From contig DASYZB010000035.1 of NCBI GenBank assembly GCA_035946615.1, positions 1-47,560 of the forward strand: DNA of 47,560 nucleotides, given 5' to 3'. The position numbers were made by a program, and so were the translations under genes. The notes under the pieces are model-generated. The model ran no database searches. It worked only from the letters and a program-made list of their open reading frames with translations, and had not been told where the DNA came from. The first letter of the stretch is position 1. Each line of letters begins with the position of its first letter. This document shows positions 1-47,560 of this stretch, in pieces. This DNA is from Verrucomicrobiia bacterium (GTDB lineage: Bacteria > Verrucomicrobiota > Verrucomicrobiia > Limisphaerales > UBA8199).

Positions 1-290
1 AGACCCAATCCGGCCTACGGCCTACTTGGTACTGCCCCATTCAGTAGCGCTCCTGATCCCTACCCATGGAATCAGAACATCGTTTGATCCTGCTCCCCCT
101 CGCCGCGCCCGCAGCACCAGTTCGCTAAGGATCCGGGCGGCATCACAAACAATCATAAACTCCTTGACAGGCCCCTCCCGCCATGGTTCACTTTGCACGA
201 TACCAGAAACGAGCTCAGGGCAAAACCCCTGCGCCATTTGTGCGTCGTACGTTTGCGTGTGGTGATTAAAGATTCAAACGCAGCTTTGTT
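1..290. other. Upstream non-coding region of the giant surface-protein gene
   Basis: No convincing gene is seen here; short ORFs on both strands lack recognisable protein features. A perfect TTGACA hexamer lies at 164-169 and, after a 17-nt spacer, a poor -10 (TTCACT, 187-192) follows, so a promoter for the downstream operon is possible but weakly supported. The window begins inside this region, so its upstream context is unknown. Confidence 0.4.
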
Positions 291-3200
291 GTGAGGCCAA
301 ATCCAACTCGCGCCCGGAGAACTGGGCCTGTTGAGCGAACCCATCCCAAGAGATGGACACTGTGCGGTTTAATGGTCTTGGTGGCCTGCGGGCAGGTTTT
401 GGCGCAAACGAGCCGAACCTGGAATGGTTCGGTTAGCACCGATTGGTATAATGCCTCCAACTGGACGCCTGCGGGTGTTCCTGCGGCAAACGACACGGTT
501 AACTTTAATGGCGGCAATATTAACTTGAGCGCGCCGGTCACTATCAACGGCCAATTCAATTGGTCGGGCGGCACGCTGAGCGGAAACCCGCTGACGATCG
601 CCTCGATCGGGACGCTCAATTTGCTGGGCGCGGGGTCCGTCGCACTCAGCACCGTGCTGACCAACGCGGGCACTATCAACTGGAGCAACTCGGTCACATT
701 CTACGTTTACAATAACAACAGCGCGGGCAATAAGGGCGCGATTTGGAACCTGGCCGGGGGGCTTTTTAACATTCAAAGCGACCAGGGGCTCAGTGGACAA
801 TATTGTTGCGCGTTTTTTAACAACGCAGGGACCATTACTAAAGGGGCGAACAGCGGCACGACCAGTTTCAACCTGGTGTTTACCAACAGCGGCTCAGTTA
901 CGGCGACAGCCGGCAACCTCAACTTCAATGGGGGAGGGGATATAGATGGGACGTTCACTGCCGGCCCCGGCGCGGGGATTAACTTCAATGGCGGTACTTT
1001 TGTGTACAGCTTGCCGCCCACCCTGACTGCCCTTGGGACCATCCAGCTTTCTGGCGGCAGCCTCACGCTGGTGAGCAACACAATTCCCAACCTCCAGTTG
1101 ACCGGAGGCAGTGTCAGTTTGGGGCCCAATTTTCAAGGCGGCGTGATAACAAATTTAACGCTGGCGGGCGCCAATCTCAACGGCAGCTACGCTGTCACCG
1201 GGGTGCTCAATTGCAGCGGCGGCGTTTCGGGCGGTCTGCAAGTGGCGAGCGCGGGAGTGGTGAATTGGACTGGAGGGACCATTTCAGGTCCCCTGGGCTT
1301 GGTGGGAGGTTCGACTCTCAACTGGAGCGGCGGGACCGCGACGGGGCCCGTCAATATTGCCAAGAATGGAGTTCTCAATCTGCTTGGGGGCGGTTCGGTC
1401 GCGCTTTGGGCGCCCTTGACCAATGCGGGGATCATCAACTGGAGCAACTCGGTCACATTCTACGTTTACAATAACAACAGTGCGGGTAACCAGGGCGCCA
1501 TTTGGAACCTGGCCGGGGGGCTTTTTAACATCCAAAGCGACCAGGGGCTTTCCGGCCAGTATTGTTGTGCGTTTATGAACAACGCCGGAACCATCAGCAA
1601 AGGGGCCAACACCGGTACAACCACTTTCAGTCTGAATTTTACAAACACCGGCGCTGTCATGGCGCTAAAAGGGACGATCAACTTCAATGGCGGCGGTGAC
1701 ATCGATGGAATGTTTACGGCTTCGGCTGGCGCAGACCTTAATTTCAACGGGGGCAATTTTGTTTTTACCAATGCGCCAACGGTCAACGGGCCGGGGGCGG
1801 TTCAGTTAACCGGCGGGAACCTGACTCTGTTGAACAGCCTGGTTCCAAACCTTTCGTTGGTTGGGGGGAGCGTGAATGTGGGGGCTGGTTTCCAAGGCGG
1901 TACGATTACCAATCTGACCTCCGGGGCGACACTCAACGGGAACTTTACTGTGAGTGGGGTATTCAATTGCAGCGGGGGTGTTTCGGGCAGTCTCTTTGTA
2001 ACGAATGGAGGAATCCTCAACTTCAGTGGCGGGACGATCTCAGGGTCTCTGACTCTGACCAACGGCGCCACGGCCAATTGGCCTGGAGGCAATGTGGCGG
2101 GCAATCTGCAGGTTGCGTCGGGGGCTTTGCTGAACTGGAGCGGTGGCACGGCCAATGGGCCTGTAAACATTGCAACCAATGGCGTGGCTAATCTGCTGGG
2201 GGGCGGTTCGGTCGCGCTTTGGGCGCCATTGACCAATGCGGGGACCATCAACTGGAGCAACTCGGTCACATTCTACGTTTACAATAACAACAGTTCGGGT
2301 AACCAGGGCGCGATTTGGAACCTGCCGGGGGCGCTGTTTAACATTCAAAGCGACCAGGGAGTTAATGGAGAATATTGTTGCGCGGTTTTCAATAACTCAG
2401 GAACCATTAGCAAAGGGGCCAACAGCGGCACGTCAACTTTTAATCTAGGCTTCAACAATAGTGGCTTGGTCACGGTGCTGAAAGGCTCGATGACATTCAA
2501 TGGTGGGGGAGACCTGGATGGCACTTTCACCGCCGTTGCGGGCACGGTGATCAACTTCAATGGCGGGAATTTCACTTTTCAGTCTCCGCCTGTGCTCAAT
2601 GGACCCGGGGCTATTCAATTGACGGGCGGCAGCCTCGCGTTATCGAATACTGTGCCGCCCAATCTGGTGCTGCTTGGAGGGGCCATCAGCGTTGGCACGA
2701 ACTTCCAGGGGGGGGCGATTACGAACCTGACTTCCAGCGCGACGCTTACCGGCAACTTCACAGTCAGCGGAGTCTTCAACTGCGGTGGTGGTGTTTCGGG
2801 CAGTGTCCTGGTCAACAATGGGGGCGCCTTGAATCTGAGCGGTGGAACCGTGTCGGGTGATGTCACCCTGGTGGGTGGCAGCGCGCTGAATTTCAGCGGT
2901 GGCACGATTTCCGGAAATCTTAACCTGACGAATGGGGACATGGTGAATTGGAGCGGGGGCAACGTGCGTGGCAGCGTGGGCGTGCCTGCCGGGACGCTGT
3001 TCAACTGGAGCGGCGGCACCGCGAACGGACCGCTGAACATCACGACCAACGCCGTGCTTAATCTGGTTGGCGCCGGATCGGTTGCCCTCTGGGCGCCGCT
3101 GACCAACGCGGGCGCGATCAACTGGAGCAACTCGGTCACGGTCTATGTTTACAATAACAACAGCTCGGGGAACAACGGCGCGATTTGGAACCTGCCGGCA

Positions 3201-6200
3201 GGGCTATTGAACATTCAAAGCGACCAGGGGCTTAACGGCGAGTATTGTTGTGCGTTTGTCAACAACGCAGGAACCATCAGCAAGGGCGCCAACACCGGCA
3301 CCACGAGCTTTAACCTGAACTTTACCAACAGCGGCCTGGTCACCGTTTCGAAGGGGGCAATCAACTTCAACTCGGGCGGCGATATCGAGGCGGCGTTCAC
3401 AGCCGGCGCCGGCGCCGCCATCAATTTTAATGGGGGAAATTTCGTTTATAGCACCTCGCCGGCCCTTACTGGCCCGGGCGCTATTCAGTTTACCGGAGGA
3501 AACCTGGCGATGTTGAACAGTCTGGTTCCCAATCTCGCTCTGATTGGAGGGACAATTACAGTGGGAAACAATTTTCAGGGTGGCACAATCACGAACCTCA
3601 CCTCGGGCGCCAATCTCAACGGGAGCTTTACTGTGAGCGGGGTATTCAATTGCAACGGTAGTGTTTCGGGCAACCTGCTGGTAACAAACGGGGGAACCTT
3701 GAATTTAAGCGGCGGGACGATTTCGGGGAATTTGACCCTGACCAACGGCGCCACGGCGAATTGGAATGGAGGCAACGTCGCAGGCAACCTGCAGGTTCCG
3801 GCAGGCGCCTTGGTAAACTGGAGCGGGGGCACGGCCAATGGGCCGGTGAATATTGCCAGCAATGGAATACTCAATCTGCTGGGCGGGGGCTCGATTGCGC
3901 TTTGGGCGCCGTTGACCAACGCCGGCACGATCAACTGGAGCAACTCGGTTACTTTCTACGTTTACAATAACAACAGCTCAGGCAACCAGGGCCAAATTTG
4001 GAACCTCGCGGGGGCGCTATTTAACATCCAGAGCGACCAGGGTCTCAATGGAGAATATTGTTGCGCGTTTTTCAATAACGCCGGGACCATCAGCAAGGGG
4101 GCATACACTGGCACAACGAGTTTCAATCTGGCTCTCACAAACAGTGGCCCACTGGATGTGGAAAGCGGCACGATTGCAATTAACGGCAATTTCGCGCAGA
4201 CGGCCGGTGCCTGGACTTTTGGCCTCAACGGCCCGGGCAATTACGGCCAAGTCCATTTCCCAGGCATCGCGCCATTGGGCGGGCCGCTCAATGCGCATTT
4301 GAACGGCGGTTACATTCCGGCGGACAACAGCTCGTTTGCCCTGGTTACCTATAATTCCGAAACGGGCCAGTTCACCGCCACAAATTTGCCCGCCCAGGGT
4401 TTATTTTGGCAATTTCAATACGGCCCAAACGCCGCCAGCCTCTTGGTTACGAACTACTATGCGCCTTTCGTCGCCGTTACCAACCCGCTTAACGGGGCTG
4501 CCTTCATAGCCCCGGCAAACATCAGTCTTGGGGCACTGGCGACCGACACCAATGCGTCTATCGCCAAGGTGGAATTCTTTCAAGGGCTCACCAAAATCGG
4601 CCAGGTCACTACCATTCCCTATTCGCTGGCCTGGAATAACGTCGCTCCAGGCTTTTATTCTGTTGCGGCAAAAGCTACGGATGCCGTCGGGGCAACCGCG
4701 ACTTCGAGTCCGATTAATATCAACGTTTACTCGGCGGTCAATCCAAGCACTAACTTCTTCTGGACTGGAGGTGTCTCCAGCGACTGGTTCACGCCCGGCA
4801 ATTGGACTCCGGCGGGTGTGCCCGGCGCGTTGGATGTGGTCAATATCACCAATGGAGGCACCGTAACGCTGTCGAGCAGCGCAGCAATCGCTTCGCTATT
4901 CCTGAGCGCAGGGACCTTGAATGGGAGCGGCAGTTTGACTGTCACGAACCTGTTCAATTGGACTGGAGGGACAGTTGCGTGTCCGATGGCGTTATCTTCG
5001 AACGCCGTCCTCAATTTGTCTGGTTCCGGTCCCTTTTACCTGGCCAATTCCCTGACCAACCACGGTACGGTCAACTGGACGGGAGGCGGACTTTACCTGA
5101 ACAACTGCTCCGGGACGGCGGCCATTTTCAATATGGCGGGCGCAACATGGAATATCCTTTGCGACCAGTTCTTAAACCCAAGCTGCGGAGGGGGGAATGC
5201 CTATTTCCAGAATAGCGGGGTTTTGCGGAAGTCCACTACAACGGGCGCTACCTCCTTTAGCGTTCCCATCTACAGCACCGGCCAGGTCGCGGCACTGACA
5301 GGTTCGATCAATTTTAACAGTGGCGGCACAATCGACGGGGCATTCAACGCTTCGAACGGCGCAGCCATTAACTTTTCAGGCGGCAACTTCACCACTGTTG
5401 TCCCTGTTGTGGCCGGGCCGGGCCTCATCCAATTCAATGGCGGGACGCTGACCCTTTCCAATGATATCGTTGCCAATCTTGCCTTGACCGGTGGGAACAT
5501 TGCGCTGGGCCCAAATTTCCAGGGTGGCACAATAACAAATTTCACCGTCGCGGGCAGCACTCTCACGGGGACCAACACCGTGAGCGGGACGCTGAACTGG
5601 AGTGCCGGAACCATCAATGGGCCGCTGACTATCGCTCACAACGGAGTGCTGAACCTGCAAGGCAACGGTACGATGTACATGGCCAATGTACTGACTAATT
5701 CCGGAACTGTGAACTGGTCGAACGGCGTTTTTACCGTCGTCAATTGCTCGGGTCCCGCCATTCCTCTCGTGAATCTGGCCGGCGGTTTTTGGAACATTTA
5801 CTGCGACCAGACGATGACCCCGTATTGCGGCACCATAACGGTCCTCTTCCAGAATGCCGGCACCTTGCAAAAGTCGGGCAGCTTTGGAACGACCTATATC
5901 TCCATTCCAACCGACAATACCGGTCAAATCACCGCGTTAACCGGCACGCTCAATTTCAATAACGGCGCGACCCTTTCCGGCGCCTTTAACGTGGCTGCTG
6001 GGGCCGCAATTAATTTCTCCGGCGGCAATTTTACGGGAGGCTCGGCAATCCTGAGCGGCTCGGGGCTAATCCAGTTCAGTGGGGGCACCCTGACGCTTCC
6101 TTCTGATATTATTCCGAATTTGGCTCTTAACAACGGGACCCTGACTCTGGGACCGGGTTTTCAGGGAGGGGCAATCACCAACCTGACCTTGGGCGGAGGC

Positions 6201-9200
6201 ACTTTGACAGGTTCCAATACCGTGACCGGCACGTTCAATTGGAATGGGGGGACGGTTGGCGGCCCTCTCTTTGTCGCGCCGACGGGTGTGTTGAATCTCG
6301 GCGGCAACAGCACGATGTATTTGACGGCGGCTCTGACGAATTCTGGAACAGTCAATTGGCTGGGCGGGGTTCTTGACATTTATAGTTGTTCAGTCGAGGC
6401 CGGCCCGATAGTGAACTTGGCGGGGGCTGCGTGGAATATCCTCAGCGATCAGACTTTGAACCAAAGCTGCAGCAGCACCAATGGCTACTTCCAGAACTCA
6501 GGGACCGTGCAGAAGTCGGCGACTGCTGGAACCACCTCCATCAGCATACCCTTTTATGATGCCGGAACACTGGCGCTGATGAGTGGAACGGTAGCTTTCA
6601 GCGGCAATCCAGCCTATGCACCTACCGGGGCTACAATGGATTTTGGCGTTACCAATCTCTCGAGCGCAGGGCACGTAGCGATTGCCGGGAACCTGAATTT
6701 CGACGGCACACTGACAGTCAATGCCCTTAATGGCTATGTGCCGGCTACCGGCGATATCCTCTCGCTCATTTCTTATGCGGCCGAGGCGGGGGCGTTTGGT
6801 TCAGTGAATTTTCCGCAGTTAGAGGCCGGCCAGGCTTGGCAGCTTTCATACACACCCAGCACCCTCTTGCTGCAAGTGGTCTCCAGCGCCGGGTTCAACC
6901 AGCAAATCACCGGCTCGGTCACGGACAATCAGGGCCACGCCGTGCCCAACCTCACCGTATTTGCCTATACGACCAATGGAGTGGGCTCTTATATCAGCGG
7001 CGCCACGGATGCCAATGGCAATTACCTCCTCAATGTCACCAATGGCACTTGGTTGGTGAACTTGGTTGGCTTGCCTGGCCATGGCTACAATAGCGTGGCC
7101 AATCAAGTCGCACTCATTAATAACGCTAACACGATTATAAACTTCGTCCTGCAACCCTTCACTGGCCAGAGCTTCACTATCGCCACGTCGGTCAACCCTC
7201 CGACAGCCGGGACGGCTACTGGTGGCGGAGTTTTCCTCCAAGGCAGCACGGTTACCGTGACCGCTACGGAGACCAATGGCACGATACCCTACCTCTTCGA
7301 GAGTTGGACAGAGAATGGCGTTTTTGAGAGCGCCAACAACAGCTATTCGTTCCCCTCGACGCGGGACCGTGCTTTGGTGGCCAATTTCACCCTGCCGCTC
7401 TACACCGTATCGGTCACCAATGTGCCGCCCGGGGCTGGCACCGTGACGGGAGGCGGCTCGTTTTATTACGGGACGACCAACGTGCTGACAGCTTACCCTG
7501 TCTTTGGCTATAAATTCAGTTCCTGGACTGAGGGGGCGAATACCGTCGGCCTGAATCCGACGTTGGTGACGGTTGTTTATTCCAATCACTTCTTCACAGC
7601 GAACTATGCCGCGGCCAATCTGGTTCATGTGGTGGCCACGGCCACAGCCCCATCGGGTTTGGCGCCAGTGGCTGGCGCAGGCAGCTACAACAATGGCCAG
7701 ACCGCAAATTTCAGCGCCCCGCTGTCAGTCACCAATCCGCCCTTCATCTATACCTTCCAGCAGTTCACTTTGAGCAACACCCTGGCAAGCCCTAACGCAA
7801 GTTTCAGCAAGACCTTTTCGACGCTTGACCCCACGAACCTCTTTTATGTGGCCGTCTATAGCGCCAAGACCATCCTGCCCGTGCTGTCCCGCGTGTCCTC
7901 AAACTTCGGCAGCCCCGTTCCGGCTACCACCAATTTTGTCCTTAGCTTGCAGTTTGATCGGACCATGACAACCAATGTCTCGCCCGTGATTGTGCTGACC
8001 AATAGCGCTGCGGCAGTCCAGGCGGCCATTTCATCGAATGGGAACTGGGCCTCAACATTCCTGCAAAACGACACCTATGTTACCCCACCCATTACCATCT
8101 CTCCGGGAATGGACGGTACGATGCAATTATTGGTTTCTGGCGCCTCAGATTTGAATGGCAATATTCTCGCCCTGACTAATCCGGTCTCCTTCCTGATTCA
8201 AGCGACCCCGCCGCCGAATCCTATTCCCTTCCTGGCGGCATCGAACAGTTCTTCAGCGACTGTAAGTTGGGCCGGCTATAGCGCATCCCCCAACCTAGCC
8301 GGGTTCCGTGTGTTTCTCGAACGCACCAACTTTAACTCCGCCGCGGGCCTGCCGGCCGTAACTGGTTTAGGCGCAGGCGCGCGCATCTTCCAGATTTTCG
8401 GTCTGAGCCTGGACACGCCGTATTATGTGGCGCTGCAGGCATTCGACAATGTTGGCAACAGCCTGCCGGCGGTGACGCCTTTGCCAATCCTGCTTACCAG
8501 TTCAATCCCCCCCCCGGTCAGCATTCAGCAAACCCCGGTCGGGGGCTCCTCGGCCCTGGTTTCGTGGAATAACTATAACAGCTCCGCCCTTCTTGGGTTG
8601 AGCGGGTTCTGGATTTACTCGGAACCGGCCAATTATACTTCGGTGGCAGGGTTAACTCCTGTGGGAACAGTGGGCCCTGCGCAGACCTCATTTCAAATCA
8701 ACGGGTTGGACCGCACAAAAACCAACCATTTCGCCGTAGTGGGTTTTAACGACACGAATGGATTCAATCCAAGTGTTGCCACAGTGAGTTGGTCTGATCC
8801 ATACGCCGGTCAGATTAGCGCGAACACAACCATCGGCGGGGCAGGGCAGACGGTCGTGCCTATCTATCAAAGCGTGGTTGTCGCCAATAACGCGACTCTT
8901 ACGATTCAACCTGGGACCAGCCTGCTGTTCTCCCCCGGCACCGGCCTGACGATCGAGCAAGGCACCTTGGTTGCCAACGGGACCGCCCTTGCCCCGATTG
9001 TGTTCGATTCGGCCAATGACTCGCCTGGAAATTCCCCTGCGCCTGGCGATTGGTCTGGGGTCACTCTGACCAGTGGCGCGGGCGGCTCGAGTCTGAATTT
9101 TGTCACCATTTTGTACGGCGGCGGCCTGCTTATCGACCGATGTAGCCCCTCCGTCCTTGCTTTTACGGCTCAGCATAATCTGCAGGGATTGGCGCTCCAG

Positions 9201-12200
9201 AATGGGGCTTCCCTGAATACCAGCAGCGCCTTGCTCTCGTTGAACGGCATTGGGGCCGAGCAAGCCGATACGGCAACGCTTAGCATTGAGAATTCAGTCC
9301 TCCAGGACAATAACACCAACCTTTGGAATTCCGGCAGCGCTGCGCTGACCGCCATCTCGAATTGGTGGGGCACAGCCACACAATCCAGTATCACGGCGCT
9401 CTTGCAGGGCAATGTAACTTATACCCCTTTCCTTACGTACGCGCCCTTGCTCACGCCCGCCCTGGGCGTTGTGGGGGGCCTTACGCAGGTGGGCACTTCA
9501 TCGGTCAATCTGCAACTGGCATGCCGGACGGCCACCAGCATGCGCCTGAGCGAGGATTATACTTTTAACGGCGTGTTCTTTGGTCCATTCACCAATTCCG
9601 CAACTTTCCCACTCTCGGCAGGAGGCGGCTTGAAGCATATCTTTGCGCAATTCCGCAGCGTTACAGGCCAAACCAATACGCCGGTCGAGGTGGATGTCAC
9701 TTACATCACCGCCGGACCAGTTATTAACTCATTCAGCCTGACTGAAGGTGAAACTTTGAACCGCCCAGTGACAGTCACCGGTTCGGCAACGGCCATTCTG
9801 GGCATGCAAGATATGGAGTTTTATTGGGATGGCGTGGGTCTGGCAACAAACAGTGGAGGCAGCTTCTCCTACTCTTTCGACATCCGCTCTCAGAATAATG
9901 GTACCCATCAGGCGGTATTGCTCGCGCGGGACACTGCCGGAAACGCCGCCACGCTTGAAGAGAATGTGGTCGTGGCGCTCACTCCGCCTTTGGCACCTCA
10001 GATTCTTTCCCCATCGACGGACTACGTCACGAATAATGGGGTGCTGAATGTCAGCGGAACGGCTGAGCCGGACATGAGCATTCAACTCACCGACAATGGC
10101 CAACTCCTGCTAACAACCAATACAGATGCGAACGGCAATTTTGCCGTGCCTAATGTCATTTTAACCGAAGGGGTCAATACGCTTGTAGCGGTTGCCTTCG
10201 ACAATACTGGCACGACCCCCTCAGCGCCGCGGCATATCACGGCCGAAACCATCCCGCCGGCGGCTGTGACGATGGCTGCCCCGATTTATACACCTGGAGC
10301 CGGATTGACCCTGACCTGGACCTTGCCGGCGAGCGGTAAACAGCCCACAGCATTTCAATTATTCTGGAATACCACCCCATTCAACTCGCTTGGCCAGGCG
10401 CTGGCTCATGCCGGACCGCTGGGAGTTCTAACGGATAATTTGCAAGGATTGGCAGCAGGCACGTACTACTTTGGCGTTGTCGGATATGACGCGGCCGGCA
10501 ATGCCAGCCCGCTTTCATCCTTGGTTTCGATTAACTACGATCCTGTGCCACCTTCCTTAAGCATTGTCTATGGGTCGTCTCAGCCGGTCGGCGTTGGTCC
10601 GTTAAACATTACCCTCGGTTCTAGCAAAGCCCTCGCAGCAAAGCCATCCCTTACGATTCAACCCGCTGGGTCCACCTCCCCTATCTTGCTCAGCTTAACC
10701 AACGTTGCACTCAACACGTGGCAGACTGTCTTTCCGGTCACCTCTTCCACCCCTTCCGGAACGGCGGCCGTTCAGGCTACGGCTCAGGATACCTCGGGAA
10801 ATCTTTTCCAGGGTTCACCAGCCGGACAGAACCTGGTCATCGACACCACCCCGCCCACCGGCACGGTCGCCACTGCGCCCGCGGGCCCTGTGCAAACAAT
10901 CAACAACACAAACCTCGCCGTTAACCTGATCTTGAGCAAACCCGCAGGCTCGGGAACAACGCCGACCCTAAGCTTCCACCCTCCAGTGGGCGCCAACGTG
11001 CCCATATCGCTCTCAGGCGCGGGCAATAATTGGAATGGAACCATAACGCTCACGCCGGCAATGGGCTCTGGGTTTGGAGCGTTCGCCTTGAGCGCCCAGG
11101 ACAGCCTGGGCAACGTGGGCACCAGCATCACCAGCGGCGGACAGCTTGAAATCTACAACACCGCCCTGCCTTCTCCGCCTGTAGCACCCGTGGGTTTAAC
11201 CGCCACCAGCCTGGCCGGGGGCTATGTCAGCTTGACGTGGAATACTGTCAGCAACGCGCAAATCTATCGACTTTACAGGGAAGCTGGGCCCAACTTCGTC
11301 ATCCCCGCAACGCTCGACATCGATAATATCACGAGCAATAACGTGCTGGATTTGCCTCCGACCGATGGCCTCTACAGCTATGGTGTGAGTGCCAGCAGGC
11401 TGGATTCGGAGAGCGGCATCTCCAACGTCGTTCATGCACTTTCAGCTCGCACGCCGCCTTTGGCGCCAACAAATGTCATAGTGACCCTGGCGGCTACAGG
11501 AGTGCAGGTTTCCTGGCAGGAACCGGGGGGTGGATTAACCCCGGATCATTACAGCATTTATCGCAATGGGACTTTGATCCAGACGGTCTCCAGCGTGGTT
11601 CCCATTATCGATTATCCCCCTCGAGGCACCGATACTTACGTCGTATCAGCCGTTGATGCAGTTGGGAATGCCAGCCCCAGCTCGCCGGTATCGCTTCAAT
11701 TGCTTGTTAGCCCTGTAAACAACCTTTCAGTCACCGTCATGGCGGGTGAAGCGCCTCTTCTGAATTGGGTATCCACAGATAACACGGTGGTCGGTTTCAA
11801 CGTCTATCGAAACGGCGTTAAGCAGAATGCGTCACCTTTGACAGGAACAACAAGCTACCTTGACAACCTTGCCCTAAGCGATGCCACCGCGTACGGCGTC
11901 TCAGCCGTCAACGGGTCGGGCCAGGAAAGCCCCCAACGGGTTGTAACCGTCTATCCTTTCGCCATGGGCCTCGCCGCCAATGGAAGCAACCCGGTGCTTA
12001 TTCATTACTTCGATCAAATCCAGATCGCGGTAACGAACCTCAGCAGTACGGCAGCCCTGCCGATGTCGCAGTTGGTTTTGAGCCGCGCGGGCAGCGGCCA
12101 AGCTTCATTAAGCGTTACTCAAGCCGTCACCGGCAGTCTCGCCGCCGGCGCAAACATGCAGCAGACGTTGGTGTTGCCGGAATCGCCCGTGGTCGGTAAC

Positions 12201-15197
12201 CAGGTGATGACAGTGCAACTATTTCAGAAGACTGATTCGGAGGGCAATAGCGCGTCATATCAAGAAAGCTTTGTGCTGGCAAATAGTGAGCGACCGGGTA
12301 TCGAGATGACAGTCGCAGCCAACCAGGTGCCATTGGCCGGGGGACTAAACACCTTCCAGGTCCAGGTTTTCAATCACGGGTATGCGGATATGCAACTCAT
12401 TGTGTCGCGCGGTTTCAATGCGCATCCGGGTGACCTTTACATTTCGGTGCAGAACAACGTGGGCCAGGAGGTCAGTCGAACCGCATTCCAAGGGGCGCCG
12501 CCGGGGACAGTTTTCCTGAACGACGGCACCGGCTACCTCGATATCCCGCCCGGGTCATCGCTGACCTTCAGTGTGCCCAACGTGTTGGTTCCTGCCGCGC
12601 TGGACGGAGCCACTAACGTGGCTTTTGTTGCAGTGGCCACGGCCATTTACAATCAGTTGGGCGCTGCCGGCCAGATGGCCTCCGGCCCGTTGAGCGGCGC
12701 CATGATTTCTCCGAGCCTGGCGCTGCCACCTTACTATGGGACGGCTCAAACCGACCATCCTGCTTATGCCAACGACCAGCCTGTGGTAATCACAGGCCAG
12801 GCGATCAGCCAGACCAACGGCCTGCCGCTGCCTTCGGCAATGCTTAACATCGGCTTCGCCACGCGCGGTTACAAATGGTACCAGAGCGTCACCACCGATA
12901 CGAACGGAAATTACTCATTTACCTTCTTCCCACCGCCGGGCTTTGGGGGCAGCCTTAGCATTTGGGCGTGTCATCCTCTGGTTCTGGACCAGTTGAACCA
13001 GGCCCAAATTACGATTTACCGCCTCTACGTCACGCCCAATGCCGAAGACATTCAAATGTCCAAAAACGGCACGCTCAATTTCAGCGTGCGGTTGATCAAT
13101 CCTGGCGATACAGCGCTGACAGCCTTGAGCACCACCTTGAGCGCCTATCAGGTGGCGGGGACTAATTTAACCCCAATTACCTCGATTACCGGGACCAACC
13201 TGGGCGGCCCGGCTTTGTCGATAGCGGCCGGCCAGAGTCAAAATGTTGAACTCCAATTGGCGGCCTCGATTAACGCGCCGGACACTGCGCAGGTGGATTT
13301 TACCTTCACTTCTGCCGAAGGGGCTTCAGTCACCTTAACCGGCACGGTCGATTTGTTCCCGGCCGTCCCGGTGGTCACAGTGGTTTCACCTGCGTCCGGC
13401 TATTTGGAAGTCAGCTTGAACCGGGGCAACCAAGTCAGCGGCCAAATCACATTCATGAATAGCGGCCTGGATACCCTGCGCGGACTTACCCTGGTTCCGC
13501 CAACCAATGTAACCTGGATGGCTGTAAATGCGCCGCTCGGCAGTGATGGGTTGGTGCACCTGCCGGATTTGCCGGTCGGCCAGTCGAACACGTTCAGCGT
13601 TGTTTTCAATCCGCCCGACACAACGCCGCTGACAATCTACCAGGATGCCGTCGTGCTCCATGGCAGCAATTTGAGTATTCCTTATACGATTAATGTTTAT
13701 GCCGTGGTGACGTCCGATCAAACCGGTGGCGTTCAGTTTGAGGTGGATGACATCCTGGGTCAGCAGGTCTCGGGCGCTTCTATACGGTTGCACAACGACG
13801 CGCTGCGGATGGATGCCGGGCCGGTCCTGACGGATACCAATGGGTTCGTAACGGTCACCAATCTGCAAGGAGGCAGTTGGAATTGGGAAGCCACAGCGCC
13901 AGGTTGTTCGGCCAACGTTGGCACGGTGAACGTCATCCCGGACCAGGTCGTTTATCAGCATACCCGCCTCTCGCGCAGCCTTGTCACGGTCAGCTTCAGC
14001 GTGGTGCCGGTGCCCTTTTCCGACCAATACCAGTTGCAGGTCCAACAAACCTTTGAAACTTATGTCCCGGCCGGGGTGCTTGTCCTGGACCCGGCGGCAG
14101 AGAATTTCAACAACGTTACTCCCGGTTTCCAAGCCAGTTTCCTCGTGAATGCCAAAAACTACGGCTTGGTCCAAATGACCGATGTCCAGATTAAAGGAAG
14201 CCAGTCTGGGGCGGCGAGCTTCACCCCGTTGATTACTTACATTCCCGTGCTGCTGCCGCAGCAAACCGTGTCGGTGCCCATGGTATTCAGCTTCGGCGTG
14301 ACTAATTCCTCGACGGGCCCTGGCCCCGCGAAGCTCGACGGCGGTGGCGCCGCGGGTTGCGTGGCCAGTGCCTTCATGGGTGCTTTCGGTTTCAGCGATT
14401 TGATGAACCCCGATGTAATGGGTGGTCTGGCCGCGATTTTCAGCGCCCAAGAGCGGTGCGTGAAAGATTTGGACCCGCAAACGGCCGCAGCCACCGTGGC
14501 GGCATTGTACGGTGTGCTCCAACTGGCCAATGATTTCGGGGATGCGGCCAGCGCGCTGGGCAGCGCGGTGGCGCAGGCTGTTGGTTGCATTATTGGCAAT
14601 CTGCTGGGTGGTCTCGCCGGTGGCGGTGGCGGTGGCGGTGGCGGACCGTCTTCGGGTGACACAATCGTAGGCCAGCCGGTGGGGTGTTTCCCGGCCGATA
14701 CCCTTGTGCGGATGGCCGACGGCACCCAACGGGCCATCTCCACTTTGGCTACCAATGACCTGGTACAAAGCGGGGTCCAGGCCGGAGACGTTTCCAAAGT
14801 CAATCAGGTCCTTGAATTCAATACCCACAAGATTCAAAACATCCAGGTTATTGATACTGCAGGTGGGGTTGTCCGGAGCCTGTTTGCAACGGCCGAGCAC
14901 CTCTTTTGGGTGGATGGCAAAGGTTGGTTGCCGGCCGCTGAATTGGGTATCGGCGATTACGTTCTCGATTGGCAGGAACATCGTCTTCGAGTTGTCCGTA
15001 ACCAGGTTGTGGAGCGTTCACTAAAGGTCTATACGCTGGGCCTCACCGGAGACACGGCTTTCTATGCCAATGGCATCCTCGTTCACGATTTGTGCCAGCA
15101 GAGCCCCTCGTCTTTGGCTGGAAAAGCAGCCGGCAACTCTCGAACCACTGAGGCAGTTCCTGCCCAGTTGCACCTGACCCGCCAAAAGGCCCAGTAA
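291..15197 (+). CDS. Giant secreted multidomain surface protein with C-terminal Hint domain (4968 aa)
   Basis: Probably an exported cell-surface or extracellular-matrix protein. The start is GTG, the only start codon between an in-frame stop near 263 and the signal peptide (residues about 1-39, ending VLAQ). In order: a WNG...NWTPAGVP motif of autotransporter-like proteins (43-65), five large beta-helix-like repeats (about 70-1370), a bacterial Ig-like domain (about 1392-1477), a second WTG...NWTPAGVP motif (about 1487) with three further repeats, a carboxypeptidase-regulatory-like domain (about 2204-2287), two InlB-B/BACON-like repeats (about 2295-2440), an SbsA-like Ig domain (about 2526-2634), FN3-like domains, a right-handed beta-helix (about 2847-3030), more Ig/FN3/CARDB-like domains, a glycine-rich linker and a Hint domain (4799-4933) with a 35-residue tail. 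Its stop overlaps the next start (TAATG). The architecture is read by eye; ligand and function are unknown. Confidence 0.88.
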   Translation: MRPNPTRARRTGPVERTHPKRWTLCGLMVLVACGQVLAQTSRTWNGSVSTDWYNASNWTPAGVPAANDTVNFNGGNINLSAPVTINGQFNWSGGTLSGNPLTIASIGTLNLLGAGSVALSTVLTNAGTINWSNSVTFYVYNNNSAGNKGAIWNLAGGLFNIQSDQGLSGQYCCAFFNNAGTITKGANSGTTSFNLVFTNSGSVTATAGNLNFNGGGDIDGTFTAGPGAGINFNGGTFVYSLPPTLTALGTIQLSGGSLTLVSNTIPNLQLTGGSVSLGPNFQGGVITNLTLAGANLNGSYAVTGVLNCSGGVSGGLQVASAGVVNWTGGTISGPLGLVGGSTLNWSGGTATGPVNIAKNGVLNLLGGGSVALWAPLTNAGIINWSNSVTFYVYNNNSAGNQGAIWNLAGGLFNIQSDQGLSGQYCCAFMNNAGTISKGANTGTTTFSLNFTNTGAVMALKGTINFNGGGDIDGMFTASAGADLNFNGGNFVFTNAPTVNGPGAVQLTGGNLTLLNSLVPNLSLVGGSVNVGAGFQGGTITNLTSGATLNGNFTVSGVFNCSGGVSGSLFVTNGGILNFSGGTISGSLTLTNGATANWPGGNVAGNLQVASGALLNWSGGTANGPVNIATNGVANLLGGGSVALWAPLTNAGTINWSNSVTFYVYNNNSSGNQGAIWNLPGALFNIQSDQGVNGEYCCAVFNNSGTISKGANSGTSTFNLGFNNSGLVTVLKGSMTFNGGGDLDGTFTAVAGTVINFNGGNFTFQSPPVLNGPGAIQLTGGSLALSNTVPPNLVLLGGAISVGTNFQGGAITNLTSSATLTGNFTVSGVFNCGGGVSGSVLVNNGGALNLSGGTVSGDVTLVGGSALNFSGGTISGNLNLTNGDMVNWSGGNVRGSVGVPAGTLFNWSGGTANGPLNITTNAVLNLVGAGSVALWAPLTNAGAINWSNSVTVYVYNNNSSGNNGAIWNLPAGLLNIQSDQGLNGEYCCAFVNNAGTISKGANTGTTSFNLNFTNSGLVTVSKGAINFNSGGDIEAAFTAGAGAAINFNGGNFVYSTSPALTGPGAIQFTGGNLAMLNSLVPNLALIGGTITVGNNFQGGTITNLTSGANLNGSFTVSGVFNCNGSVSGNLLVTNGGTLNLSGGTISGNLTLTNGATANWNGGNVAGNLQVPAGALVNWSGGTANGPVNIASNGILNLLGGGSIALWAPLTNAGTINWSNSVTFYVYNNNSSGNQGQIWNLAGALFNIQSDQGLNGEYCCAFFNNAGTISKGAYTGTTSFNLALTNSGPLDVESGTIAINGNFAQTAGAWTFGLNGPGNYGQVHFPGIAPLGGPLNAHLNGGYIPADNSSFALVTYNSETGQFTATNLPAQGLFWQFQYGPNAASLLVTNYYAPFVAVTNPLNGAAFIAPANISLGALATDTNASIAKVEFFQGLTKIGQVTTIPYSLAWNNVAPGFYSVAAKATDAVGATATSSPININVYSAVNPSTNFFWTGGVSSDWFTPGNWTPAGVPGALDVVNITNGGTVTLSSSAAIASLFLSAGTLNGSGSLTVTNLFNWTGGTVACPMALSSNAVLNLSGSGPFYLANSLTNHGTVNWTGGGLYLNNCSGTAAIFNMAGATWNILCDQFLNPSCGGGNAYFQNSGVLRKSTTTGATSFSVPIYSTGQVAALTGSINFNSGGTIDGAFNASNGAAINFSGGNFTTVVPVVAGPGLIQFNGGTLTLSNDIVANLALTGGNIALGPNFQGGTITNFTVAGSTLTGTNTVSGTLNWSAGTINGPLTIAHNGVLNLQGNGTMYMANVLTNSGTVNWSNGVFTVVNCSGPAIPLVNLAGGFWNIYCDQTMTPYCGTITVLFQNAGTLQKSGSFGTTYISIPTDNTGQITALTGTLNFNNGATLSGAFNVAAGAAINFSGGNFTGGSAILSGSGLIQFSGGTLTLPSDIIPNLALNNGTLTLGPGFQGGAITNLTLGGGTLTGSNTVTGTFNWNGGTVGGPLFVAPTGVLNLGGNSTMYLTAALTNSGTVNWLGGVLDIYSCSVEAGPIVNLAGAAWNILSDQTLNQSCSSTNGYFQNSGTVQKSATAGTTSISIPFYDAGTLALMSGTVAFSGNPAYAPTGATMDFGVTNLSSAGHVAIAGNLNFDGTLTVNALNGYVPATGDILSLISYAAEAGAFGSVNFPQLEAGQAWQLSYTPSTLLLQVVSSAGFNQQITGSVTDNQGHAVPNLTVFAYTTNGVGSYISGATDANGNYLLNVTNGTWLVNLVGLPGHGYNSVANQVALINNANTIINFVLQPFTGQSFTIATSVNPPTAGTATGGGVFLQGSTVTVTATETNGTIPYLFESWTENGVFESANNSYSFPSTRDRALVANFTLPLYTVSVTNVPPGAGTVTGGGSFYYGTTNVLTAYPVFGYKFSSWTEGANTVGLNPTLVTVVYSNHFFTANYAAANLVHVVATATAPSGLAPVAGAGSYNNGQTANFSAPLSVTNPPFIYTFQQFTLSNTLASPNASFSKTFSTLDPTNLFYVAVYSAKTILPVLSRVSSNFGSPVPATTNFVLSLQFDRTMTTNVSPVIVLTNSAAAVQAAISSNGNWASTFLQNDTYVTPPITISPGMDGTMQLLVSGASDLNGNILALTNPVSFLIQATPPPNPIPFLAASNSSSATVSWAGYSASPNLAGFRVFLERTNFNSAAGLPAVTGLGAGARIFQIFGLSLDTPYYVALQAFDNVGNSLPAVTPLPILLTSSIPPPVSIQQTPVGGSSALVSWNNYNSSALLGLSGFWIYSEPANYTSVAGLTPVGTVGPAQTSFQINGLDRTKTNHFAVVGFNDTNGFNPSVATVSWSDPYAGQISANTTIGGAGQTVVPIYQSVVVANNATLTIQPGTSLLFSPGTGLTIEQGTLVANGTALAPIVFDSANDSPGNSPAPGDWSGVTLTSGAGGSSLNFVTILYGGGLLIDRCSPSVLAFTAQHNLQGLALQNGASLNTSSALLSLNGIGAEQADTATLSIENSVLQDNNTNLWNSGSAALTAISNWWGTATQSSITALLQGNVTYTPFLTYAPLLTPALGVVGGLTQVGTSSVNLQLACRTATSMRLSEDYTFNGVFFGPFTNSATFPLSAGGGLKHIFAQFRSVTGQTNTPVEVDVTYITAGPVINSFSLTEGETLNRPVTVTGSATAILGMQDMEFYWDGVGLATNSGGSFSYSFDIRSQNNGTHQAVLLARDTAGNAATLEENVVVALTPPLAPQILSPSTDYVTNNGVLNVSGTAEPDMSIQLTDNGQLLLTTNTDANGNFAVPNVILTEGVNTLVAVAFDNTGTTPSAPRHITAETIPPAAVTMAAPIYTPGAGLTLTWTLPASGKQPTAFQLFWNTTPFNSLGQALAHAGPLGVLTDNLQGLAAGTYYFGVVGYDAAGNASPLSSLVSINYDPVPPSLSIVYGSSQPVGVGPLNITLGSSKALAAKPSLTIQPAGSTSPILLSLTNVALNTWQTVFPVTSSTPSGTAAVQATAQDTSGNLFQGSPAGQNLVIDTTPPTGTVATAPAGPVQTINNTNLAVNLILSKPAGSGTTPTLSFHPPVGANVPISLSGAGNNWNGTITLTPAMGSGFGAFALSAQDSLGNVGTSITSGGQLEIYNTALPSPPVAPVGLTATSLAGGYVSLTWNTVSNAQIYRLYREAGPNFVIPATLDIDNITSNNVLDLPPTDGLYSYGVSASRLDSESGISNVVHALSARTPPLAPTNVIVTLAATGVQVSWQEPGGGLTPDHYSIYRNGTLIQTVSSVVPIIDYPPRGTDTYVVSAVDAVGNASPSSPVSLQLLVSPVNNLSVTVMAGEAPLLNWVSTDNTVVGFNVYRNGVKQNASPLTGTTSYLDNLALSDATAYGVSAVNGSGQESPQRVVTVYPFAMGLAANGSNPVLIHYFDQIQIAVTNLSSTAALPMSQLVLSRAGSGQASLSVTQAVTGSLAAGANMQQTLVLPESPVVGNQVMTVQLFQKTDSEGNSASYQESFVLANSERPGIEMTVAANQVPLAGGLNTFQVQVFNHGYADMQLIVSRGFNAHPGDLYISVQNNVGQEVSRTAFQGAPPGTVFLNDGTGYLDIPPGSSLTFSVPNVLVPAALDGATNVAFVAVATAIYNQLGAAGQMASGPLSGAMISPSLALPPYYGTAQTDHPAYANDQPVVITGQAISQTNGLPLPSAMLNIGFATRGYKWYQSVTTDTNGNYSFTFFPPPGFGGSLSIWACHPLVLDQLNQAQITIYRLYVTPNAEDIQMSKNGTLNFSVRLINPGDTALTALSTTLSAYQVAGTNLTPITSITGTNLGGPALSIAAGQSQNVELQLAASINAPDTAQVDFTFTSAEGASVTLTGTVDLFPAVPVVTVVSPASGYLEVSLNRGNQVSGQITFMNSGLDTLRGLTLVPPTNVTWMAVNAPLGSDGLVHLPDLPVGQSNTFSVVFNPPDTTPLTIYQDAVVLHGSNLSIPYTINVYAVVTSDQTGGVQFEVDDILGQQVSGASIRLHNDALRMDAGPVLTDTNGFVTVTNLQGGSWNWEATAPGCSANVGTVNVIPDQVVYQHTRLSRSLVTVSFSVVPVPFSDQYQLQVQQTFETYVPAGVLVLDPAAENFNNVTPGFQASFLVNAKNYGLVQMTDVQIKGSQSGAASFTPLITYIPVLLPQQTVSVPMVFSFGVTNSSTGPGPAKLDGGGAAGCVASAFMGAFGFSDLMNPDVMGGLAAIFSAQERCVKDLDPQTAAATVAALYGVLQLANDFGDAASALGSAVAQAVGCIIGNLLGGLAGGGGGGGGGPSSGDTIVGQPVGCFPADTLVRMADGTQRAISTLATNDLVQSGVQAGDVSKVNQVLEFNTHKIQNIQVIDTAGGVVRSLFATAEHLFWVDGKGWLPAAELGIGDYVLDWQEHRLRVVRNQVVERSLKVYTLGLTGDTAFYANGILVHDLCQQSPSSLAGKAAGNSRTTEAVPAQLHLTRQKAQ
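677..4100 (+). repeat. Array 1: five in-gene tandem repeats of 253-290 codons
   Basis: A core of about 45 nt is nearly identical at about 677, 1436, 2249, 3118 and 3927. It encodes a stretch ending in VYVYNNNS and is followed by a conserved block with NIQSDQG and a vicinal cysteine pair (YCCA). The YCCA tyrosine codons start at 801, 1560, 2373, 3243 and 4056, so spacings are 253, 271, 290 and 271 residues. Between cores are short Gly/Asn/Ser/Thr-rich rungs (SGGTISG, NWSGG) of about 20 residues, typical of a parallel beta-helix. Near-identity at DNA level suggests recent duplication or ongoing recombination. Confidence 0.9.
5020..6600 (+). repeat. Array 2: three in-gene tandem repeats of exactly 214 codons
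   Basis: The Trp codon of the conserved WNI-x-x-DQ motif lies at 5148, 5790 and 6432, a period of exactly 642 nt. Each unit also carries an LxNSG(T/V)xxKS motif and GGTLTLxxxI-type beta-helix rungs. The units are related to array 1 but replace the YCCA pair with separated cysteines (CDQ...PSC or PYC); the third unit has Ser in place of the first Cys. Copies have diverged more in sequence than in array 1, but their length is exactly conserved. Confidence 0.85.
14685..15089 (+). other. Hint (intein/hedgehog-like) autoprocessing domain within the giant protein
   Basis: Residues 4799-4933 of the giant protein fit the pretoxin-Hint/bacterial intein-like pattern. They begin with Cys4799 (CFPADTLV), followed by DGTQRAISTL and a D-x-V strand, a block-B TxxH motif (Thr4867, His4870) followed by GW-x5-L-x-x-GD, and end in an F-Y-x-N-G-I-L-VHD block. 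The canonical C-terminal His-Asn is His4932-Asp4933, then Leu-Cys. A G8-9 linker precedes the domain. An N-S acyl shift at Cys4799 is plausible by homology; protein splicing is less likely because Asn is replaced by Asp and Leu, not Cys/Ser/Thr, follows it directly. Confidence 0.82.
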
Positions 15198-18100
15198 TGC
15201 AAATGCGTGCTGCAAATTCAAAGTGCCAGCGCGGTCTTAAGCCGCAGGGTCTGCTTTTGTTCCTGGCCTGTCTGCTGCTCGCCTTCTCTTCTTTGGCCCA
15301 GGAACAACAGCAAGGGATTTGTTCCCAAATCAAGATGGTCATTTCCCAGCGGCTGACCCTCGAGCGCATTGGTTTCGAGGCGACGCTCCAGATTACCGAC
15401 AATGACCCGAACAACCCGATTACGGGCTTCGCTGCGAACCTGACATTTGAAAATCCCCTCTACTCCACCAACGGCGTTCAAAACGATTCCTCGAGCCTGT
15501 TTTTTGTTCAACCCCCAACGCTTGGCAACATCCAGGATGTCACTGGCTCGGGGACGATTGGCCCGGGGCAAACGGCGACTATCCGATGGTTTATTATCCC
15601 AACGGTCACGGCAGGTGGCACGGCGGCCATTGGGACCGTTTACCGTGTGGGCGCCGTTTTGAGTGGACAGCTTAATGGTGTGCCCATCCCAGCGGCCTCG
15701 CTGGTCGTCAGCCCCGCGCCCATTACAGTCATGCCCGACGCCCAGTTGCAGATCACTTATTTCACTCCGCGCGATGTCACTGGCATGGACCCATTCACGG
15801 GCCTGGGCGCCCCAATCCCCTTCACGTTCGGTGTTCTGGTGCAGGACGTGGGTTACGGCCCGGCTAATAATGTCAATATCGATTCGCAACAACCTAAGAT
15901 CGTCTCGAACGTGCAAAACACGCCGCTGGTCGCCCAACTCCTGGGCTCGCGTGTCAACGATTCGGCGCTGTCCAATGCCGACCTGACTGTGAACCTGGGG
16001 ACCCTTCAACCCGGCCAGGCTGCCAAAGGCGCCTGGGACATGATTGTCACGCTCTCGGGAACGTTTCTTTCCGTAAGCGCCTCCTACACTCACTCGAGCG
16101 CCTTGGGTGGACAGGAGACCTCTTTGATTAAATCCGTCAATGCCTATCTCTTTCTGCATGAGGTGCTCGACGATCAGCCTAGCCGGGATAATGTCCGCGA
16201 TTTCCTAGCCGATACGAGCGGCAAGCTCGATAGCATCAACAATCTCATCCCTGATTCACTCTATGAAAGCCAGGGCGGGGTGTATCCGGTGAATATTCTC
16301 ACGAACGCCTCGATCGTCGGCGGTCCCAATCCTTTCCAGATCAACTTGAACGCCACGCTCTCCGGCTGGGGTTATCTCCGACTGACGGACCTCGGCCAGG
16401 CCCGATTGCCCATCGGCTCGGTCGTTCGCTCCGATGGAAAGGTGCTGAACCCGAACAATTACTGGACGAGCATCCACTACGAGCCCATTACCAACTTCAA
16501 GGATACGTATTTGAATATCTTCGACCTGGTCGATGTGGCTCCCTACAGCTACACGGTTACCTATACCAATATCCCGCCAAATATAATGCCCCCTGTCACT
16601 ACTCTCAACTTTGCGGGACCCGTGGCTCAGGCCAATGGCATTTATTATGTCACCCCGACGACCCAGATGTATTTCCTTTCTCAAGACGCCAGCCCGGTCA
16701 CTATCTACGACAGCCTTGAAGGCGCGCCTTTTGCGGTGGCCCTGCCGTTCAGCCTCACCGACCCTGGCGCCTATCAGCTCTCTTTCTATGCCCAGGATAC
16801 CAGCGGCAATCGTGAGACAAATCATAATGTGACTCTGGTTGTGCCAGGCCCAGGCTCCTTGGCCTTCAGTTCGGTGTCGGTCCCATCCCAGCCCATCGTC
16901 AATGCCGGCGGTGCGCTCTCCATCCGGCCCGGCAGCGTTCCAATAACCTTCCAGCCGGCGCTTAGCCCGACCGCGCTCAATGCTCAAATTGATATCTTCC
17001 AGGGCGTCGTCGGCTGGGCCACCATTTCAAATGCACCCTCCTCCCCGACTGCCAGCACTTCGGCGTCCCTGAGTATCGGCGGCCAAAACGTGGACTTTTA
17101 CATCTACCAGCTCAATGGAGGTTCTTGGAGTGCTGAGAGCCCGGTGACTACGCCGCTCAACCTATCCGGACTTGCGCCGGGCAATGTAACGGTATCGGTG
17201 TTGGGCCGTTCACAATACGGGAACTACCTGGACCCAAGCAATGCAGTCAGCGTGAGCTGGGTAGTGGATGCCGCCGCCCCCGCGACCACAATAGCTGGAA
17301 CACCCTCGACACCTTCACTGTCAGGCTCAGCATTGTTAAGCGTGGGGGGCACAGGCGTGACCAATTACCGCTGGACATTGAACGATAGTTATTATCGCGC
17401 GCCAACTCCCGTGGCTACTCAACTTGTCTTGACCAACTTGCCGGCCGGCACCCAACAGGTCGCTATTCTAGGCGACATCAATGGCACTTACCAGCTTACC
17501 AATAATCCGACGACGGTTGCCTGGACGGTCAACCCGATATACGGCTACGACCTGAGTGCGCTCAGCAATGTGCTATCTGTGGCGTACACGAATGTCAACG
17601 GTCCAGTTGCCTATAATTGGAACGGTCTGAGCGGCGCCGGCGTCAGCCAGCCTCCTGGGTGGTACACCGTCCGAATCACTCTGATCGATGCCCTTGGCGA
17701 CACCAATTTCACCGTCGGCTTGGCTCAACTGGGCTCCTGGTCCGGGTCCACTAGCGTTCTGGCGGATTTTACGCGTGGCCCGCAGAACCCACGCGCTCGG
17801 GGCCGTTGGGCGGTTTGGCAGGACCAGAGCGATGGGAATTGGGAGATTTATGCCCAGGACCTGACCAGCACTGCGGCAATCCAGCAGATCACTCGCACTT
17901 CTCTAAGCCAGGAAAATCCAAGGACCGATGGGCGCTATGTGGTCTGGCAGGCACAGCAAGCCAATGGGAACTGGGATGTTTATATGCAGGACCTTGAAGG
18001 CGCCTCTGGTCCGCAGGCTCTTACCAGCACTGCTGCAACAGACGAAATCAACCCGGCCATTGACTGGCCGTGGGTTGTTTATCAATCCCGCGCCTTTGGA

Positions 18101-19195
18101 AGCACCACTGCCCACTGGCAACTCTTTGCCTTGAATCTTATCAGTTCGAATCTCCTGGCCGTTTCGCCTTCGACTCAGGATGAAATCGATGCCGATGTGC
18201 AGGGCGCGCGCGTTGTTTGGCAGGACCTCCGCAACCCGGGGGCTGGAGAGATATATTTTGCCAATCTCGAAACAACGCAGGTAACCCGGCTGACCACGAA
18301 TCTCTTTGGGAAATTCCATCCCTCCATCGATGGCAATTGGATTGTTTGGGAAGACGCCCGCAATCTCGAACTGGACCTCTATGGTTTCGATTTGCTTCGC
18401 AATGGCGAGGTCCGCATCACCAGCACACCCGAAGACGAGATGCTGCCGGTTATCAACGGCTCCTGGGTGGTTTGCACTGAGAATTCGCTCGGACCGCAAA
18501 CTGGCAATGGCCGCCTGATTCACCTGCCCAGCCAAATCGCCATACCGCTTACCCGCACACCTACGATGAAAACCTTGGCGACCTTAGCCGATAACCGGGC
18601 GGTTTGGCTCGAAACCATTTCGAACCAGTCCCGTATCGTCACGGCCACGTTGCCTTCTTTACAGCCGGTGTTCCAGAATAAGAATGTGGTCGCCGTCACC
18701 CCGGCCATGGCGACCGAAGCGGTCAATGCCTACGGTCTGCTCGCCTTGTGGGGGTCTAATGGGGTGCAGGCGGTGACGGAATACACAGCGGTGGTCCCTC
18801 AAGTCACCAGCCAAACCGCCGTCTTGAACAATGGCATTGCCTCTGGCCCGAATTTCAATCTTGTACCGGGCTTATTCCTCTGGCTGCAATTTGATCGGCA
18901 GCAGGTGCTCGATTTGGGTCTTAACAATAGCGCACCGCTCAATTTGTCCGCCGGGGCAAACGTGTTTAGCTTTACGGCCTTCCCGGATGGCTATAGCGCC
19001 TACACCCTCTTGCGCCAGCTCGGTCTGGGCAATGCCTCCGCTGTACGCATGCTGGATTCGCAATCGGGTCGATGGCGCGTGGCGACGGTGCAAAACGGCT
19101 CTATTGTAGGTGATGATTTTACCATTCCCAACGTCGCTGTCTTGATGGTGAACCTGACGGCTCCAATTAACGGCTTTATGCCACAATCACCATGA
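15197..19195 (+). CDS. Large secreted protein with Ig-like modules and TolB-like beta-propeller (1332 aa)
   Basis: Its ATG shares one base with the TAA of the giant gene (TAATG), strong evidence for translational coupling and for this start. A signal peptide is visible (hydrophobic run GLLLFLACLLLAF, cleavage near LAQ, about residue 35). The N-terminal third (about 40-330) is a CARDB-like beta-rich region with two conserved-looking halves. An OmpL47/chitobiase-like Ig module follows (about 449-553), then two copies of an about 85-residue module (SVGG...YxxxLN, about 615-781), then a propeller of about six blades (854-1155). Its blade motif is (D/G)GxWVVWxD...IYxxDL, as in TolB/WD40-like PD40 repeats. 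A further beta domain closes the protein. No catalytic motif was seen. It probably acts outside the cytoplasm with the products of its neighbours. Confidence 0.87.
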   Translation: MQMRAANSKCQRGLKPQGLLLFLACLLLAFSSLAQEQQQGICSQIKMVISQRLTLERIGFEATLQITDNDPNNPITGFAANLTFENPLYSTNGVQNDSSSLFFVQPPTLGNIQDVTGSGTIGPGQTATIRWFIIPTVTAGGTAAIGTVYRVGAVLSGQLNGVPIPAASLVVSPAPITVMPDAQLQITYFTPRDVTGMDPFTGLGAPIPFTFGVLVQDVGYGPANNVNIDSQQPKIVSNVQNTPLVAQLLGSRVNDSALSNADLTVNLGTLQPGQAAKGAWDMIVTLSGTFLSVSASYTHSSALGGQETSLIKSVNAYLFLHEVLDDQPSRDNVRDFLADTSGKLDSINNLIPDSLYESQGGVYPVNILTNASIVGGPNPFQINLNATLSGWGYLRLTDLGQARLPIGSVVRSDGKVLNPNNYWTSIHYEPITNFKDTYLNIFDLVDVAPYSYTVTYTNIPPNIMPPVTTLNFAGPVAQANGIYYVTPTTQMYFLSQDASPVTIYDSLEGAPFAVALPFSLTDPGAYQLSFYAQDTSGNRETNHNVTLVVPGPGSLAFSSVSVPSQPIVNAGGALSIRPGSVPITFQPALSPTALNAQIDIFQGVVGWATISNAPSSPTASTSASLSIGGQNVDFYIYQLNGGSWSAESPVTTPLNLSGLAPGNVTVSVLGRSQYGNYLDPSNAVSVSWVVDAAAPATTIAGTPSTPSLSGSALLSVGGTGVTNYRWTLNDSYYRAPTPVATQLVLTNLPAGTQQVAILGDINGTYQLTNNPTTVAWTVNPIYGYDLSALSNVLSVAYTNVNGPVAYNWNGLSGAGVSQPPGWYTVRITLIDALGDTNFTVGLAQLGSWSGSTSVLADFTRGPQNPRARGRWAVWQDQSDGNWEIYAQDLTSTAAIQQITRTSLSQENPRTDGRYVVWQAQQANGNWDVYMQDLEGASGPQALTSTAATDEINPAIDWPWVVYQSRAFGSTTAHWQLFALNLISSNLLAVSPSTQDEIDADVQGARVVWQDLRNPGAGEIYFANLETTQVTRLTTNLFGKFHPSIDGNWIVWEDARNLELDLYGFDLLRNGEVRITSTPEDEMLPVINGSWVVCTENSLGPQTGNGRLIHLPSQIAIPLTRTPTMKTLATLADNRAVWLETISNQSRIVTATLPSLQPVFQNKNVVAVTPAMATEAVNAYGLLALWGSNGVQAVTEYTAVVPQVTSQTAVLNNGIASGPNFNLVPGLFLWLQFDRQQVLDLGLNNSAPLNLSAGANVFSFTAFPDGYSAYTLLRQLGLGNASAVRMLDSQSGRWRVATVQNGSIVGDDFTIPNVAVLMVNLTAPINGFMPQSP

Positions 19196-20049
19196 ACATT
19201 TCAAATCAGAACAAGAATTGTCTCCGCCATTGGGCAGAGTGCGCCGGCGGAGCGGTGTTAGCTTCTTTGCTGGGGGCGTTCACGTCCTTACAGGCTCAAT
19301 CAGCCACCCTGGCCCAGTTGCAGCAACGCCTCGCGCAGCGGGAAAAACTGACGATCATCGATGTGCGCTCGCCCGTGCTTTACGCCCAAGGTCATGTCCC
19401 AGGGGCAATCAACATTCCGGCTTCGCTTTGCTCGCAAAAGAAGCTACCGCCCCTAGGGGCTGTAGTGGTTTATGACAGCGGACTGGGCATAAACGATTCA
19501 GGAGCTGCCGAGGGGGCCGCAGCGCAATTGGGCAAGCTGCCGGGCATCCATGCCGAGACACTTGCTGGCGGTTATGCCGCTTGGGAAGAAGCGCACCTGC
19601 TGACCACCAAAGGCCAAGGCGCCAGGCGTGAAGCCCTGCATTATATCACTTACGCCCAGCTCAAGACTGCATTGCCGGGCGACGTGGTGCTTGTGGACCT
19701 GCGGCGGCAACCAAAGGCGGCTTCGGTTCCCGGTTCACCGGGCAAGGCCGCCTTAGCCCTTACGGATTTGAGTTTGGAATTTCCTGGGTGCCGTGTGATG
19801 AAATCCGCCGCTGAGACCAGGAATGCCAGCTCATCGGGCAAGGCGCCGCTGGTAGTTTTTATCGATAGCACCGATGGCACGGCTGAAAGCTCCGCGCGCC
19901 TCTTGAAAGCAGGCGGCACACGGCACTATGCCATCCTGGCCGGAGGCGAGGCCGTTTTGGCTCGAAAAGGTGAACGTGGATTGGAGCGCTCCGGCACCGG
20001 CGCCCTTAGCCCGCGCCGCGCCAATAAACCATCGAGACCTTCCAGCTAG
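19192..20049 (+). CDS. Exported tandem rhodanese-like protein lacking both catalytic cysteines
   Basis: The ATG overlaps the preceding TGA (ATGA), indicating coupling. Residues 1-36 form a signal peptide ending LQAQ. Rhodanese domain 1 (about 40-140) is convincing: IDVRSP, GHVPGAINIP and LAGGYAAW match the CH2A, CH2B and C-terminal rhodanese motifs. The active-site loop after the VVVY strand, where sulfurtransferases have Cys, has Asp95. Domain 2 (about 152-260) has VVLVDLR and a VVFI strand followed by Asp225 at the same position, with ILAGG near its end. Neither domain can form a persulfide, so sulfurtransferase activity is not expected; a binding or scaffold role is an inference. The C-terminus is basic and Pro/Ser-rich. 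Confidence 0.88.
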   Translation: MNISNQNKNCLRHWAECAGGAVLASLLGAFTSLQAQSATLAQLQQRLAQREKLTIIDVRSPVLYAQGHVPGAINIPASLCSQKKLPPLGAVVVYDSGLGINDSGAAEGAAAQLGKLPGIHAETLAGGYAAWEEAHLLTTKGQGARREALHYITYAQLKTALPGDVVLVDLRRQPKAASVPGSPGKAALALTDLSLEFPGCRVMKSAAETRNASSSGKAPLVVFIDSTDGTAESSARLLKAGGTRHYAILAGGEAVLARKGERGLERSGTGALSPRRANKPSRPSS

Positions 20050-20055
20050 AGATCC

Positions 20056-21525
20056 ATGCGCGCGCCATTTCGCCAATTTAAGCTCCCGAATCGCGTGGCA
20101 ACTGGCCACAAGTCTGGACTGCGCCGGCCCGGCTGCTGGGGGCGGGCGTTGTTTGCGTCGACCTGTTCTTGCGTGAGCACCTCAGCTTTGGCTGGGATTC
20201 TCATTACCAATGTTGTGCCAGCCAACGTTACGCCTGAAACGTTTTCGATTATCGGCGCGGTATCCCCTGTTTCGGCCGCACAGTCCTTTTCGCTTTCTGT
20301 TTATTCGGACCCAGCAGGCACGACGAACCTTGCTGGGCAGATCGGGATCGAGTACTACCCGCTGGCGTCCGGAAACCCGCTGCTGACCAATTCTTATGAC
20401 CGTCTGCTCAATCAAAGCACTCTGCGCCAGCAGTCTGCCAGCCAAGGCCTCTTGTATGCCCGGGTTTCCTACTGTGCCCCGGGCACGACCTACTATTATC
20501 AGCTCAAAGTGACTAATACGAACGGCCAAAGCGCCGTCTGGCCGGCGAGTGGGCCGCTGCCTGCCGTCACCACCGCCCAGCAGACCAGCTTCGTGTTGGA
20601 AGACCTCCAAGTGGTTGTGACGGTTAACGACCGTAATATTGAAGGCGGTATCGTCACGATTTCCGCTACAAATTCTCCCAGTGTGCTGGCCGCCGTGGTT
20701 GGGGATGGCGCCGCAACGAACCAGGCGTTCTTTAACTTAAACGATCTCCTGGCTTTGAGCGGTGCCACAAACCTGGCCTTCGCCTCAAATCAAGGGTTCA
20801 CAGCAGCCGTTCTGAGCGCCGCCCCTGCTTCGCTTTCACAGCCCTTCGCTTTGGGGTTCTCAAATGTTTTCCTCGTCGCCCAGGAATCGCAACTCGCTCT
20901 CACGCCGCTGTTGGCCCAGTTGAGCCTTGGTTCGACGGCTGCACTCACCGGCACGGGCGGGTCGCTTTCGGTGATGCTGAATTCTTCAGCGGCCTTGAGC
21001 GGGTTCTCCCTGATCCTGGACATGCCGATTGCCGAGTTCAGCGACTTTTTCGTTCAGCCCACGGCAACCCTGCTGAACGCCGTCTCCCTGCGGGTCATCG
21101 GTTCCCATACGCTTCAGGTCGATTTTGCCGCGCCGCCGGGCCAGAGCTTCGTGGGCGACCAGCAAATTGCGCGAATTAATTTTAACGTGGCATCGAATTT
21201 GCCCTCGGCCTTTATCAGCCTCTCTCCGATTTCATTCGAGGCGACTAACACTCAAAGCCTGCTGCTGCCCAACGCCTCAGCTTCAGCGGGCCGGGTAGTG
21301 GTGATCGGCTCTCAACCGCTGCTGGAGGGCTCCATCTCCAACGGCGCCCGGTTGCTGACCCTCTATGGTATCCCGGGCGACAGCTACCAGCTTCAATTCT
21401 CGACCAATGTAACCGCTCCCAATTTCTGGAGTAATTGGGTCGGCGTGTCGTTGACCAACCTCTCGGCCATAATTCCGAACGTCAATTCAACCGCGCCCAT
21501 CCTCTTTTATCGCGCTTACAAGTAG
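20056..21525 (+). CDS. Secreted protein with cohesin-like domain and F-Y-R type C-terminus (489 aa)
   Basis: It starts 6 nt after the rhodanese gene, so very likely in the same transcript. A long n-region precedes a hydrophobic stretch (ALFASTCSCVSTSALA), cleavage near residue 46. Residues about 50-175 look like an FN3-type domain with a Y-Y-x-L-K strand. Residues about 295-415 show a cohesin-like pattern (GSLSVMLNSS, then a VGDQQIARINFNV strand), as in type I cohesin/dockerin systems. The last about 75 residues (YQLQFSTN...FW..W...FYRAYK) resemble the C-terminus of the RCC1 protein ending at 31205. No dockerin was recognised. The product is probably surface-exposed; partner and role are unknown. 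Confidence 0.8.
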   Translation: MRAPFRQFKLPNRVATGHKSGLRRPGCWGRALFASTCSCVSTSALAGILITNVVPANVTPETFSIIGAVSPVSAAQSFSLSVYSDPAGTTNLAGQIGIEYYPLASGNPLLTNSYDRLLNQSTLRQQSASQGLLYARVSYCAPGTTYYYQLKVTNTNGQSAVWPASGPLPAVTTAQQTSFVLEDLQVVVTVNDRNIEGGIVTISATNSPSVLAAVVGDGAATNQAFFNLNDLLALSGATNLAFASNQGFTAAVLSAAPASLSQPFALGFSNVFLVAQESQLALTPLLAQLSLGSTAALTGTGGSLSVMLNSSAALSGFSLILDMPIAEFSDFFVQPTATLLNAVSLRVIGSHTLQVDFAAPPGQSFVGDQQIARINFNVASNLPSAFISLSPISFEATNTQSLLLPNASASAGRVVVIGSQPLLEGSISNGARLLTLYGIPGDSYQLQFSTNVTAPNFWSNWVGVSLTNLSAIIPNVNSTAPILFYRAYK

Positions 21526-21603
21526 CTACAGCTCCAAAGCTCCTCATTTGAAGACAAGCCTTTTGGCGCTCTCGCGTTGGTTGAGGTGAAGGCCTGTGGT
21601 TCA

Positions 21604-22947
21604 ATGTCATCTCGAAGCACAATCCAACTGGTTCTGATCCTCATATGGCTTCTGGTTTTTCTAGAGGCTCTTGGCCAAAGATTGGCCTATGATGTCAACC
21701 CCACGGTCACCTCCAGCATGGGCGAGATGGGCGGCAAATATTTCGGCCAAATCCCCGACCCCGCCAAGACCCACCACTACTACATTGCCGCTGAGCCGGA
21801 CCAATGGGATTTTATGCCCATCGGCTCCGATCCGATTTGTGGCGCCACGCCCTCGGCGGATGTTATTTCGCGGCATCTCATTCGCAAGGTGCGTTATTTC
21901 CAATACACAGACGCCACATTTACCAAGCGCGTGCCGCAGGCTCGGCGGTTGGGCATTCTTGGGCCGGTGTTGCGGGGCGTGGTGGGAGATTATCTGGAGA
22001 TCACTTTCTTGAACCGCGCTGCCTTGCCTCTTTCCATGCACCCGCATGGTCTCAAATATGACAAGGACAGTGAAGGCAGCTACTACGGTAACAGCAGGCA
22101 GTTAAAACTGCTCCAAACAAGAAACAAAGAAGGGCGTTCCTCTCCCGGGCTCGGGGCGGCCGTTGGACCAAATGCCCGGTTCGATTACGTTTGGTATCTC
22201 GACGAGAAGTCCGGGCCGCTTCCTACGGAACCCAGTTCCAAGGCATGGCTCTATCACAGCCACGTAAGCGGTGAAGGCGAGATCAACCTCGGCCTCGTGG
22301 GCTTTATTATTGTCACGGACCCCAAACGGGCCAGACCCGATGGCACACCCAAAGACGTGGATCGGGAAATGCCTGCTCTGTTCATGATTTTCAACGAAAA
22401 CGGGATGGACACAGAAGCCGAGGAAGGATTGGAGGCCGCGGGCGGCAGCGAGTCGTTGAGCAACTTGATCAGCGCACTGACAGTCGAGAAAAGCCAAAAA
22501 CGGTTCAAATCGTCTGGCCCTCAGCCTGATCTCGCGGACGAGGGCCAGCGTTATGCGATTAATGGCTATATCTATGGCAACCTGCCTGGCCTGGAAATGA
22601 ATGAGGGCGAAAGGGTGCGGTGGTATCTCTTTGGCTTGGGTGCGGAAACCGATTTGCACACGCCGCACTGGCATGGCCTGCGGGTACTTGAAGAGGGGAC
22701 ACGGCGAACTGACACCGTCGAGTTGCTGCCAGCCTCAATGAAAGTGGCCGACATGTTGGCCGATAATCCCGGCGACTGGCTGTTCCATTGTCACGTGGCG
22801 GATCACATGGCCAATGGTATGTTCGCGCTTGTCACCGTCTATTCCAAAGACACAGCCGGCATCAGCCGGGGGCGAACCAAAGCATTCCTGGGCTTCCCTT
22901 CGCCGAGTCCGGGGGGCACAAATGCCATCGGGAGGCCAGGGCAGTAG
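21604..22947 (+). CDS. Ceruloplasmin-like two-domain multicopper oxidase
   Basis: All four copper-binding motifs are present. With the ATG at 21604 they are HPHG (146-149), HSH (218-220), HTPHWHG (352-358) and HCHVADHMANGM (395-406), the last supplying the type 1 Cys, His and axial Met. Segments such as YYIAAEPDQWDF, FTDATF-like YTDATF and GILGPV...VGD strongly resemble A-type domains of ceruloplasmin, hephaestin and coagulation factors. Domain 1 has HSH where a type 1 site would need HCH, so only domain 2 holds blue copper, as in type B two-domain oxidases. A TTG at 21577 is possible, but the ATG has a GAGGTGAAGG ribosome site 11 nt upstream and begins a clear signal peptide. Likely an exported ferroxidase, cuprous oxidase or phenol oxidase; substrate unknown. 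Confidence 0.9.
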   Translation: MSSRSTIQLVLILIWLLVFLEALGQRLAYDVNPTVTSSMGEMGGKYFGQIPDPAKTHHYYIAAEPDQWDFMPIGSDPICGATPSADVISRHLIRKVRYFQYTDATFTKRVPQARRLGILGPVLRGVVGDYLEITFLNRAALPLSMHPHGLKYDKDSEGSYYGNSRQLKLLQTRNKEGRSSPGLGAAVGPNARFDYVWYLDEKSGPLPTEPSSKAWLYHSHVSGEGEINLGLVGFIIVTDPKRARPDGTPKDVDREMPALFMIFNENGMDTEAEEGLEAAGGSESLSNLISALTVEKSQKRFKSSGPQPDLADEGQRYAINGYIYGNLPGLEMNEGERVRWYLFGLGAETDLHTPHWHGLRVLEEGTRRTDTVELLPASMKVADMLADNPGDWLFHCHVADHMANGMFALVTVYSKDTAGISRGRTKAFLGFPSPSPGGTNAIGRPGQ

Positions 22948-23021
22948 GCGGCGGCGCCAAAAACTGCAAAAGCCGCAAACCGCCATTGTCGGATAGCGTT
23001 TCCAGCTCGTCTGATGGCCGC

Positions 23022-24653
23022 TCATGCGGGTTCCCCAATCAAATCATAATCCGTGTGCCCGATGACCTTTATCTGGGCAAACTCGCCGACGGGGACTCGC
23101 CCTCGGATGTAAACACGTCCATCGATATCCGGCGCATCGGCCTCGCCGCGCGCCAGGAAATACTTTCCCTTTAGATGCGGAAGAAGTTCCCCGGGTCGGC
23201 GAATCAATCCGTGCTCCCAGGAGCTAACCTGCGCCTTGTGCAACTCTTTGGCGCTTGCCTCGCGCTCGACGAGCACGGGTATCGTGCGGCCAACAAACGA
23301 CCCAGACATATGCGCCGCCACTTGCCTTTGAACCGCCATCGCCCGGTCGCGGCGCCGGCGTTTGGTCTTCTCCGGCACCTGACCTGCCATCTGCCCCGCG
23401 CGCGTCCCCTCTTCCTTTGAATACGTGAAAACCCCGAGTCGCTCGAAACGCGTTGCGCGAATGAATTCGAGCAAAGTCTCGAAATATTCCTCCGTCTCGC
23501 CGGGGAACCCGACAATAAAGGTTGTGCGCAGGGCGATGCCCGGAATACCCGAGCGGATTCGTTCGAGCAGTTTGACGATGTATTCCTGCGACGTTTCGCG
23601 CCGCATCCGTTCGAGCATGTTTTGGTGGATGTGTTGCAGGGGAATATCGACGTAACGCGCTACCTTGGGGCATTCGGCGATGGCCTGTATCAATTCATCC
23701 GTCCAATGCGCCGGGTGCGTATAGAGCAGGCGAATCCAGAATTGCCCGGGCAACGCATTCAACTGGCGCAGAAGACTGCAGAGGGTAGGCGCCTCGGACG
23801 GGAGCAAGCGGACAGCCGCTTTGAATCGCTCCGGGGCGGCGATAGCCGGGCTGTGGTTGGCGCGCAAGTCCAGGCCGTAATAGGTCGAGTCCTGCGAAAT
23901 CAAGTTAAGTTCGCGCGCGCCGCCGGTCAGTAAAGCGCGGGCCTCCTCCAGCACATCGGCTTGCGCCCGGCTGCGGTGCGAGCCGCGCATGCGCGGAATA
24001 ATGCAGAAACTGCACGGATGATTGCAGCCCTCAGCAATCTTCACATACGCAAAGTGCCGCGGGGTGAGCCGGAAACGAGGGGTGGCATAGTCCGGGATGT
24101 ACCGTGGACGGGCGGTGACCGAGAGCAGGGCAGGGGAGGTGGGCGTTGAACGGTCCGAAGCGTCGGCGGGTTTTGGCGGCGTCTCGCCGCCAAAGACCGG
24201 GCGAGACGCTTGCCCTCCGGGCGCATCGGCGCTGTTGGGCAATTCTTTGCGTCTAAGCCTTTCTTTCCGCCGCAGCGCGGCCGCTTTCACAATGCCCGTG
24301 ATACCGGCAACCTGGTCGATGCCGATGAATGCATCCACCTCGGGGAGGAGCTTGGGCAGCTCATCCCGGAAACGTTGAGGCAGGCAGCCCGCCACCACTA
24401 AGCCCTGTCCGCGGTTGCCGGCTTCTCGCACAGCGTCCGATTCCAGGATCGTATCGACGCTCTCCTGCTGGGCTGAGTCGATGAACGAACACGTATTGAC
24501 TATCAGCACGTCCGCCTCCTGGGCATCGTTGGTGATCTGGACACCTTCCTTGAGCAAGGTCCCGAGCATCACCTCGGCATCCACCAGGTTCTTCGCGCAT
24601 CCCAGGGAGATCATTCCAACCCGCAACGGGCGCTCTAGAGATTCTTCTTTCAT
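23022..24653 (-). CDS. rimO: Ribosomal protein S12 methylthiotransferase RimO
   Basis: Radical-SAM enzyme that methylthiolates the conserved Asp of ribosomal protein S12. The MTTase domain has its three cysteines in MISLGCAKN, NTCSF and VAGCLPQ. The radical SAM domain has the CNHPCSFC cluster motif followed by IIPRMRGSHRSR, and a TRAM domain closes the protein. At 543 residues it is about 100 longer than usual, through a Pro/Arg-rich insertion around residues 140-185 between the MTTase and radical SAM domains and a shorter one after YGLDL. The ATG at 24653 begins MKEESLERPLRVGM; an in-frame ATG at 24728 would add 25 atypical residues. It is the last gene of the run after prmA. Confidence 0.95.
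   Translation of the reverse strand: MKEESLERPLRVGMISLGCAKNLVDAEVMLGTLLKEGVQITNDAQEADVLIVNTCSFIDSAQQESVDTILESDAVREAGNRGQGLVVAGCLPQRFRDELPKLLPEVDAFIGIDQVAGITGIVKAAALRRKERLRRKELPNSADAPGGQASRPVFGGETPPKPADASDRSTPTSPALLSVTARPRYIPDYATPRFRLTPRHFAYVKIAEGCNHPCSFCIIPRMRGSHRSRAQADVLEEARALLTGGARELNLISQDSTYYGLDLRANHSPAIAAPERFKAAVRLLPSEAPTLCSLLRQLNALPGQFWIRLLYTHPAHWTDELIQAIAECPKVARYVDIPLQHIHQNMLERMRRETSQEYIVKLLERIRSGIPGIALRTTFIVGFPGETEEYFETLLEFIRATRFERLGVFTYSKEEGTRAGQMAGQVPEKTKRRRRDRAMAVQRQVAAHMSGSFVGRTIPVLVEREASAKELHKAQVSSWEHGLIRRPGELLPHLKGKYFLARGEADAPDIDGRVYIRGRVPVGEFAQIKVIGHTDYDLIGEPA
24175..24209. repeat. Hairpin repeat inserted in frame within rimO
   Basis: GGCGGCG (24175-24181) and CGCCGCC (24185-24191) form a 7-bp stem with a 3-nt loop, and GCGTCTCGC (24179-24187) is repeated inverted as GCGAGACGC at 24201-24209. 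The element falls in the non-conserved insertion of RimO and is translated as VFGGETPPKPAD. It has the form of a REP-like or other short dispersed palindrome that has landed in a tolerant linker. Confidence 0.65.
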
Positions 24654-24773
24654 TAAAGGCGAATAGCTTACGCCAGGAAATGCACCCGGGCAACTGTGCC
24701 GAAGGATAGGATGATAGGATGAAGTCATGAAGGTCAGTTAGAGCTTATTCTTAACGGACTCTCTCCTCCACGT

Positions 24774-25691
24774 TCACGTCCTCGTCCTGCGCCCTCGATT
24801 TTTCAGAGCCCAGGCTCCTGAGCGCCATTCGCCTTTTGTCTGAGAGCGTATGAACCGCAGCCCCAGCGCCTCATAGGCCGTCCGAACCTGGTGGAACTCG
24901 CTTTCAAGTATTCCAGCCAGGACCAGCAGGCCACCAGGGGCTACTCGTGCCAAAATGCGGTCGCGGTGTTCGATCAGCAGGTTGGAAATCAGGTTTGCGC
25001 AAATGACGGAGTATTTCCTTCTCGAAACCAGAGGAAGCTGCGAGATGTCCTCGCGCCTAAAACGGATGCAATGGGCTACTCGGTTAAACAGGGCGTTGGT
25101 GGTTGCGATGCGTATCGCATCGGGATCAATGTCGATTGCATCGACAGGTGCGTAGCCGACTTTGGCAGCGGCGATGGCCAGAATGCCTGAACCGGTACCC
25201 AGGTCCAAAAAGGATTGAGCTCGCTGCTCGTCTCGCCAGAAAACCAGCTCTTCCGCGCAAAAGCGGGTCGTCGGGTGCCGCCCTGTTCCGAAACTCAAAC
25301 CGGGGTCGATTTGGATGGCTTGTTGTCCCTTAGCCGGACGTTTGTGGTCCCAACTTGGCTGTATCAGAAGCCGTGGACCCACCTCGATGCGGCGAAAATG
25401 CCGTTTCCAGGACTCGGCCCAGTCTTCCTGCCGGACTCGCTTCAACGAGAACCTTCCCGGGCCTAGGCGCAACCCGCAACTCTGAATGTGCTTGAGACCA
25501 GCTTTTAACTGCGCCCGTTTGGCCCGGAACTGCTCGGGTTTCGCCGGCAAAAACACGGATACCCGGGCTGCCCCGGTTTCGGCGTCGGTATAAGAAGTGG
25601 GGAGTTGACCAAAAAGCGTCTGCAGCAATTCCCCGACTGCCTCCTCAGCCTCCTTTGTGGTCAGAACGGTTAAGTTCCAAGGTCGATTAAT
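24774..25691 (-). CDS. prmA: Ribosomal protein L11 methyltransferase PrmA, probably with an ATT start
   Basis: SAM-dependent methyltransferase for ribosomal protein L11. The catalytic half is clear: DPGLSFGTGRHPTT, FLDLGTGSGILAIAAAKVG (SAM-binding motif I), AIDIDPDA (motif II) and the NLISNLL active-site segment replacing the usual NI(L/V)A. The first ordinary start, TTG at 25628, would give 284 residues but cuts off WNLTVLTTKEAEEAVGEL, which matches the usual PrmA N-terminus (Trp-x-x-hydrophobic, then EAEEAVAELL). No ATG, GTG or TTG exists between there and an in-frame TAG near 25733. ATT at 25691, 7 nt after a GGAG, restores a 305-residue protein of normal length. The downstream boundary is secure; the start is inferred. 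The gene lies 51 nt after rph. Confidence 0.88.
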   Translation of the reverse strand: MNRPWNLTVLTTKEAEEAVGELLQTLFGQLPTSYTDAETGAARVSVFLPAKPEQFRAKRAQLKAGLKHIQSCGLRLGPGRFSLKRVRQEDWAESWKRHFRRIEVGPRLLIQPSWDHKRPAKGQQAIQIDPGLSFGTGRHPTTRFCAEELVFWRDEQRAQSFLDLGTGSGILAIAAAKVGYAPVDAIDIDPDAIRIATTNALFNRVAHCIRFRREDISQLPLVSRRKYSVICANLISNLLIEHRDRILARVAPGGLLVLAGILESEFHQVRTAYEALGLRFIRSQTKGEWRSGAWALKNRGRRTRT

Positions 25692-25742
25692 AGCAACACT
25701 CCCGGGAAGCTGGTCCCTGAGGACAACAAGCCGCTATGCGTT

Positions 25743-26501
25743 TCATTCGCCCAGCGCTCTTTGTTGTGCTTTGAGCAATTCCTGTATGCCGGCCCTGCCC
25801 AGCCGCAGCATCTCCGCCAGTTGCGCCTCGCTGAAGGTGGCTTCCTCGCCTGTGCCCTGCAATTCGATGAATTCACCGGCCGCGTTCATCACCAGGTTTA
25901 AATCGACGGCTGCCGCAGCGTCTTCAGTATAGCACAAATCCAACAGGGCTCGTTCCCCCACCAACCCGACACTCACCGCCGCGACTGCCTGGAGCATCGG
26001 GATTGCCAGCAGCTTGCCTTCGGCCAGCATCTTCTTCATAGCCAAACGCAAGGCAACATAGGCGCCCGTGATGGCGGCAGTTCGAGTGCCGCCGTCGGCC
26101 TGGAGGACATCGCAATCAATCCAGATCGTGCGGCTGCCAAGCTTCTCAAGGTCCAGGGCCGCCCTCATGGCGCGGCCAATCAGCCGCTGGATTTCCTGGG
26201 AGCGCCCGTCGATTTTTCCCTTGGTGCTGTCGCGCGCTTTGCGCTGCAGGGTCGAATAGGGGAGCATCGAATACTCTGCGGTAATCCAGCCGCCCGTGAC
26301 GCCTTGTTCTTTCATCCAGCGCGGCACCGTTTCTTCGACCGTGACCCCGCAAATCACGCGGGTATTGCCCCACTCGACCAGGGTCGAGCCGGTTGCGTGG
26401 GGGGCGATGTCGTTTTGGAAGCGCAGAGGCCGCAACTGATTTGGCTGACGGCCATCGAGGCGGGCAGGCGTTATGGGAGGCGGTGTTGCTAATTGGCTCA
26501 T
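25743..26501 (-). CDS. rph: Ribonuclease PH
   Basis: Phosphate-dependent 3'-5' exoribonuclease that trims tRNA 3' ends. The full family pattern is present: GSTLVEWGNTRVICG near the N-terminus, GWITAEYSMLPYST, then R-x-x-R-D/GKIDGRSQEIQRLIGR and CDVLQADGGTRTAAITG. Its 252 residues match the usual length (about 240), with a short N-terminal extension. The start at 26501 is 5 nt after the stop of the DHH gene, so the two are probably cotranscribed, followed by prmA and rimO; all four can be read as an RNA/ribosome maintenance operon. Confidence 0.96.
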   Translation of the reverse strand: MSQLATPPPITPARLDGRQPNQLRPLRFQNDIAPHATGSTLVEWGNTRVICGVTVEETVPRWMKEQGVTGGWITAEYSMLPYSTLQRKARDSTKGKIDGRSQEIQRLIGRAMRAALDLEKLGSRTIWIDCDVLQADGGTRTAAITGAYVALRLAMKKMLAEGKLLAIPMLQAVAAVSVGLVGERALLDLCYTEDAAAAVDLNLVMNAAGEFIELQGTGEEATFSEAQLAEMLRLGRAGIQELLKAQQRALGE

Positions 26502-26506
26502 GGCGC

Positions 26507-27448
26507 CTACTTCTGGGGGCTTTCCACAGAGGCAAACAGGCTCTCGAGACTGTTGATCTCAGTCTCCTTTTTCGGGCCAAGAACCTGGCGCAGGTAATGG
26601 ACTGCATCGGCAATCGTTTTAACCGAGCGCGGCAGCGAGGCCCCGCTGGCATTGGCGTGTCCGCCGCCCTGGAGCCTTTCGGCTATCTTGAGGGCCTCGC
26701 CGTTGCGGCTGCGCAAGCTGGCAATAATGACCCCGGTGCCTCGCTTAAAGAGCGTCAGCAACACAGGATATTGCGTGGCCTGCCGCTCGAGCAATTGGTG
26801 AACGATCAGATTATTATTGCCAACAACGGTATCGACGAAGCCAATGCCGGGACTAATCTCGGTAATGTTATCTTTGCTCCAGGCAAACCCGAGCGGGTCT
26901 TCCACGCGGCGCTTAACGGCCATGACTTCGAGCAACGGATGGTCCAGCAGTCGCTCGATCTCTCCCTCGACTAAAGTGTATAAATTCCAGAACTGATAGA
27001 TTTTGACCATGTTCGCGTAATCGCAGGCGAGAACGAAGTCGGGGTCATCTTCTAGGAACAGGTCGGCAACATTGTTAAGATGCACCAACCGGTCCAGGGC
27101 AGGAGTAGCCAGGCCGTGATGCCGGCAAATCTCGTAGCAGAGCAGGCCGGCGGATTTGTTGACGTCATGAATTAGCGTGGCGGTTTTGGGGGCCGCATCG
27201 GTCACATGATGATCGATGATCAGCCAGTTCGAGCGGTCCAGGCGCGGTTCGAAGGTGAGGTCGGTAATCCACCCGGATTTTTCCCGCAGGTCGCGTTGGC
27301 GCCAGTAATTGTAATTGCAGGCCTCCAGGCGCACGGACGCATGGAACAGCTTTTTGGCCAGCCGCTGCAAGAGCACTCCCGCCACCAACCCATCCAGATC
27401 GCTCTCGTGCGTGAGGATCACCTCGGGCTTTGGTAAAAAGTCCATCAT
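26507..27448 (-). CDS. DHH/DHHA1-family phosphoesterase
   Basis: A cytoplasmic metal-dependent phosphoesterase of the DHH superfamily, which includes NrnA/GdpP-type nanoRNases and RecJ. Visible motifs are THESDLDGL near the N-terminus (motif I, with Glu-Ser in place of the more usual His-x-Asp spacing), WLIIDHHVTD (the DHH motif), H-LNN-x-ADLF and the C-terminal GGGHANASGASLP of DHHA1. The size, about 313 residues, fits NrnA-like proteins, and position before rph suggests RNA turnover, for example degradation of short oligonucleotides; the substrate is not shown by sequence. A TTG at 27454 and ATGs at 27448 and 27445 are possible starts; none has a strong ribosome site. It diverges from the SDR gene with only 18 nt between starts. 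Confidence 0.88.
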   Translation of the reverse strand: MMDFLPKPEVILTHESDLDGLVAGVLLQRLAKKLFHASVRLEACNYNYWRQRDLREKSGWITDLTFEPRLDRSNWLIIDHHVTDAAPKTATLIHDVNKSAGLLCYEICRHHGLATPALDRLVHLNNVADLFLEDDPDFVLACDYANMVKIYQFWNLYTLVEGEIERLLDHPLLEVMAVKRRVEDPLGFAWSKDNITEISPGIGFVDTVVGNNNLIVHQLLERQATQYPVLLTLFKRGTGVIIASLRSRNGEALKIAERLQGGGHANASGASLPRSVKTIADAVHYLRQVLGPKKETEINSLESLFASVESPQK

Positions 27449-27466
27449 CGTCAAGGAAGCTAGCTG

Positions 27467-28387
27467 ATGCTCCTGTCGCTGGCCAGAAGATTCAACGGTT
27501 GCAAGGTTGCAACGGTGCTTTGTGTTTTTTTTCTTCTGTGCCCTCGGGCTTTGGCGCAGAATTCATCCGCCATGAAACCAGGTGACCTGTTTGATTTGTC
27601 GGCTGAAGTCGCCGTTGTTATTGGCGCGACCGGCGCGCTGGGCGGTGAACTGGCCCAGGGTCTGGCTGAGGCGGGAGCAGCGGTCGCCGTGCTGGGTCGC
27701 CACGCGGAGCGCGGGCGAGCCCGGGCCAAGAGCATCCAGGACAAAGGCGGGCGGGCGATATTCGTGCCCGCCGATGCAGTCCAGAAGAGCAGCCTCCAAG
27801 CCGCGCATCAAGTGGTGCAAGATGGTTTTGGCCCCCCCACAATCCTTGTGAATGCGGCTGGAGGCAATGACCCCAAGGTCACAGTCACCTCGGAGCGTCG
27901 TTTCGAACAGATTGGCTTAAGTGATTGGCAAGCGAGTTTCGATTTGAATTTGGTCGGCGGCGCCTTGTTGCCCTGCCAGGAGTTTGGCCCTGGCATGGTC
28001 GCTCGAAGCAAGGGCAGCATCATCAATATCTGCAGTGTCTCGGCGCATCTCCCTCTCTCTCGAGTGGTCACGTATTCGGCGGCCAAAGCGGCATTGCTCA
28101 ACCTGACACTCTTCCTGGCGCGTGAATGGGCGTCGAGCAATGTCCGCGTCAATTCAATTACCCCAGGGTTTTTCCCCGCTGAGCAAAATCGCAAACTCCT
28201 CTTCAACGCGGACGGCTCGCCCAGCGCCCGAACACAGGCCATTTGGGCGCATACACCCATGGCCCGCTTTGGTGAGCCGCGCGAACTGATTGGAGCAGCC
28301 CTCTTTCTGGCCAGCCAGAAAGCCAGCAGCTTTGTCACCGGAACCGATATCCGGGTGGATGGGGGATTTTTGGCGCAGACGATTTAG
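27467..28387 (+). CDS. SDR oxidoreductase, mannonate/fructuronate reductase-like, with possible signal peptide
   Basis: Short-chain dehydrogenase with glycine-rich IGATGALGG (52-60), VNAAGG, catalytic Ser190, Tyr203 and Lys207 (Y-SAA-K) and a C-terminal GFFPAEQNRKLL...HTPMARFGEP segment. That last segment is typical of the SDR D-mannonate oxidoreductase/fructuronate reductase subgroup; sugar-acid oxidation or reduction is thus likely. The family normally begins near residue 39 (GDLFDLS). ATG 27467 has an AAGGAAG ribosome site 8 nt upstream and adds a stretch resembling a Sec signal peptide (KVATVLCVFFLLCPRALAQ). The internal ATG at 27572 has no visible ribosome site but would give a normal cytosolic enzyme. 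The LarA-family gene begins 12 nt downstream. Confidence 0.87.
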   Translation: MLLSLARRFNGCKVATVLCVFFLLCPRALAQNSSAMKPGDLFDLSAEVAVVIGATGALGGELAQGLAEAGAAVAVLGRHAERGRARAKSIQDKGGRAIFVPADAVQKSSLQAAHQVVQDGFGPPTILVNAAGGNDPKVTVTSERRFEQIGLSDWQASFDLNLVGGALLPCQEFGPGMVARSKGSIINICSVSAHLPLSRVVTYSAAKAALLNLTLFLAREWASSNVRVNSITPGFFPAEQNRKLLFNADGSPSARTQAIWAHTPMARFGEPRELIGAALFLASQKASSFVTGTDIRVDGGFLAQTI

Positions 28388-28399
28388 AGTGGAGGTGTC

Positions 28400-29683
28400 A
28401 TGAAAGAAACCGTTCCGCAGCTCAGCCCTTCCCATGCCCGCGAGATTATTGCCCGCGCCTGCCCAACAGCGGCCTGCAGCGGCAAACGTATTCTGCTCAT
28501 TATTCCGGATGGCACGCGCACCGCCCCGATTGGACTGGTGTTCCGCAGCTTGCACGAACAAATCGCCGGTGTCACAAAGGCATTCGACGTGCTGGTGGCC
28601 CTCGGCACCCATCGGCCCATGAGCGAAGCGGCCATTCGCCGCCGGCTCGAAATCTCCGAGCACGAGAGACTGGACCAATACCGCCAGGTCAAATTCTTTA
28701 ATCATGCATGGGATTCACCTGCTGCCTTAAAGCAAATCGGCACGATCCCCGCCGAAGAAATCAGCCGGCTCACGGGCGGCCTGTTCGCGATGGACGTTCC
28801 CGTGGAAATCAACCGCATGCTCTTCGAGTACGACCAGGTGATCATAGCTGGCCCGGTTTTTCCGCACGAGGTGGTGGGGTTTTCCGGTGGCAACAAGTAC
28901 CTCTTTCCCGGCGTAGGAGGGCCGCAGATTCTGAACTTTTTCCATTGGCTCGGGGCAGTGGTGACCAATCCGATGATTATTGGCAACAAATGGACCCCCG
29001 TGAGGAAAGTGGTCGATCGGGCTGGGGCGATGGTGAAGGTGGATAAGCTCTGTTTTTGCCTGGTGGTAGATGAGCAGAAGAATCTGGCAGGACTTTTTGC
29101 CGGCACACCCGAGCAGGCTTGGGACCAGGCGAGCGACCTTTCCAACCAAATCCACATAACCCGCAAACTCAAGGCCTTTCACACGATCCTTTCCTGCGCC
29201 CCGCCGATGTACGACGAGCTGTGGACGGCCGGCAAGTGCATGTACAAACTTGAGCCGGTCCTGGCCGATGGGGGTGAACTGATCATTTATGCGCCTCATC
29301 TCAAAGAGGTCTCTGTCAGCCATGGCCAGCATATCGAAGCAATCGGTTACCATTGTCGCGATTACTTCCTGAAACAGTGGGATAGGTTTAAAGACGTCCC
29401 TTGGGGCGTTCTGGCCCACTCGACACACGTCAGAGGCCTCGGCACTTTCGAAAATGGAGTTGAGGAATGCCGCGCGCGAGTGACCTTGGCCAGTCAAATC
29501 CCAGAGGAGCAATGTCGGCGCCTGAACCTGGGCTATCGCCATCCGCAGAGCATTCATACGGGGGACTTCACCAATCGCGAGGAGGAAGGCATCCTGTTGG
29601 TGCCCAAGGCGGGCGAAATGCTTTTCCGCCTCGAGACCCCTCCTCCATGGGCTGATGGGCGCTTCTCCGCGAGCGTGGCGTGA
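28400..29683 (+). CDS. LarA-family nickel-pincer racemase/epimerase
   Basis: The LarA fold is recognised from DGTRTAP (37-43), GTHRP (69-73), FPHEVVGFSGGNKYLFPG (154-171) and FFHWLG. Compared with Lactobacillus LarA, His156, Lys166 and His182 keep the exact spacing of His174, Lys184 and His200 (10 and 16 residues). This puts the lysine for the nickel-pincer cofactor, the nickel-ligand His and one acid/base His in place, and His71 corresponds to the second. LarA homologues epimerise lactate, malate, gluconate and other 2-hydroxyacids. With an adjacent SDR for sugar acids, a sugar-acid epimerase is the best guess. A GGAGG lies 4 nt before ATG. The cofactor genes larB, larC and larE are not in the window. 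Confidence 0.88.
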   Translation: MKETVPQLSPSHAREIIARACPTAACSGKRILLIIPDGTRTAPIGLVFRSLHEQIAGVTKAFDVLVALGTHRPMSEAAIRRRLEISEHERLDQYRQVKFFNHAWDSPAALKQIGTIPAEEISRLTGGLFAMDVPVEINRMLFEYDQVIIAGPVFPHEVVGFSGGNKYLFPGVGGPQILNFFHWLGAVVTNPMIIGNKWTPVRKVVDRAGAMVKVDKLCFCLVVDEQKNLAGLFAGTPEQAWDQASDLSNQIHITRKLKAFHTILSCAPPMYDELWTAGKCMYKLEPVLADGGELIIYAPHLKEVSVSHGQHIEAIGYHCRDYFLKQWDRFKDVPWGVLAHSTHVRGLGTFENGVEECRARVTLASQIPEEQCRRLNLGYRHPQSIHTGDFTNREEEGILLVPKAGEMLFRLETPPPWADGRFSASVA

Positions 29684-29980
29684 ACCACATGGACCTAGAG
29701 TTCAAGGACGTGAGATTGGCGGATTTGTGTTAAAGGGCTGGAAGATCACGGTGAGGTTTGTGGTCGCGGTTCCGTCTGACCAAAGCCTTATCAGCAGGAG
29801 TTAAATCAGACTGAAGGCGGAGCTCGTGAGAGGCAAATTCCTGTCTGGAAGATTTAGCCTGCGAATTCGGGCTTTAGGGCCATTTCTCACAAAACCTCAT
29901 TAATTTCCATTGCGACGAGCGTTTGAATCCTTAGCATCTGCCCCTTGCCGGCAAAACTCAGGCCGGATGCGACCTATATC
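29684..29980. other. Intergenic region before leuB
   Basis: About 300 nt without a recognisable gene. A short stem of CCGG bases (GCCGG / CCGG around 29948-29967) lies just before the leuB start and could affect initiation. No riboswitch, tRNA or good promoter was recognised. Confidence 0.4.
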
Positions 29981-31039
29981 ATGAAGAACTACAACATTGC
30001 AGTCATTGGCGGCGATGGCACCGGCCCGGAGGTGGTCCGTGAGGCGGTCAAGGTCCTCGAAACAGCCGCCGGGAAGTTTAATCTCAAGCTCAATTTCACC
30101 CATTATGACCTGGGCGGCGACCGCTACCTGCGGACCGGCGAAGTGCTGCCCGATAGTGTTCTGGACGAGTTGCGTAAATTCCCGGCGATTCTCCTGGGGG
30201 CTATTGGCCATCCCAACGTCAAGCCGGGCATCCTTGAAAAAGGCATCCTGCTGCGCGCTCGATTCGAGCTCGAACAGTACATTAACCTGCGACCTGTAAA
30301 GCTTTATGACGAGCGGTTCTGTCCGTTGAAGGATAAGAAGCCTTCAGACATCGATTTTGTGGTCGTTCGCGAAAATAACGAGGGGCTTTATACCGGGGCG
30401 GGCGGGTTTGTCTTTAAAGGGACTGCGAACGAAGTGGCTCTGCAGGAAAGCGTCAATACGCGGCGCGGCGTCGAGCGTTGCCTGCGCTATGCCTTCGAGT
30501 ATGCCCGCAAGAGGAACAAAGACAAGAAGCTGACTCTTTCAGGTAAAACCAATGTGCTGACCTACGCGTTCGACCTGTGGGAGCGGGCGTTTCACGAAAT
30601 CGGAGAAGCCGATTTCAAAGATATCAAGCGCGATTATGCGCACGTCGATGCCACCACGATGTGGTTTGTCAAAAACCCGGAATGGTTCGATGTGATTGTG
30701 ACGGACAATATGTTCGGCGATATCATTACGGATTTGGGGGCGATGGTCCAGGGGGGCATGGGCATTGCCGCGGGCGGAAATATCAATCCGCAGGGGACCA
30801 GCATGTTCGAGCCGATTGGCGGCAGCGCGCCGAAGTACACCGGCCAGAATGTCATCAATCCGCTGGCCGCCATCTGCGCCGGGCAGATGCTGCTGGATTT
30901 TCTCGGCGAGGCCGCCGCCGCCAAGGCCATTGAAGACGCGGTCATCAAAATTGTGCGGGAGAAGATAAAGAGCCTGGCAGCCGGCAAGATGGGCTACAGC
31001 ACCACGCAAGTGGGGGATTTGGTCGCGGTCGCACTCTGA
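29981..31039 (+). CDS. leuB: 3-isopropylmalate dehydrogenase (LeuB-like)
   Basis: NAD-dependent beta-decarboxylating dehydrogenase; in leucine synthesis it converts 3-isopropylmalate to 2-oxoisocaproate. Motifs: IAVIGGDGTGPEV at the N-terminus, LGAIGHPNVKPG then RFELEQYINLRPVKL (substrate-binding Arg region), VVRENNEGLYTG, DNMFGDIITDLGAM (metal-binding Asp residues) and a cofactor end region FEPIGGSAPKYTGQ. The NLRP and GHPNV-type loops resemble the actinobacterial-style LeuB. ATG 29981 begins MKNYNIAVIGG; the upstream in-frame start at 29945 would add 12 atypical residues. No other leu genes are nearby, so related 3-alkylmalate, isocitrate or tartrate-type substrates cannot be excluded. Confidence 0.9.
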   Translation: MKNYNIAVIGGDGTGPEVVREAVKVLETAAGKFNLKLNFTHYDLGGDRYLRTGEVLPDSVLDELRKFPAILLGAIGHPNVKPGILEKGILLRARFELEQYINLRPVKLYDERFCPLKDKKPSDIDFVVVRENNEGLYTGAGGFVFKGTANEVALQESVNTRRGVERCLRYAFEYARKRNKDKKLTLSGKTNVLTYAFDLWERAFHEIGEADFKDIKRDYAHVDATTMWFVKNPEWFDVIVTDNMFGDIITDLGAMVQGGMGIAAGGNINPQGTSMFEPIGGSAPKYTGQNVINPLAAICAGQMLLDFLGEAAAAKAIEDAVIKIVREKIKSLAAGKMGYSTTQVGDLVAVAL

Positions 31040-31052
31040 GCACCGGATTTTT

Positions 31053-31193
31053 TAGCCGCAAGAGAACTCAAAGAACGCAACGAGAACCAAGCGGGAAAGC
31101 GGCGGAAGGAATCTCAAGATGACCGGCGGTTTCCGCGAAGCATGCCCGGAAGGCTCTCCGGTTCTTTGCGTTCCCTGCGTTCCTTTGCGGCTA
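31053..31193. repeat. Imperfect inverted repeat between convergent genes
   Basis: Left arm 31053-31088 and right arm 31160-31193 are imperfect reverse complements, each starting from a TAGCCGCAA block and containing AGAACGCA or GAACGCA units. An inner pair (ACCGGCGG...CCGGT) lies between them. It sits between leuB (+) and the RCC1 gene (-), so it may act as a bidirectional terminator, and it looks like a dispersed repeat family. Confidence 0.6.
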
Positions 31194-31204
31194 GTTCCAG
31201 ATCC

Positions 31205-34200
31205 CTACCATTGTCGGACACGGTAAAAGCGCCGCGGGCCGCTGGCGTTTGGATCGATGAGCAATTGCGGCGTGCTGGTTCCACGCACCGTGCCTGCTGT
31301 CAGCCATGTGGGGGAACTCAAGGTTGCAGAATACTCGAGCGCGTAGTTCTTTCCCCCGACGGTTTGGACGAGCACGGCAAATTGGGTTCCCAACAGGACG
31401 GTTCGGAGGATTTGAGGATGAACGCCAACTGAACCCACCAGCAGAAGGGTATGGGCCTGGCCTGCGGCAATGGCGAACACATTCGTCACCGCCGGCAAAG
31501 AACACTGACCATTCCAGTTGTTGCCCCAGGCGCCAACGGTCCCATCCGCTTTGAGCGCGACGCTGTGGCTTCCCCCTCCGGCTAAAGCAACGACACCGGC
31601 AAGGCTGGCAGGAGCCTGCGATTCGCCTTGGGAATTATCACCCCAACCCACGACAGTGCCGCCACCTTGCGCCGCCAAACTGTGATAAGCCCCCGCCCCA
31701 ATGGCGATAACATTGGACAAACCGGCGGGCACAAGGGATTGGCCGGCAAAATCGGCGAGGGCATCCGTGTTTTCGCCCCAAGCCACCACGGTCCCATCTG
31801 CGCGCAGGGCCAGGTTATGATCACCGCCCGCGGCGATTGCCACGACGTTGGTCAAATTCGAGGGAATATCGAGCTGGCCGGCGCTGTCATCGCCCCAAGC
31901 CACTACCGTCCCATCCCTGCGCAAGGCCAAGCTATGCCATGTCCCGGCCGCGATGGCTATGACGTTGGACAATCCTTGCGGGGGAGTCGCCTGGCCATAG
32001 GAATTACCGCCCCAGGCGACGACTGCGCCCTCAATGGTCAGGGCGAGGCTGTGGTAACCGCCCCCGGCGATGCCAATCACATTGGAAAGAGATGAGGGAA
32101 CAGTGCATTGGCCTTCATAGTTTTGCCCCACTGCTTCAACAGAACCGTCTGTGCGCAAAAAGAGGCTGTGCCAGGCGCCGGCGGCGATGGCGATCGCCCG
32201 GGCCGAGTCTGTCGGAACGTTCAATTGGCCGAGCGAGTTATCGCCTTCTCCGACGATTGAAGTGATGGTCAAAACGGCGTTGGAACTCAGAACGCTGCCG
32301 TATGGGCTGCTGATCACCACTGAGTAAGAGCCCGCTGCTGTCTGGCTGACGCTGGGCAACGTGAGCGAGCTGGCCGTTGCGCCCGGAAGCGGCTGCCCAT
32401 TGAAGTCCCATTGATAGGATAATGGCGCCGTGCCGCCCGCCAACACCGTAAATGTAACAGGGTTGCCAACATATCCCGTTGCGGACTGAGGTTGCTGAAG
32501 GATGGAAGGCGGGCTCGTCAGCAGCCCATACACATTCACCCGCCCGGAGAATGTGGCGAGATAGACCTTCCCATTCGCGACAGTCGGCGGCACAAACTTT
32601 GCAAAATTGCCGACCGAATCCCGCGCGCTCACCTGTTGGGAATTCCAGAGTTCGCGAGACACGTTCTGCGCGTCGTAGGCGCGCAGAATCCCGGGGCGAA
32701 CACTCTGGTTGGCGTCGCCGGTCAGTTGGTGGGCAGCCCAGACGATGGCGCTGCCGGCATTGGTTCCATTGGCCGAGAGAGAGAGGATGCCGCCCGGCTG
32801 GCCACGTGGTGCGGCAGTGGGGCTTTGCGCAAAAACCGGCAGCACAAACAGGCCCTTGCCGCGGTCGAAGGCGTACTGCTGCAAATACACCGAGGAGGGC
32901 CAAATGTAACCGTATGAAGCATCCGGTCCATCCCACCACACGGGCCCGCCATGCACCTCGTCTGTCGTGACCCTGAAACTCTGCACGATGTTGTCGTTGG
33001 TGGTTGTGGACGTGGTTAAGCCCCCCATGTTGTCGCGGTCCACCAAATAGACCACTCCCTCTTTGCCGCCGGAAAACGCCAGGCTTGTCCCCGGAATCAA
33101 GAGCATCCCACCGGAACCAAGGTCGATATCGCCATTCTCCAGATGCTGCCAGTTATATGGCGTAAACCAACTCGCAATACTCAACATTCCCGCATTGGGC
33201 GTGAGTTTGAGGAAACTTTCGCCTCGATCGGCTGTACTGGACGTATCCACCAATCCATTGCCTGTGGAGATGTAAAGGTTGCCATTCGGATCGGCGGCGG
33301 GGCCTTGGCCGCTCATCCAAATGCCGCCGTTATAGCCGTTGGGCGTGTCATTGAAGACGGCAGTCTGCTGCAACGTCGAGGTGTTATACCCAATGAGCCA
33401 GCCGTGATACGGCCCATTATCGCAATGCGATGACCATGCGACATAGACCGTGCCGTTGACCAGCGCCAGCGCAGGACGCTGGTTTTGTCTGGCCGAGTCA
33501 AACGCAATGGTTCCTCCCACGCTCCCATCGCCTGTGCCGGTGTAGTTCGCTGTGATAATGACGGGACTGTTGGGCCGTTCGAGTCCCGTCGCCACATCGA
33601 GCGCGTGCAGGCGTTGAACAAAATTCGTCCCGTATTCCTTTGTCCGCGCCACCAGAAAAACCGTGCCCGAAATCGCGTCAATGACCGGCGTTCCGACGAT
33701 GCCGATATTGCCGCTAAAATCCCGATAATATCCGCCGCATGCGCCAAGGGCGCTCATGTCATCATTGGAGGGAGGGACAATGCCGGGCGGGTTGATGAAG
33801 ATGGTCTGCCAATAGGGCGTGGACACCGCGGCATTATCAGCGTCGAAGGCATAAACCGAATCATTAACCGTGGCGACAATGAGGAGGTTATGAGCGCCCT
33901 GGCCCGGGATAGCGACGTTGGCGATGACCAACGGCTGGGCATAAACCTGGTCATCAACAACGCGGGTGAAAACCAAGCCGAACTCGTTGCTATTGACGTT
34001 TTGAGTGTTCAGCAGCGGTTCAGACAGATTTGCCCCCGTCCGGGCGTTGTCATTGTGATGCGTCAGCACGCTCACAGGCGTGGCGGCGCCGGCAACGATA
34101 ACCCCGAGAGACAACAAAGCCCCCAGCACAAGGTGCAGGAATCCTTTTGGAACGGTCTTGATGCCACGGGCGCTTTGAAAGCAATAAAGCACGGAACGAT

Positions 34201-34234
34201 AGCAGGAGATTGCAAAAAAGCTAATTATACCCAT
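31205..34234 (-). CDS. Secreted beta-propeller, Ig-like and RCC1-repeat protein (1009 aa)
   Basis: After a signal peptide (FLHLVLGALLSLGVIVAGA, about residues 32-50) the N-terminal half has HNDNARTGAN and VYAFDADN motifs of PQQ-dehydrogenase-like propellers found in many environmental secreted proteins. An Ig-like domain follows (about 580-660: QPQSATGYVGNPVTF, then Y-Q-W). Next come seven RCC1 repeats with the unit (I/V)AAG-x-x-HSLAL-x-x-DG-x-VVAWG. The final about 70 residues end in RFYRVRQW, a module like the C-terminus of the 489-residue protein at 20056-21525. RCC1 propellers bind proteins in known cases; here the ligand is unknown. The start at 34234 lacks a good ribosome site, so it may lie a little further in. 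Confidence 0.88.
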   Translation of the reverse strand: MGIISFFAISCYRSVLYCFQSARGIKTVPKGFLHLVLGALLSLGVIVAGAATPVSVLTHHNDNARTGANLSEPLLNTQNVNSNEFGLVFTRVVDDQVYAQPLVIANVAIPGQGAHNLLIVATVNDSVYAFDADNAAVSTPYWQTIFINPPGIVPPSNDDMSALGACGGYYRDFSGNIGIVGTPVIDAISGTVFLVARTKEYGTNFVQRLHALDVATGLERPNSPVIITANYTGTGDGSVGGTIAFDSARQNQRPALALVNGTVYVAWSSHCDNGPYHGWLIGYNTSTLQQTAVFNDTPNGYNGGIWMSGQGPAADPNGNLYISTGNGLVDTSSTADRGESFLKLTPNAGMLSIASWFTPYNWQHLENGDIDLGSGGMLLIPGTSLAFSGGKEGVVYLVDRDNMGGLTTSTTTNDNIVQSFRVTTDEVHGGPVWWDGPDASYGYIWPSSVYLQQYAFDRGKGLFVLPVFAQSPTAAPRGQPGGILSLSANGTNAGSAIVWAAHQLTGDANQSVRPGILRAYDAQNVSRELWNSQQVSARDSVGNFAKFVPPTVANGKVYLATFSGRVNVYGLLTSPPSILQQPQSATGYVGNPVTFTVLAGGTAPLSYQWDFNGQPLPGATASSLTLPSVSQTAAGSYSVVISSPYGSVLSSNAVLTITSIVGEGDNSLGQLNVPTDSARAIAIAAGAWHSLFLRTDGSVEAVGQNYEGQCTVPSSLSNVIGIAGGGYHSLALTIEGAVVAWGGNSYGQATPPQGLSNVIAIAAGTWHSLALRRDGTVVAWGDDSAGQLDIPSNLTNVVAIAAGGDHNLALRADGTVVAWGENTDALADFAGQSLVPAGLSNVIAIGAGAYHSLAAQGGGTVVGWGDNSQGESQAPASLAGVVALAGGGSHSVALKADGTVGAWGNNWNGQCSLPAVTNVFAIAAGQAHTLLLVGSVGVHPQILRTVLLGTQFAVLVQTVGGKNYALEYSATLSSPTWLTAGTVRGTSTPQLLIDPNASGPRRFYRVRQW

Positions 34235-34500
34235 AAGGAGACTGGCTCCAGCTTAGCGCGGATATTCCGAATGGCGAACAGAAATTAAAAAAGGATTCGG
34301 GCAACGGTTCGCCAAGGAGGTGGGGATGGGGAATCCCGCTGAAGAAAACGATCCGCCACCCGAATCGAGCGTAATTCTTGGAGAGAGTGTTGCATGAAGT
34401 CAAATGAAAAAGTTTTTTTTAACAAAACGAACATGTCGTCCGTAAATACCCTTAGGTTGGGGCCTTTGGGGCAGGGAATGCGGAGCGCTGGAGACACGAA
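34235..34500. other. Intergenic region between the BcrAD-like and RCC1 genes
   Basis: About 265 nt. An AT-rich block (TTTTTTTTAACAAAA around 34412-34428) and a TTGACT-like hexamer on the - strand may mark a promoter for the RCC1 gene, but no good -10 is seen. No gene is supported. Confidence 0.4.
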
Positions 34501-37500
34501 TTAGCGCGAATGAGGAGTTTCTTCGACCAAAGCTCCATTGGTGACAATCGGCGCAATTCGCGTCTCCTTAAGCTCGTCGGAGCGTTGAGCGAAGCGGGTT
34601 TTCACCTCGAAGGCAAAGTTATCCAGCGCGGCCCCAGAGACGGTGTCACCATTAAAGGCCAGAGTGAGATTGAGCAACCCTTCTCGCTCAGCTAAATAGT
34701 GAAATTGCGCCTCGGCGATCTTGGTCGGCATGCATTCCAAAGGGCCAACCGAGATGACTCCGTCCACCTGCCGGCGATGGAAAGCTTCGAGGGCGCCACC
34801 CACCGTTAACACCGCTTCGCCTTCGAGTTCGGGATTGAGGTACGGTTGTGCGGCGGCCAGGGTCTGCTCAATCGAAGGGGGGCGAGGCCAGCCCAGGTGA
34901 GGGGCCATGGCAGCGCGCACCAGCGTTTCAATGCGCTTTTGGATATATTCGGCAAAGTGATCGGCCACCAGGTTGCGACCGCTCCTGCGCCGGGCGACGT
35001 AGCCGCAGTAGGCCACCCACTCCGATTGCGGCGCCAGGCGCACCCGCAGTCCCCGGCTTTCGAGCTTTTGAATCAGAAAGTCGTTGCTGAACTCCACTGC
35101 CCGGACATAAATCTCTCCGGTCAATTCGACGCGTGGCAGGCTGCCCGAACCGCGTGCGGCAGCAAATTCTTTGGCCGCGCGCGCCAGAAGATCGCGAATA
35201 CCGAACAGCCGTCCACCCGCCACTTGCCATAAAGCTGGGCTGAGGCGCAGGTCACCGCGACCGGCCCGTTCGAGCAGGTCAAGAAGCTCGGAGGAAAAGC
35301 GGCGGTAGAGCGCATCGGCGTGGCCAGGCTCGTGTTCAAGTGGGCGAACATCCAGCAACGCTTGAAAGAGTACATCCGTTGCAACGATGCCAGCGACCAT
35401 CAGCATTTCGGCGCCTGCGGGAAGATCGTCGAAGTAGCCAGAATCTTTCGGCGCCCAAATTCTGAGCCGGTCGCTCCAGCCCAAGCGCTCAAGGACGATG
35501 CGGTTTAACAGATTATAAACACCGAAACGGCAGGGGCCATCGGTGCTGGGCATCACATAGACGAAGCGTTCGCCCGGGCGCGCCTTTTCCAGCCGCTGCA
35601 GCAACGAGCCAAGGGTCAGCGGCATGGGGAGGCATTCCTTGCCGGAGGTAAAACGGCGGCCTCGGCGCATCGCTTCCATATCTGGAGGCGGCAAGGCTTC
35701 GGCGTTCAGACCCACCCCGCGAAAAACTGCCGCTACGGCATCCGAAGTGGCGCCCAGGCACGGAATGAGCATTGTTTCGGTCTCGCCGTTGTAACGGCCA
35801 ACGTCGCGCAGACGCAACCCGGTGGATTGGATTGAGGCGAAGTCGGTTGGTTTTTGGGCCGCGTGAGGCGCCCGGCGGTCCTCATCGACGCAATGCAGAA
35901 ATGCCTCGACGCGGGTTTTGGTGCCGGCATCGCCGGAATGGCCGTCGGTTTCGATGATGGCGAAGGGTTTTCCTTCCATGACGTAAGCCGCGAAGTGCAG
36001 GTTGAAACTATCTGGACCGCAGGAATAATTGCTGCAGTAGAGGGCGTACTGGCCGGGTGTGCGCCGGACCTGGTGGGCTGCGCGCAAAAGGCTCTGGCCG
36101 TAAGCCCAATACATATCATCAAACTGCGGCCCTTCCTGTTCCAACGGATAACAATCCACCGGGATGCCAATGGCGCCTTGCTCGCGCAGGATGGCCGGCA
36201 CATTCGAGTTCAGGAGCTTGTTATGAATTGTATAGCTCCGCCCCAAAACCACTACCGGCACGACCTCCCGTTGCCGGCAAAAATCCAGCGCGCGCTGGCC
36301 AATCTCTCCGCTGCCCTGTTCGAATTCCCTTTGCAACTTCACCCCGGCTGCCCAGGCGCTACGCCAAACTCTTTGACTTACCCCCAGCGTCTTTCCAAGC
36401 CGCCGGCAGCTTGCCAGAAACTCTTCAGATTCAAACCCGCCCGGGCCGAAATCGATAAGCGGGCAGAGCAGGCGGTCTGCAGGTCCGTGGCTGCCGTTTA
36501 ACGAGCAGCGCATCACATCCGGGCTTGCTTGAACAATAGGACAGACCACCAGTCGCCGCTGGTCATGGGCCGGCGCCAGGCTCCGGACCATTGGCACAAA
36601 AAGCCGCTCCGCGCCGGTCTCGGCCATCCGCTCGGCCAATCCATGAAAGAGCTGCATCGGAGCGCAAAAAGGGACATTGGCAAACTGGATGCCTCGTTTG
36701 AGAGTCGCTTGGTTACTGCCCGAGACCAGTTCCAGGCCGTAACCTGAATGATGGAAGAAAGCCGCAAAAAATGGGAATAGCCCTTTGAGCATGAACTCGT
36801 CGGCCAACGCGATTCGGGGTTTCCCCCGGGCGCCCAAGAAAGGAACCACCAGCTTTTGAGCCAACTCGGACTGCTCGCGAAAGGGGTCCGGGGCAAGGTC
36901 CGGCAGTTTTTTCTTGCGCGTGGCTTTATCATGCAAGGCGCAACCACCGCCCCAGGTAAAATTGGCCCGATGCTCGTTGACGACTGTTCGAAGGCGTTCG
37001 ATCCGGCAGCGGTTGCCGACCCCGCCGCAACCGGAGCTGGCACGGCAGACAAACGAATCCTTCTCTTCAACGCTGGCATGGAGAAAGAGGTTTGGGTCGA
37101 AGAAAGGGTGGCGACCGGCTGAATGCGAAACACCAGCAGCGACCGGCTGCTGACAGCCGCTCAGCCCAGCGAGTTCCCGGGTCGCAAGCACCGCGATGCC
37201 AAGCGCCCCAACCGTTCCCGGATTGGGCGGAACGATGACCTCGCTTCCGGTCTGCCGGGCAACGGCTGCCGCGAGGGCGTCGGCCGAAAAAGGCATGCCC
37301 TGGCAAAAGATGACCTTGCCCACGGAGCGGTTGCCTTTCACCCGGTTGAGGTAGTTTTTGATGATCGAATCATAGAGGCCGGAGATGATGGCCTGCGGCT
37401 CGACGCCTGCTCCGACACTTTCATCGATGACTTCCGCCATAAAGACCGAGCAATGCTGCCCCAGCGAGATGCCCCAAGGCGCGCTCATCGCCGCCCGGCC

Positions 37501-38952
37501 CAATTGAGTGACATCCTGAATGCCGGGAAATTTGCGGCCTTGTTCCTCGATGAAAGAACCTGTCCCGGCACTGCAGGCCTCGTTCATGGCACAATCGATT
37601 ATACGCCCCTCGGCCAGCCGGATGTACTTGGCGTCCTGGCCGCCAATCTCGAAAACCGTATCCACTCGCTGGTCGTAATGAAGCGCACCGGTTGCGTGAG
37701 CGACGATCTCGTTCACGATGAAGACAGCCTCTTTGCCGTAGCAGGAGGTCAACAAAGACCCGGCTATATCCCGTCCGCTGCCAGTGACGCCAAAGCCAAT
37801 GAGCGGGCACTTGCCCGCGGGCCCGGCAACGAAGCGCCTCAGCAAATCCTGCGCGGCTCCGACTGGATCGCCCAGGGTTTGACGGTAGCCTTCCCAGAGC
37901 GTTTCCAGGTTGGCAATGTCGATGGCGACCAGTTTCGCTCCCGTCGAGCCGATGTCGAACCCCAGCACGGACCGCCGCGCCTCGCCGTCGATTTCAGCCC
38001 AGGGCCGAGCCGGCATTCGCTGAACCTTCCCGAGCGCCTCGATAAGAGGCGGGAGCCGTTCGAGATTCAGCGGAGGCGCAGGCGCTAACAAAGACTCGAG
38101 CGGCGGCAGCGTGGCCGATTGTTCGGAAGCGATGACTGCACAGCCAAGGGCCTCCAGGTCCAGCGCGTGTGGCTCACTGAAAGGAATCAGCTCCATTTGC
38201 TGCCGTGCCAGGGCTTCGCCCAGAACACGCCGCACGCGAGCCGAACGGCTGACGCCGCCCGTCAGCAAAACCCAGCGAGGGCTTACCCCCGGCTTGATGA
38301 GCACCAGGACATTCTCACAGACCGCATCGAACAGACCTGCCAGGATGCGCGCGCGGTCCTCGCCTTTGTTGGCCAGGTGGGTCATATCGGTTTTCAGGAT
38401 GACCGGGCAGCGCCCGGAGAGCGGGGCCGGATCGGGCACATTGCAGCAGAGAGCGCTGGCCTCCTGGACATCCAGCGAGAAGCGCTCCACCAGTTGACGC
38501 AGAAAATTGCCCGTCCCCTGCGAACAGCGGCTGTTTTCCCTGAAAACGCTCGGAGCGCTGTCCCGAATCTCGAGGACAGAAAAGCCGTGGCTCCCGATGC
38601 TCACCACGGTGGCGGGCTTGGTTCCAAAATGGAACCGGTAACCGCGAAGCTGGGCCTGTTTGGTGGGAACCCGCGGCAATTGTACCTGATTGGAAAAGCG
38701 ACCGGTCACTGCCGCGCCGCTGAAGGAAGACCAGTCCCAGCGACGCAGCGCATCGAGGAGGCGGGGACCTGGATTTTTTTCGTGCTCGAATACCTCGCGC
38801 CGGCCAATGCGCAGTCCGCCTGGCTGGCAGGCCAACTCGACCAGTTTCACCGTCTCAGTGCCGATATCAATTCCAAGAAAACGCTCGTGGGCAGCAGCGG
38901 GCCTTCTCGCGCCTGTCGAGCAACCAGTTTCCATCTGACTCAGGGTTCGCAT
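34501..38952 (-). CDS. Giant double BcrA/BadF-type ATPase fused to 2-hydroxyacyl-CoA dehydratase-like domains (1483 aa)
   Basis: Two ASKHA ATPase modules lie in tandem. Module 1 (about 25-290) has FLGIDIGTETVKLVEL and LLTGGV; module 2 (about 328-600) has VLGFDIGSTGAKLVAIDI, GVTGSGRD, EIGGQDAKYI and ACSAGTGSF with Cys460. Dehydratase activators hold a [4Fe-4S] cluster at this Cys and a partner. A CRASSGC-x6-C cluster (636, 642, 649) follows, then a DUF2229-like region and a segment resembling the 2-hydroxyacyl-CoA dehydratase D component (CPIVQASPDVM, YCSNYSC, ECLPMP). This order is known from a widespread family of about 1400 residues with no proven reaction. ATP-driven low-potential electron transfer is the probable role. 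It begins 66 nt after the C39 gene. Confidence 0.9.
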   Translation of the reverse strand: MRTLSQMETGCSTGARRPAAAHERFLGIDIGTETVKLVELACQPGGLRIGRREVFEHEKNPGPRLLDALRRWDWSSFSGAAVTGRFSNQVQLPRVPTKQAQLRGYRFHFGTKPATVVSIGSHGFSVLEIRDSAPSVFRENSRCSQGTGNFLRQLVERFSLDVQEASALCCNVPDPAPLSGRCPVILKTDMTHLANKGEDRARILAGLFDAVCENVLVLIKPGVSPRWVLLTGGVSRSARVRRVLGEALARQQMELIPFSEPHALDLEALGCAVIASEQSATLPPLESLLAPAPPLNLERLPPLIEALGKVQRMPARPWAEIDGEARRSVLGFDIGSTGAKLVAIDIANLETLWEGYRQTLGDPVGAAQDLLRRFVAGPAGKCPLIGFGVTGSGRDIAGSLLTSCYGKEAVFIVNEIVAHATGALHYDQRVDTVFEIGGQDAKYIRLAEGRIIDCAMNEACSAGTGSFIEEQGRKFPGIQDVTQLGRAAMSAPWGISLGQHCSVFMAEVIDESVGAGVEPQAIISGLYDSIIKNYLNRVKGNRSVGKVIFCQGMPFSADALAAAVARQTGSEVIVPPNPGTVGALGIAVLATRELAGLSGCQQPVAAGVSHSAGRHPFFDPNLFLHASVEEKDSFVCRASSGCGGVGNRCRIERLRTVVNEHRANFTWGGGCALHDKATRKKKLPDLAPDPFREQSELAQKLVVPFLGARGKPRIALADEFMLKGLFPFFAAFFHHSGYGLELVSGSNQATLKRGIQFANVPFCAPMQLFHGLAERMAETGAERLFVPMVRSLAPAHDQRRLVVCPIVQASPDVMRCSLNGSHGPADRLLCPLIDFGPGGFESEEFLASCRRLGKTLGVSQRVWRSAWAAGVKLQREFEQGSGEIGQRALDFCRQREVVPVVVLGRSYTIHNKLLNSNVPAILREQGAIGIPVDCYPLEQEGPQFDDMYWAYGQSLLRAAHQVRRTPGQYALYCSNYSCGPDSFNLHFAAYVMEGKPFAIIETDGHSGDAGTKTRVEAFLHCVDEDRRAPHAAQKPTDFASIQSTGLRLRDVGRYNGETETMLIPCLGATSDAVAAVFRGVGLNAEALPPPDMEAMRRGRRFTSGKECLPMPLTLGSLLQRLEKARPGERFVYVMPSTDGPCRFGVYNLLNRIVLERLGWSDRLRIWAPKDSGYFDDLPAGAEMLMVAGIVATDVLFQALLDVRPLEHEPGHADALYRRFSSELLDLLERAGRGDLRLSPALWQVAGGRLFGIRDLLARAAKEFAAARGSGSLPRVELTGEIYVRAVEFSNDFLIQKLESRGLRVRLAPQSEWVAYCGYVARRRSGRNLVADHFAEYIQKRIETLVRAAMAPHLGWPRPPSIEQTLAAAQPYLNPELEGEAVLTVGGALEAFHRRQVDGVISVGPLECMPTKIAEAQFHYLAEREGLLNLTLAFNGDTVSGAALDNFAFEVKTRFAQRSDELKETRIAPIVTNGALVEETPHSR

Positions 38953-39018
38953 GGTTCCATTTTACTGGAAGACCACTGACTGGCTTAATTGATAATCTTT
39001 TGGAGTTCATCGGTAAAA

Positions 39019-40398
39019 TCAATTCGGATGAACAATTGTGATTCGCTGATGAGCGGTCCAGGAATCCCAGTGGCCGAAGCGGTCTTTGGGGATTTCCGAG
39101 TCTTCCGGGTACACGAGGTAGGCGGTCTGGTGAGAATAGGCCCAGGCATAAACGAGATTGCGGCGAGGGAAAATCTTGCGGACATTTTTGGAGGTCCCTG
39201 GGTCGTTGATGATTGGGTCGCCATCGGGAGTGAAGCCGACGCACACCACCAGATGACCATTCGGACCGGGTCCCTTGCCCCGCAGCCGATCGTAGCAGAC
39301 CGATAGGCCAACCGGGATGCCCTGGGCGATCCACCCCTCTAATTCGGAGAGGTCGCTCATCCGGGTCACATACGCGCGGAGAGGCCGCATCGAGCCGGCA
39401 TAGGCCATGTTGAAAGACCAGTTGCCCGTGCCCTGCCATTGGGAGTCATAGACCCCGTCGGCCACCTCGGGCACGTTGTGGTCCAGGTCAGGACGGTGCA
39501 GCCGCTGGGACCAATAGGCCAGGAGCATCGAAACGGTGGTCGGACTGCAGAGCACTTTGCCGTTGGGATAAGCCATTTGGCTGCGCTCGGGCACGGGAAG
39601 AATGGTTCCCCAGGCGGCGCGGTTCGCCGCCAGGGCGGGCGGAGAAGCATTGGTATCGCTCAGGCACATCCCCAGGAATTTCAATTTCGGTCGAGCGAGG
39701 TCATCCCCGCCCAGGGTCAGCCGGATTTGCAGCCGCTGGGCCGGGCGCCTGAGAATCAGGGTATCCGTCGAAACATCGCCGTCGGAATCTTTCTGTTCTG
39801 AAACGCTCTGGCGGGGAAAGCGGGCCGGATTGCTCGACCACAGCCCCATCGTGTAAAACTTGGTTGCGCCTTCTAGATAGATGGCGCGCGCTTCCACCTT
39901 TAGAAATGTGCCGTCCGGCGCATCAGCATTCCAGGAGGTGATTAATTCATTAAAAGGGATTTGCGCCTCGATTACTGGCGACGTGAGGACAAGCTCGCCA
40001 ATTTTGACGCCACGGGTCTTTTCGAAGCTGCCAAACCGGTGGAAACCGATGAACTGAGCGCCGCGCGCATCGAGTTGAGAAGCAGCGGTGATATTGCCAA
40101 TAAAGCTGAGAACTGTGAAGAGCAGAGCGCCATTTAAAAGGGCGTCTGCGCGAATACGAGAAACGTGGAGCGGCAGGGCTTGCCGCGAAGTATCGGGAGT
40201 GCGCCTCAATAGGACTCTTTTTGAAGGTGTCCGCCAGGCGGCAAGCCAACGCGCCGGCCAACGGCGCGACACAGACGAGTCGCGCGCTTCGGTTGCACTC
40301 ATGGCGAGTTGTGGACATCGAGAATTCATAAGGTTCCAAGAGTTTGCCATCTCGGTTGAGGTATGTCGCCTGGAAATGACCGCAGAGGGCTGCTTCAA
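39019..40398 (-). CDS. C39-like cysteine peptidase domain protein, membrane-anchored or secreted
   Basis: The C-terminal half is a peptidase_C39_2-type domain: Cys284 in VLCSPTTVSML, His382 in NGHLVVCVGF and Asp399 in INDPG form the expected papain-like triad. Residues about 130-250 are a beta-rich domain, probably for binding. A hydrophobic segment (ALLNGALLFTVLSFIGNITAA, about 86-106) suggests a membrane anchor or late signal sequence. The TTG start at 40398 overlaps the MFS stop (TTGA), suggesting coupling; ATGs at 40350, 40329 and 40302 are alternatives. Such domains cleave Gly-Gly leader peptides or bacteriocin-like precursors, yet no ABC transporter is fused or adjacent, so the substrate is open. 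Confidence 0.82.
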   Translation of the reverse strand: MKQPSAVISRRHTSTEMANSWNLMNSRCPQLAMSATEARDSSVSRRWPARWLAAWRTPSKRVLLRRTPDTSRQALPLHVSRIRADALLNGALLFTVLSFIGNITAASQLDARGAQFIGFHRFGSFEKTRGVKIGELVLTSPVIEAQIPFNELITSWNADAPDGTFLKVEARAIYLEGATKFYTMGLWSSNPARFPRQSVSEQKDSDGDVSTDTLILRRPAQRLQIRLTLGGDDLARPKLKFLGMCLSDTNASPPALAANRAAWGTILPVPERSQMAYPNGKVLCSPTTVSMLLAYWSQRLHRPDLDHNVPEVADGVYDSQWQGTGNWSFNMAYAGSMRPLRAYVTRMSDLSELEGWIAQGIPVGLSVCYDRLRGKGPGPNGHLVVCVGFTPDGDPIINDPGTSKNVRKIFPRRNLVYAWAYSHQTAYLVYPEDSEIPKDRFGHWDSWTAHQRITIVHPN

Positions 40399-41720
40399 TG
40401 ATTCACCACCGGCATGGGCCGGTTGTCTTGCTCCGCCTGTTGGAGGGCTTCCCGGTTGCGGATGGGTTTGAGACAGAACAGGCCGGCGAGTGAGAGTAAC
40501 AAGAGAACTGCCAGCCCGGCGTAAAGCGGAAAGTAAGACCCGGGCCTCGCCGCCGCTTCCCCAAGTTGCCTCACTTTCACGCCTGCCACCCAGTGCGAGA
40601 GATTGCCCAGGATACCGCCTGTCATTACGAAGAGCCCGAAAACACGTCCCCTGACGCTGTCCGGGACCGCTTCCATAATGGCCGCTTCAGTCATGGGGTA
40701 ACTGGCCATGAAGAAAAAACCGTATAGGAAGTACACGGGAATTATCCAATGCGCAGGCACGTGAGGCAATAGGGCAATCATCGCGGCCGCCGTGATGATA
40801 GCGACGGTCACCCAGCGCTTGCGGCCTCGATCGCTCAAGCTGCCGAACAGCGGATTGCTGATGATGGCCGCCAGGTAAATGCCGCTCAGGGCCAGGCCGG
40901 TGAGTTTCGGGTCAAAACCGTGCGCCTTCTGCAGGAACAAAGAGCCCAGGCTCCCCATCCCCGCCCCGGCAAAGTCACGAAGGCTGAAGGCGAAGCAATA
41001 GGCGCCGAAAAAGCCCCACAAGGGCAACGTTGGGAACAGGGCCTCGGCGCGCTGGTGCTCAGGAGCGGTTGCTGGGCGTTCCTCATCGGCCAATAACGCG
41101 AACAGAATTGAAACCGCGACGCCGAGCAGCCCCAACTCGAGCACTGGCCGCCGCCAGACAGCCGAACCCAGGGCCGGTTCCAGCATCGTGGCGCGCCAGC
41201 CGCTGTAGATTGGCCCAACGAAAAACCCGGCTCCGGCTCCAATCCCGACCAGGCCCAGCGCTTTGCCTGTCGTGCGCGGAAACAGCCGCGCGATCATCGC
41301 CGTTGCGGCTGGATGATAAAAGCTGCCTCCCAGTCCTGCCACCACGACCGCGGCAAGCGCCCAGCCGTAGCTTGGCGCCAGCGATAGCGCTGCAAAACCC
41401 AGACCGTTGATTGCCAGCCCAATTGCCAGCATCCGCTTTCGGTTATACCTATCCGCAAGCACCCCGATGGGATAGCTCGGTCCGAAGCAGGCCACCAGCA
41501 ACACGGTCAATAGGAGTGTGGCCTGTCCAACACCCTGCAAGCGCAGGTCCTTTTGAATCAGCAGGTACAGTGGCAGTAACGCCACCTGGTACAGGTGCGT
41601 GAACGCATGCAGAACCCCTGTCAGCCACAGCGTTCGGGCTTGATGCCGCCGGTCGGCCTGTCGAGCGATAGCTCCAGGTTCGAGGGGCTCATCTTGTTGT
41701 CCCAGGTCCAGGTTTCTCAT
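40395..41720 (-). CDS. MFS transporter
   Basis: Twelve hydrophobic segments are visible in about 441 residues. The major facilitator motif A appears as GVLADRYNRKRML between helices 2 and 3 and again in the second half as GSLSDRGRKRWV, giving clear pseudo-symmetry. A conserved RGRVFGLF motif lies in the C-terminal half. ATG 41720 overlaps the rhomboid stop (ATGA), so it is preferred over upstream in-frame starts, such as one at 41783, that would add about 21 non-conserved residues. Substrate cannot be told from sequence; its overlap with rhomboid and C39 peptidase genes suggests function in one membrane process. Confidence 0.92.
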   Translation of the reverse strand: MRNLDLGQQDEPLEPGAIARQADRRHQARTLWLTGVLHAFTHLYQVALLPLYLLIQKDLRLQGVGQATLLLTVLLVACFGPSYPIGVLADRYNRKRMLAIGLAINGLGFAALSLAPSYGWALAAVVVAGLGGSFYHPAATAMIARLFPRTTGKALGLVGIGAGAGFFVGPIYSGWRATMLEPALGSAVWRRPVLELGLLGVAVSILFALLADEERPATAPEHQRAEALFPTLPLWGFFGAYCFAFSLRDFAGAGMGSLGSLFLQKAHGFDPKLTGLALSGIYLAAIISNPLFGSLSDRGRKRWVTVAIITAAAMIALLPHVPAHWIIPVYFLYGFFFMASYPMTEAAIMEAVPDSVRGRVFGLFVMTGGILGNLSHWVAGVKVRQLGEAAARPGSYFPLYAGLAVLLLLSLAGLFCLKPIRNREALQQAEQDNRPMPVVNH

Positions 41721-42592
41721 TTGTATCGCGAAAGGGCGTGCCACCACGGCCAAAGGACGAGAGCCGTAAAAGCCACCCCACACAGGATGTTGAGTTTCAC
41801 ATTAAAAGCGGGTCTGGGCACGAAGCTCAGGAGTGCCCCAAAAACTGTTCCGGCGACAAAGCCGCCGAAGTGGGCGCGGATGTCCGTCTCGGGGCCGAAT
41901 CCAAGCAGCACGAACAGCAGCACACCGCCGATAAGCCCGATGACAGCATACTTTGCGCTGTGAACGTCTTTCGGCCCGTGTCTGAAGGATTGAGCCGCTA
42001 ACAAGCCCAAGGCTCCCATAACCATGCCCGAGGCCCCAAGGCTCCCCGGTCCGGGCGAGAGGAGCCAAACGAGCCCATTGCCGGCGACCCCCGCCAGGTA
42101 AGCCCCCAGCAAACCGATACCGGTACCGTAACGGGCCATGGCCAGCCCCAGCAAGGTAAAGCCGAAGATGGCATTGCCAGCCAGGTGGGCCGGGTCGGCA
42201 TGAAGCCAAATCGAAGTAAACAGACGCCACCATTGGCCATGGCTCACAGCGACACCCTGCATCACGCCAACCGAGCGGAGGTCACGGACCTGCGCATCCA
42301 GCCAGTAAAACACGCAGATCAAAAACACCCATGCCAGGCTGGCCCAGTCAAAGAGCACCCGGCCTTGGAACAGGTCCTGACGCCAGCCCCAACGTCGATT
42401 CTCAAACTCGTAGAGGCGAATCGCTTCCACTGCTTTCTCATTATCCGGTTCGGGGACCACAAGCTCCCAGGCCCCGGTTTCAGGGGAATGCTCGATGGTG
42501 CTTTCGATGCCCTGGCTGATGAGCACCAGGCTCCAGTCCATGGCCTGGCGCCGCGAGCGCGCCGCAATCCGGCCCTGTGCGGACTCATTCAT
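41717..42592 (-). CDS. Rhomboid-family intramembrane serine protease
   Basis: Cleaves transmembrane segments within the membrane. Catalytic Ser188 lies in GASG and His241 in AHFGG, giving the rhomboid dyad; His131, His136 and Asn140 (HADPAHLAGN) supply the oxyanion-side motif of helix 2. Six or seven membrane segments follow a soluble N-terminal region of about 80 residues with a VVPEPDNEKAVEAI segment, which resembles a small cytoplasmic domain of related proteins. Its stop overlaps the MFS start. Target proteins are unknown; sortase-free surface systems in Gram-negatives may use rhomboids for tail removal, but that is not shown here. Confidence 0.93.
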   Translation of the reverse strand: MNESAQGRIAARSRRQAMDWSLVLISQGIESTIEHSPETGAWELVVPEPDNEKAVEAIRLYEFENRRWGWRQDLFQGRVLFDWASLAWVFLICVFYWLDAQVRDLRSVGVMQGVAVSHGQWWRLFTSIWLHADPAHLAGNAIFGFTLLGLAMARYGTGIGLLGAYLAGVAGNGLVWLLSPGPGSLGASGMVMGALGLLAAQSFRHGPKDVHSAKYAVIGLIGGVLLFVLLGFGPETDIRAHFGGFVAGTVFGALLSFVPRPAFNVKLNILCGVAFTALVLWPWWHALSRYK

Positions 42593-42722
42593 CTATTCAA
42601 AATGTAGCGCAGGAGCGGCACAGTAGAAGCTCCTCAGCGTGGAGGCAAGGTAAAGGGCCTCCTCTGCCTCCTCTCCCCCGGCCTAATGACAAAGCCCAAG
42701 CAACGAGCCGCCATTCCTGAGT

Positions 42723-42931
42723 GTAGGAGACAACGTAAGGAGTCTCTGATCAACAGCTTCCAGGTGAAGCAAAGGCCGTCGGCAGCTAATCTTGATCAGA
42801 GTAATCGGTTAGTGACGGCGGGCGCGGCCGCCTGAAGGCGGCGTTCCGCATGTCCGGAACGCCGGCTTCAGCCGGCAGCCTCGTCGTCACTGAGGCATTA
42901 CTGATCAGAGACTCCTTGCGTCGTCTCCTAC
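42723..42931. mobile_element. Candidate MITE-like nested palindrome, 209 bp
   Basis: Terminal inverted repeats of 30 nt (42723-42752 and 42902-42931) match at 28 of 30 positions. Inside them a second, looser layer of symmetry appears (TGATCAG with TAAT and GTGACG on each side), then three hairpins: GCCGCC-TGAA-GGCGGC (42827-42842), GGCGTTCCG / CGGAACGCC (42840-42848 with 42855-42863) and GCCGGC-TTCA-GCCGGC (42861-42876). No target-site duplication or transposase is visible, so a long regulatory or REP-type palindrome remains possible. Confidence 0.6.
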
Positions 42932-42956
42932 AAAGGTTTGGAACTCGCCCTATGAG

Positions 42957-43042
42957 GCAGGCCCCTGGCCTGCAAGACGCAGCGACGGCCTCTTTTCCCA
43001 GGCCGCTGGCCTGGGCTGGTATAAACGAGGCCTTTGGCCTCG
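42957..43042. repeat. Trio of GGCC-N3-GGCC hairpins
   Basis: Three perfect hairpins in 86 nt: 42957-42973 (GCAGGCC-CCT-GGCCTGC), 42997-43015 (CCCAGGCC-GCT-GGCCTGGG) and 43026-43042 (CGAGGCC-TTT-GGCCTCG). All share AGGCC-N3-GGCCT, while outer stem bases and loops change in a compensated way. This points to selection on the fold or to a REP-like family. Confidence 0.8.
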
Positions 43043-43229
43043 GGGTCGGCTCATTAGGGTGTCACATAGCGGAAATGGGAGTGGAATTCCATGCATTCTT
43101 GAGTGTAAAGGATACTTTTCTTGGAATGCATTTTGCTTTATAGTACCGCGAACCGGCTAACAGCGCCTTTGGGTGCTGAGGTAACAGGCGCAGTCAGACG
43201 ATTCGTCAAATGAATTGAGATTAAAGACG

Positions 43230-43946
43230 ATGAAAATGATTCAACCCAATTGTCGGGCGCAATTTGCTGCGGAAGACATCGAGTTCATACTTTCTGTGCT
43301 CCGTGGCAAAATCGGGACAGCCGAATGCCTGATACAATTGCTTTCGGACGAGGAGTCGAGAGATTTAATCCTGGACGACGAAACTCTGCTTCACGCGTTG
43401 CTCGAAAGGCGGGGATGTCTGCGGGTCACCACGCGTTTTTACTTCTACATCCTGGTGCGCCATGTGTTTCGGCGCTCGGATATCCAGGACAGGGGGGTCG
43501 CGGATTATGTGGCCGAGGTGCTGGCGGAATTTGCGCGTTCGGAACGGGCTCGGTGCACTGTGCCTGGCCAGGCCAACCCATTGGACTACTTTTTTGAAAT
43601 GCTCACGGCTCTCAGGACGGCTGATGAGCGCGCCAGCTTCTTCATCCGCGTCCATATAGGCAATTATTCGCTATTCCTCTCAGGAGTTTTCCCGGAGCGC
43701 ATCCGCTTTCGCGCTGAAGCCCGGGGCTATCCGGATTTGAAGTATTATGAGGGCTTGGGCCGGACACAATATCGTGTGGCAAGCGATCACCGATTAGCCC
43801 ATCGCTATGAACTGACCGAGATTCTGAGCACCCTTTCAGAGCGCTTTGGGGCCACACGCCTGGCGCTGAATGATATCGCCGAACGGCTCTTTTCTCTGGG
43901 TGATACCGACTATTCACTCGAAGCGCTGCTGAAAAACCAAGGCTGA
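43230..43946 (+). CDS. Conserved-looking hypothetical protein (238 aa)
   Basis: Not recognised. It is hydrophilic and predicted mostly alpha-helical, with no signal peptide or membrane segment. Notable stretches are FYFYILVRHVFRR near the middle, a DYFFEMLTALR segment and a C-terminal ELTEILSTLSERFG amphipathic helix. ATG 43230 is chosen over a TTG at 43215. Codon use and length support a real gene. Its last 33 nt overlap the end of the HAD gene on the other strand. It follows the palindrome-rich island, so its expression could be affected by those hairpins. Confidence 0.78.
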   Translation: MKMIQPNCRAQFAAEDIEFILSVLRGKIGTAECLIQLLSDEESRDLILDDETLLHALLERRGCLRVTTRFYFYILVRHVFRRSDIQDRGVADYVAEVLAEFARSERARCTVPGQANPLDYFFEMLTALRTADERASFFIRVHIGNYSLFLSGVFPERIRFRAEARGYPDLKYYEGLGRTQYRVASDHRLAHRYELTEILSTLSERFGATRLALNDIAERLFSLGDTDYSLEALLKNQG

Positions 43947-44549
43947 GGTTGGAATTCCAAGCTTCTGCATCGCCTCTCGCGTCTTCTCTGGTGTCTCCTG
44001 CAAAATCGTCTGCCAGCCGCGTGCGGCGCCCGTGGCGATATTCTCGGGCCGATCATCCACGTAAAGCAGGTCTGCGCCGCGTCTGCCGGTCTGCTTTTCA
44101 ACGACTTCATATAACTTCGGGTCGGGCTTCATCCAGCCGTGTTCATACGAAAGGATGTAGCCGTTGAAATGCTTGAAAAAAGGAAAGCTCCGGCGGATAT
44201 GGCGCACCGCCAGCTCGTTGGTGTTGGAAAAAATGTAGGTTGGAATCGAGCGTCGTCGCAATTCAGCCTGGATTTGGATCATGGGCTCAATCGGAGTAAA
44301 GACGTCTCCGAACGTCTCGCCGAATTCATCCTGGCTGCCGCAGAAACCGCTGGCATCGCACACCTCGCGATAGAATTGCTCGTTGGTCACCAGGCCGGTT
44401 TCGTAGCGATAAAGCAATGGCGAGGTCGCAAGGAATTGGACGATGTCCTGGGCGTTCATCTTGCCGCGTGCGGCGATTTTCTGCGCCGCAATGCCATAAT
44501 CAAAATCGACCAGCACCTTGCCCAAATCGAAAACAACAGCTTGAATCAT
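43914..44549 (-). CDS. HAD-superfamily phosphatase, YihX-like
   Basis: HAD subfamily IA hydrolase. Motif I is FDLGKVLVDFD (nucleophile Asp8); motif II SNTN (Ser108); motif III Lys141 in MKPDPKLY; motif IV DD (165-166) in YVDDRPENI. The FDLGxVxVDFD start and SNTN loop are closest to E. coli YihX, a sugar-phosphate phosphatase acting on alpha-D-glucose 1-phosphate; substrate here is an inference. In motif I the usual second Asp (DxD) is Gly, as in YihX. ATG 44549 is the natural start; an upstream in-frame start at 44642 lies inside recR. It begins 10 nt after recR and may be in the dnaX operon. Confidence 0.9.
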   Translation of the reverse strand: MIQAVVFDLGKVLVDFDYGIAAQKIAARGKMNAQDIVQFLATSPLLYRYETGLVTNEQFYREVCDASGFCGSQDEFGETFGDVFTPIEPMIQIQAELRRRSIPTYIFSNTNELAVRHIRRSFPFFKHFNGYILSYEHGWMKPDPKLYEVVEKQTGRRGADLLYVDDRPENIATGAARGWQTILQETPEKTREAMQKLGIPTSALVFQQRFE

Positions 44550-44559
44550 TCGAGAAAAA

Positions 44560-45159
44560 CTAAAGTTCGCGGCGCCCCTCCAGGGCGCGGCTGAGGGTGA
44601 TTTCGTCCGCGAATTCCAAGCCGCTGCCGGCAGGCAAGCCATGGGCGATTCGCGTGACCTTCAGCCCGGCGCGCGCGAGGCGCTTGGCCAGGTAGAAGCT
44701 GGTTGCATCGCCTTCGACATCCGTCCCCAAAGCCAGCACCACTTCCTTAATCGGCTCGCGGCCAAGGCGGCTTTCCAAGTCCGCAATGCGCAAGTCCTCC
44801 GGCTCGACGCCATCGAGGGGCGAAATCTTGCCCCCAAGGACATGATACTTGCCACGGAAAGTGCCTGATTTCTCGATGCTCAAGATATCCACTGGCCGTT
44901 CGACCAGGCAAACCAGCGAGGCGTCTCTGCGAGCGTCGGCGCAAATGGGGCAGGGGGATTGCTCGGTGAGCGCCCCGCAAATGAGGCAGAATCCAACCCG
45001 CTCACGCGCGTTGAGCAGGGCCTCGGCGAGCTGCTTGACTGTCCCGGCCTCGGCTTGCACCAGGTGCAAAGCAATGCGTTCCGCCGAGCGCGGACCAATT
45101 CCAGGCAGCCGCGCCAAAGCGCTAATCAGCGACCCAACCGGCTCAGGCAGAATGGACAT
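44560..45159 (-). CDS. recR: Recombination mediator RecR
   Basis: With RecF and RecO it loads RecA at gaps. The N-terminal helix-hairpin-helix (LARLPGIGPRSAERIALHL) is followed by a four-cysteine zinc finger (Cys58, 61, 70, 73) and a Toprim domain (DILSIEKSGTFRGKYHVLGG, LALGTDVEGDATSFYLA). The length of 199 residues is normal. It starts 10 nt after ybaB, in the common bacterial order dnaX-ybaB-recR. Confidence 0.97.
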   Translation of the reverse strand: MSILPEPVGSLISALARLPGIGPRSAERIALHLVQAEAGTVKQLAEALLNARERVGFCLICGALTEQSPCPICADARRDASLVCLVERPVDILSIEKSGTFRGKYHVLGGKISPLDGVEPEDLRIADLESRLGREPIKEVVLALGTDVEGDATSFYLAKRLARAGLKVTRIAHGLPAGSGLEFADEITLSRALEGRREL

Positions 45160-45169
45160 GCTCTCCGGC

Positions 45170-45481
45170 TCAAGTCAGGCCAGGCAAATTGAAGCCGGCG
45201 GTGACCTTGCCCATTTCAGCAGTGGAAATCTCTTTGGCTTGGCCCAGCGCCTGGTTGGCCGCGCTCAGGACCATGTCTTCGAGCAACTGCGCGTCAGCGG
45301 GATTAATCGCCTGCGGATCGATCTTGATTGAGGCAAGCGAGCCGTCGCACTTGGCGACCACCTTGACAGCTCCCCCGCCGCTGGTGGCCTCGACGGTACG
45401 CTTGGCCAGGTCCTGTTGAATCTGCTCCATCTGCTGCTGCATGCGCGCAGCCTGTTTCATTAATTTGCCAATGCTCGACAT
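45170..45481 (-). CDS. ybaB: YbaB/EbfC-family nucleoid-associated protein
   Basis: A small DNA-binding protein that forms tweezer-like dimers. The 103 residues show the family form: a Met/Gln-rich N-terminal helix (LMKQAARMQQQMEQIQQDL), then a short beta core (VEATSGGGAVKVVAKCDG) and a C-terminal helix with LLEDMVLSAANQAL. It starts 46 nt after dnaX and is 10 nt before recR. Confidence 0.95.
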   Translation of the reverse strand: MSSIGKLMKQAARMQQQMEQIQQDLAKRTVEATSGGGAVKVVAKCDGSLASIKIDPQAINPADAQLLEDMVLSAANQALGQAKEISTAEMGKVTAGFNLPGLT

Positions 45482-45527
45482 GGGGTCAGTGGGTTAAATT
45501 CGTTAAACGGTTTTTCACAACAGGTTC

Positions 45528-47318
45528 TTAAGCGCGGACATCCACGATTTGCCCCCTGAAAATCTCGAGGGCCTTTTGAATCAGCGGGTCATTTTTGAAT
45601 TCGTCTTTGTTGAATGGCACGGATTCGGTTTTTTCCTTTGGCGCAGCAGCGTTCGCTTGGGCTTTTGGGATAGGGTCAGGCGCCGTCTTTGGCGCTGGGG
45701 TATGCGCGGGTTCTGAAGGCCCAGGAGGCGCTGTGGGGGCAAGGGATGAGGCCACCGGAGCGTCGGCTTTTATGAATTTGATTTGCGCATGGGGATGGCC
45801 CAGCTCAGCAAGTTTGGTTTGCAGCAGCGTATGATTGCGCGCGTTATCGACAAGCCCAAGGTGGTCCTCGAATTGCGGGTCAAAACCAATCGTGAGCACG
45901 CCCTTTGTAAAGGAAACCGGATGGGCATCGAGCAGGTAAGTGCGCGTAAAGGCGCTCACACGGCCAACCGCTTCGACCAGGTTCAGCCACAGGCCGCCCA
46001 AGTCATGCTGCGGCGCCGGGCCGCCAGGGGCCGGTTGTTCGTGCATTTGGTCTGCAGCCGGCGTCAAGGGTGGCGCTGTTCGCCCGGGTTCAGCCAAATC
46101 CATTGCGGCGCGGAAGGGCTTCGGTCCGGGGGCCGGCGCCTGAGAAGGAACCGGGATGCTGACCACCTCGCCGCCTTTGTCCTCGCGCAGGGCCTCGAGT
46201 TGCTTGAGCACCGTATCGATGCTGACCGCATTGCGGGCTTCGATCGATTTGAGCAAAGCCACTTCGATCAGGATTTTCTTCGAGGCAGCATCGCGCAGGC
46301 GCATTTCGGTGTCTCCCAGGACCTCCATCATGCGGGTGACGGCTTCTGGTCCAACCATTTTGGATTGGGCCGCCAACGCGGCGGACTCCGCCTCAGAAAC
46401 CTCCAGCAGTTTCAGGTCTCCCCCTGAAACCTGGTGAATAAGCAGGTTGCGGAAATGGTTGAGCAAATCGCTCACGAGTCGGCCCAGGTCTTTGCCATGA
46501 ACCGCCAGATCGTTGAGCTGGCGCAGGGCTTTTTCAACCTGGCCTTCCAGGACCGCCTGGGCCAGCTCCAGAAGCTGGGTTTGGCCGGTAAGGCCGAACA
46601 TCGAAAGGACGTCCGCCTCCTGGATTGTATCGCCACAAAAGCTGATGAGCTGGTCGAGGGTGGACTCCGCGTCGCGCATCGCCCCTTCGGCGCCTCGGGC
46701 TATCGCGTAGAGCGCGGCAGGCTCGATCTTTACTTGCTCGGTTTTGGCGATTTGAGCCAGATGCTGGGCAATCAAGGCCGCGGGAATGCGGCGCAAATCA
46801 AAACGCTGGCAACGCGAGAGAATGGTTGGGAGGACCTTTTCCGGGTCCGTTGTTGCGAACATGAACTTCACGTGCTCGGGTGGTTCTTCGAGGGTCTTGA
46901 GCAACGCGTTGAATGCCGCCGTGCTGAGCATGTGTACTTCGTCAATGATGTAAATCTTGAACCGGGAGCTGGCCGGCGCGTATTTGCAGGTCTCGCGCAA
47001 TTCGCGGACCTGCTCGACGCCGTTATTGCTGGCGCCGTCGATTTCCAGCACGTCCAGCGAGCGGCCTTCGGCAATCTCCCTGCAGCGCGGGTCCGTCTCG
47101 TCGAACTCCGCCTTGGGGCCATCGGTGCAGTTCAGGGCCTTGGCAAAAATGCGGGCGATGGTGGTTTTGCCGGTGCCTCGGGGCCCGCAAAAGAGATAGG
47201 CGTGGGCGATGCGCTTTTGTTCGATGGCGTGTGAGAGGGTGCGCGTGACATGCTCCTGCCCCACCACATCGCTGAAACGTTGCGGCCGGTACTTGCGGGC
47301 TATGACTTGATAGCTCAT
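45528..47318 (-). CDS. dnaX: DNA polymerase III subunit gamma/tau
   Basis: Clamp-loader ATPase of replication. Walker A is GPRGTGKTT (45-53), Walker B DEVH in IIDEVHML, sensor 1 FATTDPEKV and the SRC motif LSRCQRFD. Domains I-III are normal; a Pro/Ala-rich linker (about 385-430) and a C-terminal domain follow, for a total of 596 residues. The zinc module is odd: Cys64 and Cys79 are kept, while positions 73 and 76, Cys in E. coli DnaX, are Asp. No clear slippery heptamer for a gamma-form frameshift was found. The SRP RNA lies just upstream. Confidence 0.96.
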   Translation of the reverse strand: MSYQVIARKYRPQRFSDVVGQEHVTRTLSHAIEQKRIAHAYLFCGPRGTGKTTIARIFAKALNCTDGPKAEFDETDPRCREIAEGRSLDVLEIDGASNNGVEQVRELRETCKYAPASSRFKIYIIDEVHMLSTAAFNALLKTLEEPPEHVKFMFATTDPEKVLPTILSRCQRFDLRRIPAALIAQHLAQIAKTEQVKIEPAALYAIARGAEGAMRDAESTLDQLISFCGDTIQEADVLSMFGLTGQTQLLELAQAVLEGQVEKALRQLNDLAVHGKDLGRLVSDLLNHFRNLLIHQVSGGDLKLLEVSEAESAALAAQSKMVGPEAVTRMMEVLGDTEMRLRDAASKKILIEVALLKSIEARNAVSIDTVLKQLEALREDKGGEVVSIPVPSQAPAPGPKPFRAAMDLAEPGRTAPPLTPAADQMHEQPAPGGPAPQHDLGGLWLNLVEAVGRVSAFTRTYLLDAHPVSFTKGVLTIGFDPQFEDHLGLVDNARNHTLLQTKLAELGHPHAQIKFIKADAPVASSLAPTAPPGPSEPAHTPAPKTAPDPIPKAQANAAAPKEKTESVPFNKDEFKNDPLIQKALEIFRGQIVDVRA

Positions 47319-47410
47319 TCAGATGCGCCTTTGCGGCTTTTGATTGTTGGACAAGCGCCAGCCAAGGCGCCCTGGTTTCGCATTCCACGCCGCATTCGAG
47401 TTTATGAACG

Positions 47411-47500
47411 CCAGGGTGACCACGGCAGACGCAGAGCAAACTACCGTTGCTGCCTTCCGGCCCTGGCGGGGTTCGTAAGTCCACATTCCATGGGCCCTGG
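47411..47500 (-). ncRNA. ffs: Signal recognition particle RNA, small bacterial (4.5S) type
   Basis: On the - strand the invariant domain IV loop is visible as CAGGGCCGGAAGGCAGCAACGG, read here in two parts (CCAGGGCCGGAAG, then GCAGCAACGG), preceded by GAACCCCG and followed by GGTAGTTTG. CCAGGG at the 5' end (near 47500) pairs with CCCTGG at the 3' end (near 47411) to close the rod. The length of about 90 nt and position before dnaX match other bacteria. Ends are set by the terminal pairing and may be off by several bases. Confidence 0.92.
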
Positions 47501-47560
47501 CAAGGCTCAATGTGCCGCAGCGCAAAGGGGGGTTCAAGGAGATTCGCCTGCCTGCCCCCC

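Follow-up and report, generated by a model that had tools for sequence, protein, structure and literature searches.

The palindrome at positions 42723-42931 of the window (the whole analysed stretch of DNA, 47,560 nt in length) is 209 bp long and consists of two MITEs of different families, one inserted within the other. It was concluded that the region 42678-42964 was very probably an ISAs1-type MITE with a REP doublet, which was later hit by an unrelated 101-bp IS66-type MITE. Genomic copies of both elements, their ends, their target duplications (for the outer element at the level of the family only), an uninterrupted sibling and like-ended transposase genes in related genomes were all observed. 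The nested insertion is clear, it is ordinary in kind and well documented in this genome, and both elements are new members of kinds already known; a mild peculiarity is the REP doublet that forms the body of the ISAs1-type MITE.

Two elements within one palindrome

The inverted arms were located at 42722-42752 and 42902-42932 (31 nt each, 94% complementary, with a spacer of 149 nt). The RNA fold of one strand of the palindrome reached -131.3 kcal/mol (z -12.5) and that of the other strand -124.4 kcal/mol (z -11.5), and in neither case did any of 200 shuffles equal it. Hence, the palindrome reported by an earlier sequence-only reading is real and its coordinates were correct for the palindrome. 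A second inverted repeat lay inside it at 42824-42848 and 42855-42879, and a REP-like hairpin motif was recorded twice in the window, compared to none in 100 shuffles.

The inner element ran from GTAAT to ATTAC at 42801-42901 (plus strand, 101 bp, ends GTAATCGGTTAGTGACGGCGG and GTAATGCCTCAGTGACGACGA). It was flanked by the 8-bp target-site duplication TGATCAGA, of which the left copy occupied 42793-42800 and the right copy 42902-42909 (both plus strand), the latter overlapping the start of the second REP-like unit. A search of the whole genome, a 5.6-Mb draft, showed that 42801-42901 alone was repeated throughout. The left end gave 47 matches at up to three mismatches, and its reversed control gave none. 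Further, 43 distinct complete copies were compared, a count that excluded copies truncated at one end or diverged, such as C10:1829, C72:14339, C87:6549, C91:34449, C113:29681 and C116:106388. The length was exactly 101 bp in 34 of the 43 copies. The flanking 8-bp duplication was exact in 38 copies and held with at most one mismatch in 42, compared to 0 among mismatched flank pairs. At the same tolerance, duplications of 6, 7, 9, 10 or 11 bp were observed in none of the 43 copies and a duplication of 5 bp in one.

When the MITE and one TGATCAGA were taken out, 42723-42931 was reduced to exactly 100 bp running from GTAG to CTAC. This was the commonest doublet length in the genome (17/46, with 37/46 within 95-108 bp), the 46 doublets being pairs of up to 140 bp drawn from 74 own-genome loci that were picked among the first 100 of 177 matches. 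The closest uninterrupted sibling, L290, was aligned to the joined window flanks over 162 bases, of which 149 agreed, and had TGATCAGA only once where the MITE is inserted in the window.

The entire 209-bp palindrome could also be taken for one MITE with 30-bp terminal repeats, as the complementarity of the arms and the strong fold would suggest. However, the inner 101 bp occurred at 42 other compared places, at 41 of them with 8-bp duplications of its own at no more than one mismatch, the outer 100 bp was uninterrupted in siblings, and the window's doublet was the only one of 140-500 bp among the 177 own-genome loci searched. Such a proposal retains next to no probability, and a single 209-bp MITE was rejected as refuted by the copy, duplication and doublet counts. 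The sequence-only reading, which had likened the palindrome to a MITE, was thus right as to the kind and wrong as to a single element. The 30-bp repeats that it described as terminal are REP-like hairpins in a subterminal position within the outer element, the ends of which fall outside 42723-42931, and the multilayer nesting arises from one insertion, the 8-bp target duplication making part of the layering. It had also regarded single-copy status as an argument against a mobile family; the search for copies across the genome found both the inner and the outer layer to be multicopy, and that argument therefore falls away.

The composite sits between two divergently oriented ORFs and upstream of both, namely a rhomboid-domain gene (41717-42592, minus strand) and a 243-codon ORF without a Pfam match (43215-43946, plus strand). 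A regulatory effect on these neighbouring genes is possible but unsupported. An attenuator, a recombination site or a structured RNA had been among the earlier suggestions; the fold, very stable on both strands, would be consistent with such a site or with a regulatory RNA having been selected for its structure at this very place. Against this stand the dispersal of both elements with target duplications, the position upstream of two divergent ORFs, and an Rfam scan of the whole window in which the small SRP RNA was the sole match, distant from the palindrome, with no family at the palindrome itself. These suggestions were left without support, and a role of this sort was considered very improbable. 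The bacterial small SRP RNA was placed at 47406-47502 on the minus strand.

Two minor features of the surroundings were recorded. Three successive short palindromes, CAGGCCCCTGGCCTG, CAGGCCGCTGGCCTG and GAGGCCTTTGGCCTC, occupied 42958-43041, immediately to the right of the outer element. The sequence GAGGCCNNTGGCCTC was present in 4 of the 332 loci examined, L001 and L102 among them being this same place.

IS66-type relatives of the inner element

An IS66-family element of 1854 bp, L117, was found in a genome of the same family (G009). It carried inverted MITE-like ends GTATCCCCTCAGTGACGGCGG and GTATTCCCTCAGTGACGGCGG, which shared 16/21 and 17/21 bases with either consensus end of the inner MITE, and it was flanked on both sides by the duplication CATTTTTG. 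The two consensus ends of the inner MITE shared 15/21 bases with each other. The transposase of L117 matched PF03050 (Pfam, 1.5e-34) and NF033517 (NCBIfam, 3.8e-59), and the element also carried an accessory ORF with DUF6788.

Further, the search of public contigs for the inner-MITE end returned six stretches, four of them in verrucomicrobial records. In the verrucomicrobial contig L190, an IS66-type left end was alike at 19/21 bases to the right end of the inner MITE, and the ORF that came after it was 76% identical over 78 aa to the accessory ORF of L117; no IS66 transposase ORF was seen beyond the end within the stretch examined. L192 and L193 held MITE-like end pairs and L194 a single end. 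The two non-verrucomicrobial matches were single ends only, looked like chance and were set aside.

According to a section of PMC11946415, IS66 elements have terminal repeats starting with GTAAGCG and 8-bp target duplications. The inner MITE shares with this family the 8-bp duplications and ends like those of L117. However, it is non-autonomous, only 101 bp long, and starts with GTAAT rather than GTAAGCG; L117 itself starts with GTAT. When the surroundings of IS66 loci were scanned automatically for GTAA..TTAC pairs bordered by 8-bp repeats, another IS66 element was recovered in a same-family genome (L105, 1307-3658; GTAAGCG ends, duplication GTTCCACC), and L117 escaped the scan because of its GTAT start.

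The own genome contained two IS66 matches, both at or near contig starts, around which no MITE-like ends were found at up to three mismatches, except for the MITE copy near the C4 gene. Since these matches were without such ends, the autonomous IS66 partner of the inner MITE may have been lost from the own genome or left unassembled. An end pattern for such a partner would be GTAAT(C/G)...AGTGACNNCGG.

Relatives of the inner MITE with different interiors were found in the same-family genome G012. Parts of G012 were identical in sequence to public Limisphaerales contigs, and the organism of the window would accordingly appear to be a member of that order. MITEs of ~180 bp that resembled the inner MITE in their IS66-type ends but had a GGAGTGCGCCCGTCCTCGGGCGCAGC hairpin as their body were noted in G012 and in a public Limisphaerales contig (L193 516-695, L196, L200 and L203). 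The inner palindrome of the MITE (query 104-170) also matched in G008, G017, G020, G021 and G034 (L031, L032, L036, L039 and L048); the inner-MITE ends were not found in these five genomes at two mismatches, and in G020 and G034 the inner palindrome was the only part of the MITE that matched.

The position of the inner MITE relative to REP units was also recorded. One of the 43 copies, that of the window, lay inside a doublet, and four more were situated less than 200 bp from a REP unit. The five REP-associated copies were L102, L067, L027, L056 and L211, of which four stood beside, not in, the REP unit. These four may lie close to REP units because both occupy the same intergenic regions, or because the MITE prefers such targets.

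True ends and ISAs1-type relatives of the outer element

The outer element, interrupted by the inner MITE, was mapped at 42678-42964 on the plus strand; its left 45 bp aligned to the family consensus, and its flanks were shared by paralogues. The left end of the window's copy, at about 42678, was diverged (CCGGCC...). The left terminal inverted repeat, GGCCTAATGACAAAGCC, at 42680-42696 (plus strand), had one mismatch to GGSCNAATGACANRGTC, the core of the outer end, for which 73 matches were recorded in the genome and one in the control. The right flank, AAAGGTTTGGAACT, was traced at 42932-42945 (plus strand) by paralogue and consensus alignment, and the consensus was lost beyond it. The right boundary at 42964 is therefore approximate: the end is eroded, and a gap-free consensus match extended only to about 42945.

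At the family level, the outer element measured ~178 bp, with the doublet as its core and with the ends CRGGGCYAATGACARRGTC inverted in better-preserved copies. Consensus-like flanks adjoined 39 of the 46 doublets at a score of at least 17 of 36 positions, a proportion that stands without a control. The test for duplications took the 20 doublets of the 46 in which both ends were recognisable by a loose pattern and left out the other 26. Flanking direct repeats at a score of at least 7 were found in 7 of these 20 units, compared to 2.1% of mismatched pairs; 13 units were without a repeat at that score. The repeats were typically ~10 bp, and further cases were seen by eye at L273, L274 and L277. 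At the outer copy of the window, with its eroded right end, no target duplication was visible.

A section of PMC11946415 describes ISAs1 elements as having terminal repeats that start with CAGGG and 10-bp target duplications. The ends of the outer family, CAGGGCCAATGACAAGGTC and CGGGGCTAATGACAGAGTC, fitted the 14-22-bp CAGGG-start repeats of ISAs1, one of the two starting with CGGGG. In both the end sequence and the length of the duplication, the outer family fits ISAs1.

A genome of the same order, G211, contained four copies of a 2230-bp element with the start CACGGCGGCTGACAAG and the right end CAGGGCTAGTGACAAAGTC. The flanks held 10-bp duplications GCCGTAGATT and GGCGGCCGTG in two copies (L323 and L324) and a 9-bp duplication GCTACGCCG in the third (L325); the left flank of the fourth (L326) was beyond the contig end. 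The transposase matched NF033564 at 4.5e-23, above the cut-off, and in a second frame at 1e-14, below it, with PF13808 in the first frame. The right end of this element shared 16/19 bases with the outer-MITE end and the left end 12/19 and 9/19, the element's own two ends sharing 11/19. The outer MITE has in common with the ISAs1 family the CAGGG/CGGGG repeat starts, the ~10-bp duplications and a like right end on an ISAs1 element in the same order. In contrast to that family, it is non-autonomous, ~178 bp long and has a REP doublet as its body, and its agreement with the left end of the G211 element is poor. At L323 (676-2590), the first ORF (488 aa) had a long N-terminal extension ahead of the ISAs1 part and continued in a second frame; this split could be due to a frameshift or a fusion.

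The outer end was searched for in 293 genomes of the order and matched in 109, many of these matches being single and possibly due to chance. The counts were 39 in G008, 52 in G004, 63 in G009 and 43 in the own genome, compared to 0, 0, 0 and 2, respectively, for the reversed pattern. Within the own genome, the end-pattern matches, read by eye, included no inverted pair 1-3 kb apart, and no transposase bearing the ends of either MITE was found when the IS66 matches and the outer-end pattern were inspected. Of the transposases with matching ends that the earlier reading had proposed to look for, an IS66 element with like ends and an ISAs1 element closely alike at one end were found in related genomes, and none among the own-genome matches inspected.

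A REP doublet as probable MITE body

The first REP-like unit, with a GTAG tag and a 5-bp stem GAGAC/GTCTC, was assigned to 42723-42746 (plus strand) on the basis of genome counts and stem covariation, and the second, an inverted unit of the same hairpin family, to 42908-42931 (minus strand). The hairpin unit GTAGGAGNCGACGTNANGAGNCTC gave 177 single-hairpin matches in the genome and none in the control. All five stem positions were paired in 80 of 105 units and not in the remaining 25; the stem types were GAGAC/GTCTC in 68, GAGCC/GGCTC in 4 and GAATC/GATTC in 2. The fourth stem pair was paired in 98/105 units (A-T 86, C-G 10, T-A 2), a pair that, alone among the five, was not prescribed by the search pattern used to retrieve most of the 105.

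In its anatomy, the core corresponds to a REPIN, with two GTAG REPs placed head to head. The outer layer might hence be a REPIN mobilised by a RAYT, a tyrosine transposase of the Y1 type, and its ISAs1-like flanks would then be incidental. The GTAG tag, the inverted pairs, the 177 matches and the compensatory stem types would be expected of such an element. Matches to the palindrome arm occurred in 11 of the 57 other genomes searched (two further genomes matched the MITE interior only), 7 of the 46 doublets had little or no outer flank, and GTAG repeats have been published in the verrucomicrobium O. terrae, as an excerpt of PMC3733652 reports. However, recognisable flanks adjoined the 39 other doublets (again without a control), the ~10-bp duplications of the family exceeded the control, and this REP was absent, at up to four mismatches, from all 35 Y1-transposase loci that were examined. 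An origin by RAYT was therefore regarded as unlikely. From the absence of the REP at these 35 loci, taken together with the flanks and the duplications, a DDE transposase was favoured, and the doublet was read as the probable body of an ISAs1-type MITE.

We proposed the following course of events. A ~178-bp ISAs1-type MITE, with two GTAG-tagged REP-like hairpins in inverted orientation as its 100-bp core, would have landed between the rhomboid gene and the uncharacterised ORF; an ISAs1-family DDE transposase (ends CRGGG..., ~10-bp duplication) would have mobilised it in trans. Later, an IS66-family transposase (ends GTAAT..., 8-bp duplication), again acting in trans, would have brought the unrelated 101-bp MITE into the right-hand hairpin arm, at its inner edge, with duplication of TGATCAGA. 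The product of both insertions would then read as a single 209-bp multilayer palindrome. We infer the transposase that moved each element from these likenesses, and probably neither element does anything other than spread. The composite illustrates that a deep palindrome of regulatory appearance, without a known function where it lies, can arise from two independent insertions, which should be borne in mind in structure-based scans. Dispersed MITE families are also put on record, together with their likely transposase families.

Having set the ISAs1-type MITE above the REPIN, we considered whether its REP doublet may represent a wider arrangement. In G109, a genome of another genus, 164-bp MITEs (L297, 1501-1664) had the same CAGGGCCATTGACAAAGT ends and, by eye, other GTAG-tagged hairpins inside. 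ISAs1-type MITEs of the order might carry GTAG REP doublets with the ends kept constant and the body exchanged between genera, so that REPs would be spread by a DDE transposase and not by a RAYT; we put this forward tentatively, as a possibility that is rather doubtful at present. In the case of the window, the REP family seems to have been spread as part of ISAs1-type MITEs, a point of relevance to the movement of REPs in the absence of a visible cognate RAYT.

Excerpts of PMC3733652, PMC3116915 and PMC6006769 describe GTAG REPs, BIMEs and REPINs with the same GTAG tag, a short stem and a head-to-head hairpin doublet. The present doublet differs from these descriptions in lying within a MITE with target duplications, in its 10-nt loop and in having no RAYT association in the loci examined. 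REP dimers within longer palindromes are described in A. variabilis and H. neapolitanus in a part of PMC3733652; the dimer is likewise enclosed here, but the enclosing repeat was assigned to an ISAs1-type MITE with duplications. The insertion of IS elements into REP sequences goes back to Tobes and Pareja (2006), as cited in an excerpt of PMC3733652; there, too, a transposable element lies in a REP, the inserted element here being a MITE. Among literature titles, none on these MITE or REP families was found apart from PMC3733652 (GTAG repeats), a search at the level of titles that does not imply absence from print. MITEs with the same ends as those of G109 and with different GTAG-hairpin bodies were also noted in G147 and G129.
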